From assembly GCF_007279655.1 (NCBI RefSeq), contig NZ_QKWN01000002.1:496001-560000 (forward strand): a stretch of DNA of 64,000 nucleotides. The letters run 5' to 3'. The stretch is from Robertkochia solimangrovi (GTDB lineage: Bacteria; Bacteroidota; Bacteroidia; Flavobacteriales; Flavobacteriaceae). Below are positions 1 to 64,000 of the stretch, piece after piece. The notes beneath the pieces are model-generated. The model was not told the origin of the DNA, searched no databases, and worked only from the letters and a program-made list of their open reading frames with translations. The first letter of the stretch is position 1. Every line of letters begins with the position of its first letter. A program made the translations under genes and the position numbers.

Positions 1-1545
1 CAAGATATAAAGGTGTCCTTCCTTGATCAATTCAGGAAAAAACTGCAGAAAGAAAGTGATCAACAATAAGCGAATGTGCATACCATCCACATCGGCATCA
101 GTAGCGATCACGATATTATTATATCTCAGGTCTTCCATCGATTCTTCGATGTTCAACGCAGCCTGAAGCAGATTGAATTCTTCGTTCTCATATACGATCT
201 TTTTACTCATCCCATAGGAATTGAGTGGCTTACCACGCAAACTGAATACAGCCTGAGTATTTACATCACGGGATTTCGTAATCGAACCCGATGCAGAATC
301 TCCCTCCGTAATAAACAGTGTACTCTCGAGTCTGCGATCCATTTTCATATCTCCCAGATGAATTCTGCAATCGCGAAGTTTCTTATTATGCAGACTTGCT
401 TTTTTCGCTCTGTCTCTGGCGAGTTTACGAATTCCTGAAAGTTCCTTCCGTTCTCTTTCAGCCTGAAGGATCTTACGCTGGATCTTCTCTGATACTTCCG
501 GGTTTTTATGCAGGAAATTATCTAGTTGGGTTCCTACAAAATCATTGACATATGTACGTACGGTCGGCAATTCACCTCCCATCTCCGTGGATCCGAGTTT
601 GGTTTTGGTCTGACTTTCGAAGACCGGCTCCATAACCTTAATAGATACGGCAGCAATGATAGATTTACGTATATCGGAAGCATCATAGCTCTTATTATAG
701 AAATCCCTGATCGTTTTTACGACCGCTTCCCTGAAGGCCGCCAGATGCGTACCTCCCTGGGTTGTATTTTGTCCGTTTACAAAGGAATGATATTCTTCAC
801 TGTACTGAGTTTTACTATGCGTGATCGCCAATTCGATATCATCCCCTTTCAAATGGATGATCGGATATAGCATATCCTCTTTATTAGTGGTATCCTCCAA
901 CAGATCCTTTAATCCGTTTTCAGAATAGAATTTTTCTCCGTTAAAAACAATGGTAAGCCCAGGATTCAGGTATACATAGTTACGGATCATCCGCTCTATA
1001 TATTCATTCCTGAACTTATAGTGTCTGAAGATACTTTCATCAGGCACGAATGTGACTTTCGTTCCTCGTCTTCTAGAAGTCTCCTCCAGTTCCTCTTCAT
1101 TGACCAACTCCCCTTTCTCAAATTCAGCAGATTTAGATTTCCCGTCTCTGTTGGACTCAACTCTAAAAAAGGCGGAAAGCGCGTTCACCGCTTTGGTACC
1201 AACCCCGTTCAGTCCGACCGATTTCTTAAAGGCTCGGGTATCATATTTACCCCCGGTATTCATCTTGGAAACCACATCGACCACCTTACCCAAAGGTATA
1301 CCTCTACCGTAATCACGAATTATGACCTTTTCACCCTGAATAGAGACATCGATGGTTTTTCCGGCCCCCATAACGAATTCATCGATACAGTTATCAAGTA
1401 CTTCTTTGATAAGAATATAGATACCATCATCGGCAGAAGAACCATCCCCTAACTTTCCGATATACATACCGGGACGCATGCGGATATGCTCCTTCCAGTC
1501 AAGTGAACGAATATTATCTTCGGTATACTGAGTAGTTTGCGACAT
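1..1545 (-). CDS. parE: DNA topoisomerase IV subunit B (3' end cut off by window)
   Basis: Encodes the ATPase subunit of topoisomerase IV, which with ParC decatenates daughter chromosomes in the cytoplasm. The reading frame starts at ATG 1545-1543 and is open to base 1 (515 codons, C-terminus missing). The GHKL ATPase motifs are visible: DNCIDE at residues 51-56 and DYGRG at 78-82. The Toprim motif ITEGDSAS lies near residue 410 and DVDGMHI near 480. The N-terminus ([17 protein letters not shown]) matches Bacteroidota ParE rather than GyrB, which normally reads MEHVRKRPSMYIG at this point. The gene faces away from the window, so parC may follow it outside. The 227 bases between it and ychF hold no gene I can support. 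Confidence 0.95.
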
Positions 1546-1773
1546 ACTGATTAGAATGGGATTTGATGCTAATATAATGTTTCACGGTCTAAAATGAAAT
1601 ACGTGAACCTTAAAGTAATTAACAAGGGAATCCGGTCAATTGTTAAGAACCTGATTATTTGAAAGTTGATTTTTGCAATTTTTGCAAAGCTCACAAACAA
1701 TCAGGTTCAAGGCCGAATTTTTCGGAATAATGTATGTCGGATACAGGAATTTCTCCTGTAATAAGAAACGCTG

Positions 1774-2865
1774 TTATACGTTGAATCGGAAATGCATAAT
1801 ATCGCCGTCTTTTACTACATACTCTTTTCCTTCCACCCTCATTTTTCCGGCTTCTTTAACCTTGTTTTCACTACCATAGGACACATAGTCATCATATGCG
1901 ATGACCTCCGCCCTGATGAATCCTTTCTCAAAATCGGTGTGTATTACACCTGCTGCCTGCGGAGCACTTGCTCCAACAGGAATGGTCCACGCCCTCACCT
2001 CTTTAACACCTGCAGTGAAATATGTCTGCAAATCGAGCAACTTATAAGCGGCTCTGATCATTTTAGAGGCTCCTGGCTCATCCAGACCTATATCTTCCAG
2101 GAACATTTTACGTTCCTCATAATCTTCCAATTCCGCGATATCTGCCTCCGTCGCAACAGCAAGTACGATGATTTCGGCATTTTCATCCTTCACCGCTTCC
2201 TTCACCTGATCTACGAACGCATTACCATCTTTTGCTGAATTCTCATCAACATTACAAACATACAATATCGGTTTTGAGGTCAATAGCTGGAAACTTTTCA
2301 TGAATTCCTCCTCGTCCTCATCGGTTTCAACTGCTCTTGCAGAAATACCGCTTTCCAAAGCTTTTTTAAAGCGCATCAACAAGGCTTGCTCCTTAATCGC
2401 ATCCTTATCTCCGGTCTTTGCAGCTCTGTTTACTTTCTCAAGACGCTTTTCAACGGTCTCCAGATCTTTTAGCTGAAGTTCGATATCGATAGTTTCCTTA
2501 TCCCTCACAGGGTTAACACTCCCATCCACGTGAACGATATTGTCATTACTGAAACATCTTAAAACATGGATAATCGCATGACATTCGCGAATATTTCCCA
2601 GAAACTGGTTTCCCAACCCCTCTCCTTTACTGGCTCCTTTTACGAGCCCGGCGATATCCACGATCTCTACGGTTGCCGGCATTACACGCTCAGGATTCAC
2701 CAAAGATTCCAGTTTTTCCAGACGCGCATCAGGTACGTTAACCACTCCCAGATTGGGTTCAATGGTACAGAAAGGGAAATTGGCACTCTGTGCCTTTGCA
2801 TTCGACAAACAGTTGAACAAGGTAGATTTACCAACATTTGGGAGTCCTACGATACCGGCTTTCAT
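1774..2865 (-). CDS. ychF: Redox-regulated P-loop ATPase YchF (Obg-family)
   Basis: YchF is a universally conserved Obg-like P-loop NTPase that prefers ATP and interacts with the ribosome; it is linked to the oxidative stress response. At 363 residues it has the usual full length. The P-loop GLPNVGKS is at residues 7-14 and DIAG (G3) at 70-73. The G4 position reads NVDE (205-208, NxxE) instead of NKxD, which is the known basis for ATP preference in this family. The C-terminus carries the TGS domain, ending in GDIMHFRFNV. It follows the ferredoxin gene on the same strand, but a terminator and a good promoter lie between them, so it is probably transcribed separately. Confidence 0.97.
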   Translation of the reverse strand: MKAGIVGLPNVGKSTLFNCLSNAKAQSANFPFCTIEPNLGVVNVPDARLEKLESLVNPERVMPATVEIVDIAGLVKGASKGEGLGNQFLGNIRECHAIIHVLRCFSNDNIVHVDGSVNPVRDKETIDIELQLKDLETVEKRLEKVNRAAKTGDKDAIKEQALLMRFKKALESGISARAVETDEDEEEFMKSFQLLTSKPILYVCNVDENSAKDGNAFVDQVKEAVKDENAEIIVLAVATEADIAELEDYEERKMFLEDIGLDEPGASKMIRAAYKLLDLQTYFTAGVKEVRAWTIPVGASAPQAAGVIHTDFEKGFIRAEVIAYDDYVSYGSENKVKEAGKMRVEGKEYVVKDGDIMHFRFNV

Positions 2866-2890
2866 ATAATTGTAATTGTTTTTAGAGGCG

Positions 2891-2923
2891 CAAAAGTAAT
2901 ATTAATTCATAAAAAAATCCCAA
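2891..2923 (-). promoter_or_regulatory. Bacteroidota-type promoter for ychF
   Basis: On the minus strand TTG (2923-2921) is followed after 22 bases by TACTTTTG (2898-2891). This fits the flavobacterial consensus TTG-N17-23-TAnnTTTG. The -7 box ends 26 bases before the ychF ATG. The TTG lies inside the stem of the ferredoxin terminator, so the two signals are interleaved. Confidence 0.6.
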
Positions 2924-2940
2924 GCCAAAGCCCGGGATTT
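2911..2940 (-). terminator. Rho-independent terminator after the ferredoxin gene
   Basis: On the minus strand a stem of AAATCCC/GGGATTT (2940-2934 with 2921-2915) closes a 12-base loop and runs into seven T residues. It starts 24 bases after the ferredoxin stop codon. Confidence 0.6.
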
Positions 2941-2963
2941 CCATGTATTTATGAATATTTTAT

Positions 2964-3314
2964 TTATTCATCATGCATAAATCGCTGTTTTGCCAGCAAT
3001 GTCTCGTCAGATTCCACATGATCATCATCCGGAACACAACAATCCACCGGGCAAACCGCAGCACACTGAGGCTCTTCATGAAACCCTTTACATTCGGTAC
3101 ATTTGTCAGGAACAATATAATAGATCTCATCGCTGATAGGCGTTTGAGCATCCTCGGCATTCACCTGTTTTCCGTCAGGCAGAACCACATCACCTGATAA
3201 ACTCGTACCATCGCTATATCGCCAGTCATCTGCACCTTCGTAGATCGCAGTATTTGGGCATTCAGGTTCACAAGCGCCGCAATTAATACATTCATCGGTT
3301 ATAATAATAGCCAT
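2964..3314 (-). CDS. 2[4Fe-4S] ferredoxin (4Fe-4S dicluster protein)
   Basis: A 116-residue cytoplasmic electron carrier. The first cluster motif is C9xxC12xxC15xxxC19P. The second is an expanded motif with C72, C75, C84 and C88P. About 50 residues separate the two halves, longer than in clostridial ferredoxins but usual for this Bacteroidota family. I chose the ATG at 3314 because [12 protein letters not shown] is the conserved ferredoxin start. An upstream in-frame ATG at 3377 would add 21 residues unlike any ferredoxin. The gene is divergent from the LuxC-like reductase, an arrangement I recall as common in Flavobacteriaceae. The redox partner is unknown. Confidence 0.92.
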
Positions 3315-3433
3315 GTTCTGTCTTTTTTGAACTGTTTTTAAAAAATATTCTTGTCGAAGTACTGCTTCTGTGTCCAATGCACAAATTTCACCACTCCGAT
3401 TCAGATCCTATGCTTTCAGCATATTTCTGACCA

Positions 3434-3466
3434 CAAATGTAATAAGCATTATTTTATTTCCCGCAA
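3434..3466 (-). promoter_or_regulatory. Bacteroidota-type promoter for the ferredoxin gene
   Basis: On the minus strand TTG (3466-3464) is followed after 22 bases by TACATTTG (3441-3434), a full match to TAnnTTTG. It lies about 120 bases upstream of the ferredoxin ATG. Confidence 0.55.
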
Positions 3467-3668
3467 AATACGCAAAAGAAATCACTAAAAGTCTATTAAA
3501 TCGATATATTAATTAGATTTAAAGAATTAATTTTAAACTTCATGCCAAAAATCATTACAAGCATAGCAGCCCAAATCGTTTTACAAGCAGATCCACACCG
3601 ATAGTTCCAAATAGCGCAGCCCTTTCAAAATTGCGGTATATTGTACCGAATCGTTGCATACAAATACG

Positions 3669-3676
3669 TAAATTTG
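3669..3676 (+). promoter_or_regulatory. -7 box TAAATTTG upstream of the acyl-CoA reductase
   Basis: An exact TAnnTTTG box 42 bases before ATG 3719. The nearest TTG (3641-3643) gives a 25-base spacer, slightly longer than the usual 17-23, so only the -7 element is convincing. Confidence 0.4.
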
Positions 3677-3718
3677 CAGCTCTTTAGTAATACGATCAAG
3701 AAATTACATTCTATAAAA

Positions 3719-4780
3719 ATGAGTGACATCCACAGCAGAATCGAAGCCTTCTCAAAACTCGGTACGTTCATAAAACAATTCAGTACGACTGCGCCCGTAT
3801 ATGATCCTGAAATTCCGGAAAATGAAACTTTTTTTGAAGGATTTGAGCAAAAAATACAGCAAACCACAGTAAATAATACCTGGTTTACCCGTGAAAACAT
3901 CAGGTATGCCCTGGAAGGTTGGAGCGAACTACTGACAGCGTACAACCTGAAGATGTGGATGTCGCAATACCTGTTAGAAGATAAGGAGCCAAAGACCATA
4001 GCGATCATTATGGCGGGGAATATACCTATGGTAGGATTTCATGACCTTATTTCGGTATTGATCACCGGAAATAAGGTGATCGCCAAACTTTCATCCAATG
4101 ATAAATTCCTGTTGCCTTACCTTATGGAATACTTGCAGGCTATAGCCCCGGAATTCAAGGAGGCTATTCATTTCACGGAAGAAAAATTAGAGGGATATGA
4201 GGCGGTGATCGCAACCGGCAGTAATAACACGGCACGATATTTCGAATATTATTTCGGATCCAAACCAAATATCATCCGAAAAAACCGAAACTCTGTCGCA
4301 GTGCTGACCGGAAAAGAAACGGAAGAAGAAATGAAAGCACTTGCTGATGATATTTTCCGTTATTACGGTCTCGGCTGCAGAAACGTCTCTAAATTATTTC
4401 TGCCGGATGATTATGATTTCGATAAATTCTTCAATGGCATCTTTCATTACAAAGACATCATCAATGAAGACAAATATGCAAATAACTATGACTACAATAA
4501 AGCAGTATACCTGATGAGTCTTTTCAATATTTTAGAAAACGGCTTTTTGATGTTGAAGGAAGACACCTCCTATGCCTCACCTATCGCCACGGTTTTCTAT
4601 GAAAAATACGACAACCTGAACACACTTAAAAACCGTTTGGATTCCGATCGAGAATCCATACAATGTATCGTTACAGGATCCGGGATCGAAGGAGCCGTTG
4701 ATTTTGGTCAATCACAGCGTCCCGGTCTCTCAGATTATGCCGATGGCATAGATACAGTTCGGTTTGTGTTGAATTTATAA
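3719..4780 (+). CDS. LuxC-like acyl-CoA reductase
   Basis: A 353-residue member of the LuxC family (aldehyde dehydrogenase superfamily), which reduces acyl-CoA or acyl groups to aldehydes with NADPH. The probable nucleophile is C220 in GLGCRNVS. The ATG at 3719 is preferred; the frame is open upstream to 3641, but the 26 extra residues are not family-like and would put the start before the -7 box. It lies 79 bases upstream of serC on the same strand. Bioluminescence is not implied: there is no luxD, luxE or luxA/B here, and such genes are common in non-luminous Bacteroidota. Its physiological substrate is not known, and the link with serine synthesis is unexplained. Confidence 0.85.
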   Translation: MSDIHSRIEAFSKLGTFIKQFSTTAPVYDPEIPENETFFEGFEQKIQQTTVNNTWFTRENIRYALEGWSELLTAYNLKMWMSQYLLEDKEPKTIAIIMAGNIPMVGFHDLISVLITGNKVIAKLSSNDKFLLPYLMEYLQAIAPEFKEAIHFTEEKLEGYEAVIATGSNNTARYFEYYFGSKPNIIRKNRNSVAVLTGKETEEEMKALADDIFRYYGLGCRNVSKLFLPDDYDFDKFFNGIFHYKDIINEDKYANNYDYNKAVYLMSLFNILENGFLMLKEDTSYASPIATVFYEKYDNLNTLKNRLDSDRESIQCIVTGSGIEGAVDFGQSQRPGLSDYADGIDTVRFVLNL

Positions 4781-4859
4781 CATATTTTTCCGATAATTTA
4801 CAATGGATTTAAATCTATATTCACCAAATTTGTAGCTATCTAACACAACGGATAAATTT

Positions 4860-5924
4860 ATGAAAAAACACAATTTTAGTGCAGGACCCTGCATTCTCCC
4901 TCAGGAAGTTATGAAGAAAGCTTCTGAAGCAGTAATCGATTTTGAAGGAATGGGACTCTCTCTGATCGAGATCTCACACAGAAGCAAGGAATTTATCGCC
5001 GTTATGGAGAAAGCACAGTCATTAGCACTTGAGCTTTTAGGACTGGAAGGTAAAGGATATAAGGCATTGTTCCTTCAGGGAGGTGCCAGCACACAATTCC
5101 TGAATGTAGCATACAATCTGTTAAATACGAAAGCAGCATATCTGAATACAGGTACCTGGTCATCCAAAGCGATCAAGGAAGCAAAATTATTCGGAGATAT
5201 CGTCGAAGTTGCTTCCTCAAAAGACGCGAACTTTAATTATATCCCCAAGGATTATACGATACCGGGCGATGCGGATTATTTCCACCTCACCTCTAACAAT
5301 ACCATTTTCGGAACCCAGATCAAGGATTTCCCTGAAACTGAAGTGCCGGTTGTTGCTGATATGAGTTCTGATATCTTCTCGCGCCAGCTTGACTTCTCTA
5401 AATTCGGGCTCATCTATGCAGGAGCTCAGAAGAATATGGGTCCGGCAGGAACCGTCCTGGTTGTGATCAAAGAGGATATTCTTGGAAAAACACAAAGAGC
5501 CATCCCTTCTATGCTTGATTACAAAATCCACATCGAAAAGGAGAGCATGTTCAACACACCACCGGTATTTCCGGTATATGTTTCCATGTTAACCCTTCAA
5601 TGGCTAAAGGATTTAGGAGGTATCGCCGCGATCGAGAAGCGCAATGAAGAAAAAGCAGCATTGATCTATAAAGAGATCGACCGAAACCCATTATTTAAAG
5701 GTTTCGCTGCCATCGAAGACCGCTCTGTGATGAATGCGACCTTCAACCTTACCGATGAAGCCCTTAAAGGTAAATTCGACGCTATGGCCAAGGAAGCAGG
5801 ATTAAGTGGAATCAACGGACACCGCAGTGTCGGAGGCTACAGAGCTTCTATGTATAACGCACTCCCTCTCGAAAGTGTACAGGCGCTCGTTGATACCATG
5901 CAGCAATTAGAAAAAGAAGCTTAA
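4860..5924 (+). CDS. serC: Phosphoserine aminotransferase
   Basis: Converts 3-phosphohydroxypyruvate and glutamate to O-phosphoserine and 2-oxoglutarate; in some bacteria it also serves PLP synthesis. The 354-residue length is typical. The N-terminal NFSAGPC is diagnostic and the PLP Schiff-base lysine is K191 (GAQKNMGP). GHRSVGGYRASMYNA near the C-terminus is the usual closing motif. serA follows after 29 bases, so serC-serA forms a serine-biosynthesis operon. A weak CAAATTTG box at 4825-4832 might drive it separately from the luxC-like gene. Confidence 0.97.
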   Translation: MKKHNFSAGPCILPQEVMKKASEAVIDFEGMGLSLIEISHRSKEFIAVMEKAQSLALELLGLEGKGYKALFLQGGASTQFLNVAYNLLNTKAAYLNTGTWSSKAIKEAKLFGDIVEVASSKDANFNYIPKDYTIPGDADYFHLTSNNTIFGTQIKDFPETEVPVVADMSSDIFSRQLDFSKFGLIYAGAQKNMGPAGTVLVVIKEDILGKTQRAIPSMLDYKIHIEKESMFNTPPVFPVYVSMLTLQWLKDLGGIAAIEKRNEEKAALIYKEIDRNPLFKGFAAIEDRSVMNATFNLTDEALKGKFDAMAKEAGLSGINGHRSVGGYRASMYNALPLESVQALVDTMQQLEKEA

Positions 5925-5953
5925 GTAAAAACACTCACAACATAAAACCAAAA

Positions 5954-6904
5954 ATGAAAGTTTTAGCAAACGACGGAATTTCTCAAAGTGGTATCGATGC
6001 CTTGCAAAATGCAGGTTTCGAAGTGATCACCACTAAAGTTGCACAGGAACAGTTGGTGAACTACATCAATGAAAATGATGTTGCCGTATTACTGGTGAGA
6101 AGTGCTACAAAAGTTCGAAAGGATATTATTGACAATTGCCCTTCTCTGAAAGTTATTGGACGTGGTGGTGTTGGTATGGATAACATCGATGTTCAATATG
6201 CGAAAGACAAAGGTCTGCATGTGATCAACACGCCGGCTGCTTCATCAGCATCGGTTGCCGAACTTGTTTTTGCCCATTTATACGGAGGTGTACGTTTCCT
6301 TTTTGATGCAAATAGAAATATGCCGCTCGAAGGAGAAAGCAAATTCGGCCAGTTGAAAAAGGCATATGGAGGAGGTAGTGAACTTCGTGGAAAAACGCTG
6401 GGAATTATCGGTATCGGAAGAATCGGTCAGGAAACTGCCAAGATTGCGATCGGTGTAGGTATGAATGTTGTTGCCTATGACCCGTTTATTGAAGAAGTTA
6501 GCATTACCCTTAACTTTTTTGACGGGCAATCAGCAGATTTCAAGATCAAGACAATTGGTAAAGAAGAAGTACTCAAACAAGCTGACTTCATTACCGTGCA
6601 TGTACCTGCTCAGAAAGAATATGTGATCGGTAAAAAAGAACTAGAACTCGTTAAGCCGGGAGTTGGTATCGTAAATGCCGCTCGTGGTGGAGTTATTGAT
6701 GAAGTTGCCCTCGTTGCAGCATTAGACGATAATAAAGTAGGATTTGCCGGACTGGATGTATTTGAGAACGAACCAACACCTGCTATCAAGATCCTTATGC
6801 ACCCTAAAGTTTCGCTAACTCCGCATATCGGAGCAGCGACCAGTGAGGCTCAGGACAGGATCGGTGTCGAACTTGCAGATCAGATCGCAGCCTTATTAAA
6901 ATAA
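5954..6904 (+). CDS. serA: D-3-phosphoglycerate dehydrogenase, short form
   Basis: Catalyses the NAD-dependent first step of serine synthesis. At 316 residues it is the short type without a C-terminal ACT domain, so feedback inhibition through ACT is not expected. The NAD-binding motif GxGxxG is at 153-158 and the catalytic residues are R244 (NAARGG), E272 and H291 (PHIGAAT). It follows serC by 29 bases and is closed by a strong terminator. The phosphoserine made by this pair could also feed cysteate synthesis in the lipid locus at 45-51 kb (inference). Confidence 0.93.
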   Translation: MKVLANDGISQSGIDALQNAGFEVITTKVAQEQLVNYINENDVAVLLVRSATKVRKDIIDNCPSLKVIGRGGVGMDNIDVQYAKDKGLHVINTPAASSASVAELVFAHLYGGVRFLFDANRNMPLEGESKFGQLKKAYGGGSELRGKTLGIIGIGRIGQETAKIAIGVGMNVVAYDPFIEEVSITLNFFDGQSADFKIKTIGKEEVLKQADFITVHVPAQKEYVIGKKELELVKPGVGIVNAARGGVIDEVALVAALDDNKVGFAGLDVFENEPTPAIKILMHPKVSLTPHIGAATSEAQDRIGVELADQIAALLK

Positions 6905-6928
6905 GAGTTAATTAACGTTTACGAAGAG

Positions 6929-6958
6929 GCCTTTCCAAGTATGGAAAGGCTTTTTTTT
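6929..6958 (+). terminator. Terminator of the serC-serA operon
   Basis: Perfect stem GCCTTTCC/GGAAAGGC with loop AAGTAT followed by eight T residues. Confidence 0.9.
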
Positions 6959-6999
6959 GTATCTTAAGTCCTGATTAAGAACCACTTAAATCATATAAA

Positions 7000-7641
7000 A
7001 TGTCAGGATTATTAAGTTTATTAAACAGCGACCTGGGTAAGGAGATCATTGGAGGAATAAGCAATGAAACCGGCACCCCGGAAACGAAAACAGCAGAAAC
7101 CCTCGATATGGCACTTCCGTTGCTGGTCGGGGCCATGAAAAAGAATGTGCAGCAACCAGACGGCGCTGCGAGTTTGATGAATGCGTTAGAAGCCGGAAAT
7201 CACGATGGAAGTCTTCTGGATAACCTTGGAGGGTTTTTCGGCGGAGGAGTAGATAACAACGCTATGCAGGATGGTGCAGGAATCCTTGGACATTTGTTCG
7301 GTAGCAAACAACCGGAAGTCGAAAATGCCCTCAGTAACAAATCAGGGTTAAATATGGATACCATTTCAAAGATACTCAAAGTAGCCGCACCGCTCGTACT
7401 GGCTTATTTAGCAAAACAAAAAAGACAGAATAACGTGCAGCAGGCAGGAGATCTTAACGGACTCCTGGGAAGTATGCTGGGAGGACAACCTTCCCATAAT
7501 CAGGATATGTTAACCTCATTGCTGGATGCAGACGGAGATGGAAGTTTTATGGACGATGTGGCTAATATGGTGGTAGGAAACACTAAAAAGCGAGGTGGCC
7601 TGGGCGGTATGCTCGACAGTCTGATGGGAGGAAATTCCTAA
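7000..7641 (+). CDS. DUF937 (YidB-like) domain protein
   Basis: A 213-residue Gly/Leu/Met-rich protein of the DUF937 family, whose function is unknown. It opens with LLSLLNSDLGKEIIGGIS, then TLDMALPLLVGAM, a typical DUF937 helical repeat. A second copy-like segment occurs around GGFFGGG and KVAAPLVLAYLAK. Two stretches near the C-terminus (DADGDGSF, then KKRGGLGGML) are low-complexity; the first resembles a calcium-binding Asp-rich loop. No signal peptide or clear membrane helix is seen. It is monocistronic between two terminators. Confidence 0.8.
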   Translation: MSGLLSLLNSDLGKEIIGGISNETGTPETKTAETLDMALPLLVGAMKKNVQQPDGAASLMNALEAGNHDGSLLDNLGGFFGGGVDNNAMQDGAGILGHLFGSKQPEVENALSNKSGLNMDTISKILKVAAPLVLAYLAKQKRQNNVQQAGDLNGLLGSMLGGQPSHNQDMLTSLLDADGDGSFMDDVANMVVGNTKKRGGLGGMLDSLMGGNS

Positions 7642-7664
7642 AGCAGCACCTGCAGATAACATTC

Positions 7665-7698
7665 ATGCCGAATCCATAGTGGTTCGGCATTATTTTTG
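7665..7698 (+). terminator. Terminator after DUF937; its tail doubles as a -7 box
   Basis: Stem ATGCCGAA/TTCGGCAT (7665-7672 with 7683-7690), 10-base loop, then TATTTTTG. The T-rich tail at 7691-7698 is also an exact TAnnTTTG box placed 32 bases before the next start codon. Confidence 0.8.
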
Positions 7699-7729
7699 TA
7701 ACTTCATTATCTATAAATGTTCAATTTCC

Positions 7730-8194
7730 ATGAGAACCTTAACATCCATATTGATTCTCTTCGTATTCCTGGTTGCCTGTAGTGGAAACAAACAACTCAG
7801 TCAGAATGAAAGTGGAACTGCGGATATCTCCGCTGAAGAAAAGGCAATATTCGAGGAAAAAAAACCTGATACGGTAAGAATTGCGAATGATTCTGTGGAA
7901 TATGAAATCATAATAATCGACAATGGATTTTATTCCTGGCTTAATTCCATCGCACAACCCAGAGGCTATTACAGTCAGAATTATCTGGAGAATCGAAATA
8001 ACATCTATGTGATCAACTGGAATCAAAGGGTGATGAACCCAGGACGCTATGGCGATCTTTATCAGATGCGCATTGATTATGATGCTGGTACCGATTATGG
8101 GTATGAGGTGAATTATCAGCTTTACAATTACTTCCTATATTTTCAAAGAAAGTACAATCAGCGGCTTGGCCCTTTTATTCCAAGAATAAATTAG
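7730..8194 (+). CDS. DUF6146 family lipoprotein
   Basis: A 154-residue predicted lipoprotein: hydrophobic signal followed by lipobox FLVACSG. The conserved core contains DTVRIANDSVEYEIIII, then PRGYYSQNYLENRN and NWNQRV, which I recognise as the DUF6146 family of Flavobacteriia; its function is unknown. The ATG at 7730 places the signal sequence at the N-terminus; the frame is open further upstream, but that would bury the signal. A DUF6787 gene follows, a pairing I recall as recurrent in this family. Confidence 0.75.
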   Translation: MRTLTSILILFVFLVACSGNKQLSQNESGTADISAEEKAIFEEKKPDTVRIANDSVEYEIIIIDNGFYSWLNSIAQPRGYYSQNYLENRNNIYVINWNQRVMNPGRYGDLYQMRIDYDAGTDYGYEVNYQLYNYFLYFQRKYNQRLGPFIPRIN

Positions 8195-8196
8195 CC

Positions 8197-8204
8197 TATA
8201 TTTG
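8197..8204 (+). promoter_or_regulatory. -7 box TATATTTG before the DUF6787 gene
   Basis: Exact TAnnTTTG starting three bases after the DUF6146 stop codon and 18 bases before ATG 8222. No TTG lies at the proper upstream spacing. Confidence 0.4.
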
Positions 8205-8221
8205 CAGCGTAATTCGGTTGT

Positions 8222-8515
8222 ATGAACAAATTAAAACAGCGTTGGGGCATAACGTCCAATTTTCAATTTCTGGTTATTTTATTCGTATTTGCAATTACGG
8301 GGTCCTGTGCTGCCAAGCTGGGGAGTCCGGTAACCGAGTTTATTGGAGTGGATCGTGAAACCAGTTCCGGCTGGGTCTACTGGCCTGTTCGAATTTTTTC
8401 GATCTTCCCGATCTACCAGGTACTACTCGTAGTTTTCGGGTGGCTATTTGGCCAATTCCAATTTTTCTGGAATTTTGAAAAGAAAATGTTATCCAGAATG
8501 GGAATTCGTCTTTAA
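8222..8515 (+). CDS. DUF6787 family small membrane protein
   Basis: 97 residues with two predicted membrane segments (about 17-36, and 58-80 around IFPIYQVLLVVFGWLFGQF). The N-terminus KLKQRWGITSNFQF is typical of DUF6787, a family of unknown function. Its stop codon overlaps the start of the following His-rich gene (TAATG), indicating translational coupling. Confidence 0.75.
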   Translation: MNKLKQRWGITSNFQFLVILFVFAITGSCAAKLGSPVTEFIGVDRETSSGWVYWPVRIFSIFPIYQVLLVVFGWLFGQFQFFWNFEKKMLSRMGIRL

Positions 8516-8865
8516 TGAAACAAACCAAAGGTTTAAATATCAGCGCCCTATTGGCAATATTGCTCACTTTAGCAATATTCCTGCCGGATCTGGTGAAATT
8601 TGAACACTTTAGTGGCAGCCATGAGCACGAGATCTGTACCGATCATGACACCATTCACTTACACAGCCTTCATCTCGACTGTAAACTACTTCATTGTAAG
8701 ACCACTACTCCACTTACACTAACTACATTCACTTATAGCCTGGTTGCTCCTGAGGAGCATAAAGCGGAGGATATGAATTTTTACTACTTCCAAAGCGAAT
8801 ACCAGCAGCTTCATTTCAATTTACGAGCCCCCCCCTTTTTTTTCATAAGTACATCTAATCGATAG
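8515..8865 (+). CDS. His/Cys-rich membrane-anchored small protein
   Basis: 116 residues with one N-terminal hydrophobic segment (about 8-27) followed by a His/Cys/Asp-rich stretch: SHEHEICTDHD, then HLHSLHLDC and LLHCK. Such a region could bind a transition metal. I do not recognise a named family. The ATG overlaps the preceding stop codon, and the TonB-dependent receptor starts 31 bases downstream. The receptor has its own His-rich loop, so a shared role in metal handling is a reasonable inference. A C8-T8 run at 8828-8843 lies near the 3' end and encodes part of the C-terminal APPFFF segment. Confidence 0.65.
   Translation: MKQTKGLNISALLAILLTLAIFLPDLVKFEHFSGSHEHEICTDHDTIHLHSLHLDCKLLHCKTTTPLTLTTFTYSLVAPEEHKAEDMNFYYFQSEYQQLHFNLRAPPFFFISTSNR
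8828..8843 (+). repeat. Homopolymer junction C8-T8 inside the His-rich gene
   Basis: Eight C residues directly followed by eight T residues, 22 bases before the stop codon. It could be prone to slippage in the cell or in sequencing. A length change would alter only the last dozen or so residues and possibly the distance to the receptor gene. Confidence 0.6.
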
Positions 8866-8896
8866 ATCAATCATTTTTATTATTTAAATTCAACTT

Positions 8897-11188
8897 ATGA
8901 AATATATCAAAATGCTCATGGTATTGATGAGCTTCATTTTCAGTGCTCATGCACAACATAAAATTTCGGGTACCATTTCCGATGCAAAGAATGGTGAGGT
9001 AATTCCATTTGCGAGCATCTATATCCCCACACTGGACAAAGGAAGTAATGCGGACGAAAACGGGAAATTTGAAATACAAAAAATCCCAAAAGGCAAATAC
9101 AATCTGGTGATCTCCGCCCTTGGATATAACACCGTTTCTATGTCTATTTCGATCGAAGCGGATACAGTTAAAGATATTGCTTTAACACCAAGCGCTATTG
9201 AAATCAGCGAGGTTATCGTCAGCACCCCGTTTCACAAACTTCAGAAAGAAAACGTGATGAAAGTAGAACGGGAAGACTTGGCTACACTGAAGAATAATGG
9301 AGCGCTTACACTAGCCGACGGGATGACCAATATCGCCGGAGTCGAAAGCGTTTCAACCGGAGTTGGAATCGGAAAACCCGTAATACGAGGATTAAGTGCT
9401 AATCGGGTATTGGTATACACCCAGGGAATTCGACTGGAAAACCAACAGTTCGGGGATGAACACGGACTCGGGATCAATGATGCTGGTATCGAGAGTATCG
9501 AAGTGATCAAAGGTCCGGCATCGCTACTTTACGGATCAGATGCATTAGGTGGCGTTCTCTATCTGAACCCCGAGAAATTTGCAAATGCCGGTGAAACACA
9601 TGCAGACGTTAACGGGGATTACTATTCAAATACCGATGGATATGCGATCAACGCAGGCGCCCAGACTTCAGGCGAACATTTCAAATTCCTCGTTCGAGGT
9701 TCGCGAAATTCTCATGCGGATTACCAGCAAGGAAATGGAGTCAATGTTACAAACTCAAGATTCAATGAGACCGATCTTAAAACCGGTATCGCTTATCAGG
9801 AAAATACGTTTAAATCAGAAATTCGATACAATTATAACAGATCTAACCTTGGATTACCTGAGTCGATCGGAGTTCAGAATCGTGAACGCGGACTCATAGA
9901 ACCATATCAGGAGGTAGACAATCATATTCTAAGCAATAAATCGGCTATTTTCTTTCCTAAAAGCAGTTTGGAATTTACCTTAGGTTTTACTCAGAACGAT
10001 CGCAGGGAATATGAAGACCATCATCATGGTGAAGCTGAAGAAGAACATGATGAGGACCATGAAGAAGAAGCTGATCATTTAGAAGAAGAAGATCATGAAG
10101 ATGAACTTCCTGCTTTACGAATGAAACTGAAGACTTTCAATTATAATGTGCATTACAAATTACCGGTTATGGGGAATTTTGAATCCATATTGGGTGTTCA
10201 GGGTATGTTGCAAAAAAATAAGAACTACGGTGAGGAATTACTGATTCCTGATGCTAATGTTAATGATATCGGAGTGATGGCCACTACGCATTATCACTTA
10301 AATACCAGTGATTTTCAATTCGGAATTCGCTTTGACAATCGTCAGCTGGACATCAACGAAACAGGAGAAGAGAACGGTGAAACCTATTTCCCGGAGTTTT
10401 CTAAATCATTCCAGAGTTTTAATGCTTCGGCCGGTTTTAGAACGGATCTGATGAAATACCTGATCGGACGGGTCAACCTTGCTACTGGATTTCGTGCTCC
10501 AAACCTGTCTGAATTAAGTTCTAATGGAAGCCATGAAGGAACCAATCGCTATGAGATAGGAAATCCGGATCTTTCGAACGAACAGAACTTTCAGATCGAC
10601 CTGTCTCTTGAATACGGCTCAGACCACTATGAGTTTTTTGCGAATGTATACTACAACATGATTAAAGATTATATCTATCTCCTGCCCAGTGGAGATCTCA
10701 TAGATAATGATCCGGTATATAATTATGTTCAAAATGACAGTAAACTATATGGAGGTGAATTTGGTATACACATTCACCCTCATCCTTTGGACTGGCTGCA
10801 TCTGGAAAGTAGTTTTGAAACCGTAACCGGAAAACTGAACAGTGGTGAATATTTACCCCTGATCCCTGCAAACAAACTAAAGAATACCCTTAGGGCAGAA
10901 TTTGTAAATCCTTCAAAGACTTTTAAATCTGCCACGGTATTTGTTACCTTACAATCAGTTTTCGATCAGAATAATATCAGTGAATTTGAAACTGCAACCG
11001 ATGGATATAATTTATTCAATGCAGGCCTCAATACACAGATCAATGCATGGGGACACGAGATCGGACTCAAGATCGCCGCAAATAATATTTTTGACACTGA
11101 ATATGTATCTCATCTGTCAAGATTAAAACCTGATGGAATTTATAATATCGGTAGAAATATAAACGTCGGACTCAGCATGATGCTATAG
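8897..11188 (+). CDS. TonB-dependent outer-membrane receptor with His/acidic loop (probable metal uptake)
   Basis: A 763-residue receptor with signal peptide (cleavage after SAHAQ). A carboxypeptidase-regulatory-like domain covers about 22-95, a plug domain about 115-220 (VIRGLSANRVLV, then IEVIKGPASLLYGSDALGG) and a beta barrel the rest, ending in INVGLSMML. Residues 373-404 form a strikingly His/Glu/Asp-rich loop, starting EDHHHGEAEEEHDEDHEEE and containing seven His. His-rich extracellular loops are known in zinc receptors of the ZnuD type, so zinc or another divalent metal is the likeliest cargo; this is inference. The His-rich protein just upstream and the terminator downstream bound a small operon. 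Confidence 0.9.
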   Translation: MKYIKMLMVLMSFIFSAHAQHKISGTISDAKNGEVIPFASIYIPTLDKGSNADENGKFEIQKIPKGKYNLVISALGYNTVSMSISIEADTVKDIALTPSAIEISEVIVSTPFHKLQKENVMKVEREDLATLKNNGALTLADGMTNIAGVESVSTGVGIGKPVIRGLSANRVLVYTQGIRLENQQFGDEHGLGINDAGIESIEVIKGPASLLYGSDALGGVLYLNPEKFANAGETHADVNGDYYSNTDGYAINAGAQTSGEHFKFLVRGSRNSHADYQQGNGVNVTNSRFNETDLKTGIAYQENTFKSEIRYNYNRSNLGLPESIGVQNRERGLIEPYQEVDNHILSNKSAIFFPKSSLEFTLGFTQNDRREYEDHHHGEAEEEHDEDHEEEADHLEEEDHEDELPALRMKLKTFNYNVHYKLPVMGNFESILGVQGMLQKNKNYGEELLIPDANVNDIGVMATTHYHLNTSDFQFGIRFDNRQLDINETGEENGETYFPEFSKSFQSFNASAGFRTDLMKYLIGRVNLATGFRAPNLSELSSNGSHEGTNRYEIGNPDLSNEQNFQIDLSLEYGSDHYEFFANVYYNMIKDYIYLLPSGDLIDNDPVYNYVQNDSKLYGGEFGIHIHPHPLDWLHLESSFETVTGKLNSGEYLPLIPANKLKNTLRAEFVNPSKTFKSATVFVTLQSVFDQNNISEFETATDGYNLFNAGLNTQINAWGHEIGLKIAANNIFDTEYVSHLSRLKPDGIYNIGRNINVGLSMML

Positions 11189-11210
11189 TTGCCACAAAAA
11201 ACAAAAACTA

Positions 11211-11245
11211 CGGCCGGTGTTCAGCATGAAACACCGGCCGTTTTT
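11211..11245 (+). terminator. Terminator after the TonB-dependent receptor
   Basis: Perfect 10-base stem CGGCCGGTGT/ACACCGGCCG with a 10-base loop, followed by five T residues. Confidence 0.9.
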
Positions 11246-11278
11246 ATTTGCACTATAAACCTACTGAATAGGTTGCGA

Positions 11279-11563
11279 TCAACTTTCTATCCGTACTGAG
11301 GAAACCTTTTCACGACTGAACACATAGGTATAAAACCACATAATGGTAAACGAAGGGATAATATCGAGTCCCGGGATCAATTCTTCTACAAAGGCAAATA
11401 CACCTGCTTTTTTTCCCAGGCTTCCCTTATACATTCGCGTCATTAAAAATCCTGATATGGGAGCCCAAACTATATCGAACCCTTCTCCTATACCCGGAAT
11501 TAAATATGAGGCCATTCCCACGGCATCCAGTAAAAGTCCGGCTAATAATTTTCTATATGGCAT
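11279..11563 (-). CDS. Conserved small membrane protein, function unknown
   Basis: 94 residues, mostly hydrophobic. There are apparent membrane segments around residues 5-22, 28-42 and 62-81, and two internal similar motifs, LIPGIGEGFDIVWAP and LIPGLDIIPSFTIMWF. That near-repeat suggests a two-fold helical hairpin. I do not recognise a named domain. It lies downstream of folE on the same strand with a 47-base gap and may be the tail of the msrA-folE transcript. Confidence 0.65.
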   Translation of the reverse strand: MPYRKLLAGLLLDAVGMASYLIPGIGEGFDIVWAPISGFLMTRMYKGSLGKKAGVFAFVEELIPGLDIIPSFTIMWFYTYVFSREKVSSVRIES

Positions 11564-11610
11564 ATTATCATTGTTTTAGATAATTCTATAACAAAAAAAG
11601 TACCAAAATA

Positions 11611-12207
11611 TTATCCCAGATCAGAACTTATAAGTTTCAGGAACTCATTTCTGGTTTCGATATTTTTAAAAGCACCCCTGAATCCAGAGGTAGTCGTGAC
11701 TGAATTCTGCTTTTGAACGCCACGCATCATCATACACATATGAGAAGCTTCGATCACTACAGCCACACCCCTGGGTTTAAGATTTTCATTAATACATTCG
11801 AGTATATCATGAGTGAGTCTTTCCTGAACCTGAAGCCTTCTTGCAAATACATCCACTACTCTGGGCAATTTACTCAGTCCGACGATCTGTCCGTCCGGTA
11901 TATATGCGATATGAGCTTTCCCGAAAAAAGGCAGCATATGGTGTTCACAAAGCGAATAAAGCTCAATATCCTTCACGATTACCATTTCATTGTAGTCTTC
12001 CTTAAAAATGGCACTTTTAATGATCGAAGCGGCATCCTGACTATATCCCTGAGTAAGAAACATCATCGCTTTAGCAGCTCGCTCCGGCGTTTTCTGAAGC
12101 CCTTCTCTTAATGAATCTTCCCCCAGTCCCTCAATGATCTTACGGAAACAACTTTTTACTTCATCGGTTACTTCCAGGTTGAATTCTTCATATGATTTAT
12201 ATACCAT
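11611..12207 (-). CDS. folE: GTP cyclohydrolase I
   Basis: Converts GTP to 7,8-dihydroneopterin triphosphate, the first step towards tetrahydrofolate and other pterins. The 198-residue protein carries the zinc ligands C87 and H90 (CEHHMLPF) and C158 (SHMCMMMRG). [14 protein letters not shown] in the N-terminal part is the usual family signature. The start codon lies inside the end of msrA (11-base overlap in a different frame), so its translation is probably coupled to msrA. It ends with ISSDLG and has no N-terminal extension. Confidence 0.96.
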
Positions 12208-12757
12208 AAGTCGATTTAAGTTTATCGTTAAAGAATCTGTTCAGTTTTTTAATTTTCGGACTAATAATCACCTGACAGTATGGCTGCTCAGTGTTATTAT
12301 TATAATAATCCTGATGATTTTCTTCAGCAACATAAAAGGGTTTCTCAGGCTCCACCGTCGTGACTACCGGATCGGGAAAAACCTTTTCTTTTTCAAGTAT
12401 TTCAATAAAGGACACCGCTGCTTCATGCTGTTTTTCATCGGTATAAAATATTGCCGATCGATATTGTGTACCTGAATCATTCCCCTGCCTGTTTAAAGTA
12501 GTAGGATCATGTGTTGAGAAGAAGATCTCCAACAGGTCATGGTAACTTATTTCATTTTCATCATACGTGATTTTGATCGCTTCCGCATGCCCAGTACGAC
12601 CGGTACAAACTTCCCGGTAGGCAGGATTCTTTATCGATCCTCCGGTATATCCGGATACCACAGCACGCACTCCTTTTACTCTTTCAAAAACAGCCTCAGT
12701 ACACCAAAAACATCCTCCGGCAAAAATTGCCTCTTTTGTTGTGTTTTCTTGATCCAT
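12197..12757 (-). CDS. msrA: Peptide-methionine (S)-S-oxide reductase MsrA
   Basis: Repairs oxidised methionine. The catalytic motif GGCFWC is at residues 14-19 with C16 as nucleophile, and GYTGG and [15 protein letters not shown] follow as in other MsrA proteins. I place the start at ATG 12757 ([12 protein letters not shown], 186 residues). The upstream in-frame ATG at 12811 adds 18 residues without family similarity. There is no signal peptide, so it is probably cytoplasmic, and no MsrB domain is fused. It overlaps folE at its 3' end. A TAGGTTTG box on the minus strand at 12798-12791 could be its -7 element. Confidence 0.94.
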
Positions 12758-12961
12758 CAAATTATAAGATTTCAGATTTTCAACAGGATTCAAACCTACT
12801 GCAAACTTCAAGTATTTGGTTGCTGTCGAATCCTTTTGTATTGATTTATTACTAATTCCTAACCATTAAAATTAAGAAATGTGTAAGGGACGACCTCACA
12901 ATTAACGAGAAATTATGAGCTTCCCATGCTCAATCCAACAACAAGTACCATAGAAAAAATA

Positions 12962-12969
12962 TAATTTTG
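12962..12969 (+). promoter_or_regulatory. -7 box TAATTTTG upstream of lolD
   Basis: Exact TAnnTTTG located 47 bases before ATG 13017, in the 259-base divergent region between msrA and lolD. No matching TTG at the right spacing. Confidence 0.4.
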
Positions 12970-13016
12970 GTGTTTGTTAAGCGAATCCTTAATTTCACCA
13001 GCTATTACCGCTTTCC

Positions 13017-13703
13017 ATGATCACAGCAAACAATGTACATAAATCTTACGACGGCCTTGAGGTATTGAAGGGAGTTGATATCCATATTGAAAAAGGCGAG
13101 ATCGTATCTATCGTAGGTGCGTCAGGAGCTGGAAAAACCACGCTTTTACAAATACTGGGCACACTTGATAATCCTGATAAGAATCAGGGAACTTCGGTAA
13201 TGATTAATGGTACCGATGTCAGCAGACTGAATGACCGCAACCTGGCAAAGTTCAGAAATGACCATATCGGTTTCATCTTTCAATTCCATCAGCTACTCCC
13301 TGAATTTACAAGCCTGGAAAATATATGTATTCCAGCATACATTGCTGGTAAAGGCAGAACTGAAGCTGAAGCAAGAGCGCTTGAACTTTTAAGTTTCCTC
13401 AATCTTCAGCATCGTAAAGACCATAAACCTGCCGAACTTTCCGGAGGAGAACAACAACGTGTAGCCGTAGCAAGAGCCCTTATGAATAATCCGGATATTG
13501 TATTTGCAGATGAACCCAGTGGTAATCTGGATTCTGAAAGTGCTGATAATTTACACCGACTCTTTTTTGAATTAAGGGAAAAATTTGGGCAAACCTTTGT
13601 CATCGTGACCCACAATAAAGAACTTGCAGAAATGGCCGATCGAAAACTGGTGATGGTGGATGGCACTATTGTCAGGGAGGAGAAACCTGTGAAAAACCTG
13701 TAA
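13017..13703 (+). CDS. lolD: ABC transporter ATPase, LolD type
   Basis: A 228-residue ATP-binding subunit. The Walker A motif GASGAGKTT is at 34-42, the signature LSGGEQQRV near 141, and Walker B IVFADEP follows about 15 residues later. The sequence fits the LolD/MacB subgroup: LolD powers release of lipoproteins from the inner membrane for sorting. No LolC/E permease is nearby, which is normal in this phylum, so the exact partner is unproven. The stop codon overlaps the next start (TAATG), coupling it to the TIGR02757 gene. Confidence 0.85.
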
Positions 13704-14476
13704 TGCAAAAGATTCCCGCTGCTGAGTTAAAGGAGTTTCTGGATGAAAAAGCTGATTTTTATAACAATCCGGATTTTATAACTTCCGACCCGATACAGAT
13801 CCCACACAAATTCCGATTAAAGGAAGATATTGAGATCTCAGGTTTTCTGGCGGCGACTATCGCCTGGGGTAACCGCAAAAGCATCATCAATAACGCCGAA
13901 AAAATGATGGAACTGATGGGAGATAGTCCTTATGATTTCATCATGAATCATAAAGAAGAGCATCTCGAAAGGCTCCTACCCTTTGTCCACCGAACCTTTA
14001 ATGGTCATGACCTGATTCAGTTCACCAAAAGCCTGCAACATATCTACAAGTATCACGGAGGGCTGGAAATGGTATTCGTTTTCGATGAAGATACCGCTTC
14101 CATGCAGGAACAAATCTCAAAGTTTAAAGAGCTATTCTTTGAAACCGAACATTTGGAAAGAAGCAAAAAACATATATCAGATCCTGCAAAAGGGTCTGCC
14201 GCGAAGCGGATAAATATGTTTTTAAGATGGATGGCCCGTAAAGATAATAAAGGAGTAGACCTGGGTATTTGGAAAACTATAGATCCGGCTCACCTTTCCT
14301 GCCCACTGGATGTTCATTCCGGAGGTGTGGCCAGAAAACTCGGCATTTTGAAAAGAAAGCAAAATGATGCCAAAGCCCTGAAAGAACTCGATGATTCTCT
14401 CAGAGCCCTGGACCCCTCCGATCCGGTAAAATATGATTTTGCCTTATTTGGACTCGGAGTTTTTGAGAAGTTCTGA
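13703..14476 (+). CDS. TIGR02757 family protein
   Basis: 257 residues of the TIGR02757 family, conserved in Bacteroidota and elsewhere but uncharacterised. Recognisable segments are ISGFLAATIAWGNR, then MLRWM-like FLRWMARKDNKGVDLGIW and LDVHSGGVARKLGIL, the last reminiscent of the LPGVG/DTH region of HhH DNA glycosylases; a DNA-related role is only a suggestion. No signal or membrane segment. It starts within the lolD stop codon. Its last 33 bases overlap the 3' end of the oppositely oriented cytochrome peroxidase gene. Confidence 0.85.
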   Translation: MQKIPAAELKEFLDEKADFYNNPDFITSDPIQIPHKFRLKEDIEISGFLAATIAWGNRKSIINNAEKMMELMGDSPYDFIMNHKEEHLERLLPFVHRTFNGHDLIQFTKSLQHIYKYHGGLEMVFVFDEDTASMQEQISKFKELFFETEHLERSKKHISDPAKGSAAKRINMFLRWMARKDNKGVDLGIWKTIDPAHLSCPLDVHSGGVARKLGILKRKQNDAKALKELDDSLRALDPSDPVKYDFALFGLGVFEKF

Positions 14477-16291
14477 ATTATTCACCGTTAAACTATAATT
14501 TCCCTTGTCTACCGCAGTATCCTCAAGGGTTTTCAGAAATGCGACAAGCGCTGACTTCTCTTCCTCACTGAGTTCCAGCTTATCAAAAGGCAGGGTTAGA
14601 TATTCAAGATCGAAACCCAGTCCGCCTCCCCCGCCAAGATCATAAAATTCGATTACCTCTTCAAGCGTCTGATATACTCCATTATGCATGTATGGAGCGG
14701 TCAGGCTACTATTTCTTACGGTTGGAGTCTTAAACATTCCTTTATGCAACTCACTTCGATACATATGATAAAAACCATTGTCGTCATCAATCTTCAAATT
14801 TTCAGCGGATTCAGGAACACCGATCACTTCCTTTTCGGATTCCTGGAAAAATGGAGGTACGGTTCCGTTCGTCAACGGTATGAAATGACAGGTTGCGCAT
14901 AAGCCTTTACCCATAAAGACATTAAATCCCAAACGCTCTGCATCCGTAAAATTATCTTCCTCTCCTCTAATATTACGGTCAAATTTAGAATTGAATCCAT
15001 TCAATTCAGTGATATATGATGCGATGGCCTTTACCATATCCGAATTCTTTGGATTAGATCCAAATATAGACTGTAGTTCTTCTTTATAGTCTGGATCCTC
15101 CAGGATCGCATCAGACAACTGATGAACCTGGGTGTTGAATTCATCCTCATTTGTAAAAACTGCACTGATCTGCTCGATAAGATCCTGCGAGCGTCCATCC
15201 CAAAAGAATTTTTGCTGAAAGACACTGTTGATCAGTGTAGGTGTATTTCTCATGAGCAATCCTCCCTTATTATCCTGGCTTTGCTGTAATCCATCAGCAT
15301 AAGCCATTTCAGGTTTATGACAGGAGATACAGGCCAAATTTTCTTTTGAAGAGAGTTTGGGCTCATTAAAAAGTCGCTTCCCTAACGCTATCATTTCGGG
15401 ACCTGCATTTCGGTTCACTGCAGGCGTGAAAAATGCTGTATTAAAGCTATTCCTTTCAAAGAAAGTAGGTGCATCGAAGTTAAACGGGGTTCCATCGATC
15501 TGATCACACATCTTACTCTCCTTTCTTATCGAAACCCAGGTACGGGTTATCGGATTCATATAATCTCTTAAAAAGATAAAGCGATCAAACTCCTCAAAGG
15601 GAACGGAACTCCTAAGGAAAGTCACCGCACTGATTATTCTTTTATGGAATTGTTCATCCAAAGGTTTATTTTGTTTTCTGATAAGTGGCTGCAAACTCAA
15701 CGAATATACCTCATAAAGCGATTCAAGTGACACGGCCGATTCTTCTATCCCAAAATGACTTACAGGAGTATCAAACCCCGAAATCCCAAAACTTACGATC
15801 CTGAATAATTGTTGATGAGTCGCTATAAAAAATCGATTCGCATTCAATTCCCTTTTCTGCAGATTTTTGCGCAGATTCTTCATAAGACCAATAGTCACAT
15901 CGATCTCACGATAAAAGTCATTCTCACTCCAATCTCCTTCAAAGATGCTTTCTTCGATCTTCTGTAAACCAATTGGAGGCATGATCCTGGAGTTATCTTC
16001 CAGAAAAACCGGCAAAGCCGGACCATTCACCTGATGTCCGACCGGTGGATTAAGGTAACTGGCATACGGTTCCGCCTTTTTAAAATACTGACGAATTAAC
16101 TTAAAGTTATACTTTAAGCTGTCGTTGCTTTTAGCAGTGTTTTTAAGGGATTCAAGACCTTCTATTGCTGTATCCAGCGAAGATAAATAGTAATTACCTG
16201 CCACGTTCCAGTCAACCCCATCCATGATCTTAGGACCGGAGCAGGAATTCATTATTAACAGGATGAAGAGTAGCGTTATTATACGGAACAT
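14444..16291 (-). CDS. Di-haem cytochrome c peroxidase family lipoprotein
   Basis: 615 residues with a lipoprotein signal (LLIMNSCSG). The N-terminal half (about 25-280) is helical without a haem site. The C-terminal half is the di-haem peroxidase/MauG domain with CISCH at about 321-325 and CATCH at about 465-469, plus the family motifs RNTPTLINSVFQQKFFWDG and FKTPTVRNSSLTAPYMHNG. It would sit in the envelope facing the periplasm or surface and reduce peroxide or oxidise a partner. It lies 78 bases downstream of a PhoX-like lipoprotein gene on the same strand, with a hairpin between. Its 3' end overlaps the convergent TIGR02757 gene by 33 bases. Confidence 0.88.
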   Translation of the reverse strand: MFRIITLLFILLIMNSCSGPKIMDGVDWNVAGNYYLSSLDTAIEGLESLKNTAKSNDSLKYNFKLIRQYFKKAEPYASYLNPPVGHQVNGPALPVFLEDNSRIMPPIGLQKIEESIFEGDWSENDFYREIDVTIGLMKNLRKNLQKRELNANRFFIATHQQLFRIVSFGISGFDTPVSHFGIEESAVSLESLYEVYSLSLQPLIRKQNKPLDEQFHKRIISAVTFLRSSVPFEEFDRFIFLRDYMNPITRTWVSIRKESKMCDQIDGTPFNFDAPTFFERNSFNTAFFTPAVNRNAGPEMIALGKRLFNEPKLSSKENLACISCHKPEMAYADGLQQSQDNKGGLLMRNTPTLINSVFQQKFFWDGRSQDLIEQISAVFTNEDEFNTQVHQLSDAILEDPDYKEELQSIFGSNPKNSDMVKAIASYITELNGFNSKFDRNIRGEEDNFTDAERLGFNVFMGKGLCATCHFIPLTNGTVPPFFQESEKEVIGVPESAENLKIDDDNGFYHMYRSELHKGMFKTPTVRNSSLTAPYMHNGVYQTLEEVIEFYDLGGGGGLGFDLEYLTLPFDKLELSEEEKSALVAFLKTLEDTAVDKGNYSLTVNNSELLKNSESK

Positions 16292-16317
16292 CTTTAGAAT
16301 ATTTTATAAACTAAAAG

Positions 16318-16341
16318 GATCTCCGTTGTAAAACGGAGATC
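16318..16341 (-). terminator. 10-base-pair palindrome between the PhoX-like and peroxidase genes
   Basis: Perfect stem GATCTCCGTT/AACGGAGATC with a TTAC loop on the minus strand, followed by CCTTTTAG. The T run is weak, so it may be an attenuator or an mRNA-stabilising hairpin rather than a full terminator. Confidence 0.5.
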
Positions 16342-16369
16342 GCCTTTACGTAATTGTTTTCTAATAATT

Positions 16370-17923
16370 TTATCTCGGTAATCCTTGAAGAACTACGATC
16401 TGAGAAGCCTGGCTATCTTCAAAAACAGCGGAATGATCATGACCATCCAGACTTTTGAATGCTTCATTCTTCCAATAGTGAGGCTGTAAAGCCAGAATAA
16501 AAGTTCCTTCTACCCCAACTTTGTCAGACACATCGATCAAAGAACCGAACTCTCCTGAAAATCCTGTACTGAAGTTTTCCGAAAGATCCTGACGTACTAC
16601 CAATTCTAAAACTTTTCTGGAATTATTTCCATTGATATCCGATTGATAGATATAAGAAGCATGTCCTCTGTCAAAAGAGTTCGGATCTTCCTGAAAATAG
16701 ATGAAATTATCGGTTACACAGATATTATCAGGACTCTGAAGCGTTGAAAGATTTCCATCCATATTATTAGTATCTGTATTTCCACTGATCACCTGAGTTA
16801 ATTTACCAGTCAATGGTGAATTTTCATCGAGTTCCAGTTTATAGATCGTACCCCAATCATTGTAAGTACCAGCTCCTGGTCCGCGTCCTGTGACCGCAAA
16901 GAAAACATTGCGCCCCTTTTCATCGGTACCTTTTTGATAATCCACATCTTCTACACGCATGAAATGAGAAGCAAAAACGCTTTCACATGCAGCTTCCATT
17001 TCATTTTTGGTTAAGTCTTTACCTCCTTCAATCTTAACGAACTCTACATCATAAGTCTTTTTAAAATCGAGATCTCCCTCATTGTAAGTTGTATTTGCAG
17101 TCACTTCGGCTACCCCTCCGGCTCCATCGGAAACCTGTTTGAAGCGCAGTACGTAAACTTCACCATTTTGAAGATCATCATCTCCGTTTTCTGAATAATA
17201 CAGGATCACTTGTCCCTCAGACCCACTGGAATCATCATCTCCTCCGATAACAACCGTCTTACCGGAATATGCATTCTTTGGGAGTGGCACAGCATTTTCC
17301 CATGAAAATTCTCCAAGAGCATCCAGACCGAAATCTGCATCGGGAGTCGGTGTTTCCACCCATGGATCGATTCCTTTTACATCATAATTGATACTTTCAG
17401 AAGCTGAAAGAAACAAATCAGATGCTCCTCCATGAATAGCAGCTTCCCACATAGTTCCGGAACATTGTCTGGCATAATCCGAAACCCCGGAATTCAAAAG
17501 ATAATCACCGGAAACAGGATTCAGATATGCATCAAGATGAATACGTGCGACTGCATAGCTATCTTCACAATTCACGATATACATATATCCGTCTCCATCC
17601 TTCAGAAAACCTGCACCATCAGCAGAACCTGCTAACTGGAACCCGTTCTCCAATTGATCAGGAGAGCTGATCAGCGAATAGGCATTTACAAAGTTAAATT
17701 GAGGATCCAAAGCAACCAATGGTGCCACCGTTGATTTATTTTCGAAGATCGTTTGTTCGGGTTGATAATCAGCTCCATCTTCACCATCTTCACCATCAAC
17801 ACCGTCTTTACCATCCACTCCGTCGATTCCGTCTACACCGTCTTCCGGATCACAGGAAACGAATACAATTCCCAGATTCAGGAACAGAAAAAGGTACATG
17901 AAAGTTTTCTTTAAGGTTGTCAT
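16370..17923 (-). CDS. PhoX/DUF839-like surface lipoprotein with collagen-like segment
   Basis: 517 residues. The signal ends in a lipobox (FVSCDPEDG); the acidic residues after the Cys resemble Bacteroidota surface-export signals. Residues about 28-50 are a run of collagen-like G-x-D triplets (GVDGIDGVDGKDG, then GVDGEDGEDG). The remainder looks like a beta-propeller with similarity to PhoX/DUF839 proteins, for example TLQSPDNICVTDNFIYFQED and GRGPGAGTYNDWGTIYKLEL. PhoX enzymes are calcium/iron phosphatases, but I cannot verify the metal ligands here, so phosphatase activity is uncertain. A cytochrome c peroxidase gene follows. It is divergent from the S10 peptidase across 271 bases. Confidence 0.65.
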   Translation of the reverse strand: MTTLKKTFMYLFLFLNLGIVFVSCDPEDGVDGIDGVDGKDGVDGEDGEDGADYQPEQTIFENKSTVAPLVALDPQFNFVNAYSLISSPDQLENGFQLAGSADGAGFLKDGDGYMYIVNCEDSYAVARIHLDAYLNPVSGDYLLNSGVSDYARQCSGTMWEAAIHGGASDLFLSASESINYDVKGIDPWVETPTPDADFGLDALGEFSWENAVPLPKNAYSGKTVVIGGDDDSSGSEGQVILYYSENGDDDLQNGEVYVLRFKQVSDGAGGVAEVTANTTYNEGDLDFKKTYDVEFVKIEGGKDLTKNEMEAACESVFASHFMRVEDVDYQKGTDEKGRNVFFAVTGRGPGAGTYNDWGTIYKLELDENSPLTGKLTQVISGNTDTNNMDGNLSTLQSPDNICVTDNFIYFQEDPNSFDRGHASYIYQSDINGNNSRKVLELVVRQDLSENFSTGFSGEFGSLIDVSDKVGVEGTFILALQPHYWKNEAFKSLDGHDHSAVFEDSQASQIVVLQGLPR

Positions 17924-18118
17924 TTAATTTAGTTTTAAGATTTAACGCTAATTTATCGCTGCACCCTTTGATAAAAGTTATCCGTTTTTCAAGTGATCAT
18001 TATCAAATAAACAACTGAATGTTATTATATTAAGTAACTGTTAATTCGAAACCATCGATTTGCATTACCGTTTTTTTTAATTAAATTTTAAGACTTTACG
18101 CACCAATTCTTTCTTCTT

Positions 18119-18152
18119 TTGTGCGTAATATTCGACCCGGAATGTATTTTTG
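18119..18152 (+). promoter_or_regulatory. Bacteroidota-type promoter for the S10 carboxypeptidase
   Basis: TTG (18119-18121) and TATTTTTG (18145-18152) with a 23-base spacer, ending 42 bases before ATG 18195. Confidence 0.55.
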
Positions 18153-18194
18153 ACAAATTCCATTAAATACCTACATTTAAAAAAAAACTAACCA

Positions 18195-19691
18195 ATGACA
18201 AAACTCTCTACCTTGTTTGTAATGATGTGCCTGTCTGTTACCTGTTTGGTATCTGCACAGAAACAGGTCGTCTTACCTGCCGATTCAATTGTTACTACCG
18301 CTCATCAGGTCGTGATAAAAGGAAAAAAAGTATCCTATAATACAGACACGGGAACTATTCCTGTATGGGACAAAGATGGTAATCCAATCGCTGCACTCTA
18401 TCACACGTATTATTATCGTACAGATGTATCTAATAATGTCGACAGACCTCTACTCATCTCTTTTAATGGCGGACCTGGATCTGCTTCGGTATGGATGCAT
18501 ATCGCGTATACTGGTCCGAAGGTTCTTAATATCGACGATGAAGGATATCCAGTTCAGCCCTACGGTGTTAAAGACAACCCTAATTCGATTCTGGACATTG
18601 CAGATATCGTTTATGTAAATCCAGTCAACACCGGGTATTCCAGAATGTTAGCCGGTAAAGATGGAAAGATGCCTGATAGAAAGCAATTCTTTGGAATCCG
18701 TCAGGACATCAGTTATCTCGCTGACTGGATCACTACTTTCGTAACCAGAAATAACCGTTGGCGTTCGCCTAAATATATTATCGGTGAAAGCTATGGTGGT
18801 ACACGTGTTGCCGGACTTGCTTTGGCGCTTCAGGAAAGACAATGGATGTATTTGAACGGAGTGATCATGGTTTCACCTGCAGATTATACCGTTTATAACA
18901 GTGCCGGCCCTGTAGGTGATGCATCGAATCTGCCATATTTCACCGCAGCTGCCTGGTACCATAAAAAACTTTCTCCCGAATTACAGGCCCGGGATCTTAC
19001 TGACATATTGCCGGAGGCTGAAAGCTTTGCTGTAAATTCGCTAGTACCTGCCTTAACCAAAGGAGGCAACATCAGTGATCAGGAACGAAATCAGGTGGCT
19101 TCTAAAATGGCCTATTACTCAGGGATCAGTGAAAAATCCATTCTGGACCATAATCTTTCAGTACCCACCTCATTCTTCTGGAAAGAATTATTGAGACAAG
19201 AAGGTAAAACCATAGGCAGACTTGATTCCCGTTATCTGGGAATCGATCGCCAGAATGCAGGAACAAGACCAGATTATAATGCTGAACTTACCTCCTGGTT
19301 ACATTCTTTCACCCCTGCGATCAACTATTATCTGCAGGAGGAACTAAAATTCAAGACCGATCTTAAATATTTCATGTTCGGCCCCGTACATCCATGGGAT
19401 ATGGATAACGAAAATACCCGTGAAGATCTTCGTCAGGCCATGGCACAGAACCCATACCTGAATGTGATGTTCCAATCCGGGTACTTCGATGGAGCCACCA
19501 CGTATTTCAGCGCTAAAATGACGATGTGGCAATTGGATCCGTCTGGCACTTTACAAGATCGCATGAGTTTTAAAGGATATCGTAGCGGACATATGATGTA
19601 TCTTCGTAATGAAGACCTGCAAACTGCTAACGATGATCTGAGAAACTTTATAAACAGCACCCTTACCAAAGGTGAATCTGCGAAATACTAA
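18195..19691 (+). CDS. S10 family serine carboxypeptidase, secreted
   Basis: 498 residues with signal peptide (cleavage after LVSAQ). Members of peptidase family S10 remove C-terminal residues from peptides and are active at acid pH. The oxyanion motif NGGPG is at 91-95 and the catalytic triad is visible: S199 in GESYGG, D432 in GYFDGA and H466 in SGHMMY. The enzyme is probably periplasmic, since no type IX C-terminal sorting domain is seen. The stop codon directly abuts the ATG of the patatin gene, so the two are co-translated. S10 enzymes are best known from eukaryotes but are widespread in Bacteroidota. Confidence 0.92.
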   Translation: MTKLSTLFVMMCLSVTCLVSAQKQVVLPADSIVTTAHQVVIKGKKVSYNTDTGTIPVWDKDGNPIAALYHTYYYRTDVSNNVDRPLLISFNGGPGSASVWMHIAYTGPKVLNIDDEGYPVQPYGVKDNPNSILDIADIVYVNPVNTGYSRMLAGKDGKMPDRKQFFGIRQDISYLADWITTFVTRNNRWRSPKYIIGESYGGTRVAGLALALQERQWMYLNGVIMVSPADYTVYNSAGPVGDASNLPYFTAAAWYHKKLSPELQARDLTDILPEAESFAVNSLVPALTKGGNISDQERNQVASKMAYYSGISEKSILDHNLSVPTSFFWKELLRQEGKTIGRLDSRYLGIDRQNAGTRPDYNAELTSWLHSFTPAINYYLQEELKFKTDLKYFMFGPVHPWDMDNENTREDLRQAMAQNPYLNVMFQSGYFDGATTYFSAKMTMWQLDPSGTLQDRMSFKGYRSGHMMYLRNEDLQTANDDLRNFINSTLTKGESAKY

Positions 19692-20504
19692 ATGGCTGAA
19701 GATAAACCATATCGCTGTGGGATCGTCCTCGGAGGAGGCGGCACCAGGGGATTTGCTCATTTAGGGGTATTAAAGGCCCTTGAAGAAAAAGGAATAAAAC
19801 CTGATATCATTTCAGGAGTAAGCGCCGGCGCAATTGCCGGCGCTTTTATTGCTAATGGCATTTCACCCGAAGATACCCTGAACATCATGAAGTCACATCG
19901 CCTTTTTGATTTTACCACATTTCAGCTACCCAAGACAGGACTTCTCAATTTCGATAAGCTTAGTGCACACCTCAGGAAGCATCTTGGAGATATGAACCTG
20001 GAAGATACCCCAATACCCTTTATAGTCACAACAACCGACCTTTTGAAGGGAAAGGTTCGTTACTTCAAAAAAGGGAATCTGGCTGATATAATCCAGGCTT
20101 CGGCCTCAATCCCGGTGTTATTCTCTCCGGTTAAATTGGAAGATTCTTACTATGTTGACGGGGGAGTCTTTAGCAATACACCTATCGCCCCGTTGTTGGG
20201 TCTTTGTGAAAAAATCATTGTGATCAATATCAGTCCTCTCGACAGTATTGAAACACCGGGAAATATCCGTGATATTGCTGCGCGCACCTTCCAATTAAGC
20301 GTAAATGCCTCGAACCTTCTAGCCCGTGACAGCTGTGATCTCTACATCGAACCGGAAGGACTTGCTAATTTCCCAATCCTGGATTCATCCAGAGCTGATG
20401 AACTTTATCAGATCGGCTATAATTATACCGCAGCTTTAGAGATAGACCTCTTTGAAAAACAGAATCTCTGGTCAAAGCTAGGCAACTTCTTTAAAAGTGA
20501 ATAA
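19692..20504 (+). CDS. Patatin-like phospholipase
   Basis: 270 residues of the patatin family (Ser-Asp dyad lipid acyl hydrolase). The glycine-rich oxyanion loop GGGGTRG is at 14-20, the nucleophile S44 is in GVSAGA, and the catalytic D156 is in DGGVFSNTP. There is no signal peptide or barrel domain, so it is a short, probably cytoplasmic RssA/YlbK-like form. Start ATG follows the S10 stop codon with no gap. Confidence 0.93.
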   Translation: MAEDKPYRCGIVLGGGGTRGFAHLGVLKALEEKGIKPDIISGVSAGAIAGAFIANGISPEDTLNIMKSHRLFDFTTFQLPKTGLLNFDKLSAHLRKHLGDMNLEDTPIPFIVTTTDLLKGKVRYFKKGNLADIIQASASIPVLFSPVKLEDSYYVDGGVFSNTPIAPLLGLCEKIIVINISPLDSIETPGNIRDIAARTFQLSVNASNLLARDSCDLYIEPEGLANFPILDSSRADELYQIGYNYTAALEIDLFEKQNLWSKLGNFFKSE

Positions 20505-20531
20505 TTATTTAGCAGGCAGCTAATAAAATTC

Positions 20532-20539
20532 TATATTTG
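20532..20539 (+). promoter_or_regulatory. -7 box TATATTTG before the BatA-like gene
   Basis: Exact TAnnTTTG ending 19 bases before ATG 20559; no TTG at a suitable distance upstream. Confidence 0.4.
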
Positions 20540-20558
20540 AATATACAGTTTAACCGGA

Positions 20559-22481
20559 ATGCATTTAAAACATCCTGAAATTCTCTGGGCACTTTTCCTG
20601 CTGCTTATCCCCGTTTTTGTCCACCTGTTCAGGTTGCGCAAATTCAGAAAGGAATATTTCACCAATGTACGATTCCTACAGACGGTCATCAGGGAAACCC
20701 GCAAAAGCTCAAGGCTGAAGAAATGGCTCGTTCTTTGCACCAGATTACTGGCTTTAGCTGCGATTATCATAGCTTTTACACAACCGTATACCGCAAATAA
20801 GGAAATTGATGAAAAACCATCGGAAACATTGGTTTACCTGGACAATTCATTCAGTATGCAACTTAAAGGACCTGATGGAGAACTCTACAAAAGGGCAGTC
20901 AATGAACTGATTGGTAATTTTGACAGAAATACCAATTTCACCTTATTTACCAATACAAACACCTTTGGCCCTGGTACGGTTAGCAGTATACAGAACGAAT
21001 TGCTTTCAGAAGGTTACTCTTCCATCCAAACGCCTTTAAGCGAGGTACTATTGAAAGCCCAACAAAAGCTGAGCGGAGAAAAGGCAAATTTAGTGGTCAT
21101 CTCAGATTTTCAGGAATTCCCGAATGAGGATCCTATCATCATCCCGGAAAACCTCAATACTGAATTCATTACCTTGAAGCCTACTCAGGTCCAAAATATC
21201 TCAGTCGATAGTTTGAATTTCAGATCTGAAAACCAAACTGAACTGATTTTACAGATCTATTTCAGCAAAAGCGGAACTATCGCAGATAATGTACCGGTAT
21301 CGGTATATGGTGACGGTACCTTATTATCCCGATCAAATCTTAATTTTGAATCCGGCAACTCCGTAAACAACATTGAAATCAGTATCCCTTACAAACCCGG
21401 AATGTCAGGAAGTGTGGAAGTTGAAGACAATGGCTTACGCTTTGATAATAGATTATACTTTAATATTCAGAATAAACAACCCGTAAAAGTCCGGATCATT
21501 GGAAATGCTGATGACAGATTTCTTCAACGTATCTTCAAAGAAAATGATTTTATCGTGAGTTCAGAATCTCCCGAAAGAACTGATTACAATACTTTGGGAG
21601 TACAAAATTTCATAATTCTTAACGAACCCGGAGACATACCTGTCACTTTAATTTCAGCATTACAGGAGGCGGTAAGTAAAGGAAGTAAGTTACTGGTCAT
21701 ACCGGATTCAAACTGGATTCTTGCTGACTATAATTCGATAGCGCTACCCTTTAATTTCCCGGAGGCTTCTTCGATTTCAGATCAGGAAGGCTTGATAACT
21801 ACGATAAACTTTGAACATCCCTTATTTAAAGGCGTTTTTGAACGTGCTGTTGAGAACTTTGAATACCCACGAACCAAAAAGTTCTTTAAAACAGGTTCAG
21901 GCGGAGAAGGAATTATCCGTTTTGCAGGAAATGATCTGTTTCTGGCAGGCAATAAAGGAAATTATTTTTTCACCGCAGCTATCGACACGGATAACAGTAA
22001 CTTCCAGAATTCTCCCCTCATCGTACCGGTGATCTATAATATGGCTATTCAAAGTTTACGCCCTTCACGCCCCTACTATACGATTGGACAGGAAAATATC
22101 TTTGATCTTGCTATTTCGATCGGTCAGGATGAGATTATAGAAATTTCAGGAAACAATGAACATTTTATCCCGCTACAACAACGATTTAATGACCGGGTGA
22201 CACTTATGACTACTGACATGCCGGAAACAGCCGGACATTATGATTTAATGCAAAAGAGCTCTGAGATCGGTGCAGTAAGCTATAATTATTCCAGAAAAGA
22301 AAGCAATCTCTTCTACCGCGATTTATCACAGATTGAGGGAGTTCAGATATCTGATCAGGTAAAAGCTGCTTTGTTGGAATTAAAAAGTAAAAACATGGTG
22401 AATGAGCTTTGGAAATGGTTTGTTATTTTTGCATTGGCATGCCTCTTTGCCGAAATGCTCATTTTAAAATACGTTAAATGA
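20559..22481 (+). CDS. BatA-domain / vWA-like membrane protein
   Basis: 640 residues. The N-terminal aerotolerance (BatA/TIGR02226) region has two membrane helices (about 7-26 and 61-80) around the conserved RLRKFRKEYFTNVRFL. The next part contains a degenerate vWA-like segment (YLDNSFSMQLKG), and a last helix lies at about 618-635 near the C-terminus. The large middle part would face the periplasm. The function is unknown; related genes often sit with MoxR-type ATPases, but none is here. The dihydroorotase-like gene overlaps its stop codon (ATGA), so they are translationally coupled. Confidence 0.88.
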   Translation: MHLKHPEILWALFLLLIPVFVHLFRLRKFRKEYFTNVRFLQTVIRETRKSSRLKKWLVLCTRLLALAAIIIAFTQPYTANKEIDEKPSETLVYLDNSFSMQLKGPDGELYKRAVNELIGNFDRNTNFTLFTNTNTFGPGTVSSIQNELLSEGYSSIQTPLSEVLLKAQQKLSGEKANLVVISDFQEFPNEDPIIIPENLNTEFITLKPTQVQNISVDSLNFRSENQTELILQIYFSKSGTIADNVPVSVYGDGTLLSRSNLNFESGNSVNNIEISIPYKPGMSGSVEVEDNGLRFDNRLYFNIQNKQPVKVRIIGNADDRFLQRIFKENDFIVSSESPERTDYNTLGVQNFIILNEPGDIPVTLISALQEAVSKGSKLLVIPDSNWILADYNSIALPFNFPEASSISDQEGLITTINFEHPLFKGVFERAVENFEYPRTKKFFKTGSGGEGIIRFAGNDLFLAGNKGNYFFTAAIDTDNSNFQNSPLIVPVIYNMAIQSLRPSRPYYTIGQENIFDLAISIGQDEIIEISGNNEHFIPLQQRFNDRVTLMTTDMPETAGHYDLMQKSSEIGAVSYNYSRKESNLFYRDLSQIEGVQISDQVKAALLELKSKNMVNELWKWFVIFALACLFAEMLILKYVK

Positions 22482-23734
22482 AATTTCTCATTAAATCCGC
22501 TACAATAATTGATCCCAGGGGTCAATATCACAACCAGCAAAAGGACATTCTGATCACCGATGGTATTATCACCGCCATAGAAGATTCCATCGGATCCGAT
22601 CCGGAGATCACGGTGATCGAAAAAGAAAACCTTCATGTCTCACGAGGCTGGTTCGATACCAGTATTTGTTTTGGAGAACCCGGATATGAAGAGCGTGAAA
22701 CCATCGCAAATGGTCTTAATACAGCCGGTAAAAGCGGATATACCGGTGTGGTTTTAAATCCGAATACCAATCCCGTTACCGACGGACATTCCAATATCAA
22801 TTTCTTAAAAAATAAAGCCAACGGACATCCGGTAAATATTTATCCGGTTGGAAGTCTTACTGTCAATAGTGAAGGAGTGGATCTTGCGGAACTTTATGAT
22901 ATGAGATCTGCCGGAGCGGTTGCCTTCGGAGATTATCAGCATTCCGTGAGCAACCCAAACCTCATGAAACTGGCACTTCAGTATTGTCAGAGTTTCAACG
23001 GACTCGTAATGTCATTTCCACAGGAGGATAAGATTGCCGGAAAAGGGGTTGTTAATGAAGATGAATCGACCATTAAACTAGGATTAAAAGGAATTCCCGC
23101 CCTTGCTGAAGAATTACAGATCGCCCGTGATCTTTATATACTAGAATACACCGGCGGTAAGCTGCATATTCCTACCATCAGTACCTCAAGATCAGTTGCA
23201 TTAGTGCGAGCTGCAAAAGAAAAATCTCTGGACGTTACCTGTAGTGTAGCCATCCATAATCTGATGTTCGACAGCGGAGCCCTGAACGAATTTGACACGC
23301 GTTTTAAAGTACTCCCCCCGTTACGCACACAGGAGGATATCGTTGCGCTAAAAGCCGGACTTGAAGACGGGACCATTGATTTTATAACCAGCGACCATAA
23401 CCCGATCGATATCGAACATAAGAAAGTAGAATTTGATCATGCAATGTATGGTACTATAGGCCTTGAAAGTGCTTTCGGTGCTCTGTTAAAAATGTTCAGT
23501 CTTGAAAAGGTCATTGAAATACTAACCTCAGGGAAATCAAGATTTGATGTTTCTGAAGCCGATATTAAAACCGGTGAAGCAGCAGACCTGACCTTATTCA
23601 ACCCCTCGCATACGTATACGTTCAATAAATCGGATATTCATTCGACATCTGCGAATAGCGCATTCCTGGGCTCTGAACTTGAAGGGAAAGCTTACGGAGT
23701 TTTCAATGAAGGAAAAATACTTTTAAACGATTAG
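22478..23734 (+). CDS. Dihydroorotase-like protein lacking metal ligands (probably inactive)
   Basis: 418 residues of the amidohydrolase/dihydroorotase type I fold. Landmarks of the fold are present (GEPGYEERETIANG, PNTNPVTDG, VLPPLRTQED, DHAMYGTIGLESAFG). The metal-binding positions are not: the HxH after the first strand reads S62-I-C64, the REPG arginine is Gly, VAHCED is replaced by VMSFPQED, and the CHVST His is replaced by Thr (HIPTISTS). Only the final Asp (SDHNP) is kept. It therefore resembles the PyrX/pseudo-dihydroorotase class, which in other bacteria stabilises aspartate transcarbamoylase. A catalytic PyrC is expected elsewhere in the genome. It is coupled to the BatA-like gene upstream. 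Confidence 0.85.
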   Translation: MKFLIKSATIIDPRGQYHNQQKDILITDGIITAIEDSIGSDPEITVIEKENLHVSRGWFDTSICFGEPGYEERETIANGLNTAGKSGYTGVVLNPNTNPVTDGHSNINFLKNKANGHPVNIYPVGSLTVNSEGVDLAELYDMRSAGAVAFGDYQHSVSNPNLMKLALQYCQSFNGLVMSFPQEDKIAGKGVVNEDESTIKLGLKGIPALAEELQIARDLYILEYTGGKLHIPTISTSRSVALVRAAKEKSLDVTCSVAIHNLMFDSGALNEFDTRFKVLPPLRTQEDIVALKAGLEDGTIDFITSDHNPIDIEHKKVEFDHAMYGTIGLESAFGALLKMFSLEKVIEILTSGKSRFDVSEADIKTGEAADLTLFNPSHTYTFNKSDIHSTSANSAFLGSELEGKAYGVFNEGKILLND

Positions 23735-23738
23735 TCTC

Positions 23739-24068
23739 ATGGATCAACACACGATCAGAGAAGGTAAAACCACAGCCCTGGTTAGTTATTTTTCAATTGT
23801 AGGGACACTGATCGCTATTTTCATGAATCTGGACCCTAAGAATCCATTTGCCAGATTTCACATCAGACAAGCATTTGGTATAAATGTACTTTATCTTTTC
23901 TTCGGATATTTTGTTGGATATTTTCAAAATATCATGATCTTCTGGGCATTTTTCACCTGTTTTTTTGTTTTATGGGTATACGCCTTCACAGGGGCCGTTC
24001 AGAATAAAATGACCGAGATCCCAGTTTTAGGCCCATATTTCCAACGATGGTTTCAATTCATTCAATAA
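23739..24068 (+). CDS. Small membrane protein, DUF4870-like
   Basis: 109 residues with three hydrophobic segments (about 15-31, 46-66 and 68-84). The order of features (GKTTALVSYFSIVGTLIAIFMN, then RFHIRQAFGINVLYLFFG) resembles DUF4870/TIC20-like small membrane proteins, whose function is unknown. It starts 4 bases after the dihydroorotase-like stop codon and precedes the esterase by 16 bases, so it belongs to the same operon. Confidence 0.7.
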   Translation: MDQHTIREGKTTALVSYFSIVGTLIAIFMNLDPKNPFARFHIRQAFGINVLYLFFGYFVGYFQNIMIFWAFFTCFFVLWVYAFTGAVQNKMTEIPVLGPYFQRWFQFIQ

Positions 24069-24084
24069 TCTAAATAATATATCC

Positions 24085-24756
24085 TTGAAGACCCAGTCAC
24101 TAAGCCTTACCCATTTGATCAGAGAACCGGAAATCGAGATTGAAAATCCACCGGTACTGTTTTTGTTTCATGGATATGGTAGTAATGAAGAAGATCTGTT
24201 TTCCTTTGCTGGTGAACTTCCCGAGGAATTATTCATTATCTCTGTTCAGGCTCCCTATGATCTGATGCCTTATGGTTACGCCTGGTATGCAATTCATTTT
24301 GATGCAACAGACGGAAAATGGAGTGATGAGAAACAAGCAATCGTCTCAAGAGACAGCATCGTTTCTTTTATCGATGAAGCCTGTGAAGCTTATCAACTCG
24401 ATAAAGAAAAGATCAGTTTGCTGGGATTCAGTCAGGGAAGCATACTCAGTTATGCAGTCGCCTTAAGCTACCCGGGTAAGATTCGTAATGTCATTGCGCT
24501 AAGTGGGTATATGAACCTTAACTTGATTAAGTCTGAAAATCTTAAACAGGGAAATTTCCAAAATCTCCATATTTATGCTTCTCATGGAAGTGCAGATCAA
24601 GTCATTCCGGTTGAATGGGCCCGAAAAACCCCGGAAATCCTTAAGGATTTGAATATCGATTATATCTATGAAGAATTTCCGGTGGGTCATGGTGTGGCAC
24701 CCCAGAATTTCTATTCGTTCAATAAATGGCTCAGGAACCGCTTAAAAGAGGACTAG
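24085..24756 (+). CDS. Phospholipase/carboxylesterase-type alpha/beta hydrolase
   Basis: 223 residues, family Abhydrolase_2. The oxyanion motif LFHGYGSNEED lies at 27-37, and the nucleophile S116 is in GFSQGS, with the acid in SADQVIP (about 172) and the His in VGHGVAP (about 204). No signal peptide, so a cytoplasmic esterase or lysophospholipase is expected. The only plausible start is TTG at 24085: there is no in-frame ATG between the preceding gene and residue 61. It sits 16 bases after the small membrane protein and 18 bases before the lactonase-like gene. Confidence 0.88.
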   Translation: MKTQSLSLTHLIREPEIEIENPPVLFLFHGYGSNEEDLFSFAGELPEELFIISVQAPYDLMPYGYAWYAIHFDATDGKWSDEKQAIVSRDSIVSFIDEACEAYQLDKEKISLLGFSQGSILSYAVALSYPGKIRNVIALSGYMNLNLIKSENLKQGNFQNLHIYASHGSADQVIPVEWARKTPEILKDLNIDYIYEEFPVGHGVAPQNFYSFNKWLRNRLKED

Positions 24757-24774
24757 TCACATAAATTTTAAAAT

Positions 24775-25905
24775 ATGAGATACCATCCATTATTTCTTAT
24801 AACTATTCTGATTACCTTATCCTGTAATGAACAAAAGCAGCCTAAGGAAACTTCTGAAAATTTAAACGGAGAAATGCCATTTTATATAGGAACATATACC
24901 GATCAGGAAAGCGAAGGTATTTATCATGCCACCTTAAGACACGATGGTACATTTACCAATCCCGTACTTAAGGGCGTTACTGAAAACCCATCCTTTATCA
25001 CATTCAGTAAAGACCAGAACTATTTACTAGCCGTTAATGAAACGGATGGAGAAGATCATATGGGATCGGTCACTGCCTTCACCATTCAGGGCGATTCCCT
25101 GAAATTCAACAACACCAAACCTTCCGGCGGGGCGCACCCCTGTTATATCGCTATAAATGAGGAAGGTGTTGTACTTACCGCAAATTATACAGGTGGGAAT
25201 TTGGGAGTACATCAACTAGATGATAAAGGTTATCTATCTGACCTAACCGATATCCAACAACATACCGGACAGGGTACAACAGCGAGACAAGAGGGACCAC
25301 ATGCACACACGGCACGATTTGTCAAAGGAACCAGAACCGTAATAGCCACAGACCTGGGCACCAATGAACTTTGGATCTCAACTTTGGAAGAAAAAGAAGG
25401 AAAGCCCGTTCTCGTATCTGAACGCAAGGTATTACTTATGGATGGAGCAGGACCACGCCATCTGAGCTTTCATCCCAACGGAAAATGGCTGTATGTTATC
25501 AATGAATTGAATTCTACAGTAAACCTCTTTTCCATGGAAACCTGGGATATGCTGCAAAATATTAGCACCTTACCGGAGGAATTTGAAGAAGAAAGCTACT
25601 GCGCAGATCTTCATATTACTAAAGATGGTAAATTTTTGTATGCCAGTAATCGTGGACACAACAGCATCACAATTTTTGCTGTGAACCCTGAAAACGGACA
25701 ACTCACTACCGTTGGATATGAAGATGTAAAAGGGAATTGGCCAAGAAATTTCAGCCTTACGCCTGACGAAGCCTTTCTGGTAGTAGCCAATCAATATTCA
25801 GGAAACATTTGTAGCTTCAAGCGAGATTCAGAAGATGGCACTTTATCTTATATAAGCGCTATAGAGCTCTCAAGTCCGGTTTGTATCTTATTCGAAAGCA
25901 ACTGA
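24775..25905 (+). CDS. Lactonase-family seven-bladed beta-propeller lipoprotein
   Basis: 376 residues. A signal with lipobox (ITLSCNEQ) is followed by a PF10282-type propeller, the family of 6-phosphogluconolactonase YbhE/Pgl. Typical motifs are YIGTYTDQESEGIY at the start, GGAHPCYIAI, DGAGPRHLSFHPNGKWLYVINE, and LYASNRGHNSI. Because it is exported and lipid-anchored, the cytosolic 6-phosphogluconolactone step is an unlikely role; the actual lactone substrate is not evident. It converges with the AraC gene across only 18 bases. Confidence 0.88.
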   Translation: MRYHPLFLITILITLSCNEQKQPKETSENLNGEMPFYIGTYTDQESEGIYHATLRHDGTFTNPVLKGVTENPSFITFSKDQNYLLAVNETDGEDHMGSVTAFTIQGDSLKFNNTKPSGGAHPCYIAINEEGVVLTANYTGGNLGVHQLDDKGYLSDLTDIQQHTGQGTTARQEGPHAHTARFVKGTRTVIATDLGTNELWISTLEEKEGKPVLVSERKVLLMDGAGPRHLSFHPNGKWLYVINELNSTVNLFSMETWDMLQNISTLPEEFEEESYCADLHITKDGKFLYASNRGHNSITIFAVNPENGQLTTVGYEDVKGNWPRNFSLTPDEAFLVVANQYSGNICSFKRDSEDGTLSYISAIELSSPVCILFESN

Positions 25906-25923
25906 TCTACTTTTGCATTTAAT

Positions 25924-26829
25924 TTATCGGTCCATGAAGTATCGGTTTTGGAATTCTGAAGGAGACAGATTCTGAATACGCTTAAAGACTCGATTAAAAT
26001 AAGATCTGTTTTCAAAACCACAACGAAGGTAAACTTCTTTGATACTAATTTCAGGGTCCCTCAATAATCGGGATGCCAGTTTTATACGTTCATTTATAAT
26101 AAAATCGACAGGGGAAATACCAAACTCATTCTTGAAAACGCGGTGAAAATTGGATTCACTCATACAGGCTATATTACTGAGTTCTTCAACTTTAATTCCA
26201 CGATGAAGATTCTGCCGGATATGATTTATGCAATATGCCATACGATTATTGCTAAAATTACCGTTTGAAAGCATCTCATGACGGTTATTATTTTGAAGTA
26301 TACGCATGATAAGCTCACTAAGCATATTATCTATAAAAATATCCTTATGCGGATGCTCCTCCATAAACAGGTACATCAATCGGTGCAGGATATCATTGAC
26401 AGCAATATCATTGGTGAAATGAAAGGTTTGCTCAACAAATTTCCATTCCTTATACCCTTCCTTAGGTAGGAAATAATTCATTTTTTCCACGACCTTATCT
26501 ATCTTTTCCTTTGATATTGCATAGGCCAGACATTGCGTTGGATTTTCCATACTGGCCATAGGAAAATCAATCAACAATTCATGACCGGCAGGTATAATAA
26601 CCGATTCTCCCGGATTAAATTCGAAGGAACTACCCGAATCCATATTGATCACCTTCTGTCCGGTCACCATAGTTCCGATAACCATCTCATCAAATTGAAA
26701 ATGAAAATTATCGGCTTCTTCAAAAGTTTCAAAAATATGTAAAGACGCTTCATCCATATTAAATGAAGTCTTATTATCTATCATATCGGTAACTTTTCTG
26801 AATCGAAGATAGTTCGTGGGTAATTTCAT
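25924..26829 (-). CDS. AraC-family transcriptional regulator
   Basis: 301 residues. The N-terminal half is a cupin-like sensor domain (FNPGESVIIPAGHELLIDF), and the C-terminal 100 residues carry the two helix-turn-helix AraC domain (IKVEELSNIACMSESNFHR, FGISPVDFI, and FENRSYFNRVFKRI). The ligand and targets are unknown. It has its own long upstream region (26830-27452) and no co-oriented neighbour. The closest candidate target by position is the lactonase-type operon with which it converges. Confidence 0.92.
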   Translation of the reverse strand: MKLPTNYLRFRKVTDMIDNKTSFNMDEASLHIFETFEEADNFHFQFDEMVIGTMVTGQKVINMDSGSSFEFNPGESVIIPAGHELLIDFPMASMENPTQCLAYAISKEKIDKVVEKMNYFLPKEGYKEWKFVEQTFHFTNDIAVNDILHRLMYLFMEEHPHKDIFIDNMLSELIMRILQNNNRHEMLSNGNFSNNRMAYCINHIRQNLHRGIKVEELSNIACMSESNFHRVFKNEFGISPVDFIINERIKLASRLLRDPEISIKEVYLRCGFENRSYFNRVFKRIQNLSPSEFQNRYFMDR

Positions 26830-27012
26830 GCCTGGCTTTTATATCACTTAAATATAGTTCATTTCGTTATATCGGTATCAGGAATCAATTTAAATAACTG
26901 AAATATAATCATTTACGATTAAATGCAACAAGTTTATAGTTTTTATCGATCACATAGTAGAATTGTTCAATAAATTAAGAGTATCGTTCAACATTCATCT
27001 AAAATGCTAGCA

Positions 27013-27020
27013 GTATATTT
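27013..27020 (+). promoter_or_regulatory. -7 box TATATTTG upstream of the candidate small RNA
   Basis: Exact TAnnTTTG in a region with no downstream coding sequence for 430 bases. A start about 7 bases later would give a transcript of roughly 157 bases ending at the terminator 27153-27184. No clear TTG at -33. Confidence 0.35.
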
Positions 27021-27026
27021 GAGTAA

Positions 27027-27184
27027 ACCAAAAGCTTGAACATTCAGATTGAAAATCAATCACAAATTATTTAACAATAATTAATTTAAGTCAGTAGGTA
27101 ATTCTCGGAAATTATTTAGTTGGTTTATTTCCGGTTTATTAGTTAGGTTGGGGCCTGTTTGCCAAAAGGCAAACAGGCTTTTTT
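27027..27184 (+). ncRNA. Candidate small RNA (unassigned)
   Basis: Inferred from a TAnnTTTG box at 27013-27020 and a very strong intrinsic terminator at 27153-27184, with no protein gene between. The terminator cannot serve an upstream plus-strand gene: the nearest one ends at 25905 and the AraC gene between them is on the other strand. The 35 bases before the terminator (27116-27150) are G/T-rich with repeated TTAGTT elements and resemble 37868-37900, which also precedes a strong terminator. The exact 5' end is a guess. It could belong to a known Bacteroidota RNA family such as Flavo-1, which I cannot test here. Confidence 0.35.
27153..27184 (+). terminator. Strong orphan terminator
   Basis: Perfect 11-base stem GCCTGTTTGCC/GGCAAACAGGC with an AAAA loop, then six T residues. 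No coding gene precedes it on this strand. Confidence 0.9.
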
Positions 27185-27294
27185 AATGCTCACTTCACTG
27201 CACAGTAATACTAAATACTTTGGATCATGACCATTTGTTGTGGGTTAGGCAAAAATAATAGTTAGCCTGAATAAGAAGTATTCGTAAATATGAG

Positions 27295-27347
27295 GGATTA
27301 AGGATTAAGGATTAATTTATTCAATTCTCAACTTTCAATTCTTAACT
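27295..27347 (+). repeat. Short degenerate repeats GGATTAA x3 and CAATTCTyAACT x2
   Basis: Three head-to-tail copies of GGATTAA (27295-27315) are followed by CAATTCTCAACT (27322-27333) and CAATTCTTAACT (27336-27347). The second pair read on the other strand (AGTTrAGAATTG) resembles the first group, so the whole could fold weakly. Similar degenerate repeats are common between genes in Flavobacteriaceae. Confidence 0.5.
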
Positions 27348-27452
27348 CTTACTTTTTTGCGGTCATTGCCGTTTAATTTGTATGTCCTTTACCATCCATC
27401 CTCATCTCCCCTTTCTGATAATTAATATCTTTATAGAAATCAAAGGAATTAT

Positions 27453-28436
27453 ATGAATCCATTCTTTAAGCAATTTATTGTTGACCGTGTTATCAAGAAT
27501 TATAAGAAACAGCAGGAAACGGGTAAAAAGGATCAGCGTTCTTTACGAAAACAAGTCGATGACAGATTTATAGAAGTAAGTCATGAGTTAACTGATTTCC
27601 TCTATATTTTTATCGGGGTAACGGCAGCTTCATTCGGGCTGAAGGGATTTTTATTGCCTAGTAATTTTATCGATGGAGGCGTCACAGGGATTTCACTTAT
27701 TGTAAGCGCTCTCAGCAACGCTTCCTTATCATTACTGATCTTCCTGTTCAATCTCCCATTCATTGGTCTTGCCTATTTTGCGATCAGCAAACGTTTTGCC
27801 ATAAAAAGCATTCTGGGCATCCTCCTGCTTTCTCTTGCCGTTCATTTTATACCCTTCCCCCCCATCACTGAAGACAAGATTCTCATCGCTGCCTTTGGCG
27901 GATTGTTTTTAGGCCTGGGCATCGGTATGGCGATTCGTGGAGGTGCGATCATCGATGGAACAGAAGTTTTGGCGATCTACATTAGTAGAAAATCTGTTTT
28001 ATCTGTTGGGAGTGTAATTTTGATCTTTAACCTCTTTATCTTTTTAAGCGCAGCATACTTTCTATCTACTGAAACTGCCCTTTATGCGATCCTTACTTAT
28101 TTCTCTGCTTCAAAAACCGTAGATTTCGTAATCGACGGGGTGGAAGAATTTATGGGTATTACCATCATCTCGGAAAAGAGTGATGAGATCCGAAAGGTCA
28201 TCATCGAAAAAATGGGGAGAGGCTGTACCATCTTTAAAGGTCAGAATGGATATGCCCCGAATGGGATGCCGCTCAGGGATACTAATATCGTTTATACCGT
28301 AATTACACGATTGGAATATTCCAACTTTAAGACGGAGATCGACAAGGTCGATCGGAATGCTTTTATGGTGACTACCACTGTGAAGGATACTGAAGGAGGA
28401 ATGATTAAAAAGAAGCCGATCAATAAAATCAAATGA
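27453..28436 (+). CDS. YitT family membrane protein (DUF161/DUF2179)
   Basis: 327 residues. A basic cytoplasmic N-terminus of about 45 residues is followed by five to six membrane helices with the YitT motifs FLLPSNFIDGGVTGISL and GMAIRGGAIIDGTEVLAIYI. The last 90 residues are the soluble DUF2179 domain (ISEKSDEIRKVIIEKMGRG). The transported substrate is unknown. It converges with terC over 19 bases. Confidence 0.9.
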   Translation: MNPFFKQFIVDRVIKNYKKQQETGKKDQRSLRKQVDDRFIEVSHELTDFLYIFIGVTAASFGLKGFLLPSNFIDGGVTGISLIVSALSNASLSLLIFLFNLPFIGLAYFAISKRFAIKSILGILLLSLAVHFIPFPPITEDKILIAAFGGLFLGLGIGMAIRGGAIIDGTEVLAIYISRKSVLSVGSVILIFNLFIFLSAAYFLSTETALYAILTYFSASKTVDFVIDGVEEFMGITIISEKSDEIRKVIIEKMGRGCTIFKGQNGYAPNGMPLRDTNIVYTVITRLEYSNFKTEIDKVDRNAFMVTTTVKDTEGGMIKKKPINKIK

Positions 28437-28455
28437 GGAAAGAGATTCTTAGGTA

Positions 28456-29391
28456 TTAATGCTGCTTCCATTTGGAGAAAAGAATCCCTCCGGCTAGTGA
28501 TGCGATGATAACACCGAGAGAAATGATCTCTCCAATTTCCACTTTATGGGATATGATCATTTTAATACCTACAAAAGCGAGTATCACTACCAGACTGTAT
28601 TTAAGGTAATGGAATTTACCCAGCATATTCGCTAAAAAGAAGTACATAGATCTTAATCCCAGAACCGCCATAATATTTGAAGTGAATACGATGAATGGTT
28701 CCGGAGTGATCGCCAGAATCGCAGGAATACTGTCTACTGCAAAAAGAATATCGGTAAATTCGATGATCAGCAGTGCGGCGAACAAAGGTGTAGCTGCCAC
28801 TACTCCTTTCCGTTTTATAATAAATTTCTGTCCATACATATCTTTGGTTATCGGAATGAAGTTCCTGATAAACTTATACATGTTGGAATTTTTAAAGTTC
28901 TTGGTCTCCTCCTGATGTTGAAATAACATTCTTATGGCGGTAATGATAAGAAAGGCACCGAATACGTAAGTAGCCCAACTGAATTTCCTTATCAGAAACA
29001 CACCGAAAAAGATCATTATAGAACGGAAGATAACTGCTCCCAGAATACCCCAGAAAAGCACTCTATGCTGATAGATCTTAGGTACACGAAAAGACGTAAA
29101 TATAACCGCGATCACAAATATATTATCAACACTGAGTGATAATTCCACCAGATAACCGGTAATATATTTTATAAGAGCCTGATTCGGTGTCAAAGATGTG
29201 GGGTGTGGCAACCAGTCATTTTTATAAATGGCATAGACGGCCAGGGAAAACAACATCGCTACCGACACCCAGACGATAGTCCATATAGTAGCCTCCTTAT
29301 TGGTGATCTCGTGAGCCTTGCTGTTGAAGACACCCAGATCCAACGCCAGAAAGACGATGATAAGTACTATGAAGGCCGACCAAACTATCAT
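28456..29391 (-). CDS. TerC/Alx family membrane protein
   Basis: 311 residues with about eight membrane helices. The family motif LDLGVFNSKAHEI is near the N-terminus, with ELSLSVDNIFVIAVIF and EFTDILFAVDSIPAILAI holding the membrane-embedded acidic residues. Proteins of this type have been linked to manganese/metal export and tellurite resistance; no other ter genes are nearby, so metal homeostasis is the more likely role. It starts directly at the end of the 164-residue protein (1-base spacing), forming an operon with that gene and the MBL hydrolase. Confidence 0.92.
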   Translation of the reverse strand: MIVWSAFIVLIIVFLALDLGVFNSKAHEITNKEATIWTIVWVSVAMLFSLAVYAIYKNDWLPHPTSLTPNQALIKYITGYLVELSLSVDNIFVIAVIFTSFRVPKIYQHRVLFWGILGAVIFRSIMIFFGVFLIRKFSWATYVFGAFLIITAIRMLFQHQEETKNFKNSNMYKFIRNFIPITKDMYGQKFIIKRKGVVAATPLFAALLIIEFTDILFAVDSIPAILAITPEPFIVFTSNIMAVLGLRSMYFFLANMLGKFHYLKYSLVVILAFVGIKMIISHKVEIGEIISLGVIIASLAGGILFSKWKQH

Positions 29392-29886
29392 TTAACTTCT
29401 TGAATATAAAAGATGTGCTAGAGGTGTAAAAGTTACATCCATATTATCCTGTAACTGATACTCGATCAGTAACTCCCCCCAATATTTCCCATCCGAAAAA
29501 TCACAAATAATCCATTTGTGGTTTAGCAATTTGATCTTATTGATCTTCATCGGAGATCCACTCATTCCGTCATAAGGAACCAATGGGTTATTCCCTTTTG
29601 TTTCATTCGTCTCCAATAATTTATCTGCTATATATCTCGAAGGATTTTCAATATTCCTGCCGTCATAATAAGCTAGTGCATCGTCATTGTTATCTAGTGA
29701 AAAATACTGCTGACTTATATTCTTCAGAATAAGTTGTTGAATACTATCTTCGAGTTTGGTATTCCGTTCAGAGAGTACTTCCATTTTATGTTGTTCATTT
29801 TCAAAATACCTGCTGGAACTCACATACTGATAAATGATGAAAAGCAAGGCGAAGAAAAACAGATACATGAAGATCTTTTGTTTCAT
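29392..29886 (-). CDS. Uncharacterised membrane-anchored protein with coiled coil
   Basis: 164 residues: one N-terminal membrane helix (about 5-22), then a short coiled-coil-like segment (EQHKMEVLSERNTKLEDSIQ) and a compact soluble domain ending in FTPLAHLLYSRS. The soluble part contains GKYWGELLIEYQL and would lie in the periplasm. I do not recognise a named family, although such a gene between an MBL hydrolase and terC looks like a conserved arrangement. Its stop codon abuts terC; 13 bases separate it from the MBL gene. Confidence 0.7.
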   Translation of the reverse strand: MKQKIFMYLFFFALLFIIYQYVSSSRYFENEQHKMEVLSERNTKLEDSIQQLILKNISQQYFSLDNNDDALAYYDGRNIENPSRYIADKLLETNETKGNNPLVPYDGMSGSPMKINKIKLLNHKWIICDFSDGKYWGELLIEYQLQDNMDVTFTPLAHLLYSRS

Positions 29887-29899
29887 AGTTCAATTAGGA

Positions 29900-30664
29900 T
29901 TAAATATTGATGATAAGATTGTCATAGGCCAGATGCATTCCTTCAGGTAATTCCCTTTCCACTTGTTCATGGAATCCCAAAAGGGCACTGATATGTGTAA
30001 AATAGGTACGGTCTGCATTGACTTCTCTGGCAAACGCTATAGCTTCCTCCAGGTTAAAATGCGAATGGTGCGCCTCTTTTCTGAGTGCATTCACAACGAG
30101 CACCTTTACACCTTTCAATTTCGCCGTTTCTTCATCAGCCACCGATTTAACATCTGTAAGATAGGCAAAATCACCAAACCTGTACCCGAAAACCTGCAGG
30201 CGATTGTGTAATACGTTCACCGGGATCACTTCAAGACCATGAAGATTAACCGGTACATTATTAACCACCTCATTTTCACTTACAGCCGGTGCGCCGGGGT
30301 AACGATCTTTGGAGGCAAAGATATAATCAAACTTGATCCGAAGAGAATCGATAACTCTTTTATGTCCGTAAATGGGAATATCTCCTTGTCTGAAAAAGAA
30401 AGGTCGAATATCGTCAAGTCCCATAATATGATCGGCATGCTCATGAGTGAACAGAATACCGTCGATTCTTTTTACATCATTGGCCAGCATTTGTTGCCTG
30501 AAATCCGGGCCGCAATCGATCACATAACAATACTTCTCCCACTCCACCATCACCGAAACCCGTAAACGTTTGTCTTTGGGATCATTACTCTTGCAAACCG
30601 GATGATCACTACCGATAACCGGTATACCCTGTGATGTTCCTGTACCTAAGAAAGTAATCTTCAA
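29900..30664 (-). CDS. MBL-fold metallo-hydrolase, PhnP-like
   Basis: 254 residues of the metallo-beta-lactamase superfamily. The metal site H74-x-H76-x-D78-H79 (THEHADHIMG) is complete. Further ligands are plausible in LHNRLQVFGYRFGDFAYLTD and YFTHIS. The N-terminus FLGTGTSQGIPVIGSDHPVC matches PhnP/RNase Z-type phosphodiesterases. The substrate is probably a cyclic phosphodiester, but no phosphonate genes are present to support PhnP function. First gene of the operon with the 164-residue protein and terC. A TAAATTTG box on the minus strand (30686-30679) lies 15 bases before its ATG. Confidence 0.88.
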   Translation of the reverse strand: MKITFLGTGTSQGIPVIGSDHPVCKSNDPKDKRLRVSVMVEWEKYCYVIDCGPDFRQQMLANDVKRIDGILFTHEHADHIMGLDDIRPFFFRQGDIPIYGHKRVIDSLRIKFDYIFASKDRYPGAPAVSENEVVNNVPVNLHGLEVIPVNVLHNRLQVFGYRFGDFAYLTDVKSVADEETAKLKGVKVLVVNALRKEAHHSHFNLEEAIAFAREVNADRTYFTHISALLGFHEQVERELPEGMHLAYDNLIINI

Positions 30665-30721
30665 AATGATATTTTTCCCAAATTTATTATTTATTATCAG
30701 AATAGCTTCATGAAACTTTTT

Positions 30722-30729
30722 TAACTTTG
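30722..30729 (+). promoter_or_regulatory. -7 box TAACTTTG before the 484-residue protein
   Basis: Exact TAnnTTTG ending 18 bases before ATG 30748, divergent from the MBL-operon box at 30679-30686. Confidence 0.4.
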
Positions 30730-30747
30730 CCGTAAATAAAAGTTGCT

Positions 30748-32202
30748 ATGCCGATAGTTTTAAAAGGAGATAAAAACTTTGAAAACATCCCTTCTCTCAA
30801 AGCCAAAGCTTTAAGGATCAATCTGAATGAAACTATTTATGGTACTTTTGCTGAAATTGGAGCCGGTCAGGAAACCGTGCGTCACTTTTTCAGGGCCGGT
30901 GGTGCTTCGGGTACCATAGCCAAAGCCATGAGTGCTTATGACAAATCGTTCAGTGATGCGATCTACGGTGCGGAAGAAGATGGTCGGTATGTGACCGAAA
31001 TGCGCCTCAAAAAAATGCTTACCCATGAGATGAAACTCATGGAACAGCGAATTTCACGTAAAGAAAATCCCAATAAGATATTTTTCTCCTATGCCAATAC
31101 GGTAGCTACCATTGACTTTGCAAAAAAGTTTAAAGGTCACGGTTGGGTAGGTATTAAATTTCAATTGGATCCTGAAGAAGATTATAATGAGATCATTCTT
31201 CATATACGTTTCAAACAAACCGAAGCACGTCTTCAACAGGAAACCCTGGGGATCGTCGGTGTTAACCTTATTTACGGTGCCTTCTACAAGAATCACAAAC
31301 CTAAGAAGTTATTGAAGTATCTCTATGATCATATCGATATTGATACGATCGAGATCGATACGATCAATTTCTCCGGGCCCCGATTCAAAGATGTAGATAA
31401 CCGTCTTATGAGTTTGCAGCTGGTGAAGAACAATATGACCGAAGCGGTTATGTTCGGCCCTGACGGTAACAATATACTGCCGGCAGCCATCCTTTATAAA
31501 AAGAACATTCTCGCCTTACGCGGTAGCTTCAGACCAGTTACCAAGGTAAATATGGACATGTATAAGAAGTCTTATGAGATCTTTATAAGAGAGAATAAGG
31601 TGGAAGTCGATAAAACCGTGGTAGTCTTTGAAATCACTTTATCCAACCTCCGGGCTGAGGGTGAGATCGACGAAGAGGATTTCATGGATCGTGCACGACT
31701 GCTTTGTTCGCTCGGACAAACCGTAATGATCTCAAATTTCCAGGAGTATTACAAACTGGTTGAGTATTTCTCCAATTACACCAAAGAGCGCATGGCGTTA
31801 ACAATGGGGGTAAACAACCTGATCGACATCTTTGATGAAAAATATTACCGACACCTTAGTGGCGGTATTCTGGAAGCGTTCGGTAAACTGTTCTATAAAG
31901 ACCTTAAAGTTTACCTGTATCCGATGATCGATCCGGACACCGGACTTGTTATCACAAGCAACAACCTGAAAGTTCACCCCAGAATGAAGGAATTGTATAA
32001 ATTCTTCAAGTATAATGGTAAGGTCGTGGATATCTTCGACTTTGAACAGGATATCCTGAGTATCTTCTCAAGAGAAGTGCTGAAATTGATCGCCAATGGA
32101 GAAGACGGATGGGAAGAAATGCTCCCTAAAGGTATCGCCGATCTGATCAAACAAAAGAATCTGTTCGACTATAAGCCTAAGAAATTAGCAGAGAAAAAAT
32201 AA
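30748..32202 (+). CDS. Conserved soluble protein of unknown function (484 aa)
   Basis: No signal peptide or membrane helix; rich in charged residues. Visible landmarks are LRINLNETIYGTFAEIGAGQ near the N-terminus, HGWVGIKFQLDPEEDYNEI, and SFRPVTKVNMDMYKKSYEIF. I recall close homologues throughout Flavobacteriia, often carrying inconsistent names such as nicotinate-nucleotide adenylyltransferase or TonB-dependent receptor. I see neither a HxGH nucleotidyltransferase motif nor a barrel, so those names are not supported. Monocistronic, with its own -7 box and a strong bidirectional terminator. Probably a housekeeping protein. Confidence 0.8.
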   Translation: MPIVLKGDKNFENIPSLKAKALRINLNETIYGTFAEIGAGQETVRHFFRAGGASGTIAKAMSAYDKSFSDAIYGAEEDGRYVTEMRLKKMLTHEMKLMEQRISRKENPNKIFFSYANTVATIDFAKKFKGHGWVGIKFQLDPEEDYNEIILHIRFKQTEARLQQETLGIVGVNLIYGAFYKNHKPKKLLKYLYDHIDIDTIEIDTINFSGPRFKDVDNRLMSLQLVKNNMTEAVMFGPDGNNILPAAILYKKNILALRGSFRPVTKVNMDMYKKSYEIFIRENKVEVDKTVVVFEITLSNLRAEGEIDEEDFMDRARLLCSLGQTVMISNFQEYYKLVEYFSNYTKERMALTMGVNNLIDIFDEKYYRHLSGGILEAFGKLFYKDLKVYLYPMIDPDTGLVITSNNLKVHPRMKELYKFFKYNGKVVDIFDFEQDILSIFSREVLKLIANGEDGWEEMLPKGIADLIKQKNLFDYKPKKLAEKK

Positions 32203-32234
32203 AAAAAAAGCCGGAATCAAATCCGGCTTTTTTT
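32201..32234. terminator. Bidirectional terminator between the 484-aa gene and bcp
   Basis: Stem AGCCGGAT/ATCCGGCT with a short loop, flanked by nine A residues on the left and seven T residues on the right, so it can end both convergent transcripts. Confidence 0.88.
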
Positions 32235-32244
32235 ATGATTTATT

Positions 32245-32703
32245 TCAATCCTGCTCCAGCAATTGCGCTGCATGATCTTTGGTCTTCACCTTTTCAATAA
32301 CCCTTTCCACTACTCCATTCTCATCGATCACAAAAGTTGTACGATGTATCCCGTCATAGGTCTTACCCATGAATTTTTTGGGTCCCCAGACACCAAAAGC
32401 ATTGATCACCTCCTTATCTTCATCCGCCAGCAAAGGAAATGGAAATTCATATTTAGACTTAAAATTAGCTTGTCTCTTTTCAGAATCTGCACTTACTCCG
32501 AGCAAAGAATAACCGGCTTCGGTGAGTTCCGTATAGTTATCTCTAAGATTACAGGCTTCCGCAGTACATCCGGGTGTACTCGCCTTGGGATAGAAAAATA
32601 CGATCAGTTTTTTTCCTCTGTAATCCTTTAAAGAGATCCGGTTACCATCCTGATCATTCACACTAAAATCGGGTACCTTATCTCCTGCTTTTAATAGGCT
32701 CAT
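32245..32703 (-). CDS. bcp: Thioredoxin-dependent thiol peroxidase (peroxiredoxin Q/BCP)
   Basis: 152 residues. The peroxidatic C46 sits in the motif PKASTPGCTAEAC, with the resolving C51 five residues later, the arrangement of the atypical two-Cys Bcp group. Reduces hydrogen and organic peroxides in the cytoplasm using thioredoxin. Convergent with the 484-residue gene and divergent from nth across 52 bases. Confidence 0.95.
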   Translation of the reverse strand: MSLLKAGDKVPDFSVNDQDGNRISLKDYRGKKLIVFFYPKASTPGCTAEACNLRDNYTELTEAGYSLLGVSADSEKRQANFKSKYEFPFPLLADEDKEVINAFGVWGPKKFMGKTYDGIHRTTFVIDENGVVERVIEKVKTKDHAAQLLEQD

Positions 32704-32730
32704 ATACTGTTTCTTTTTTGATTATTATGC

Positions 32731-32738
32731 TATTTTTG
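32731..32738 (+). promoter_or_regulatory. -7 box TATTTTTG before nth
   Basis: Exact TAnnTTTG ending 17 bases before ATG 32756. Confidence 0.4.
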
Positions 32739-32755
32739 TCTAAAAGTAATCATTA

Positions 32756-33418
32756 ATGACCAAAGCAGAAAAGGTTCAGTTCACAATAGATACACTCGAA
32801 AGACTATATCCTGAAGTTCCCATCCCTTTAGACCATACCGACCCATACACGTTGCTTATTGCAGTGCTTATGTCTGCACAAAGTACCGATGTTAAAGTGA
32901 ATCAGATCACTCCAATGTTATTCGACAGAGCTTCAAATCCCTGGCAAATGGCAAAACTTTCAGTAGATGAAATCCGGGACATCATCAAGCCTGTTGGTTT
33001 ATCGCCGATGAAATCAAAAGGTATCTATGAACTATCACATATTCTCATCGATAAATATAACGGTGAAGTACCGGTAGACATGGAAGCTTTGGAGGCATTA
33101 CCAGGTGTCGGTCATAAAACGGCTAGTGTCGTGATGGCTCAGGCTTTCGGCATTCCGGCTTTCCCGGTAGACACTCATATACACCGACTGATGTATCGTT
33201 GGAATCTTTCAAATGGAAAGAACGTGGTCCAGACCGAAAGAGATGCTAAAAGATTATTTCCGGAAGACAAGTGGAATAAATTACATTTACAGATCATTTT
33301 TTACGGAAGAGAATATTCTCCTGCAAGAGGATGGGATCTCGAGAAAGACATCATCACCAAAACGATCGGCCGTAAAAGTGTAATCAGCGAATATTATAAA
33401 AGCAAAAAGTCCCGATAA
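32756..33418 (+). CDS. nth: Endonuclease III lacking the iron-sulfur cluster
   Basis: 220 residues of the HhH-GPD DNA glycosylase/AP lyase family, which removes oxidised pyrimidines. The helix-hairpin-helix and catalytic lysine are present (LPGVGHKTASVV, K121), as is the catalytic aspartate D139 (FPVDTHIHR). The C-terminal four-cysteine [4Fe-4S] motif of the E. coli enzyme is absent: the corresponding part reads FYGREYSPARGWDLEKD, and the whole protein contains no cysteine. The fold and catalytic residues are otherwise intact, so it is probably active without the cluster. Confidence 0.92.
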   Translation: MTKAEKVQFTIDTLERLYPEVPIPLDHTDPYTLLIAVLMSAQSTDVKVNQITPMLFDRASNPWQMAKLSVDEIRDIIKPVGLSPMKSKGIYELSHILIDKYNGEVPVDMEALEALPGVGHKTASVVMAQAFGIPAFPVDTHIHRLMYRWNLSNGKNVVQTERDAKRLFPEDKWNKLHLQIIFYGREYSPARGWDLEKDIITKTIGRKSVISEYYKSKKSR

Positions 33419-33432
33419 AATTTTACCGGGAC
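33409..33432 (-). terminator. Terminator of the sigma factor / small ORF transcript
   Basis: Stem GTCCCGGTAAAA/TTTTATCGGGAC (one G-T pair) on the minus strand, followed by TTTTTG. On the plus strand no T run follows, so it mainly serves the minus-strand genes. It overlaps the end of nth. Confidence 0.65.
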
Positions 33433-33444
33433 CTTATGACAAGA

Positions 33445-33588
33445 TTAGTTGTTGATAGATTCAAACTGCAACTTCTTGTAGTTAATAACACTTAAGGCTT
33501 TAGAATAATTAAGCAAGAAATCAATTGTTTCTTTTTTTGGTTTTAACGATGTTTCTTTAGAAAAATTCTCAGTGTAATAATGTGCCAT
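33445..33588 (-). CDS. Small protein of 47 residues downstream of the ECF sigma factor
   Basis: ATG at 33588, stop at 33445. The translation begins MAHYYTENFSKETSLKPKK and ends LQFESINN: basic in the middle, amphipathic at about 21-40 (ETIDFLLNYSKALSVINYKK). No membrane segment. It lies 56 bases after the sigma factor gene on the same strand and is followed at once by a terminator, so it fits a two-gene transcript. I believe similar short ORFs occur behind this sigma factor in other Flavobacteriaceae, but cannot check. Too small to be an ordinary anti-sigma factor; function unknown. Confidence 0.6.
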   Translation of the reverse strand: MAHYYTENFSKETSLKPKKETIDFLLNYSKALSVINYKKLQFESINN

Positions 33589-33644
33589 GCTTTTGTGATT
33601 AGTATTAATTAAAAGCATAACGTGATATCCCCCCTGATATTGTG

Positions 33645-34226
33645 CTAATTAGTTAAAATAATATTATTTTTTTCTACTAATTTTCTGAGATTGATGATCG
33701 CATAACGCATCCTGCCTAAGGCTGTATTAATACTCACACCTGTCTTGTCGGCGATTTCCTTAAAACTCATATCCTTATACATTCGCATGATAAGAACTTC
33801 CCGTTGCTCCTCCGGTAAAACTTCGATAAGCTTTTGCACGTCCAATTCCACCTGATCCTTGATCAGCTGTCGTTCCGCATTCGGAGAAGGATCTCCTAAC
33901 ACCGAAAAGATATTGAAATCATCACTGCCTTGAAATTTCGGCATCCTGGAATTCCTTCGGAAATAGTCAATGATCAGATTATGTGATATTCGCATCACCC
34001 ATGGTAAAAATTTACCTTCCTCGTTATACGCACCGCGTTTGAGCGTACGAATCACTTTAATAAAGGTGTCCTGAAAAATATCCTCCGCGACATCTTTGTC
34101 GTAAACTTTGGAATAGATAAAACTATATATTCTTTGTGAATGTCTGTCGATAAGGAGTTCTAATGCTTTTTCTTCGCCTTTAAGATAAAGCGTCACAAGG
34201 GCCGAGTCTTGAAGATTTTGATCCAT
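33645..34226 (-). CDS. ECF-type RNA polymerase sigma factor
   Basis: 193 residues. Sigma region 2 spans about 20-95 (DKDVAEDIFQDTFIKV and FLPWVMRISHNLIIDYFRR), and region 4 about 135-185 (LPEEQREVLIMRMYKDMSFK, then the helix-turn-helix GVSINTALGRMRYA). No anti-sigma gene is adjacent. A 47-codon ORF follows it. The divergent uvrA gene starts 235 bases away; nothing shows that it controls uvrA. Confidence 0.93.
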   Translation of the reverse strand: MDQNLQDSALVTLYLKGEEKALELLIDRHSQRIYSFIYSKVYDKDVAEDIFQDTFIKVIRTLKRGAYNEEGKFLPWVMRISHNLIIDYFRRNSRMPKFQGSDDFNIFSVLGDPSPNAERQLIKDQVELDVQKLIEVLPEEQREVLIMRMYKDMSFKEIADKTGVSINTALGRMRYAIINLRKLVEKNNIILTN

Positions 34227-34436
34227 AAAATTACTTTTAATAAAGGCTGCATACTTTGAGTAAGCAGGTTGGTTTTCTTTAAATGTTTAAAAGTAATTTT
34301 ACGGTATAGGCGTTCTTAATTTTAAGTTTTGGTCAACCAAATATAACATTATTCTTCAGACATTCGCAAAATTTTTTTAGGATTTTTTTATAATACTTCT
34401 TTTACAATCCTAATGAAATCAGATGTATTAGATTGC

Positions 34437-34444
34437 TATCTTTG
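34437..34444 (+). promoter_or_regulatory. -7 box TATCTTTG before uvrA
   Basis: Exact TAnnTTTG ending 17 bases before ATG 34462, which argues for that ATG over the TTG at 34456. No TTG at -33. Confidence 0.45.
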
Positions 34445-34461
34445 TGTTTTGTTAATTGCTT

Positions 34462-37245
34462 ATGACCTCGATTTCCACATTAAATCCGAAAGAGAACATA
34501 TTGATAAAGGGTGCCCGTTTACACAACCTTAAAAATATCGATGTTGCCATCCCGCGAAATAAACTGGTAGTAATTACCGGTCTTTCCGGAAGCGGAAAAT
34601 CGAGTCTGGCATTTGACACACTCTATGCAGAAGGCCAGCGCAGATATGTGGAAAGTCTCTCCTCCTATGCACGTCAATTCCTTGGCAGACTCAATAAACC
34701 CAAGGTTGACTATATCCATGGTATAGCTCCAGCAATCGCGATTGAACAGAAGGTGAATTCTACCAATCCACGATCTACCGTTGGTACAAGTACTGAGATC
34801 TATGATTATCTGAAACTGTTATTTGCACGTATCGGAAGAACCTATTCTCCCGTATCAGGTAAAGAAGTTAAGAAACATTCAGTTACGGATGTTTTAAACT
34901 TTATCAAAGGTTTTCCGGAGGCTACTCGTCTTTTACTGATGGCTCCGGTTCATATTCCAAAAGACCGGGATGTAGCGAAAACACTGGGAATACTGGCCCA
35001 ACAAGGGTATGCACGGATCAAACATAATGACAAGGTAATCCGTATCGATGAAATCGAAGGAGAACTGGATAACGATTTCCTGCTCGTGATCGACCGTATC
35101 GTACTCAAGGATGATGAAGATTACCATAATCGTATTGCTGATTCCATAGGTACTGCATTTTTCGAAGGAAAAGGTGAATGTATCATCGAGGAAGTTGACG
35201 GTGGAAAGAAACACCATTTCAGCAATAAGTTTGAACGCGATGGCCTACAATTTCTGGAACCCAATGTCCACCTGTTCAGCTTCAATAATCCTTATGGTGC
35301 CTGTCCAAAATGTGAGGGTTATGGAGATGTGATCGGATTAGATGAAGATCTTGTAATCCCTAACACAGGACTCTCGATATATGAGAATGCGATCTTTGCC
35401 TGGCGTGGTGAAAGTATGAGCTGGTACCGTGATCAATTGGTGAACAATGCCTATAAATTTGATTTTCCCATTCACAAGCCCTGGTATCAGCTTACCGATG
35501 CTCAAAGGGCCCTAGTCTGGAAAGGAAATAAATATTTCACCGGGCTGAATGACTTTTTTAAAGAGTTAGAAGAAAAAAGTTATAAGATACAGAATCGGGT
35601 AATGCTCTCGAGATACCGGGGAAAAACAAAATGTGATCTTTGTAACGGTAGTCGTCTACGTGAGGAAGCTTCTTACGTAAAGGTTGGCGGTGAAACGATC
35701 ACAAAATTGGTAGAACTCCCACTCCATCACCTCGAAAAATTCTTTACCGAGCTCCAACTCAATGAATATGAAGAACATGTCGCCAAGCGACTTTTAAAAG
35801 AGATCAGAAACCGTATAGGATTCCTGATGGACGTCGGATTGGAATATCTTACACTGAACAGAAAATCCAATACCCTGTCCGGTGGTGAATCGCAACGTAT
35901 CAATCTCGCCACTTCACTGGGAAGCAGCCTGGTTGGCTCCATGTATATTTTAGACGAACCCAGTATCGGCCTCCACCCAAAGGATACTACCAAACTGATA
36001 AAGGTACTTAAATCCTTAAGAGATCTTGGAAATACGGTTATCGTAGTCGAACATGACGAGGAGATCATGAAAGCTGCTGATGAGATCATCGATATCGGTC
36101 CTGAAGCCGGAACATTAGGCGGAGAGGTTGTCGCAGCCGGAACTTACGAGGAGATCCTTAAAATGGATACCCTGACAGCACGATATTTGAACGGGAAAGA
36201 TCAAATCGAAATACCTACTCGCAGAAGAGAATCCAAAAATCATATTTTGATCGAAGGTGCCCGTCAGAACAATCTGGACAATATTGATGTTGATTTTCCC
36301 CTGAACTGTCTTACAGTGGTCACAGGAGTTTCAGGAAGTGGTAAAAGTACACTGGTAAAAAAGATCCTTTATCCGGCTATTCTCAAGGAAATCGGCGGAT
36401 ATGGTGAAAAGGCAGGACAATTTACTGCGATCTCAGGAAGCTATAAAGAGCTGAAGCTGGTGGAATTCGTTGATCAAAATCCCATCGGACGATCATCAAG
36501 GTCGAATCCTGTAACTTACATCAAAGCTTATGATGAAATTCGATCGCTTTTCGCTTCTCAAAAACTAGCCAAATTAAGAGGTTACCAGCCGAAACACTTC
36601 TCATTCAATGTCGAAGGCGGAAGGTGTGAAACCTGTAAAGGTGAAGGTGAAGTGACGATCGAAATGCAGTTCATGGCAGATGTTCACCTTCCTTGTGAAA
36701 CCTGTAACGGAAAACGATTCAAAAAGGATATTCTGGAAGTTAAATTCAACGATAAGAACATCTTTGATATCCTCGAACTAACGATCGATGATGCTGTGGA
36801 TTTCTTTACCGCGAACAGTGAAAAGAAAATCATGAAAAAACTTAAACCGTTGCAGGATGTCGGCCTTGGCTATGTCACTTTAGGACAGTCCTCCTCTACT
36901 CTTTCCGGAGGTGAAGCTCAGCGGATTAAACTGGCTTCTTTCCTCGTCAAGGGAAATACCAGCGAAAAAGCGCTCTTTATCTTTGATGAACCTACCACAG
37001 GACTTCATTTTCATGATATCAAAAAATTATTGAAATCCTTTGAAGCTTTGATCGAAAAAGGGCATTCAATCATAGTAATCGAACATAACATAGATCTAAT
37101 TAAATGTGCTGATCACATTATCGATCTGGGACCTGAAGGAGGTGAAAAAGGAGGTAGATTAATCGCTCAGGGCACTCCTGAAGAAGTAGCCAACCATAAA
37201 GATAGTTTTACCGGACACTATTTAATCGAAAAATTAAGATATTAA
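34462..37245 (+). CDS. uvrA: Excinuclease ABC subunit A
   Basis: 927 residues; DNA damage recognition in nucleotide excision repair with UvrB and UvrC. Two ABC modules: the first P-loop GLSGSGKSS near residue 34 and the second GVSGSGKST near 626, each with its own signature (LSGGESQR and LSGGEAQR). Zinc-finger cysteines are present in [25 protein letters not shown] and CETCNGKR. Full length. I chose ATG 34462; a TTG at 34456 would add two residues only. Confidence 0.97.
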
Positions 37246-37321
37246 TCCTGATTAAATTCATTTTTGAGGAATAAATGGCATATTATTTGTTGAGAATAAT
37301 CCGACAAATCATACATTGAAT

Positions 37322-37816
37322 ATGCCAATTAAATTCTTATGCTGTCTCTTCTGTATCGCTTTATTTCAGCCGATTTCAGCCGAAACATCAACTACCGAAC
37401 CTTTTGGGAAAACATTAACCCGTGATTACCATTTTTTTAAGGGATTACCTATTATTTTTACCATAGATGAAATTGAGTTTCAATTGAATCAGGATGGCCA
37501 AATCAATTATGCCCTACCCTTTAATGCCCAGCTGCATTACTTCAATTGGAAATACATCGGTAGAACAGGAAATGAACTCGAATACGACACCACCGGAAGA
37601 ATTACCCGGATAAATAATATCGGAATTGAGTATCAACCTGACGGAAAAGTAAAGAGAATTGGAATTTTAAAAGTATATTACGATCAGATCACAGGAGCAC
37701 CTGTTCAGATAGGTCCCCGAAAAATAGATTATGAACTTAATAAAATAACAAAGCATTATGGAAATACTGATCCCGACAATTTTATTTTTATTGGTGACTG
37801 GAATATTTATCAATAA
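37322..37816 (+). CDS. Secreted protein with YD-like repeats, paralogue of the next gene
   Basis: 164 residues with signal peptide (LFQPISA) and no lipobox. The mature part is built of short similar beta segments (FTIDEIEFQLNQDGQINY, YDTTGRITRINNIGIEYQ, PDGKVKRIGILKVYYD). These resemble the segments of the following protein at 38118, so the two are tandem paralogues. Start ATG 37322 is used rather than TTG 37316. The function is unknown. Confidence 0.75.
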   Translation: MPIKFLCCLFCIALFQPISAETSTTEPFGKTLTRDYHFFKGLPIIFTIDEIEFQLNQDGQINYALPFNAQLHYFNWKYIGRTGNELEYDTTGRITRINNIGIEYQPDGKVKRIGILKVYYDQITGAPVQIGPRKIDYELNKITKHYGNTDPDNFIFIGDWNIYQ

Positions 37817-37867
37817 ACCAAAACGAGTTTTGAAACCCGTTAAAGTATACGCAAGATCTAAAAAATA

Positions 37868-37900
37868 TTAGTTGATTATTTTGGTTGGTTAGTTAGTTTG
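37868..37900 (+). other. G/T-rich TTAGTT motif preceding a terminator
   Basis: Contains repeated TTAGTT and GGTTGGTTAGTTAG and resembles 27116-27150, which precedes the orphan terminator there. It lies in the 301-base gap between the two paralogous secreted protein genes; apart from this motif and the terminator I see nothing in that gap. Confidence 0.4.
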
Positions 37901-37902
37901 AA

Positions 37903-37938
37903 AGTGCTGTGGATTGCTAAATTCACAGCACTTTTTTT
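37903..37938 (+). terminator. Strong terminator after the first secreted paralogue
   Basis: 13-base stem AGTGCTGTGGATT/AATTCACAGCACT with one G-T pair and a four-base loop, then seven T residues. Confidence 0.88.
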
Positions 37939-38117
37939 ATGAAATTAATTTACCGATCCTGCATTCATTCCTACACTTCTGACTCCTTTTTTAAAATATG
38001 TTATTTTAAATAATTGATAATCAATCATTTATGTGACATTTTATATTTTGGCACGCTGTTTGATTCTTAGTTGACAGATCGATCTTTAGATTGTAGAACA
38101 TTTAAAAGCCCGCAACT

Positions 38118-39236
38118 ATGAAACAAATAATCATCACTCTGATAACCGTATTACTTACCGGAAGTACCGGTATGGCAAATACAAATTCCCATACAGCAGA
38201 AATGCTTACCTACGGCTATAACAATTCTATCATCTTTACGGAAGCTGGTGTTACCTTTTCAGTGTATCCGGATGGAGAATTCGATTTTTTTATCGACAAT
38301 CCCGCTTATGTTGGAGCCTCCTTCTCAACCGGTAACGTAAATATCAGCTTTAATTCCGGTTATAATTATAATGCTTATGTGCAGTACGATGACTATGGAG
38401 CAGTTATCCAGGTCGAGAATACTCCGATCTATTATGATTACTACGGAAGAGTAGCACGAATCGGATCTGTTGCGATCAATTACAGAAATAACCGACTTTA
38501 CAGAGTTGGGGGTCTGAATATCTATTATAACGCTTATGGTGGATTTGCCAGATTCAACGGATACATCAATGTTTATAACCGTGGATTTAATTACAGACCC
38601 TATTATAACTATTTCTGCAGACCAGCTGTTAACCTGTGTATGGTGAATTACAGCCCCTACAGAAGATATTATCGTCCGGTTCGATATACGTATTACAGAC
38701 CATACATGAATAACCACAGAAATAGTTATGCTCATGTAGGTAAAACCTACAAATACAAAACGAATAACACAAGAAGACCTATTTATGTAAATGACAAGCG
38801 TGTGGTGAACCGAAGAGATGCCAGCTTCCGTAAGGAAAGTGCCTATGACACCAGAAGACGAAGCAGCAATACTGTTGGTAAAGCAGACAACCGTAACAAT
38901 AACAGAACGGTTATTACCAGAAATGATTCCAGAAGATCTGTTTCAACGAGTTCAAACAACAACCACGTAACCAACAGAAATTCTCAAACCGTAAGAAGTA
39001 ACAATAACAGAAATTCAGGTAATGTACGTGCAAAAGCACCCCAAAACAACCGAGTTGTTACACGTACTACTACCACTACGGTAAAAAAATCAAAAACGGT
39101 AACACCACAAAGAAAATCTGTTTCTACGCCTTCAAGAAGAGAAACGACAAAACGTTCCTCAGGAGCAAGAGAAGCTTCCGCTTCAAGAAACAGTTCGGGA
39201 AGCACTTCCTCCAGAAGAGGAGGTGGAAGAGGATAA
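38118..39236 (+). CDS. Secreted protein with YD-like repeats and long basic Asn/Arg/Ser tail
   Basis: 372 residues. A signal peptide (TGSTGMANT) is followed by about 180 residues of Tyr-rich repeats, with the unit YYDYYGRVARIGSVAINY seen several times (RLYRVGGLNIYYNAYGG is another copy). The last 170 residues are low-complexity and strongly basic, full of N, R, S and T (DNRNNNRTVITRNDSRR, ending SSRRGGGRG). The tail has no fold motif and is probably disordered; it could bind acidic polymers. Not recognised as a named family; paralogous to the gene at 37322. Confidence 0.75.
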   Translation: MKQIIITLITVLLTGSTGMANTNSHTAEMLTYGYNNSIIFTEAGVTFSVYPDGEFDFFIDNPAYVGASFSTGNVNISFNSGYNYNAYVQYDDYGAVIQVENTPIYYDYYGRVARIGSVAINYRNNRLYRVGGLNIYYNAYGGFARFNGYINVYNRGFNYRPYYNYFCRPAVNLCMVNYSPYRRYYRPVRYTYYRPYMNNHRNSYAHVGKTYKYKTNNTRRPIYVNDKRVVNRRDASFRKESAYDTRRRSSNTVGKADNRNNNRTVITRNDSRRSVSTSSNNNHVTNRNSQTVRSNNNRNSGNVRAKAPQNNRVVTRTTTTTVKKSKTVTPQRKSVSTPSRRETTKRSSGAREASASRNSSGSTSSRRGGGRG

Positions 39237-39270
39237 TTCCCAATTACTGTTCAGAATTTGATTTATATCG

Positions 39271-39301
39271 GGTCCGCGATGCTATCGCGGACCTTTTTTT
39301 T
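39271..39301 (+). terminator. Terminator after the second secreted paralogue
   Basis: Perfect stem GGTCCGCGAT/ATCGCGGACC with a three-base loop and eight T residues. The stem overlaps the stop codon (39284-39282) of the convergent flippase gene. Confidence 0.9.
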
Positions 39302-40748
39302 GAAGATACCTGTCAGCGAGTCCTTTTAACTCCTCTGATATTCCAAAATAGTAGACAACGAATATATATATTAGGGAAATCAGTGCTGACTTCAGAATGA
39401 TATTCAACAAGGGGTGCCATGGAAAATCCCAAAAATAGAATAAGGGGAACATGCCGCATATCAGTAAACCTATCCATAAGGTCGCTCTGGTAAAAGGTTG
39501 CATCTTCATTTTAAAATGAACATACCATAATTTTAAAGCATTATAACTTAAAAACGAAAGCATCGTTGCGAAAGCCGCTCCATAAATTCCCCATATCGGA
39601 ATAAAGATCATATTCAGTACCACGGTGATCACTGCAAGGAAAATCCCAAACATGAGTACCATTCTGTAAAAATCTGAATTGAACAGTATCGCATTATTAA
39701 TACCGGTTAGGTTATCAGACAGTTTAGCGACTGCAATTAAGAAGACTACCAGCAATCCTCCCTTGTAAGATTCCGGGATCATCTCATAAAGTTCATGAAT
39801 ATTCAGCATGATCAATAAAAAAATCAATCCTCCCACGATAAAAAGATTCAGGGAACTTTTTCGATAGAGATCCAACAGTTCCTTGTAATTCCGATTGTTC
39901 ATCAATTCGGAGGTCATAGGTGTGGTTATCTGAAGTAAAGCTCTGGAAGGAACCGCAATCACGATCGCGATATAAACCGCTACCGAATAGTAGGCTACAT
40001 TCTCTATCTCCTTATAATTTCCGATCATCACCTTATCGATATCCAACAGTATCACAGAAACCGATCCAGCCAATATCATTACGATCCCATAACGAAAAAC
40101 ACTATTGAAATTGGAAGGTAATCCCAGGTTAAATCGAGGTCTTTTAATGAGTACTGCACTTATCATCATCAGGAACAATCGCAGCACATAGGAGAGTGTA
40201 AAAGCTACCACGAAACCATCGAAATCCAGTATTTTAAAATATACAAGAATTAGCAGGATGGAAGCGATCACTCGTGGATATACTTCCTTAAGAAAATTTC
40301 CATAAACCGTCTTCATATGTACACGGGTCCAGGAATAAAATATCTCGAAATACGCCAAGGTAAAAGCAATTACGAAAATGGTCCATACATACCCATCCAC
40401 AATAGGATTTTTCTCCGACAGCAATTCCGTGATCATTTGGTAACCAAAAAGTCCGATAAGTCCAATAGGAATTATTACCAGCAATGGCAGGAAGACGACA
40501 GTAGTTACAAACTTCTGTCGTTCCTCCTCATTCTTATAATAAGAAAAGAACTTTACCATGGTATTATGTACACCAAAAGCCATCAAAGGCATCATAATGT
40601 TTGCTGCAGAGAAAAGGTAACCAACAAGACCGTAATATTCATCACTTAAGAAATGCGTATACAGAAACAGAGTATTCACAGCGCCCACCACAAAACCTGC
40701 ATAGGTGATGATCAAATTCTTTAAAGATTGTTTAATTACTATTCCCAT
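39282..40748 (-). CDS. Oligosaccharide flippase (Wzx/MATE-like)
   Basis: 488 residues with about fourteen membrane helices, a polysaccharide-biosynthesis flippase of the MOP superfamily. It begins IVIKQSLKNLIITYAGFVVG and shows the usual even spacing of hydrophobic segments. Would flip lipid-linked oligosaccharide across the inner membrane. Its start overlaps the upstream glycosyltransferase by 10 bases, so the two are coupled. No polymerase gene is in view. Confidence 0.9.
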   Translation of the reverse strand: MGIVIKQSLKNLIITYAGFVVGAVNTLFLYTHFLSDEYYGLVGYLFSAANIMMPLMAFGVHNTMVKFFSYYKNEEERQKFVTTVVFLPLLVIIPIGLIGLFGYQMITELLSEKNPIVDGYVWTIFVIAFTLAYFEIFYSWTRVHMKTVYGNFLKEVYPRVIASILLILVYFKILDFDGFVVAFTLSYVLRLFLMMISAVLIKRPRFNLGLPSNFNSVFRYGIVMILAGSVSVILLDIDKVMIGNYKEIENVAYYSVAVYIAIVIAVPSRALLQITTPMTSELMNNRNYKELLDLYRKSSLNLFIVGGLIFLLIMLNIHELYEMIPESYKGGLLVVFLIAVAKLSDNLTGINNAILFNSDFYRMVLMFGIFLAVITVVLNMIFIPIWGIYGAAFATMLSFLSYNALKLWYVHFKMKMQPFTRATLWIGLLICGMFPLFYFWDFPWHPLLNIILKSALISLIYIFVVYYFGISEELKGLADRYLQKKGPR

Positions 40749-42025
40749 GAGCCTTTTATTAATTCAGCTAATTTCGAGGTTAACGATCTGCGTGTATAAC
40801 CTTCGATATCTCCGGAAATTTCTGCATTAAGTCCACTTTTATAACGCTCAAAGTTCGTTTTAATAAATTTTAATATAGATGCTTCATCAGTATACGTAAA
40901 ACAAGCTCCTATACCTGATTCCTGAATAAGTTGCTTTACTTCCCACCCATCAGGACCAATAGCCAATACAGGCCTCCTGGCAGACATATATTCGAAAACC
41001 TTACCAGGAATGATACCTTTAGTTTGCGGCGAATCGATCTCAAGCAGCAATAATACGCGAGACGTTTGCTGAAGTTCCAATGCCTTTTCATGAGAAACAT
41101 ATCCCATATAAGTAGTATACCCCTCTAATCCGGCTTTGCCGATTGAAGATCTTACGTCATCACTAACCGCTCCCGCTAAAACCAAATTAAATGCATTTGC
41201 GAATTCAGGGTCTTCCGATATCAGCAAACTGAGGGCATTCCACAAGAGCTGTGGATCTCTTCCTGTAAGTAAGGATCCAATATGACCTATTTGGAATTTT
41301 AATGCGGGCTTCTTCAAATTATTCAATGGCTCAAAACCATTAGTGATCACAGTGATATCTGCAGGGGCAATTTCATTGAACTCCCTTGCAGTGGTATTTG
41401 AAGTCGTTATCACTTTGTCTGCCTTGGTTAAAACTTCCTTTTCCAGCCTTTCATGCCTGGCAGCAGCTCTTCCACCTAACCTGAGCTTATCATGATATCC
41501 GATATTGGTCCAGGGATCCCGAAAATCAGCGATCCAACGCAATTCCATTAGAGACTTTAACCGTAATCCGATCAAATGGAGGCTATGGGGCGGACCTGTG
41601 GTTATGATCGTATCAATCCCTTCCTTTTCGATATAATCTTTTAGAAAATGTACCGAAGGCTTCACCCATAACACCCTTGCATCGGGTATAAAAATATTTC
41701 CGCGTACCCACAACAAAAATTTCTCAGGCAGTGATTGTTTCTTTTGACTGATCATGCCTTTACTTATGGAACGCGTCTTTTTATTTGAAAAAAAAGAAGC
41801 CAATCTATAAGGCTCCCTGATCGGCTGACTGATCATTGTAATATCCTTCGTAGGCACCTCCTTTATAAAAGTTTCATCAAGGATCGGATAGGTTGGGTTC
41901 TCAGGAATATAAACTACCGGATGTATTTGAAATTCCGGAAGATATTTAACGAATTTAAGCCATCGTTGTACTCCTGGCCCTCCAGCAGGTGGCCAATAAT
42001 ATGTTATGATCAGTACCTTCTTCAT
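40739..42025 (-). CDS. GT4-like glycosyltransferase
   Basis: 428 residues. The N-terminus ITYYWPPAGGPGVQRW is typical of GT4-fold enzymes, followed by ITTGPPHSLHLIGL and, in the C-terminal half, GHIGSLLTGRDP and the acceptor/nucleotide-sugar region IPGKVFEYMSARRPVLAI. Probably adds a sugar to a lipid-linked oligosaccharide or surface glycan; the donor is unknown. It lies 6 bases after the YfhO gene and overlaps the flippase, forming one operon. Confidence 0.9.
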   Translation of the reverse strand: MKKVLIITYYWPPAGGPGVQRWLKFVKYLPEFQIHPVVYIPENPTYPILDETFIKEVPTKDITMISQPIREPYRLASFFSNKKTRSISKGMISQKKQSLPEKFLLWVRGNIFIPDARVLWVKPSVHFLKDYIEKEGIDTIITTGPPHSLHLIGLRLKSLMELRWIADFRDPWTNIGYHDKLRLGGRAAARHERLEKEVLTKADKVITTSNTTAREFNEIAPADITVITNGFEPLNNLKKPALKFQIGHIGSLLTGRDPQLLWNALSLLISEDPEFANAFNLVLAGAVSDDVRSSIGKAGLEGYTTYMGYVSHEKALELQQTSRVLLLLEIDSPQTKGIIPGKVFEYMSARRPVLAIGPDGWEVKQLIQESGIGACFTYTDEASILKFIKTNFERYKSGLNAEISGDIEGYTRRSLTSKLAELIKGSWE

Positions 42026-42030
42026 AAGGG

Positions 42031-44469
42031 TTAAACGGTCGCATCCTCCTTTTTACCTATTCCCCGGTAAATTCCAAAGATCAGCAATAGAAACAAGACA
42101 ACCGTACTACCTAAAGCGATTCTACTACCGGATGTAACCACATCAGGATCGAAGGTAAAGGTAATCTCATGCGAACCTGCAGGAATTTCCAGGGCGCGAA
42201 GTGCATGATTTACACGAAACTCGGTAGCTTCCTCCCCATCGATGGTTACTTTCCACCCATGCGGATAATACATTTCCGAAAAGACTGCAAGTCCTGTATT
42301 TGAATTTTTTGAAGTATATACCAATTTATCCGGTTCATAGGTTTTAAGTGATATTGTCGCCGTTGAATCAACATTATAAGAATCCTTTAAACCAGCAAGA
42401 TCAGGAAAGGCAGCGGTATTCAGTATTGCTGAGGAACTTAGATCAACACTATCCATTAACTGCATTCCTGCATCGGCATTAGGCGCTTTAATCAATCGAT
42501 CGACAAACCAGGCATTTCCAAACGCATAAGGATTGCGCGCCGGATAAACCTGACCTTTATCGTTCTTGGTTTTGATGTATCGTACATTCAACATATTCAG
42601 AACAGCCATATTATTATTAGCTACCTGATATTCAAAAAGCTCTTGTAAACGCTTAGGTTTTGCAGCATGATAACCTCCGATCGAATTATGAAAATAAGAG
42701 GTTCTGGCTCCGTTCAGGCCTTCCTGAGGATCAAATACTCTGAAGTACCCTGTATCCTTTGTGATCTCTTTATCTGCAAAATCTTCCTGAAATGGCTTCT
42801 GATAAACTCTTGAACTCACAAAGTCATCTCCGTTGACATAACGACGGTCTACTCCTGCCAGATCGTACACGATCAGCACTCCGATACATAGTAGTACCAG
42901 ATTTACCTTCAGTTTATCTTTTAAATAAAACCAGAGAGTACCAAAAGCAATTGCCAGTAATAGTAAGCTTCGGAAGAGGTCTTCATTATAAATGGCTTTT
43001 CGATCACTTCGGATCACATCGATGAATTCCTGGCCATAGTTCTGTGCATATATCGCATCATGCGGACCATTGAAACCAAAGCTTCCTTTTAAGAGGAATA
43101 ACAATACAATACAACCTCCAAGAATTCCTCCTCCGTATAAAAGACTTTGCATCTTAAGTGCTTTATCGATATTGGTATCCATTAATTTTGATAACGTCAC
43201 GATAGCGAGTACCGGAAAACACAATTCCAAAATCACCTGAATCGAAGTTATCGCTCTGAATTTGTTATACATAGGAAAATAGTCGATCATCAGATCAGTA
43301 AGGATGCTGAAATTATGTCCCCACGACAATAATAAGGATAATACACTTCCACCCAGGAGCCACCATTTCAATCGTCCTTTAACTAGGAAAAGTCCGGTAA
43401 GAAACAAAAAGAATATAACCACCCCCACATAGGCCGGACCTGCCACTCCTGGCTGATCACCCCAGTACATCGGTAATGATTTACTAAAATCAAGGGCCTG
43501 AGCCGGATCTACTCCCCGATTCGTAAGAAAGGTATAGGTTTTGGATCCTTTACCCAGATTTTCCTGATCACTTCCTCCAAAAAGCCTTGGAATAAACAAG
43601 TTCAGAGATTCGGTAATTCCGTAGCTATAGGTAGTGATATAATCTTTATCAAGACCGCTGGTCGATTCCTTTAAGCTGCCATCGGGATTTAGTGTAAGAT
43701 CACTTTGACCCCTCGTACTCCAATCGGCATATTCGCGGGTCGCCATGATATTGGTCGCATTTGTTCCTATTGAAATAACTACAGCTGCCGCGAGTATTCC
43801 GGTAGCCTTGAAAAAATGCGATAATTCTTTCTTTCTATAAGCATCTACAAGATAGGCTACCCCCAATACCAGTACTAACAGTAAGAGGTAATAGGTCATT
43901 TGAAAGTGATTCGCATTGATCTCGAGTGCCATGGCAAATGCAGTGAGCAGGAATCCGGCGAGATAACGTTTACGGTAACATAAAATGATCCCGGCAAGTA
44001 CCCATGCAAAGTACCCGACGGCATGTGCCTTAGCATTATGCCCTACGCCAAGAATAATTATCAGATATGATGAAAATCCAAAAGCCAGCGCCCCGATTAG
44101 AGATAATTTCCAATCTACTTTGAGCACGAGCATAAGCAAATAAAAACCAACGAAGTAAAGAAAAAGATAATCTGCCGGTCTTGGCAAAAACCGTATGGAC
44201 TTATCGAGCTTCTTGATATAATTATTAGGGTAATTCGCCCCCAGCTGATAGGTTGGCATACCGGCAAAAGCACTATTAGTCCAGTATGACTCATGCCCTG
44301 TACTTTCCTTTAGGTCATTCCTTTCCTTCGACATTCCGATATATTGAACTATATCACTTTGAAGAATCTGTTTCCCCTGAAGTACCGGGGAAAAATAAAG
44401 TAAGGATATAACGGTAAATAACAGTAACACCAATAGATGGGGTACTGCCTTTTTAAGTTGGTCAGTCAT
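42031..44469 (-). CDS. YfhO family membrane protein
   Basis: 812 residues with about twelve membrane helices and a large C-terminal periplasmic part (about 490-790). YfhO proteins are GT-C-fold candidates thought to glycosylate envelope polymers such as lipoteichoic acid in Bacillus. Here FWTNSAFAGMP-like YWTNSAFAGMPTYQLG near residue 62 and the final GSHEITFTFDPDVVTSGSRI support the family. It is followed closely by a glycosyltransferase and a flippase, consistent with surface-glycan assembly. Confidence 0.88.
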   Translation of the reverse strand: MTDQLKKAVPHLLVLLLFTVISLLYFSPVLQGKQILQSDIVQYIGMSKERNDLKESTGHESYWTNSAFAGMPTYQLGANYPNNYIKKLDKSIRFLPRPADYLFLYFVGFYLLMLVLKVDWKLSLIGALAFGFSSYLIIILGVGHNAKAHAVGYFAWVLAGIILCYRKRYLAGFLLTAFAMALEINANHFQMTYYLLLLVLVLGVAYLVDAYRKKELSHFFKATGILAAAVVISIGTNATNIMATREYADWSTRGQSDLTLNPDGSLKESTSGLDKDYITTYSYGITESLNLFIPRLFGGSDQENLGKGSKTYTFLTNRGVDPAQALDFSKSLPMYWGDQPGVAGPAYVGVVIFFLFLTGLFLVKGRLKWWLLGGSVLSLLLSWGHNFSILTDLMIDYFPMYNKFRAITSIQVILELCFPVLAIVTLSKLMDTNIDKALKMQSLLYGGGILGGCIVLLFLLKGSFGFNGPHDAIYAQNYGQEFIDVIRSDRKAIYNEDLFRSLLLLAIAFGTLWFYLKDKLKVNLVLLCIGVLIVYDLAGVDRRYVNGDDFVSSRVYQKPFQEDFADKEITKDTGYFRVFDPQEGLNGARTSYFHNSIGGYHAAKPKRLQELFEYQVANNNMAVLNMLNVRYIKTKNDKGQVYPARNPYAFGNAWFVDRLIKAPNADAGMQLMDSVDLSSSAILNTAAFPDLAGLKDSYNVDSTATISLKTYEPDKLVYTSKNSNTGLAVFSEMYYPHGWKVTIDGEEATEFRVNHALRALEIPAGSHEITFTFDPDVVTSGSRIALGSTVVLFLLLIFGIYRGIGKKEDATV

Positions 44470-44492
44470 TAAAAAAGTATTGTTCGGTTTAG

Positions 44493-44771
44493 TTAGTCAA
44501 TTTCTTCAAATTCGATATATTCTCCAACTTTTCCTGAAGAATTTTTACGGCTGTCATTTTGTGGAGCATGGTCTATAACGGTCTCCCCCTGCTGTGCCCC
44601 GCTGGCGGACTGTTGTTGATATTGCTGATATTGTTCGAATTTCTGCCTTACTTTAGTTTCCATCTTCTTCGAAGCATATTTCAAAAGCATCGGACCGAAG
44701 AGTCTGGCGAGTATTTTAACCCCGTAATAGATCAGTAAAATGATTAAAATCGTTATTAAAATCTGCATCAT
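44493..44771 (-). CDS. DUF4834 family small membrane protein
   Basis: 92 residues with one N-terminal helix (about 4-24) followed by a basic, Gln-rich segment (RQKFEQYQQYQQQSA) and an acidic C-terminus (GEYIEFEEID), the pattern of the Bacteroidota DUF4834 family; function unknown. It starts the minus-strand group that continues with YfhO, the glycosyltransferase and the flippase. The start could be M1 or M2. Confidence 0.75.
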   Translation of the reverse strand: MMQILITILIILLIYYGVKILARLFGPMLLKYASKKMETKVRQKFEQYQQYQQQSASGAQQGETVIDHAPQNDSRKNSSGKVGEYIEFEEID

Positions 44772-44790
44772 TTGTATATTTATGAATAGT

Positions 44791-44798
44791 CAAAAATA
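44791..44798 (-). promoter_or_regulatory. -7 box TATTTTTG before DUF4834/YfhO group
   Basis: Exact TAnnTTTG on the minus strand, ending 19 bases before the DUF4834 start codon. No TTG at -33. Confidence 0.4.
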
Positions 44799-44981
44799 CG
44801 ATAGATTCATGGGAATCGCAGATTTACTCACTTAAAAAAATAATAAAATAGTGGTTTTACTGTTTATTTCGTTAATTGATAATCTGTTAATTAGTAAGTA
44901 AAACCATCATTAAATTGAACTAATACCAAAAAATTGATGCAAAAAATCCTATTTTCGTCCAATCATAAACCCAAATCAATT

Positions 44982-45944
44982 ATGAAACCTAGCTTATTTC
45001 TTGGTCTGGCGATATTCCTGATCGCTTCTACCGGTTATGCGCAATATACCGACGTTATAAACTCTAATCGCCCCGGAAGTTCTTATAGTGCCTATGCCGT
45101 AGGCACGAATGTACTTCAGGTTGAAGGCGGGCTATTCTATGATCACCGGGATCACAGCGGACTTAACACTACCGCAAACCAATTCGGTTTAAATTATGTG
45201 GTTCGATACGGATTATTTTTCGAACAGCTGGAGATTATTCTGGATGGTTCTTATGCTTACGAAAAAGTAAAGGATCATTCGACACTACCCGAGTATTCCT
45301 ATAATCAAAGTGATTTTCAAAGCAACACGATCGGAGCAAAATATCTGATCTATGATCCCTTCAAAAAGAATAATACTCCCAACCTTTACAGCTGGAAGGC
45401 TAATAATACTTTCCAATGGAAAAACCTTATCCCTGCAATAGCGGTATATGCGGGTGCAAATTTCAATTTCGGAGATAACCCGTTTCACCCGGAAGATCCT
45501 ACGGTAAGTCCGAAGGTTATGTTAGCCACTCAGCATCACCTTACACCAAAATGGGTGTTGGTCACCAACCTGATCTATGATAAATTCACCGGAGACGATC
45601 CGCTTTTTAACTACATCATCACCCTTACCCATGCGCTCAATGACAGAAGATACACGGTATTTGCGGAACATCAGGGTTATAAGAGTGATCTTTATGGTGA
45701 TGGAGTGTTTCGTGTGGGAGCAGCACGTTTAATCGGAACCGACCTGCAAGTAGACGCTGCTTTAGGGACGAACATAAAAGACACCCCTAAACGGTATTTC
45801 GGTTCGATAGGCCTATCCTGGAGATGGGACAAACATAAGGATAAGGCCGTAGACGTTGACAATATCTCTAACCAGGAGAAAAGAGCCATTAAAAAACGTA
45901 ACAGAAAGAACAAAAAGGGTATTTTTGAGATCGACGAAAACTAA
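44982..45944 (+). CDS. Putative outer-membrane transporter-like beta-barrel
   Basis: 320 residues with signal peptide (cleavage after TGYAQ). The mature part is predicted beta-rich and begins INSNRPGSSYSAYAVGTNVLQ, the pattern of the Bacteroidota transporter family related to PF13557. The last 25 residues are highly charged (SNQEKRAIKKRNRKNKKG), unusual after a barrel. Start ATG 44982 is chosen because it begins the signal peptide; the frame is open upstream to 44934. It precedes the GNAT gene by 9 bases, so both may form one transcript. Confidence 0.7.
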   Translation: MKPSLFLGLAIFLIASTGYAQYTDVINSNRPGSSYSAYAVGTNVLQVEGGLFYDHRDHSGLNTTANQFGLNYVVRYGLFFEQLEIILDGSYAYEKVKDHSTLPEYSYNQSDFQSNTIGAKYLIYDPFKKNNTPNLYSWKANNTFQWKNLIPAIAVYAGANFNFGDNPFHPEDPTVSPKVMLATQHHLTPKWVLVTNLIYDKFTGDDPLFNYIITLTHALNDRRYTVFAEHQGYKSDLYGDGVFRVGAARLIGTDLQVDAALGTNIKDTPKRYFGSIGLSWRWDKHKDKAVDVDNISNQEKRAIKKRNRKNKKGIFEIDEN

Positions 45945-45953
45945 AGAATAAAT

Positions 45954-47078
45954 ATGCAGTCAATTAGTATCAGGGAAGTTCAGTCTAAGAACGAAATGCT
46001 GGAGTTTGTTAAGTTTCCTTTTCAACTATACAAGAATTCAAAACAATGGGTACCTCCTATTATCAAAGAGGAACTTGAAAATTTTGACCGGGAGAAGAAC
46101 CCTGCATACAAAGAAGCTGAAGCCTGGTTTTATCTGGCAACCAAAAACGGAAAGATAGCCGGAAGAGTAGCAGCGATCATCAATTGGAGTGAAGTCAAGG
46201 ATCTCGGTAAGCCTAAGATGCGTTTCGGATGGTTTGATTGTATTGATGACGAAGCAGTTGCCAGGGCTCTTCTCGACAAAGTAGCGGAAGTAGGTAAGAC
46301 TCATAATCTGGAATATATCGAAGGTCCTGCCGGTTTCAGCAACATGGATAAGGCTGGAATGCTGATAGAAGGGTTTGATCGCATCGGCAGTATGCCAACG
46401 AATTACAATTATGCATACTATCCGAAGCTGATGGAACTCGCAGGATTTGAAAAGGAAGTTGACTGGAAGGAATATGGGATCAACGTTCCAAAAGTGATTC
46501 CGGATAAAATTCATAAATTCTCTGCTTTACTCTTACAAAAGTTCAATCTTAAGGTTTTAAGATTCAAATCGAACAAAGAACTGCTTCCATATGCAGATCA
46601 GATCTTTGATCTTATGAACAGAAGTTACAGCAGTCTGGAATCCTTCACGCCCATTAAACCCTATCAGGTAGAACACTATAAAAATAAATTTCTGAAATTC
46701 ATTCATCCGGATTTCATCAACCTTATCGCAGACGAGAATAATAAGATCGTTGCCTTTTCAGTGATCATCCCCTCCTTTTCACTTGCTTTACAGAAGGCAA
46801 ATGGCAAATTATTCCCTTTCGGTTTTTATCATTTATTACAAGCCCAACGAAAGAATGACAAAGCGACGATGTTATTGATCGGTATTGATCCGGAATACTT
46901 GAGAAAAGGACTTACCGCTATCATTTTTAAGGAGGTTTACGACCTTTTTACCCGTCGTGAAATCACTTATGTGGAAACCAATCCAGAACTTGAAACGAAT
47001 ACTCAGGTACAAGCCTTATGGAAGGATTATGATCCGCAATTGATCAAGAAATGGAGAACCTTCAGAAAAACTATATAA
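45954..47078 (+). CDS. GNAT-fold acyltransferase, resembling bacterial ceramide synthase family (putative)
   Basis: 374 residues, duplicated GNAT-like fold. The N-terminal region (FVKFPFQLYKNSKQWVPPII, then NPAYKEAEAWFYLATKNGKI and AGRVAAIINW) has the layout I associate with the large GNAT family that includes the Caulobacter ceramide synthase, which N-acylates the long-chain base. The C-terminal half contains IGIDPEYLRKGLTAIIFKEV, the acyl-CoA binding turn. It is opposite an alpha-oxoamine synthase whose 3' end is 73 bases away, with a bidirectional terminator between. N-acylation of a capnine or sphinganine base is thus a reasonable inference, not proven. Database names such as GTP cyclohydrolase, which I recall for relatives, have no support. 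Confidence 0.6.
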   Translation: MQSISIREVQSKNEMLEFVKFPFQLYKNSKQWVPPIIKEELENFDREKNPAYKEAEAWFYLATKNGKIAGRVAAIINWSEVKDLGKPKMRFGWFDCIDDEAVARALLDKVAEVGKTHNLEYIEGPAGFSNMDKAGMLIEGFDRIGSMPTNYNYAYYPKLMELAGFEKEVDWKEYGINVPKVIPDKIHKFSALLLQKFNLKVLRFKSNKELLPYADQIFDLMNRSYSSLESFTPIKPYQVEHYKNKFLKFIHPDFINLIADENNKIVAFSVIIPSFSLALQKANGKLFPFGFYHLLQAQRKNDKATMLLIGIDPEYLRKGLTAIIFKEVYDLFTRREITYVETNPELETNTQVQALWKDYDPQLIKKWRTFRKTI

Positions 47079-47102
47079 AGATTTACTTTACATCTATGCT
47101 AT

Positions 47103-47134
47103 AAAAAAAGCTGTCCGAATGGACAGCTTTTTTT
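47103..47134. terminator. Bidirectional terminator between GNAT and oxoamine synthase genes
   Basis: Stem AGCTGTCC/GGACAGCT with a GAAT loop, flanked by seven A residues on one side and seven T residues on the other. Confidence 0.9.
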
Positions 47135-47151
47135 ATGTATTGTTGAATAGA

Positions 47152-48411
47152 TTATTCACCCATAGCGACAGCAACTGCCTGGGACAATCTTTTATACGTA
47201 CCATTTTCAAGTCGACTTCTTATCGCTGAGAAGGCTTCCAGTGTCACCTGAATATCTTCCAACGTATGCGTTGCAGTCGGGATCATACGCAATAATATAA
47301 GTCCTTTAGGAATTACCGGATATACAACGATCGAACAGAAGATACCATAGTTTTCACGAAGATCCTTCACCAAAGCCATAGCTTCAGGAATACTTCCGTT
47401 AAGATATACCGGAGTCACACAGCTTTGAGTGGTTCCGATATCAAAACCACGTTCTTTAAGACCGTTCTGAAGTGCATTTACATTTTCCCAAAGCTTATTT
47501 TTAAGCTCTGGCATAGTGCGAAGCATATCCAGTCTTTTCAGCGCTCCTTTTACAAAAATCATCGGAAGCGACTTTGCGAACATCTGAGATCTCAGGTTAT
47601 ATTTCAGATAATCGATCACCTCTTTATCACCCGCAAGGAATGCTCCGATACTCGCCATAGATTTAGCAAAAGTAGCAAAGTACACATCGATATCTTCCTG
47701 AACTCCCTGTTCCTCACCTGCTCCGGCACCGGTTTTACCCAAAGTACCAAATCCATGAGCATCATCAACAAGCAGTCTGAATTTAAATTTCTTTTTGAGT
47801 TCAACGATCTCTTTCAATCGTCCTTGCTCTCCTCTCATTCCGAAAACACCTTCAGAGATCACCAGGATTCCCCCCCCGGTCTGTTCAGCCATTTTAGTAG
47901 CGCGTTCCAGGTTTTTCTCGAGGCTATCCATATCATTATGCTGATAGGTGAAACGTTTCCCCATATGGAGACGTACACCGTCAATGATACATGCATGTGA
48001 ATCCACATCGTAAACGATAATATCATCTTTGGTTACCAGGGCGTCTATAGCAGACATGATCCCTTGATATCCGAAATTTAAAAGATAAGCAGCCTCCTTC
48101 TTAACGAAAGATGCCAGTTCGTTCTGAAGTTGTTCATGAAGATCGGTATGACCACTCATCATTCGGGCACCCATAGGGTAAGCAGCTCCATGATCAGCAG
48201 CAGCTTCCGCATCAACTTTACGAACTTCGGGGTGGTTGGCTAATCCGAGATAATCATTAATACTCCATGTAATAACTTCCTTGCCATTAAATTTCATTCG
48301 GTTGGATATCTGACCCTCCAGTTTTGGAAATACAAAATACCCTTCAGCTTGTGAGGCCCATTTACCAAGGGGTCCCTTATTTTCAATTATCCTGTCAAAT
48401 AAATCTCTCAT
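47152..48411 (-). CDS. Alpha-oxoamine synthase (serine palmitoyl / cysteate acyl transferase type)
   Basis: 419 residues, PLP-dependent. K250 (TFAKSMASIG) forms the Schiff base, DDAHG lies at 216-220 and the ring-stacking H139 is in DSHACI. The family condenses an amino acid with an acyl thioester with loss of CO2. In Flavobacteriaceae this type has been tied to capnine synthesis (cysteate plus acyl donor) and, in other Bacteroidota, to sphingolipids (serine). The substrate cannot be read from the sequence with certainty. It sits downstream of an SDR, a JmjC-like oxygenase and a cysteine-synthase-like enzyme, which favours cysteate. Confidence 0.85.
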   Translation of the reverse strand: MRDLFDRIIENKGPLGKWASQAEGYFVFPKLEGQISNRMKFNGKEVITWSINDYLGLANHPEVRKVDAEAAADHGAAYPMGARMMSGHTDLHEQLQNELASFVKKEAAYLLNFGYQGIMSAIDALVTKDDIIVYDVDSHACIIDGVRLHMGKRFTYQHNDMDSLEKNLERATKMAEQTGGGILVISEGVFGMRGEQGRLKEIVELKKKFKFRLLVDDAHGFGTLGKTGAGAGEEQGVQEDIDVYFATFAKSMASIGAFLAGDKEVIDYLKYNLRSQMFAKSLPMIFVKGALKRLDMLRTMPELKNKLWENVNALQNGLKERGFDIGTTQSCVTPVYLNGSIPEAMALVKDLRENYGIFCSIVVYPVIPKGLILLRMIPTATHTLEDIQVTLEAFSAIRSRLENGTYKRLSQAVAVAMGE

Positions 48412-48449
48412 CTATATGGAGTTTTTAAATTTCTTGATTTTACAGCAGG

Positions 48450-48457
48450 CAAAAATA
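48450..48457 (-). promoter_or_regulatory. -7 box TATTTTTG before the oxoamine synthase
   Basis: Exact TAnnTTTG on the minus strand in the 78-base gap, ending 38 bases before the ATG. It may give the synthase its own transcript in addition to read-through from the SDR. Confidence 0.4.
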
Positions 48458-48489
48458 ATTAATTTAAATCTCTTATCATAAATTATTTA

Positions 48490-49344
48490 TTAACCTCGCA
48501 CGAGTCTGACAAATTGTTTTTCAAAGAGTCGGTCCAGTAATTTATCAGGGAATAAATGGATAGCAAGCCAGAACATCCATTTTTTCGGAGCCACCAGATA
48601 CCGGGTATTTCTTCTTTTACCTTCAGCGACCTGGTAGATAACTTTCGCCACTTCCTCAGCAGCCAAAGCATTGGATTCCATACTATCAATCACCTTATCC
48701 ATTTTTTTATAAATGTTCTCATACGGCGTATTCACGTACTTTTCAGGGTCACCCCCATTACGCGCTTTACTCCATATTTCTGATTTTATCGGACCTGGCT
48801 CCACCACAGTAACTCTGATCCTTTCACTGATGAGCTCTCTTCTCAATGCATCCGACATCGCTTCCAATGCATGCTTACTTGCAGAATAGGATCCCATAAA
48901 AGGTCTGGTCACTCTCCCTGCTCCGGAACTAATGTTAATAATTTGTCCTTTCGCTTTTTTATTTGCGAATCCGAGCAGTGGTAAAAACACCTGAATTACA
49001 TTGAGAACACCCAAAACATTTACATTGAGTTGTTTCTCAAAATCCTTGATATCGATATAGGCCATAGGAGCACTACCCGATATCCCTGCATTATTTACAA
49101 GTACATCCAGTCCTTTCCCATTAAGATGGGCAGCGATCTGAGAAAATGCTTTTTCTACAGATTCACGATCCGTGATATCAAATACTATCGTAGTAAAACG
49201 ATCCTTAAATTCATTCTCGAGTCGAATTGCATCCTTGGATTTCCGAACACTTCCAAAAACCTGATAACCTTGCTCCAGGAAGTATCGCGCGGAAGCAAAT
49301 CCAATTCCCGAAGAGACTCCGGTAATTAAAACTGATTTCATCAA
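48490..49344 (-). CDS. Short-chain dehydrogenase/reductase
   Basis: 284 residues, classical SDR. Cofactor motif TGVSSGIG at 8-15, NNAG at 84-87, catalytic S139/S140, Y153 and K157 (YSASK). Arg/Lys after the second strand (SVRKSKD) suggests NADPH. In this context the likely reaction is reduction of the 3-keto long-chain base made by the alpha-oxoamine synthase; this is inference, and a generic lipid reductase is possible. Its ATG overlaps the stop codon of the cupin gene (ATGA). Confidence 0.85.
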   Translation of the reverse strand: MMKSVLITGVSSGIGFASARYFLEQGYQVFGSVRKSKDAIRLENEFKDRFTTIVFDITDRESVEKAFSQIAAHLNGKGLDVLVNNAGISGSAPMAYIDIKDFEKQLNVNVLGVLNVIQVFLPLLGFANKKAKGQIINISSGAGRVTRPFMGSYSASKHALEAMSDALRRELISERIRVTVVEPGPIKSEIWSKARNGGDPEKYVNTPYENIYKKMDKVIDSMESNALAAEEVAKVIYQVAEGKRRNTRYLVAPKKWMFWLAIHLFPDKLLDRLFEKQFVRLVRG

Positions 49345-50201
49345 ACGCTTTTTATCTTTTGCATTGCCAGCACTGCATTCGCACGTGCCTTATTATCTTT
49401 ATAATCCTTCCAGCGATGCCCTGCCAAAAAGTTCATTCCGGTATCCACTGTGAATAACCGGACGATGTTCCATAACCCCCTGGCTCTGCTACTCAAAGAC
49501 TCATTTGCTCTGAGAGCCAGTGAAAACCCGCCTTCTGAGTAATAAACGTAATGCCACCAAAGACGAGGTATAAACAGAGTTTCCCCATGATGAATTTCGG
49601 CTTTATAGCAATGAGTGTATTTAAACGCAGGAAATTCCTCCCAGTCGGGTTTTAACACATCTACATGTGCATGATTAGTGAAGGGTAATTGGTAAAGATA
49701 TTTCGCCTCTTCCGGCGGAAACAAATAGACTTCCTTGATCGTCTGAAAATGTGTCAGGAAGACATTGGAACAATCTATATCATAGTGAAGATTGAGAGCG
49801 GAACCTTTACCGCCAAAAAACATAAGAGCGAATTTAAAGAATCCATCCATTATTTCCGGAGTAGAATAATCCTGGGATAACTCCGGAGCCCTTTTCATAA
49901 TCTGAAAGTTATGAAACCTCAGCTTGCAGGGCTCGTTTTCAATAATGTCCAGATAGTCCGAAAATTTCTTATAGGTAACGGGTTTCATATACCCGTTACC
50001 CGGGTTATGATAGGACTTATCATACATGGGAATTTCCCAGTGACCGTAGGTTTTTCTAAAAAAATCGAATGTCCATTTATTCGTCGCCTTCCAATCTTTT
50101 GCCAGATCTTTTAGAATAACCGGTCTGTTGGCTGAAAGATACTTTTCATGAAATTCCCTTTTGCTGATATTTGAAACTTTATCAACAAGGCGAACATTCA
50201 T
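49341..50201 (-). CDS. JmjC-like cupin (cupin_8) family Fe(II)/2-oxoglutarate oxygenase
   Basis: 286 residues. The metal-binding triad H139-x-D141 (LHYDID) and H217 (RLWWHYVYY) is intact, with the 2-oxoglutarate lysine K156 in TIKEVYLFPP. Such enzymes hydroxylate proteins or small molecules. Placed between a cysteine-synthase-like enzyme and an SDR in one operon, it could hydroxylate a lipid or fatty acid intermediate, but a protein substrate cannot be excluded. Coupled to the SDR by an ATGA overlap; 16 bases after the PLP enzyme. Confidence 0.82.
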   Translation of the reverse strand: MNVRLVDKVSNISKREFHEKYLSANRPVILKDLAKDWKATNKWTFDFFRKTYGHWEIPMYDKSYHNPGNGYMKPVTYKKFSDYLDIIENEPCKLRFHNFQIMKRAPELSQDYSTPEIMDGFFKFALMFFGGKGSALNLHYDIDCSNVFLTHFQTIKEVYLFPPEEAKYLYQLPFTNHAHVDVLKPDWEEFPAFKYTHCYKAEIHHGETLFIPRLWWHYVYYSEGGFSLALRANESLSSRARGLWNIVRLFTVDTGMNFLAGHRWKDYKDNKARANAVLAMQKIKSV

Positions 50202-50217
50202 TAAGTTTCCGAATTCT

Positions 50218-51258
50218 TTATTTAATGTATTCTATCTTCTGAACTTCCTTATTATTCACAGCATCGAAGAACCCTTGTTCACTCATCCATTCGTCACTGT
50301 AAATCTTACTCATATATCTGGAACCGTGATCCGGGAAGATCATGACGATATTACTATTCTCATCAAATTCCCCTTCCTCGGCCAGTTGTTTGACAGCCTG
50401 CATAACAGCTCCACTGGTATATCCCACAAAACACCCTTCGGTTTTTGAGATCTCACGAGCGGTATGAGCACTGTCTTCGTCTGTTACTTTTACGAATTTA
50501 TCAATTATATCGAAATCTGTCGCTGTTGGAATCAAATTTTTACCAAGTCCTTCAATACGATACGGGTAGATCTCATTCGTATCAAATTCTCTGGTTTCAT
50601 GATATTTTTTCAAAACGGATCCATAAGCATCCACACCGATCACACGAATATTAGGATTCTGTTCCTTAAGAAAACGGGATGTCCCTGAAATAGTACCTCC
50701 GGTTCCGCTACATGCGATAAAATGCGTGATCTGCCCACCTGTTTGTTCCCAAATTTCAGGACCGGTAGACTGATAATGCGCTTCTACGTTCAGTTCATTG
50801 AAATACTGATTGATATAAACCGATCCTTTGATCTCTTCGTGCATACGCTTTGCAACACTGTAATAAGACCTTGGGTCATCAGCGCTAACATGAGCAGGAC
50901 AAACATAGACCTTAGCTCCCATGGAACGCAACATATCGATTTTATCTTTTGATGATTTTGAACTCACCGCCAGAATACATTCGTATCCTTTGATGATGCT
51001 CACCATGGCAATACTGAATCCGGTGTTCCCGGAAGTAGTCTCTATAATAGTATCCCCTGGTTTAAGAATACCTTTCTTTTCGGCTTCCTCAATAATATAC
51101 AGAGCAATTCTGTCTTTGGTTGAGTGTCCAGGATTAAAGGCTTCCACTTTTGCATAAAAGTTACCGGCAAGCGATTTGGTAATTTTGCTCAGTTTGATCA
51201 GTGGGGTATTACCGATCAGTTCCAAGACATTGTTGTAGGCTTTTATCTTTTGTTCCAT
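50218..51258 (-). CDS. Cysteine-synthase-like PLP enzyme (candidate cysteate synthase)
   Basis: 346 residues, fold type II. The PLP lysine is K48 ([10 protein letters not shown]), the phosphate loop SGTGGT and the substrate loop ETTSGNTG (73-80). It lacks a C-terminal CBS regulatory domain but has the CBS-like C-terminal motif [17 protein letters not shown]. General annotation is cysteine synthase or cystathionine beta-synthase. Its position as first gene of the operon with the oxoamine synthase suggests conversion of O-phosphoserine plus sulfite to cysteate, the amino acid of capnine; this is inference. Confidence 0.75.
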
Positions 51259-51275
51259 AAATTTGTAGTTAGGTA

Positions 51276-51302
51276 CAAAAAGGTTTTGAATTATTCAAAA
51301 CC
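51276..51302 (-). terminator. Terminator after the S9 peptidase
   Basis: Stem GGTTTTGAA/TTCAAAACC with a three-base loop on the minus strand, then five T residues; it separates the peptidase from the lipid operon. Confidence 0.75.
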
Positions 51303-51327
51303 ATGCAAATTTAATTATTTTTTTTAA

Positions 51328-53466
51328 TTACTTCCTTATCCCTTCAAGATCCAGCAGAAAAGCATACTCCATCGCGACCTCCTTTAAGGCCTCAAATCGG
51401 CCCGAGGCGCCACTGTGACCCGCATCCATGTTCGTTTGAAATAAAATAATTCCATAACCTTTTTTTCGGTCTCTTAAACGCGCTACCCATTTAGCCGGCT
51501 CCCAATACTGAACCTGTGAATCATGTAATCCCGTAGTGATCAACATATTCGGATAATTCAAATCCGACACATTATCATACGGCGAATAAGATTTCATATA
51601 ATCGTAATATTTTCTCTTGTTTGGATTTCCCCATTCATCATATTCTCCGGTCGTTAACGGAATACTTTCATCAAGCATGGTAGTAACCACATCTACGAAA
51701 GGAACTTGCGTTACAACTCCGTTAAATAACTCTGGTGCCAGGTTCACAACTGTTCCGATGAGCAATCCTCCGGCTGAACCTCCCATTCCATACAGATGTT
51801 TGGAAGAAGTATATTTTTCCGAAATCAAATATTTACCACAATCGATAAAATCAGTAAAGGTATTCTTCTTATGCAGTAATTTCCCATCTTCATACCATTC
51901 TCTTCCAAGATACTCCCCTCCTCTTATGTGAGCGATCGCATAGATAAAACCTCTGTCAAGAAGTGATAATCGAACCGTAGAAAAATAAGGATCTATGGTC
52001 GAACCGTAGGAACCATAACCATAAAGCAACAACGGAGATTTTCCGTTCTTTTTAACCATCCCTTTTCGATAGACCAGAGAGATCGGAATCTTCGTGCCAT
52101 CTTCAGCTGTTGCCCACACACGCTCAGAAGTATAATTTCCTTTTTGGAATTTACCTCCGAGCACCTCCTGTTCTTTCATGACCAATCGGTCATGGGTATC
52201 CATATTATAATCGATAGTACTGGCAGGCGTGGTTAGCGAATTGTAAACATACCTTAAGGTAACTGTATCAAAATCAAGATTGGTCGATGTAAAGGCAGTA
52301 TAAGTTTCATCATCAAAAGGAATAAAATATTCTGATTCATCCTTCCAGTTGATCACCTTTATTTTATTCAGACCATTTTCCCGTTCACTTACTACCAGGT
52401 ATTTTTTAAAGATATCTATATCTTCCAGTAGAACATCCTTGCGATGGGGAATCACCTCTGTCCAATGCTCTTTGGTGGTTTCCTTAACCGGTGTTTTCAT
52501 CAATTTGAAATTCACCGCATTATCGGCATTGGTGATTACATAAAAGTTATCCTCAAAATGTGCAATTCCATATTCGAGCCCTCGGATTCTCGGCTGAAAA
52601 ACCTTTGGTGTTCCTTCAGGATCATCAGCATCCAGAATACTATATTCTGAAGTTAAAGTACTTCCGGAACCAAAAATGATATATTGCTGAGATTTGGATT
52701 TATACACAAAAGCATTGAAGGTTTCATCCTCTTCATGATACACCAGGCTATCCTCAGAAACATCGGTCTCCAGCTTATGACGATAGATCATCGCAGACCT
52801 TAGTGTCTGCTCATCCTTTCTCGTGTAAAAAAGCGTTTTATTATCATTAGCCCAGGTACTGCTACCGGTCGTATTATCGATTACCTCCGGAAATTCCGCT
52901 CCGGTTTCAAGGTTCTTAATACGAATTTCATATTTTCTGCGCCCAAGTGTATCGATGGCATATGCCGCAAATTTATTATCCGGGCTGATGTTGATACCTC
53001 TCAGATTAAAATAAGAATAGGATTCAGCAAGTTCGTTACAATTGAACATCACCTCTTCTTCGGCATTTACCGAATCGATCTTACGAAGATAGATAGGGTA
53101 ATCCTTTCCTTTCTCATATCGGGTATAGTACCAATATCCATTGAATTTATAGGGAACCGACTCATCATCTTCTTTGATACGTGCCTTCATCTCTTCAAAT
53201 AAAGAATTTTTAAGGCCGTCTGTATGAGCGGTCATTTTATTGTAGTATTCGTTCTCTCTTTCCAGATAATCGATTACCTCAGGATTCTCTCTTTCATTAA
53301 GCCAGTAAAATTCGTCTGTACGTATATCACCATGCTTTTCAAGAGTAACGGGCTTTTTCTCTACCTTAGGAGGTATTATGTTTTCCATATTTCTTACTTC
53401 GGGGTCAGTATTACAAGCTGCTGCAAAAGTAAGGTATAAGAGAAAAATGCCGGGTTTAAATTTCAT
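51328..53466 (-). CDS. S9 family oligopeptidase (oligopeptidase B type), lipoprotein
   Basis: 712 residues. A signal with lipobox (FAAACNTD) is followed by the N-terminal beta-propeller and a C-terminal alpha/beta hydrolase domain. The catalytic Ser is near residue 564 in GGSAGG, with [17 protein letters not shown] before it as in PtrB. The His lies in the C-terminal [11 protein letters not shown] and the Asp in [11 protein letters not shown]. It cleaves oligopeptides after basic residues in known relatives. Cell-envelope location is inferred from the lipobox. Confidence 0.93.
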
Positions 53467-53474
53467 TTAATTCG

Positions 53475-53504
53475 TTGATTAAAATGCTCAATTTAGTAAT
53501 TTTG
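53475..53504 (+). promoter_or_regulatory. Bacteroidota-type promoter for ybaB
   Basis: TTG (53475-53477), 19-base spacer, TAATTTTG (53497-53504). The start codon is 28 bases downstream. The best promoter match in the window. Confidence 0.65.
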
Positions 53505-53531
53505 GTGAAAATTTCATTAAAATCTAAAAGA

Positions 53532-53855
53532 ATGTTTGGAGACCTGATGGGAATGATGGGGAAAATCAAAGAAACCCAGAAAAAAATAGAGGAAACAAAA
53601 AAGAGACTGGATCATATTGAAGTAAATCAGGAAAGTTCCGACGGTTTACTGAAGTTGACCATGACAGCCAACAGAACGCTTAAGACAGTTGAAATCGATG
53701 ATTCATTACTGGAAGATAAAGAACAATTGGAGGACTATCTCATATTAAATCTCAATAAACTTATCGAGAAAGCCACCCAGGTGAATGAAGCCGAATTAGG
53801 GGCTGTGGCGAAGGAAGGCATGCCTGATATTCCAGGACTTGATCTCTTTAAATAA
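53532..53855 (+). CDS. ybaB: YbaB/EbfC family nucleoid-associated protein
   Basis: 107 residues: N-terminal helix with [19 protein letters not shown], then the beta-sheet core [20 protein letters not shown] and a helical end. YbaB forms a dimeric DNA-binding tweezer. The ATG at 53532 matches the family start and lies after the promoter; the open frame upstream to 53475 is not used. recR, a frequent neighbour in other bacteria, is absent here. Confidence 0.9.
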
Positions 53856-53897
53856 GAGGGATTAAAATGTTTTTTATCGTTTAGCATAAGCAAGTAA

Positions 53898-53927
53898 TTG
53901 AAATTAAATAGATTATACCTATTTTTA
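53898..53927 (+). promoter_or_regulatory. Possible promoter for the YegP-type gene
   Basis: TTG (53898-53900), 19-base spacer, TATTTTTA (53920-53927), one mismatch to TAnnTTTG; ATG 53952 follows 25 bases later. Confidence 0.4.
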
Positions 53928-53951
53928 AGTATTAATAAAAAATACTTATTC

Positions 53952-54281
53952 ATGTTTGAGTTATTTAAAAGCGATAAAAACGACAAGTTCTACTTTAATC
54001 TAAAAGCGAACAATGGTCAGGTGATCTTAGCGAGCCAGGCCTACGAAAGTAAGGCAGGTGCCAGTAATGGTATCAACTCTGTGAAAGAAAATTGTGCAGA
54101 GGACGGAAAATTTGAAAGAAAAACCGCTTCGAACGGAAAATTTCATTTCAACTTAAAGTCCGGAAATGGTCAGATCGTCGGCACAAGTCAAATGTATGCT
54201 TCAGAAGCAGGTATGGAAAACGGAATCGAATCTGTTAAAAAACATGCTCCCGAAGCCGATATTAAAGACTCAACCGTTTAA
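53952..54281 (+). CDS. YegP-type DUF1508 tandem-repeat protein
   Basis: 109 residues with two copies of the DUF1508 unit: KFYFNLKANNGQVILASQAY (about 12-50) and KFHFNLKSGNGQIVGTSQMY (about 60-100), each ending in a short helix with GI-SVK. Small, soluble, function unknown. Start ATG 53952 (MFELFKSDKN) rather than the upstream in-frame ATG 53898, which overlaps the promoter. Confidence 0.85.
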   Translation: MFELFKSDKNDKFYFNLKANNGQVILASQAYESKAGASNGINSVKENCAEDGKFERKTASNGKFHFNLKSGNGQIVGTSQMYASEAGMENGIESVKKHAPEADIKDSTV

Positions 54282-54304
54282 TCGCAAAAGAACGGAATAA
54301 AAAA

Positions 54305-54330
54305 AGCGGTCGTATGACCGCTTTTTTTTT
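54305..54330. terminator. Bidirectional terminator between YegP-type gene and threonine aldolase
   Basis: Stem AGCGGTC/GACCGCT with a GTAT loop, A-rich before and nine T residues after. The T run touches the stop codon of the threonine aldolase gene. Confidence 0.88.
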
Positions 54331-55354
54331 ATATAGCTACCTGTTTTAGTTTCTGCAACAACAAACGATGCATCTCCTCGGTGTAATCCTTATGGGTTAC
54401 AATTCGAAGACTTCCTTTCCCCAGACTACTGATATGAATATCAGCCTCCTTTAAAGAACTCATGAACAGTGCTTCGTCGATATGATCTTTTACACTAAAG
54501 ATCAATATGTTTGTTTCAAAGGGTGCGATTGACTTTACAAAATCACAATCCTTTAAAACTTCGGCAATTTCAGCGGCTCTTCGATGATCCTCTGCAAGTC
54601 GCTGACGGTTATGATCCAGCGCATAGTGAACGGCAGCCGCCAGATATCCTACCTGACGCATACCCCCTCCGAATATCTTTCTGATTCGCAAGGCCTTATC
54701 CATCATTTCCTTACTACCAACCAGCATAGAACCTACCGGGCATCCCAATCCTTTACTGAAACATACCGAAATGGTATCGAAAACCTTACCATATTGCTCC
54801 GGAGAATACCCGGTTTTAACCATAGCATTCCACAATCGCGCCCCATCGAGATGAAAACCAAGTCCGTGTCTGTCACAAACTTCTCGGATCTTAATGATCT
54901 CTTCGAAATCATAACAGGCCCCACCCCCCTTATTCGTTGTATTCTCCAAACAAACCAGGGTGGTAAGCGGACTATGATAGAAATCGGGCGGATTGATCGC
55001 TGCTTCAACCTGTGTAGCAGTGATCATACCGCGATCTCCATCGAGTAAACGGCAGGACACACCACTGTTGAAACTTACCCCACCTCCTTCATAATTGAAG
55101 ATATGGGCATATTTATCAGCGATCAATTGTTCTCCCGGCTGGGTATGTATCTTTATCGCGGTCTGATTTGCCATAGTACCACTAGGAAAGAACAGAGCCG
55201 CCTCTTTCCCAAACATTTTAGCAACACGCTCCTCAAGCGCATTCATGGTAGGGTCTCCTTTAAAAACATCATCCCCTACTTCTGCCTGCATCATCGCCTG
55301 CAGCATTCCTTCATCCGGTTTGGTAACCGTATCACTGATGAGATTAATGGTCAT
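54329..55354 (-). CDS. Low-specificity L-threonine aldolase
   Basis: 341 residues, PLP-dependent. The Schiff-base lysine is K201 (CFSKGLGCPVG), and SDTVTKP at the N-terminus, FFPSGTMANQ at 56-65 and HLDGARLWNA (168-177) are diagnostic. It cleaves threonine to glycine and acetaldehyde. Only 18 bases separate it from the upstream metalloprotease gene, so they are probably co-transcribed, although no functional link is obvious. Confidence 0.94.
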   Translation of the reverse strand: MTINLISDTVTKPDEGMLQAMMQAEVGDDVFKGDPTMNALEERVAKMFGKEAALFFPSGTMANQTAIKIHTQPGEQLIADKYAHIFNYEGGGVSFNSGVSCRLLDGDRGMITATQVEAAINPPDFYHSPLTTLVCLENTTNKGGGACYDFEEIIKIREVCDRHGLGFHLDGARLWNAMVKTGYSPEQYGKVFDTISVCFSKGLGCPVGSMLVGSKEMMDKALRIRKIFGGGMRQVGYLAAAVHYALDHNRQRLAEDHRRAAEIAEVLKDCDFVKSIAPFETNILIFSVKDHIDEALFMSSLKEADIHISSLGKGSLRIVTHKDYTEEMHRLLLQKLKQVAI

Positions 55355-55372
55355 AGAAAGTTTTTTATTTAA

Positions 55373-57784
55373 TTAATTCAATATACTGCAATCAGTACCG
55401 ATCGGTGAACCATCCGCAATCTTAGAAACCGGAACAACTTTGAAGTTCTCAGGTTTTTCCCGGAACTGATCGATCTTTCGAATGTATTCATTGCTATGTG
55501 CTACAGACGCCCCCTTACCTCTTAGCCAGGCCTTGATCTCGTCCAGTTTTTCATTTGCAATTGCGTTTACCGTTGGGTAAACTTCTGTACTCTTACTAAG
55601 ATTCATCAAATGAAAAAGCACTCTGTAATTTACCAATTGCTGGATCTCATTATCGTAGCTGTCTTTTGGTATATTCTTGAAAGTTTGCCCGATCACTGCA
55701 TCGATCATACCATCAAATCCCATTTGCTTATTATCCAGACTTTGTTGCGAAACCATTCTGGAAGCTCTGGAAGGATTAAATAGAAAAGAAAGCGTTAGAT
55801 CTGCCGCAGTCTCCGCAGCACTTAAAGGATCGAAGGCTACATCGAGCTTGCTTTGAAATGATTCCCTGCTTCGGTTGTACCCCAGTGCTCTCGGTGGAAA
55901 AAGAGCTAATTTTTCTTTAGGAATTGCGAGCACTTCCGGATCTAAGGTCTTCAAAACCACTTCCAATGCTCTTTTTTGTTCTTTTGGCGAAACCGGGTTC
56001 GGTACCACTGAAGTTCCTCCTTTAACCGCATAGGAGTAATCGAGTCCTCCAACCACTTTTATGGTCGCTTCCGTCTGGTAACGATGATAATAATACAACG
56101 GTACAAATACATCTTCCAAAACAGAATATGGCTCACCATCTTTTATATTATCTTCTGAAAAGTTTATAATGGCTTTAGCCCTGACTTCCAAAACATCTTC
56201 AAGTTCATCCGCTGCATTCGAACCATTATCCCATAGATGTGCATAAGGATGTGCTCCTCCGGCAGCCCTGGCATCACGGTCGGAAATAAATCTAAGTCCC
56301 TTCTTGGCGGCATTTTCTAAAACTTCATTCAGGTAGGTATCTTCATCCTGCCCTGTTTTCATATCACCATAGGCATAGGCTACGATAAATTTATCCCACT
56401 CACCGATCTTGGTGTCATAAACTTCTGAAAAATCAATCGAATTTCCCGATAATGTATATAAAGGATGCGGATAATCCATCACAGAGGCCCTGTTATTGGT
56501 ACTGGCTGCAAAATTATGTGAGAAACCAAGGGTATGCCCTACTTCATGAGCCGCCAACTGTCGAATTCTGGCAAGAGCGATCTCAAGCATCGGATCATTT
56601 TCCTGGTTCTTTTCATTAAACGGCCGGTTCATTAAAGCCTGTGCGATCAGATAATCCTGTCTGATTCTAAGACTACCTAAAGACACATGACCTTTGATAA
56701 TCTCCCCGGTTCGTGGATCTGCTACACTCGAACCATAGCTCCAGCCACGGGTTGAACGGTGCACCCATTGAATCACATTATAGCGCACATCCATCGGATC
56801 CGCATCATCCGGCAACATTTTAACCTGAAATGCATCCTTATACCCGATCGCCTCAAAAGCCTGATTCCACCATCTTGCTCCATCCAGAAGCGCAGAACGA
56901 ATCGGCTCCGGGGTACCGTTATCCAGATAATAAATGATAGGCGCTACCGCTTCACTGACAGCTGCATCAGGATCTTTTTTCTCGAGGCGATGTCTGCTGA
57001 TAAAACGCTTGACGATCTGCTCATTTACAGGGGTTGCATAATCCATGAACGAAAACTGGAAAAGACCACTCCTCGGGTCATACTTCCGCATTTCAAATAT
57101 ATCATCCGGCAATTCGATAAAGGAATGATGTTCGACTACCGAAACCAAAGAGGCATCAGGAGTCACAGAACGGATATAACGTCCTTTTGGCTCACCTTCA
57201 AAGGTTAGAAGTGCTTCAAATTCTACATTCTTAGGGAATGCTTTGGTACGATCCATCCATAAGGCACTTTTAGACTTATCCAGCTTATAAGTCCCCTGAT
57301 CTGTCGATTTTAACTTTTGAGCCACACCATGTGCATCCTGCATAATAAAGGGTGTAAGATCGATGATAAAAGTCCCATCGTCCTTTTTCTCTTTAATATC
57401 AAAACCATATAATACGGATTTGGCAAAAGCCTGCTCTACTGCATTTCTTTCCAGTTTATTATCGGAATTTGCCCGATATTCAAGGTTGGGCTGAATAAGC
57501 AATAACTTATCTCCTGAACGCTTAAAATAAACGACCCGTTCACCTCCAAGCTGTCCGCGATCAAGACCTATATCATTACTTCCAACGCCGCTGCTAAGCG
57601 AACTCACGTATAGAAATTCCTTTTCAGTCTCTTTGACTTCAAGGTAAATTTCTCCTTCATCCTCATTATAATAGAAGTTAAAATAGCCTTCTCGCTTATC
57701 CAGGTTTTTTTTCTTTTCCAGAAACTGACCGAATACTGCAGTACCTGAAAACAGAATGATCAAGATTTGTACTAATTGTTTCAT
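55373..57784 (-). CDS. Secreted zinc-dependent metalloprotease (DUF5117/DUF4953 type)
   Basis: 803 residues with signal peptide (TAVFGQ). The zinc motif HEVGHTLGFSHN (about residues 410-421; HExxHxxGxxH) is complete, followed by SVMDYPHP, a met-turn like that of metzincins. The N-terminal ~250 residues belong to the DUF5117/DUF5118 architecture. No type IX sorting tail, so it may act in the periplasm. Substrate unknown. Confidence 0.9.
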   Translation of the reverse strand: MKQLVQILIILFSGTAVFGQFLEKKKNLDKREGYFNFYYNEDEGEIYLEVKETEKEFLYVSSLSSGVGSNDIGLDRGQLGGERVVYFKRSGDKLLLIQPNLEYRANSDNKLERNAVEQAFAKSVLYGFDIKEKKDDGTFIIDLTPFIMQDAHGVAQKLKSTDQGTYKLDKSKSALWMDRTKAFPKNVEFEALLTFEGEPKGRYIRSVTPDASLVSVVEHHSFIELPDDIFEMRKYDPRSGLFQFSFMDYATPVNEQIVKRFISRHRLEKKDPDAAVSEAVAPIIYYLDNGTPEPIRSALLDGARWWNQAFEAIGYKDAFQVKMLPDDADPMDVRYNVIQWVHRSTRGWSYGSSVADPRTGEIIKGHVSLGSLRIRQDYLIAQALMNRPFNEKNQENDPMLEIALARIRQLAAHEVGHTLGFSHNFAASTNNRASVMDYPHPLYTLSGNSIDFSEVYDTKIGEWDKFIVAYAYGDMKTGQDEDTYLNEVLENAAKKGLRFISDRDARAAGGAHPYAHLWDNGSNAADELEDVLEVRAKAIINFSEDNIKDGEPYSVLEDVFVPLYYYHRYQTEATIKVVGGLDYSYAVKGGTSVVPNPVSPKEQKRALEVVLKTLDPEVLAIPKEKLALFPPRALGYNRSRESFQSKLDVAFDPLSAAETAADLTLSFLFNPSRASRMVSQQSLDNKQMGFDGMIDAVIGQTFKNIPKDSYDNEIQQLVNYRVLFHLMNLSKSTEVYPTVNAIANEKLDEIKAWLRGKGASVAHSNEYIRKIDQFREKPENFKVVPVSKIADGSPIGTDCSILN

Positions 57785-58025
57785 TTATGAAGTTGGTATT
57801 TAGTTGGTAAAATATTCAAATCACGGATATTCTTAGAAATTTTAAAGTGTCGATAAATTTATATAAAAAATGTAGCCTTTTAACTATAAAACCCCGCCAT
57901 TTCAGGTATCAAATTCCTATAAATCCCTGTGTTTTTTTTGACTTTCAACATTTAATCTTTTAATTATTAATGATTTATCATTCAAATTCATCAAAATAAT
58001 GGTTATTTTTTCATAAATCGGTTTT

Positions 58026-59492
58026 ATGAAATTGAACACTTCACATCCCATTTTTTCAGCTTATAAGAAAAATCCTAAGCTCTTTGATGAAATTTTTAAT
58101 AAGAACGGTGAAGTAAAGCAGATCTACACCAAACTGTTCGAACTTTATGGCGGGCTTTCGGTGGAGGATTTTGTCAATCTCAACGATAAGGCAAAAGCTT
58201 CCTTCTTCAATCAGGGAATCACCTTCCAGGTATATTCAGAGGCTAAACAGAAAGAAAAGATCTTTCCCTTTGATCTGTTTCCGAGAATAATTGCTCCTGA
58301 TGAATGGCAAACGATCGAAAAAGGAGCTATTCAACGAAGTAAAGCACTCAATCTTTTCCTGTGGGACATCTATCATGACAAAAAGATCCTGAAACAAGGC
58401 ATCGTGCCGGTAAGCCTGCTCAGCTCCTCGGTAAATTACCTGGATCAGATGATGGACCTCGATCCTCCGGGAGGTATTTACAATCATGTATCTGGAACTG
58501 ATCTTATCAAACATTCAGATGGTAAGTATTATGTACTGGAAGATAATATCCGCTGTCCGTCTGGAGTAAGTTATGTCATCAGTAATCGCACAGCATTAAA
58601 AAGAGCTCTTTTCGGCGTATTTAACCATTACCGAACACATTCCGTAACCGATTATGCAGAGAATTTACTGGATATCCTCGAAAGTGTAAAACCTCATGGA
58701 GTCGATCAGCCAACCTGTGTGGTACTTACACCCGGAATGTATAATTCGGCATATTATGAACATTCCTATTTGGCTAAATCAATGGGTGTGGAACTGGTAG
58801 AAGGACGGGATCTGTATGTGGAAAACAATTTTGTATACATGAAAACTATTAAAGGTCCGGAAAGAGTGGATGTTATTTACAGGCGTATCGATGATCATTT
58901 TCTGGATCCGTTTGAATTCATGCCGGATTCTTCATTGGGTGTCCCCGGTCTCTTTTCGGTATACAGACAAGGAAATGTTTGCATTGTGAATGCTCCTGGC
59001 ACCGGAGCCGCTGATGATAAAGCGATCTACACCTTTATGCCGGAGATCATCAAGTATTATTTGGGAGAAGAGCCCATATTGAATAATGTTCAGACCTATC
59101 ATTGCAGTAAACCCGATCAATTACAATACGTTCTTGAAAACATACCTGATCTTGTTGTAAAACCCGTGGATGAAGCCGGAGGTTATGGTATTTCAATAGG
59201 AAATCGCCTGACCAAACAACAGATACAGGAAGTCAAAGATCAAATCAAAGCCAATCCCCGAAAATACATTGCACAACCGATCATGTCGCTATCGGTACAT
59301 GCCACCTACATTGAAGATTCTCATTCGTTTGAACAGCGTCATATCGATCTTCGCACTTTCACGCTATTGGGTAAAGACAAAGAATTCGTTTTAAAAGGCG
59401 GCCTGACCCGTGTAGCCTTACAAAAAGGAAACCTGATTGTAAATTCCTCCCAGGGTGGTGGATCAAAAGATACCTGGGTTCTAAAAAAATAA
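58026..59492 (+). CDS. Circularly permuted ATP-grasp ligase
   Basis: 488 residues, circularly permuted type 2 ATP-grasp (DUF404/DUF407 lineage). Landmarks are LEDNIRCPSGVSYVISNR, EGRDLYVENN, NAPGTGAADDKAIYTFMP, and the C-terminal LVVKPVDEAGGYGISIG. ATP-grasp enzymes of this class form amide bonds between amino acids or onto peptides. It is the first gene of a three-gene operon with an alpha-E protein (11 bases later) and a transglutaminase-like protein. The operon is conserved across many bacteria and its product is not known. Confidence 0.9.
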   Translation: MKLNTSHPIFSAYKKNPKLFDEIFNKNGEVKQIYTKLFELYGGLSVEDFVNLNDKAKASFFNQGITFQVYSEAKQKEKIFPFDLFPRIIAPDEWQTIEKGAIQRSKALNLFLWDIYHDKKILKQGIVPVSLLSSSVNYLDQMMDLDPPGGIYNHVSGTDLIKHSDGKYYVLEDNIRCPSGVSYVISNRTALKRALFGVFNHYRTHSVTDYAENLLDILESVKPHGVDQPTCVVLTPGMYNSAYYEHSYLAKSMGVELVEGRDLYVENNFVYMKTIKGPERVDVIYRRIDDHFLDPFEFMPDSSLGVPGLFSVYRQGNVCIVNAPGTGAADDKAIYTFMPEIIKYYLGEEPILNNVQTYHCSKPDQLQYVLENIPDLVVKPVDEAGGYGISIGNRLTKQQIQEVKDQIKANPRKYIAQPIMSLSVHATYIEDSHSFEQRHIDLRTFTLLGKDKEFVLKGGLTRVALQKGNLIVNSSQGGGSKDTWVLKK

Positions 59493-59502
59493 TTTCCTCC
59501 CT

Positions 59503-60450
59503 ATGTTAGCAAGAGTAGCCAATAATCTTTTTTGGATGGGACGTTATATCGAACGTTCTGAATATATAGCAAGATACCTGAATGTAAATTATTTCTCATC
59601 TCTGGATGCACCTCACCCCCTTTCCCAATCACGACAATTCGTTTTAAGATCTATGCTTTTTATGATGGGACAACCTGTGAGCGATCCTGATCTGGAACTG
59701 GATGAAGAAGAAGTTTTCTTTGATATTACCTTTAATGAGGAAAATCCGTTCTCTCTGATCAACAACGTCAATTATGCCAGAGATAATGCGAACAGTTCCA
59801 GAGATCAGATGTCTACGGAACTGTACGAAAGTATCAATAAATTCTACCATGCCGTACAAAACTATCCGGTAGAATTCTTCAAGAAAAAGGGACTCTATGA
59901 CTTTACGGTCTATGTCACTGAGATGACTGCAGTACTACGGGGAAAAATAAGAGGAACCATTCTTCATGATGAGATCTATGCGATTATTATGCTGGGCATC
60001 AATCTGGAAAGAGCCACACAGATCGTTCGCATCATCAACGCCAAATACAATGATGCTAAACTCGCCAAAGGCAGTTATGGTGATGCCTTTCGAAATAGTT
60101 ATGAGTGGACAACTCTATTGAAATGTGGGGAATCTTATGACATGCACAGAAGATTGAACAAAAAAGCCCCGAATAGCATTAGCACCCTGAATTTTATGTT
60201 GTTAAATGCTCAGAACCCTAAATCGGTAATGAACTGTCTTAATCAGGTCTATAACCACATCCTGGTTTTAGATTCCAGCCTGATCAACGATAAGAGTACG
60301 GTAAAATTCTATATCGGAAAGATACGATCGGAGTATGAATTTAAAATAGCTACAGAGATCGAAGATGATATTCAGGAAAATATTGATGACCTGTTGAACA
60401 AGCTTACGATCATCAGTCAAAAAATTGAGGAAGAATATTTTAATTATTAG
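59503..60450 (+). CDS. Alpha-E domain protein
   Basis: 315 residues, all-helical alpha-E (DUF403) domain. It begins MLARVANNLFWMGRYIERSEY, the usual family start, and has no catalytic motif. It is always found beside the ATP-grasp and transglutaminase genes and is thought to act as a partner or substrate-holding protein in that predicted peptide-ligation system. Overlaps neither neighbour: 10 bases after the ligase and 34 before the transglutaminase. Confidence 0.9.
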   Translation: MLARVANNLFWMGRYIERSEYIARYLNVNYFSSLDAPHPLSQSRQFVLRSMLFMMGQPVSDPDLELDEEEVFFDITFNEENPFSLINNVNYARDNANSSRDQMSTELYESINKFYHAVQNYPVEFFKKKGLYDFTVYVTEMTAVLRGKIRGTILHDEIYAIIMLGINLERATQIVRIINAKYNDAKLAKGSYGDAFRNSYEWTTLLKCGESYDMHRRLNKKAPNSISTLNFMLLNAQNPKSVMNCLNQVYNHILVLDSSLINDKSTVKFYIGKIRSEYEFKIATEIEDDIQENIDDLLNKLTIISQKIEEEYFNY

Positions 60451-60484
60451 AAATTATTAAAGAGCAATTACTTATTTTCGAATT

Positions 60485-61333
60485 ATGTCTTTGCGATATC
60501 AGATAGAATATTCCACGACGAATATTTATGAAAACGAAGCGGAAGGTGCTAAATGGCAATTCCTTTTGGTTCCGCAGCATTTACCGGAGCAACAACTTTT
60601 GAAGAACACAACGGTAACCTCAGTGCCTTGTGTTATCTATACCGGCATCAATGCTTTTGGTTTTGAAACATTAATGGTGAGCAGTCGGCATAGTTTTACT
60701 GAATTTTCCCTTCGTTGCACTTTTGACATTTTAAAGGAAGAACTCAATCCGTTCGATCTTCCGATGAAGGATACCGATTCACAATATCAGATCATCAATT
60801 CGCATGAATTTAAAGTCGATCATCTCTCCTACATACGAAGTACCTCTTTAACGCATTATCCGTCACATCAGGAACTCGGTTTCAAATTTGATCGTGCAGC
60901 TAACATCCTGGATAACCTTATCGCACTGAATAAACACGTACATGATCTGTTGGAATTCCAAACCATGGTAACCGATGTCAATACCACACTGGATATGATT
61001 TTACATCAGAAGAAAGGTGTATGCCAGGATTTCACACATTTGTTCTGTGCCCTGGCCAGAGGTAATGCCATCCCTTGCCGATATGTCTCCGGATATTTGC
61101 ATCAGGGAGTTGGTTTTACCGGCGAACTCCAAATGCATGCATGGGCCGAAGCTCTGATTCCAGGTACGGGATGGATCGGATTTGACCCCACCAATAACAT
61201 CCTTACCAATCATCATCATGTAAAGGTTTGCCATGGCCGTGATTACAGAGATTGCGCTCCTATTAAAGGCGTGGTCTATACTTCCGGAACAAACTCCACA
61301 TCCTACAACGTTCAGGTCATTACGCAACAATAA
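60485..61333 (+). CDS. Transglutaminase-like cysteine protease family protein
   Basis: 282 residues. The N-terminal beta domain (bact_transglu_N) is followed by the catalytic core with C180 (KKGVCQDFTH), H218 (MHAWAEALIPGTGW) and D234 (GFDPTNN). No signal peptide, so cytoplasmic. In the ATP-grasp/alpha-E operon it may hydrolyse or cross-link the peptide product. Confidence 0.92.
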   Translation: MSLRYQIEYSTTNIYENEAEGAKWQFLLVPQHLPEQQLLKNTTVTSVPCVIYTGINAFGFETLMVSSRHSFTEFSLRCTFDILKEELNPFDLPMKDTDSQYQIINSHEFKVDHLSYIRSTSLTHYPSHQELGFKFDRAANILDNLIALNKHVHDLLEFQTMVTDVNTTLDMILHQKKGVCQDFTHLFCALARGNAIPCRYVSGYLHQGVGFTGELQMHAWAEALIPGTGWIGFDPTNNILTNHHHVKVCHGRDYRDCAPIKGVVYTSGTNSTSYNVQVITQQ

Positions 61334-61371
61334 TAGCTGTCACATTCTACATCGAATTGAAAAAAGTATTT

Positions 61372-61379
61372 TACTTTTG
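61372..61379 (+). promoter_or_regulatory. -7 box TACTTTTG before prfB
   Basis: Exact TAnnTTTG, 17 bases before ATG 61397. Confidence 0.45.
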
Positions 61380-61396
61380 ACAAAAATTGAGTTATT

Positions 61397-62494
61397 ATGG
61401 TTACCACCGAACAGGTAAAAGGACTTGTTCAAAGAGTTGAAGCCTTGAAGAAATATCTGGATATCGAGGCTAAGCTCATTGAAATTCAAAATGAGGAAGA
61501 AAAGACATTCGCACCTGATTTCTGGGACAATGCTAAACAAGCTGAAGAGATCATGAAAGCTTTGCGAACAGAAAAGAAATGGGTTGAAGATTATAATACT
61601 GCCAAAACCCTGACCGGTGACCTCGAGGTCTTGCTGGAATTCCATAAGGAAGGTGACGCTTCGGAGGAAGAAGTTGTGAACCAATACCAAAAAGCCAAAG
61701 AACAAATCGAAAGTCTCGAGTTCAGAAATATGCTTTCTGATGAAGGAGATGATATGAGTGCGGTACTACAGATCACGGCAGGTGCAGGAGGAACAGAAAG
61801 TTGTGACTGGGCTTCCATGCTCATGCGTATGTACCTGATGTGGGGAGAAAAGCATGGTTATAAAATCAAGGAACTCAACCATCAGGAAGGTGATGTAGCC
61901 GGGATCAAGACCGTAACACTGGAATTTGAAGGAGATTTTGCATTCGGCTGGTTGAAAGGAGAAAATGGGGTACATCGACTGGTGCGTATCTCTCCTTTCG
62001 ATAGTAATGCCAAAAGACATACTTCTTTTGCTTCTGTCTATGTCTATCCTCTTGCGGATGATTCTATCCAGATAGAGATCAATCCGGCAGATATTTCGTG
62101 GGACTTTGCTCGTTCAAGCGGTGCCGGTGGACAGAACGTTAACAAGGTAGAGACAAAGGCGATATTAACCCACCACCCTACAGGAATCGTAATTCATAAC
62201 TCTGAGACCCGTTCTCAGTTAGAAAACCGGGAAAAGGCTATGCAAATGCTGAAATCTCAGCTATACGAGATCGAATTGAAGAAAAGACAAGCCGCTAAGG
62301 ATGAGATAGAAGCCGGTAAGATGAAGATCGAATGGGGTTCTCAGATAAGAAACTATGTAATGCATCCTTACAAACTTATCAAAGATGTCAGAACAACTCA
62401 TGAGACAGGGAATGTCGACTCAGTCATGGACGGTAACCTTGACGAATTCCTAAAAGCCTATCTGATGATGATGGGACAAAAAGTCGAAGAATAA
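61397..62494 (+). CDS. prfB: Peptide chain release factor 2 (no programmed frameshift)
   Basis: 365 residues. GGQ is at 244-246 (SSGAGGQNVN) and the stop-codon tripeptide SPF at 199-201, the RF2 signature for UGA/UAA. In most bacteria prfB carries an in-frame UGA near codon 25 that is bypassed by a +1 frameshift. Here the corresponding site (after KKYL, about 61457-61462) reads CTG GAT and the frame is continuous, so that autoregulation is lost. Start ATG 61397 gives the normal N-terminus. Confidence 0.96.
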   Translation: MVTTEQVKGLVQRVEALKKYLDIEAKLIEIQNEEEKTFAPDFWDNAKQAEEIMKALRTEKKWVEDYNTAKTLTGDLEVLLEFHKEGDASEEEVVNQYQKAKEQIESLEFRNMLSDEGDDMSAVLQITAGAGGTESCDWASMLMRMYLMWGEKHGYKIKELNHQEGDVAGIKTVTLEFEGDFAFGWLKGENGVHRLVRISPFDSNAKRHTSFASVYVYPLADDSIQIEINPADISWDFARSSGAGGQNVNKVETKAILTHHPTGIVIHNSETRSQLENREKAMQMLKSQLYEIELKKRQAAKDEIEAGKMKIEWGSQIRNYVMHPYKLIKDVRTTHETGNVDSVMDGNLDEFLKAYLMMMGQKVEE

Positions 62495-62515
62495 TAATCT
62501 AAAATCAACAGTGCA

Positions 62516-62860
62516 ATGATTAAGATCTATCATAATCCGAGATGTAGAAAATCCCGAGAAGGCCTCCAGATTCTGGAAGAGTCCGGAGAACAATTCGAAG
62601 TTATCAAATATCTTGAGGATATACCCAGTGAAAAGGAATTAAGAACCGTGATCGATTGCCTGGATATTAAACCTATTCATCTTGTACGAAAAAATGAAAA
62701 GGTTTGGAAAGAGAAGTATGATAAAGGCAAAGACATGACCGATGGTGAGGTCGTCAAAGCAATGCTCGCAGATCCGGTACTGATCGAAAGACCCATCGTT
62801 GTTAAAAACAACAAGGCGGTCATCGGTCGGCCACCAGAGAATATAAATTCAATTTTATGA
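62516..62860 (+). CDS. ArsC-family (arsenate reductase-like) protein
   Basis: 114 residues, thioredoxin-like fold of the ArsC/YffB family. The catalytic C10 lies in NPRCRKSREG, and the C-terminal part reads IERPIVVKNNKAVIGRPPEN as in the glutaredoxin-dependent arsenate reductase group. No arsenite exporter or ArsR is adjacent, so the arsenate role is uncertain. It follows prfB by 21 bases. Confidence 0.88.
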   Translation: MIKIYHNPRCRKSREGLQILEESGEQFEVIKYLEDIPSEKELRTVIDCLDIKPIHLVRKNEKVWKEKYDKGKDMTDGEVVKAMLADPVLIERPIVVKNNKAVIGRPPENINSIL

Positions 62861-62867
62861 TTTCCTT

Positions 62868-62894
62868 AACCGTTGTCAGTGACAGCGGTTTTTT
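62868..62894 (+). terminator. Terminator after the ArsC-family gene
   Basis: Stem AACCGTTGTC/GACAGCGGTT (one G-T pair) with a three-base loop and six T residues. Confidence 0.85.
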
Positions 62895-62934
62895 ATTTAA
62901 CAAACCTTTAACCGAATCCGGTTAAACCTTCTGA

Positions 62935-62942
62935 TATTTTTG
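62935..62942 (+). promoter_or_regulatory. -7 box TATTTTTG before the TonB-type outer-membrane protein
   Basis: Exact TAnnTTTG, 44 bases before ATG 62987. Confidence 0.4.
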
Positions 62943-62986
62943 GCGTCGAAGTTACACGAGTAACAAGACATAAATCAAAAATCAAA

Positions 62987-64000
62987 ATGAGATCTAAATT
63001 TATTTGCCTTATGGCAATTTTTTTTACTGTGCTGCAGGTTGGAGCACAGAGTGTTGAAGGAGGCGGACAGCGAACGGTAACACTAAAAGGTACTGTTGTA
63101 GATGCCGATGAGAACTTTCCCCTTGAATTTGCAACCCTGGTATTAGAGAGTACCGACAACCCTTCCGTAGTAACCGGAGGAATTACCGATGCAGATGGAA
63201 AGTTCGAAGTAGATGCTCCCGCAGGTAATTATAATGTTAAGGTTGAATACATCTCCTATAAATCTTTCGAATTAAAAAGCCAGGATCTGTCTAATGACCG
63301 TAATTTTGGTACCATTAAACTTTCCCTTGATGTTGCACAGCTTGACGCAGTGGAAGTTACCGGTGAAAAAACGACTGTAGAAGTACGATTAGACAAGAAA
63401 ATCTACAACATCGGAAAAGACCTTACCACCAGTGGAGCTACCGTAACTGATGCGTTGGCCAATGTTCCTTCTGTTTCGGTGGATGTGGAAGGTGCCGTTT
63501 CCCTGAGAGGAAATGAGAACGTTCGTATCCTTATCAATGGAAAGCCATCTGCCCTTGCCGGTTTTGGTTCTACCGACGCACTAATGCAGCTCCCTGCAGA
63601 TGCCATCGAAAAAGTAGAAGTGATCACCAGTCCTTCTGCACGTTATGATGCTGAAGGTACTGCCGGTATCCTTAATATTGTTCTGAAAAAAGATAAAGCA
63701 CTTGGATTTAACGGTTCGGTAAATACGACCATCGGTAATCCGGATCGCGCACAGGTTTCTACCAACCTGAACTTCAGAACCAAGAAATTCAATATCTTCA
63801 CTACCCTGGGTTACACCTACAGAGAGGGTCCGGGATCCGGTTATTTTGATAACAACTACAACATCGGTGATTACACCCGCATCATAGAAGACCGGGATAT
63901 TAACCGCAGAAATAACAACTTCAACGGAAACATCGGTATTGAATATTTTCTGACGGACAAATCTTCCATCACCGGTAGTTTCTTTACCCGACTTGGAGAT
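62987..64000 (+). CDS. Outer-membrane TonB-type beta-barrel protein (C-terminus beyond the window)
   Basis: 338 codons are visible and the frame is open at the end. Signal peptide with cleavage after QVGAQ, then a carboxypeptidase-regulatory-like domain (about 30-110, TLKGTVVDADENFP) and a plug domain (about 125-215, LANVPSVSVDVEG, ARYDAEGTAGILNIVL), then the first barrel strands. This resembles the outer membrane beta-barrel family related to TonB-dependent receptors, which usually lack a TonB box. The substrate is unknown and no partner SusD gene is seen here. Confidence 0.88.
   Translation, partial: MRSKFICLMAIFFTVLQVGAQSVEGGGQRTVTLKGTVVDADENFPLEFATLVLESTDNPSVVTGGITDADGKFEVDAPAGNYNVKVEYISYKSFELKSQDLSNDRNFGTIKLSLDVAQLDAVEVTGEKTTVEVRLDKKIYNIGKDLTTSGATVTDALANVPSVSVDVEGAVSLRGNENVRILINGKPSALAGFGSTDALMQLPADAIEKVEVITSPSARYDAEGTAGILNIVLKKDKALGFNGSVNTTIGNPDRAQVSTNLNFRTKKFNIFTTLGYTYREGPGSGYFDNNYNIGDYTRIIEDRDINRRNNNFNGNIGIEYFLTDKSSITGSFFTRLGD

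Follow-up and report, generated by a model that had tools for sequence, protein, structure and literature searches.

Sulfonolipids are unusual membrane lipids tied to gliding, to inflammation and to the development of rosettes in choanoflagellates, which one of these lipids causes to form colonies. The locus studied here lies in a 64,000-nucleotide (64-kb) stretch of Robertkochia solimangrovi DNA that was analysed as a whole (the window), and raises the question of what a JmjC-fold oxygenase does among genes for making such a lipid. The capABC chemistry is already published, and the oxygenase is the new part. We consider it fairly probable that capA, the oxygenase gene, an SDR gene and capB form a sulfonolipid (capnine) operon with a built-in tailoring step performed by the oxygenase. 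The features concerned are as follows.

45954..47078, plus strand: tandem-GNAT acyltransferase, convergent neighbour, outside the conserved unit
47100..47137, no strand assigned: stem-loop 3' of capB, putative bidirectional terminator (pattern scan)
47152..48411, minus strand: capB, cysteate fatty-acyltransferase (PDB 28eh/7u7h scores, K250 and K280)
48490..49341, minus strand: SDR, probable 3-ketocapnine reductase, CapC role (adh_short, operon place)
49341..50201, minus strand: JmjC-fold Cupin_8 oxygenase, proposed sulfonolipid hydroxylase (PF13621, ligand alignment, AF2 model)
50218..51258, minus strand: capA, cysteate synthase (NCBIfam NF053679 CysteaSynCapA and PDB 9k2p matches)
51282..51302, minus strand: putative terminator stem-loop in the gap separating capA from the peptidase gene (pattern scan only)
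51328..53466, minus strand: prolyl oligopeptidase family gene, upstream of capA (Pfam, neighbourhoods)

The preliminary description of this DNA gave the five open reading frames of the lipid locus (45954-51258) their correct coordinates and strands, and Pfam concurs for each; the SDR frame from the ORF tool (48490-49344) begins at TTG, and its likely start is the ATG at 49341. On the minus strand, the order is capA, the Cupin_8 oxygenase (hereafter the cupin), the SDR and capB. The genes are closely spaced, with gaps of 16 nt (capA to cupin) and 78 nt (SDR to capB) and a TGATG in which the stop codon of the cupin gene and the ATG of the SDR gene have one base in common. The stem of 17 pairs at 47100-47137, with an A tract before it and a T tract after it, was found between capB and the GNAT gene where a bidirectional terminator had been proposed, and is plausibly one, although the scan gave 8 terminator-like sites against 7.4 expected from shuffles, and thus no excess. 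The prolyl oligopeptidase gene adjoins capA in Robertkochia, Galbibacter/Joostella and Leptobacterium; none was seen close to the operon in L103, a genome from another family. It is probably separate from the cap operon. As for the serC and serA genes previously placed in the window, serC (4860-5924, plus strand) passes its cut-off with 473.5 bits against 253, but the serA-like gene (5954-6904, plus strand), while present, reaches 304 bits where its cut-off is 454; both lie about 40 kb from the cap operon.

The suggestion that the cysteine-synthase-like enzyme makes cysteate is borne out by a CapA score of 661.6 bits against NF053679 (curated cut-off 600), together with 534.5 bits against PDB 9k2p. 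The CapA of L103 falls below the same cut-off, with 506.8 bits, which counts against the tailoring reading. CapA was rejected as a marker across the class: a search gave matches in 176 of 198 genomes, most of those listed at about 52-58% identity in frames of about 455-500 aa, which we take to be candidate cystathionine beta-synthases. At least eight genomes are CapA-like, three at 83% identity and five with capA adjoining capB (our own genome included), a count that omits several unclear short frames with 52-58% identity.

CapB scores 735.7 bits against the solved cysteate acyltransferase 28eh and 582.8 against 7u7h, compared to 244.1 against serine palmitoyltransferase (Spt), and carries K250 as the Schiff-base lysine and K280 as the cysteate-type lysine. 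According to the accessible part of the work on SulA of Alistipes finegoldii, which is the same enzyme as CapB, a lysine placed 30 residues beyond the Schiff-base one (Lys281 there) marks cysteate acyltransferases, and Spt has alanine at this place (PMC9304779); the motif was not found in 8 of the 63 loci in our lysine check. It is these scores and K280 that lead us to read CapB as cysteate- rather than serine-type, in agreement with the original proposal for the alpha-oxoamine synthase. Nor does CapB score as a glycine C-acetyltransferase (Kbl), with 291.7 and 252.4 bits against models with cut-offs of 460 or 493, so that, by score, the Kbl-type placement raised earlier as a possible refutation is not seen. 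For the SDR, which matches adh_short with 173.8 bits, the earlier role as ketone reductase is backed by 12 operons in which capA and capB flank it, but not by the 3-ketodihydrosphingosine reductase model NF049977 (160.3 bits, cut-off 400). Verified 3-keto reductases are described, in the text available, as having little sequence in common (PMC11211663), and in four other capA-capB loci (L078, L079, L083, L094) no SDR lies between capA and capB. The SDR is probably the 3-ketocapnine reductase.

Following the chemistry established in homologues from other species, CapA would convert phosphoserine and sulfite to cysteate, CapB would join cysteate to a fatty acyl thioester in a condensation that yields 3-ketocapnine, which the SDR would reduce to capnine, and an N-acyltransferase encoded elsewhere would finish the lipid. 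The cupin, as a JmjC-fold Fe(II)/2-oxoglutarate (2OG) enzyme, may use O2 to hydroxylate either the capnine base or the N-acyl chain, giving a hydroxylated sulfonolipid resembling RIF-1.

The cupin matches PF13621 with 108.3 bits, and its H139, D141, K156 and H217 are the same in all 27 aligned proteins; by analogy, H139, D141 and H217 would be the iron ligands, and K156 the 2OG lysine. Its AF2 model has a mean pLDDT of 90.1, with JMJD5 as the best fold match. The tailoring reading draws on the identities of CapA and CapB, on the intact iron ligands and 2OG-type fold, on the JMJD5 arginine pocket not being kept (see below), and on the closest paralogue of the operonic cupin, whose gene, also in this genome, overlaps that of a protein similar to SCS7, the ceramide hydroxylase of yeast. 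It draws further on conservation, as the order capA-cupin-SDR-capB is intact in nine genomes, from Robertkochia, Galbibacter/Joostella and one member of another family (L103), where the proteins are 48-68% identical and the genes overlap. Recurrence at this distance indicates that the clustering is more than chance; the gene-order conservation anticipated across Flavobacteriaceae is seen, but in few genera only. The operonic cupin is under purifying selection, with dN/dS of 0.028 and 0.047 in the two measurable pairs (dS was saturated in three of five), and this low dN/dS also supports a tailoring role. So does the observation that the cupin is gone or decayed in three relatives in which capA-SDR-capB is retained, as expected for a tailoring enzyme; mapped on the CapB tree, this pattern takes two independent changes or more. 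From its conserved operon position, these losses and the neighbour of its paralogue, we infer that the oxygenase probably hydroxylates the sulfonolipid; the same three observations support the earlier idea of a lipid modifier.

Several observations count against this reading. Operonic cupins form one group in two trees, with support of 91/78 and 86/51, both unstarred. Related cupins in other Bacteroidota have mixed neighbours (EF-Ts, FtsY, MutS, Nqr, UbiA, L13, pirin, glyoxalase and others), most of them without an adjoining lipid gene. Lipid contexts are confined to the cupins of the cap operon and to the copy paired with the SCS7-like gene, which leaves the cupin family as a whole without support for a lipid role. 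Among JmjC-type hydroxylases of solved structure, the known targets are proteins or tRNA. Finally, in the portions of the species descriptions available, iso-C15:0 2-OH is reported for R. solimangrovi but not for R. marina, which also has the cupin, such that the 2-hydroxy fatty acids on record and the presence of the operonic cupin do not go together; unidentified lipids and aminolipids are also listed in such reports.

We also weighed the possibility that the cupin hydroxylates protein or RNA and is merely co-transcribed with the operon, its target being for instance one of the Cap enzymes or a protein of the ribosome, which would suit its nearest folds and profile matches (JMJD5, FIH and TYW5) and the housekeeping genes, among them those for EF-Ts, ribosomal protein L13 and MutS, that related cupins adjoin elsewhere. 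We consider this unlikely. The place of the cupin is fixed inside the cap operon in two families, although a protein target would be served equally well by another order, and its sister copy is paired with the SCS7-like hydroxylase. In addition, the arginine pocket of JMJD5, which includes Glu238 and Ser318 according to the accessible text of PMC5818494, is not kept: an alignment, with the numbering offset derived by hand, puts Y60 at Glu238 and L136 at Ser318.

A second alternative concerns not the cupin but the convergent GNAT gene, which had been assigned the N-acylation step by reference to the GNAT-type ceramide synthase of Caulobacter. It faces capB in the window and, at varying distance, in seven of eight related loci (L058, L059, L061-L065), as well as in L076, L077, L080 and L081, and in L080 and L081 it adjoins capB where capA does not. 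However, at E 1e-30 a homologue was present in 52 of 174 CapB-positive and 9 of 24 CapB-negative genomes of the class (four of the latter being named by elimination from the list), so that the co-occurrence with the long-chain-base synthase expected of a GNAT-type ceramide synthase (bCerS) is not seen. The gene travels with an outer-membrane-protein/YfhO block, lies on a different contig from capB in G065, and has no match close to the operon in L060 or, in L103, within some 7 kb of the operon. A structure comparison with its model (mean pLDDT 76) pointed to tandem GNAT enzymes generally, and a profile search of solved structures returned nothing useful. On distribution and synteny, we have dropped it from the conserved unit, and that it finishes the lipid now appears quite unlikely.

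Very unlikely, in our estimation, is a role for the cupin in turnover or supply rather than decoration, by oxidizing an early or small intermediate such as cysteate or ketocapnine, or by cutting the C-S bond. The cupin gene does directly follow capA, and Fe/2OG enzymes that release sulfite from sulfonates exist, TauD being one, but such an enzyme inside a sulfonate-making operon would be self-defeating.

That the locus instead makes sphingolipids, with the synthase as a serine palmitoyltransferase, is scarcely credible, since, despite the shared superfamily and a best NCBIfam match by E-value to serine palmitoyltransferase model NF047600, CapB reaches only 299.7 bits on that model (cut-off 640), scores 736 and 583 bits against the solved cysteate acyltransferases but 244 against serine palmitoyltransferase, has K280 where Spt has alanine, and shares its operon with CapA. 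The genome holds three oxoamine synthases at E 1e-20, namely CapB, Kbl and one inside a biotin operon, beside bioD-, bioA- and bioB-like frames, which from these neighbours we take as BioF. Judged by sequence, the locus is a capnine operon and not a sphingolipid one, and the sphingolipid half of the original proposal finds no support.

Returning to the tailoring reading, the capnine genes known from Capnocytophaga ochracea (capA-capB, under two consecutive accessions) and Ornithobacterium rhinotracheale (CapC) encode the same cysteate synthase, cysteate acyltransferase and short-chain reductase (Liu et al. 2022, through PMC10191378 and PMC12927429), whereas here capA and capB flank the oxygenase and SDR in one operon; no oxygenase is mentioned in the accessible parts of those accounts. 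Alistipes is described there as having an archaeal-type cysteate synthase in place of CapA (PMC10191378). The cupin shares its fold and Fe/2OG residues with JMJD5, TYW5 and FIH but differs in an extra C-terminal pair of helices and its lipid operon context. FA2H, LpxO and OlsC/OlsE are lipid hydroxylases, and these, together with SCS7 and Caulobacter CC_0202, resemble the cupin in the proposed job of putting a hydroxyl group onto a membrane lipid, but belong to protein families other than Cupin_8. In the available text, RIF-1 is described as carrying a 2-OH on its acyl chain and a 5-OH on its base, both distinguishing it from other capnoids (PMC3463246), and Robertkochia as strictly aerobic (PMC7386787); both reports favour a tailoring step. 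In the open-access literature searched, no gene is named for the hydroxyl groups of RIF-1 and similar sulfonolipids, which makes the cupin a testable candidate.

With the oxygenase kept in a short operon of conserved order (capA-oxygenase-SDR-capB) and lost from sister species, the locus offers a candidate as well as a ready-made comparison: Robertkochia marina and Galbibacter species carry the cupin, and Leptobacterium flavescens and some Robertkochia species lack it. It would also be unexpected, if true, for a lipid hydroxylase to have a JmjC fold. More tentatively, it is possible that the operonic cupin is a JmjC-fold enzyme shifted from protein to lipid hydroxylation that adds the extra hydroxyl of RIF-like sulfonolipids and that, with the sister copy and the SCS7-like hydroxylase, the sulfonolipids of the window strain would be doubly hydroxylated. 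If so, the presence of the operonic cupin would predict which Flavobacteriales have hydroxylated, possibly morphogen-like, sulfonolipids.

The preliminary description had placed five open reading frames in this part of the window, and ORF calling and Pfam bear out both their positions and their domains:

50218-51258, minus strand: capA, cysteate synthase
49341-50201, minus strand: JmjC-like Cupin_8 oxygenase (the operonic cupin)
48490-49341, minus strand: SDR, candidate reductase
47152-48411, minus strand: capB, cysteate acyltransferase
45954-47078, plus strand: GNAT protein

The four minus-strand genes are separated by 16 nt, a 1-base stop/start overlap and 78 nt, and this tight packing is operon-like. 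Stems resembling terminators flank the operon on both sides, these being pattern matches only (8 found versus 7.4 expected). The window (contig C14, 40.2% GC) belongs to a 4.41 Mb genome; that of Robertkochia solimangrovi is described as 4.4 Mbp with 40.72% GC (PMC7386787).

With the curated cysteate synthase model, whose cut-off is 600, CapA reaches 661.6 bits; the comparison of CapB with solved structures gives 736 bits for the cysteate-C-fatty acyltransferase 28eh, 583 bits for 7u7h and 244 bits for serine palmitoyltransferase. We take 7u7h to be SulA, the CapB-type enzyme of Alistipes finegoldii, because its lysines match the SulA numbering once a 20-residue tag is allowed for. The Schiff-base lysine of the window CapB is K250, and K280 is the counterpart of SulA Lys281, the diagnostic lysine that is alanine in serine palmitoyltransferase (PMC9304779). 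A lysine occupies this position in 55 of the 63 loci scanned, some of which carry the same gene twice, and the search motif was not found in the other 8 (five CapB loci and three loci of lower-identity paralogues). A search of the genome at E 1e-20 found three oxoamine synthases: CapB, a Kbl (656.6 bits against a cut-off of 493) and a third whose gene belongs to the biotin operon. Taken together, the CapB scores, K280 and the identities of these three enzymes suggest that the long-chain base made by the window locus is most likely capnine. Thus, of the earlier proposal of a capnine or sphingolipid locus, the capnine part is upheld by the CapA and CapB scores and by K280, and the sphingolipid part is not, given the 244 bits for serine palmitoyltransferase. 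Across Bacteroidia, 174 of the 198 genomes have a CapB-type gene (E 1e-100), but CapA-type genes were counted in at least about 8, among the matches listed; gut genera are described as employing an archaeal-type cysteate synthase (PMC10191378).

The SDR is a candidate 3-ketocapnine reductase. In 12 loci its gene stands between capA and capB, but against the KDSR model it scores 160.3, under the cut-off of 400; verified reductases are described as having low mutual sequence similarity and genes located away from the rest of the pathway (PMC11211663). In four loci (L078, L079, L083 and L094), capA and capB adjoin with neither SDR nor cupin between them, and the reductase must therefore be encoded elsewhere there.

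The GNAT protein, a tandem GNAT by predicted fold, had been put forward as the lipid N-acyltransferase, a role that the distribution and surroundings of its gene do not bear out. Homologues (E 1e-30, class genomes) occur in 52 of 174 CapB-positive and 9 of 24 CapB-negative genomes, four of the latter 24 having been named by elimination. The gene mostly accompanies a block of outer-membrane-protein and YfhO genes, and in one genome (G065) GNAT and capB are on different contigs; in L080 and L081, GNAT adjoins capB and capA does not. In the window itself (42031-47078), GNAT, the outer-membrane protein (PF13557) and YfhO are neighbours, and most related loci preserve this neighbourhood separately from the cap genes.

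A cupin scan of named genomes returned 8 loci. In every one the match is flanked by capA and the SDR, and the genes run POP-capA-cupin-SDR-capB, where POP is a prolyl oligopeptidase family gene. The cupin is intact in seven (five Galbibacter or Joostella, two Robertkochia). In the eighth, Leptobacterium flavescens (L065 7774-8334), it has decayed to 96 C-terminal codons, the C-terminal third, with the HxD ligands gone, and the remnant is preceded by an array of short repeats resembling CCAACCA. At E 1e-60 the search finds no cupin in two of the five Robertkochia genomes, and three-frame translation of their capA-SDR gaps (269 and 439 nt) revealed no recognisable cupin remnant. The order-level search (E 1e-70) found cupin matches in 7 of 395 genomes, our own included. 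One of these, a 1.6 Mb genome of another family (G404), keeps all four genes in the arrangement of the window; they overlap one another slightly, by a few bases, and are 59.5, 55.6, 48.3 and 68.1% identical to their window counterparts. Its CapA scores 506.8, under the CapA cut-off. The fetched stretches (8-18 kb) of the five others contain no capA or capB match. The intact four-gene order is thereby found in 9 genomes overall. Otherwise the cupin is rare: the family-level search (E 1e-70) found it in 2 of 199 genomes, the class-level search (E 1e-30) in 17 of 198, beside capB only in our own among the matches listed, and the phylum search (E 1e-65) in 6 of 395, our own included. Neither capA nor capB had a match within the five foreign stretches, each 11-17 kb long.

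The nine operonic cupins fall on one side of a branch whose support is unstarred, at 91/78 in a tree of 33 rows and 86/51 in a tree with five distant rows added and six earlier rows left out; support for the eight from Flavobacteriaceae is 100/98 in both. Their sister is the second cupin of our genome, the set of ten being supported at 99/96 and 100/98. This paralogue (L034 7409-8904, contig C2) overlaps the coding region of a fatty acid hydroxylase from the PF04116 family. In a search of solved structures at E 0.1, that hydroxylase matched only the two entries for yeast SCS7, which is a ceramide very long chain fatty acid hydroxylase, with E 1.4e-16 at best; at E 1e-10 this hydroxylase was found in our genome only, among 19 searched. 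A third cupin (L035 7888-14524, contig C11) directly follows bioB at the end of the biotin operon, and its near relatives in L045 and L046 likewise adjoin bioB. In a different small operon (L117 418-3162, genome G891), a cupin sharing 51% identity with the operonic one comes shortly before a double-glyoxalase protein and then an SDR.

In the CapB tree, the three cupin-less operons stand in separate places, for a minimum of three changes, of which starred branches force two or more. For the cupin, dN/dS is 0.047 (L059/L060) and 0.028 (L059/L061), values similar to those of the other genes in the operon; dS was saturated in the other three pairs. Kept in the operon across two families, under purifying selection, and lost without loss of the core, the cupin gene therefore behaves like that of a tailoring enzyme.

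In the oxygenase itself, H139, D141, K156 and H217 are conserved without exception across all 27 aligned proteins, and H97, Q100 and T154 are among the residues fixed in eight aligned operonic cupins and the L034 paralogue and absent from the 18 others. The best solved fold for its AF2 model (mean pLDDT 90.1) is JMJD5, followed by TYW5, FIH and JMJD7. Where the arginine pocket of JMJD5 has Glu238 and Ser318 (PMC5818494), the window oxygenase has Y60 and L136, using a numbering offset derived by hand and consistent with residues E, Y, W, W and S; an arginyl hydroxylase role is therefore unlikely on these residues.

Sulfonolipid hydroxylation is the more probable role, although two observations count against a role in lipids: cupin relatives elsewhere adjoin mixed, mostly non-lipid genes, and published 2-hydroxy fatty acids show no correspondence with the operonic cupin gene. 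R. solimangrovi is listed with iso-C15:0 2-OH but R. marina is not, while C15:0 2-OH is described as low in both species (PMC7386787). The open-access literature, within the portions covered (including PMC9859067, PMC11324152, PMC12927429 and PMC13166967), ties no cupin or JmjC enzyme to sulfonolipids, and a report in a subscription journal is possible. Hydroxylated sulfonolipids do exist, as illustrated by RIF-1, which affects choanoflagellate rosette development and is described with a 5-OH on the base and a 2-OH on the acyl chain (PMC3463246). The analysis shows the genes, their families, order and losses, the selection on them and a predicted fold, and from these we infer the activity, substrate and hydroxyl position of the window enzyme: with an Fe/2OG oxygenase encoded amid capnine genes, and a sister copy paired with a relative of a ceramide hydroxylase, the oxygenase would most likely add a hydroxyl group to the sulfonolipid.
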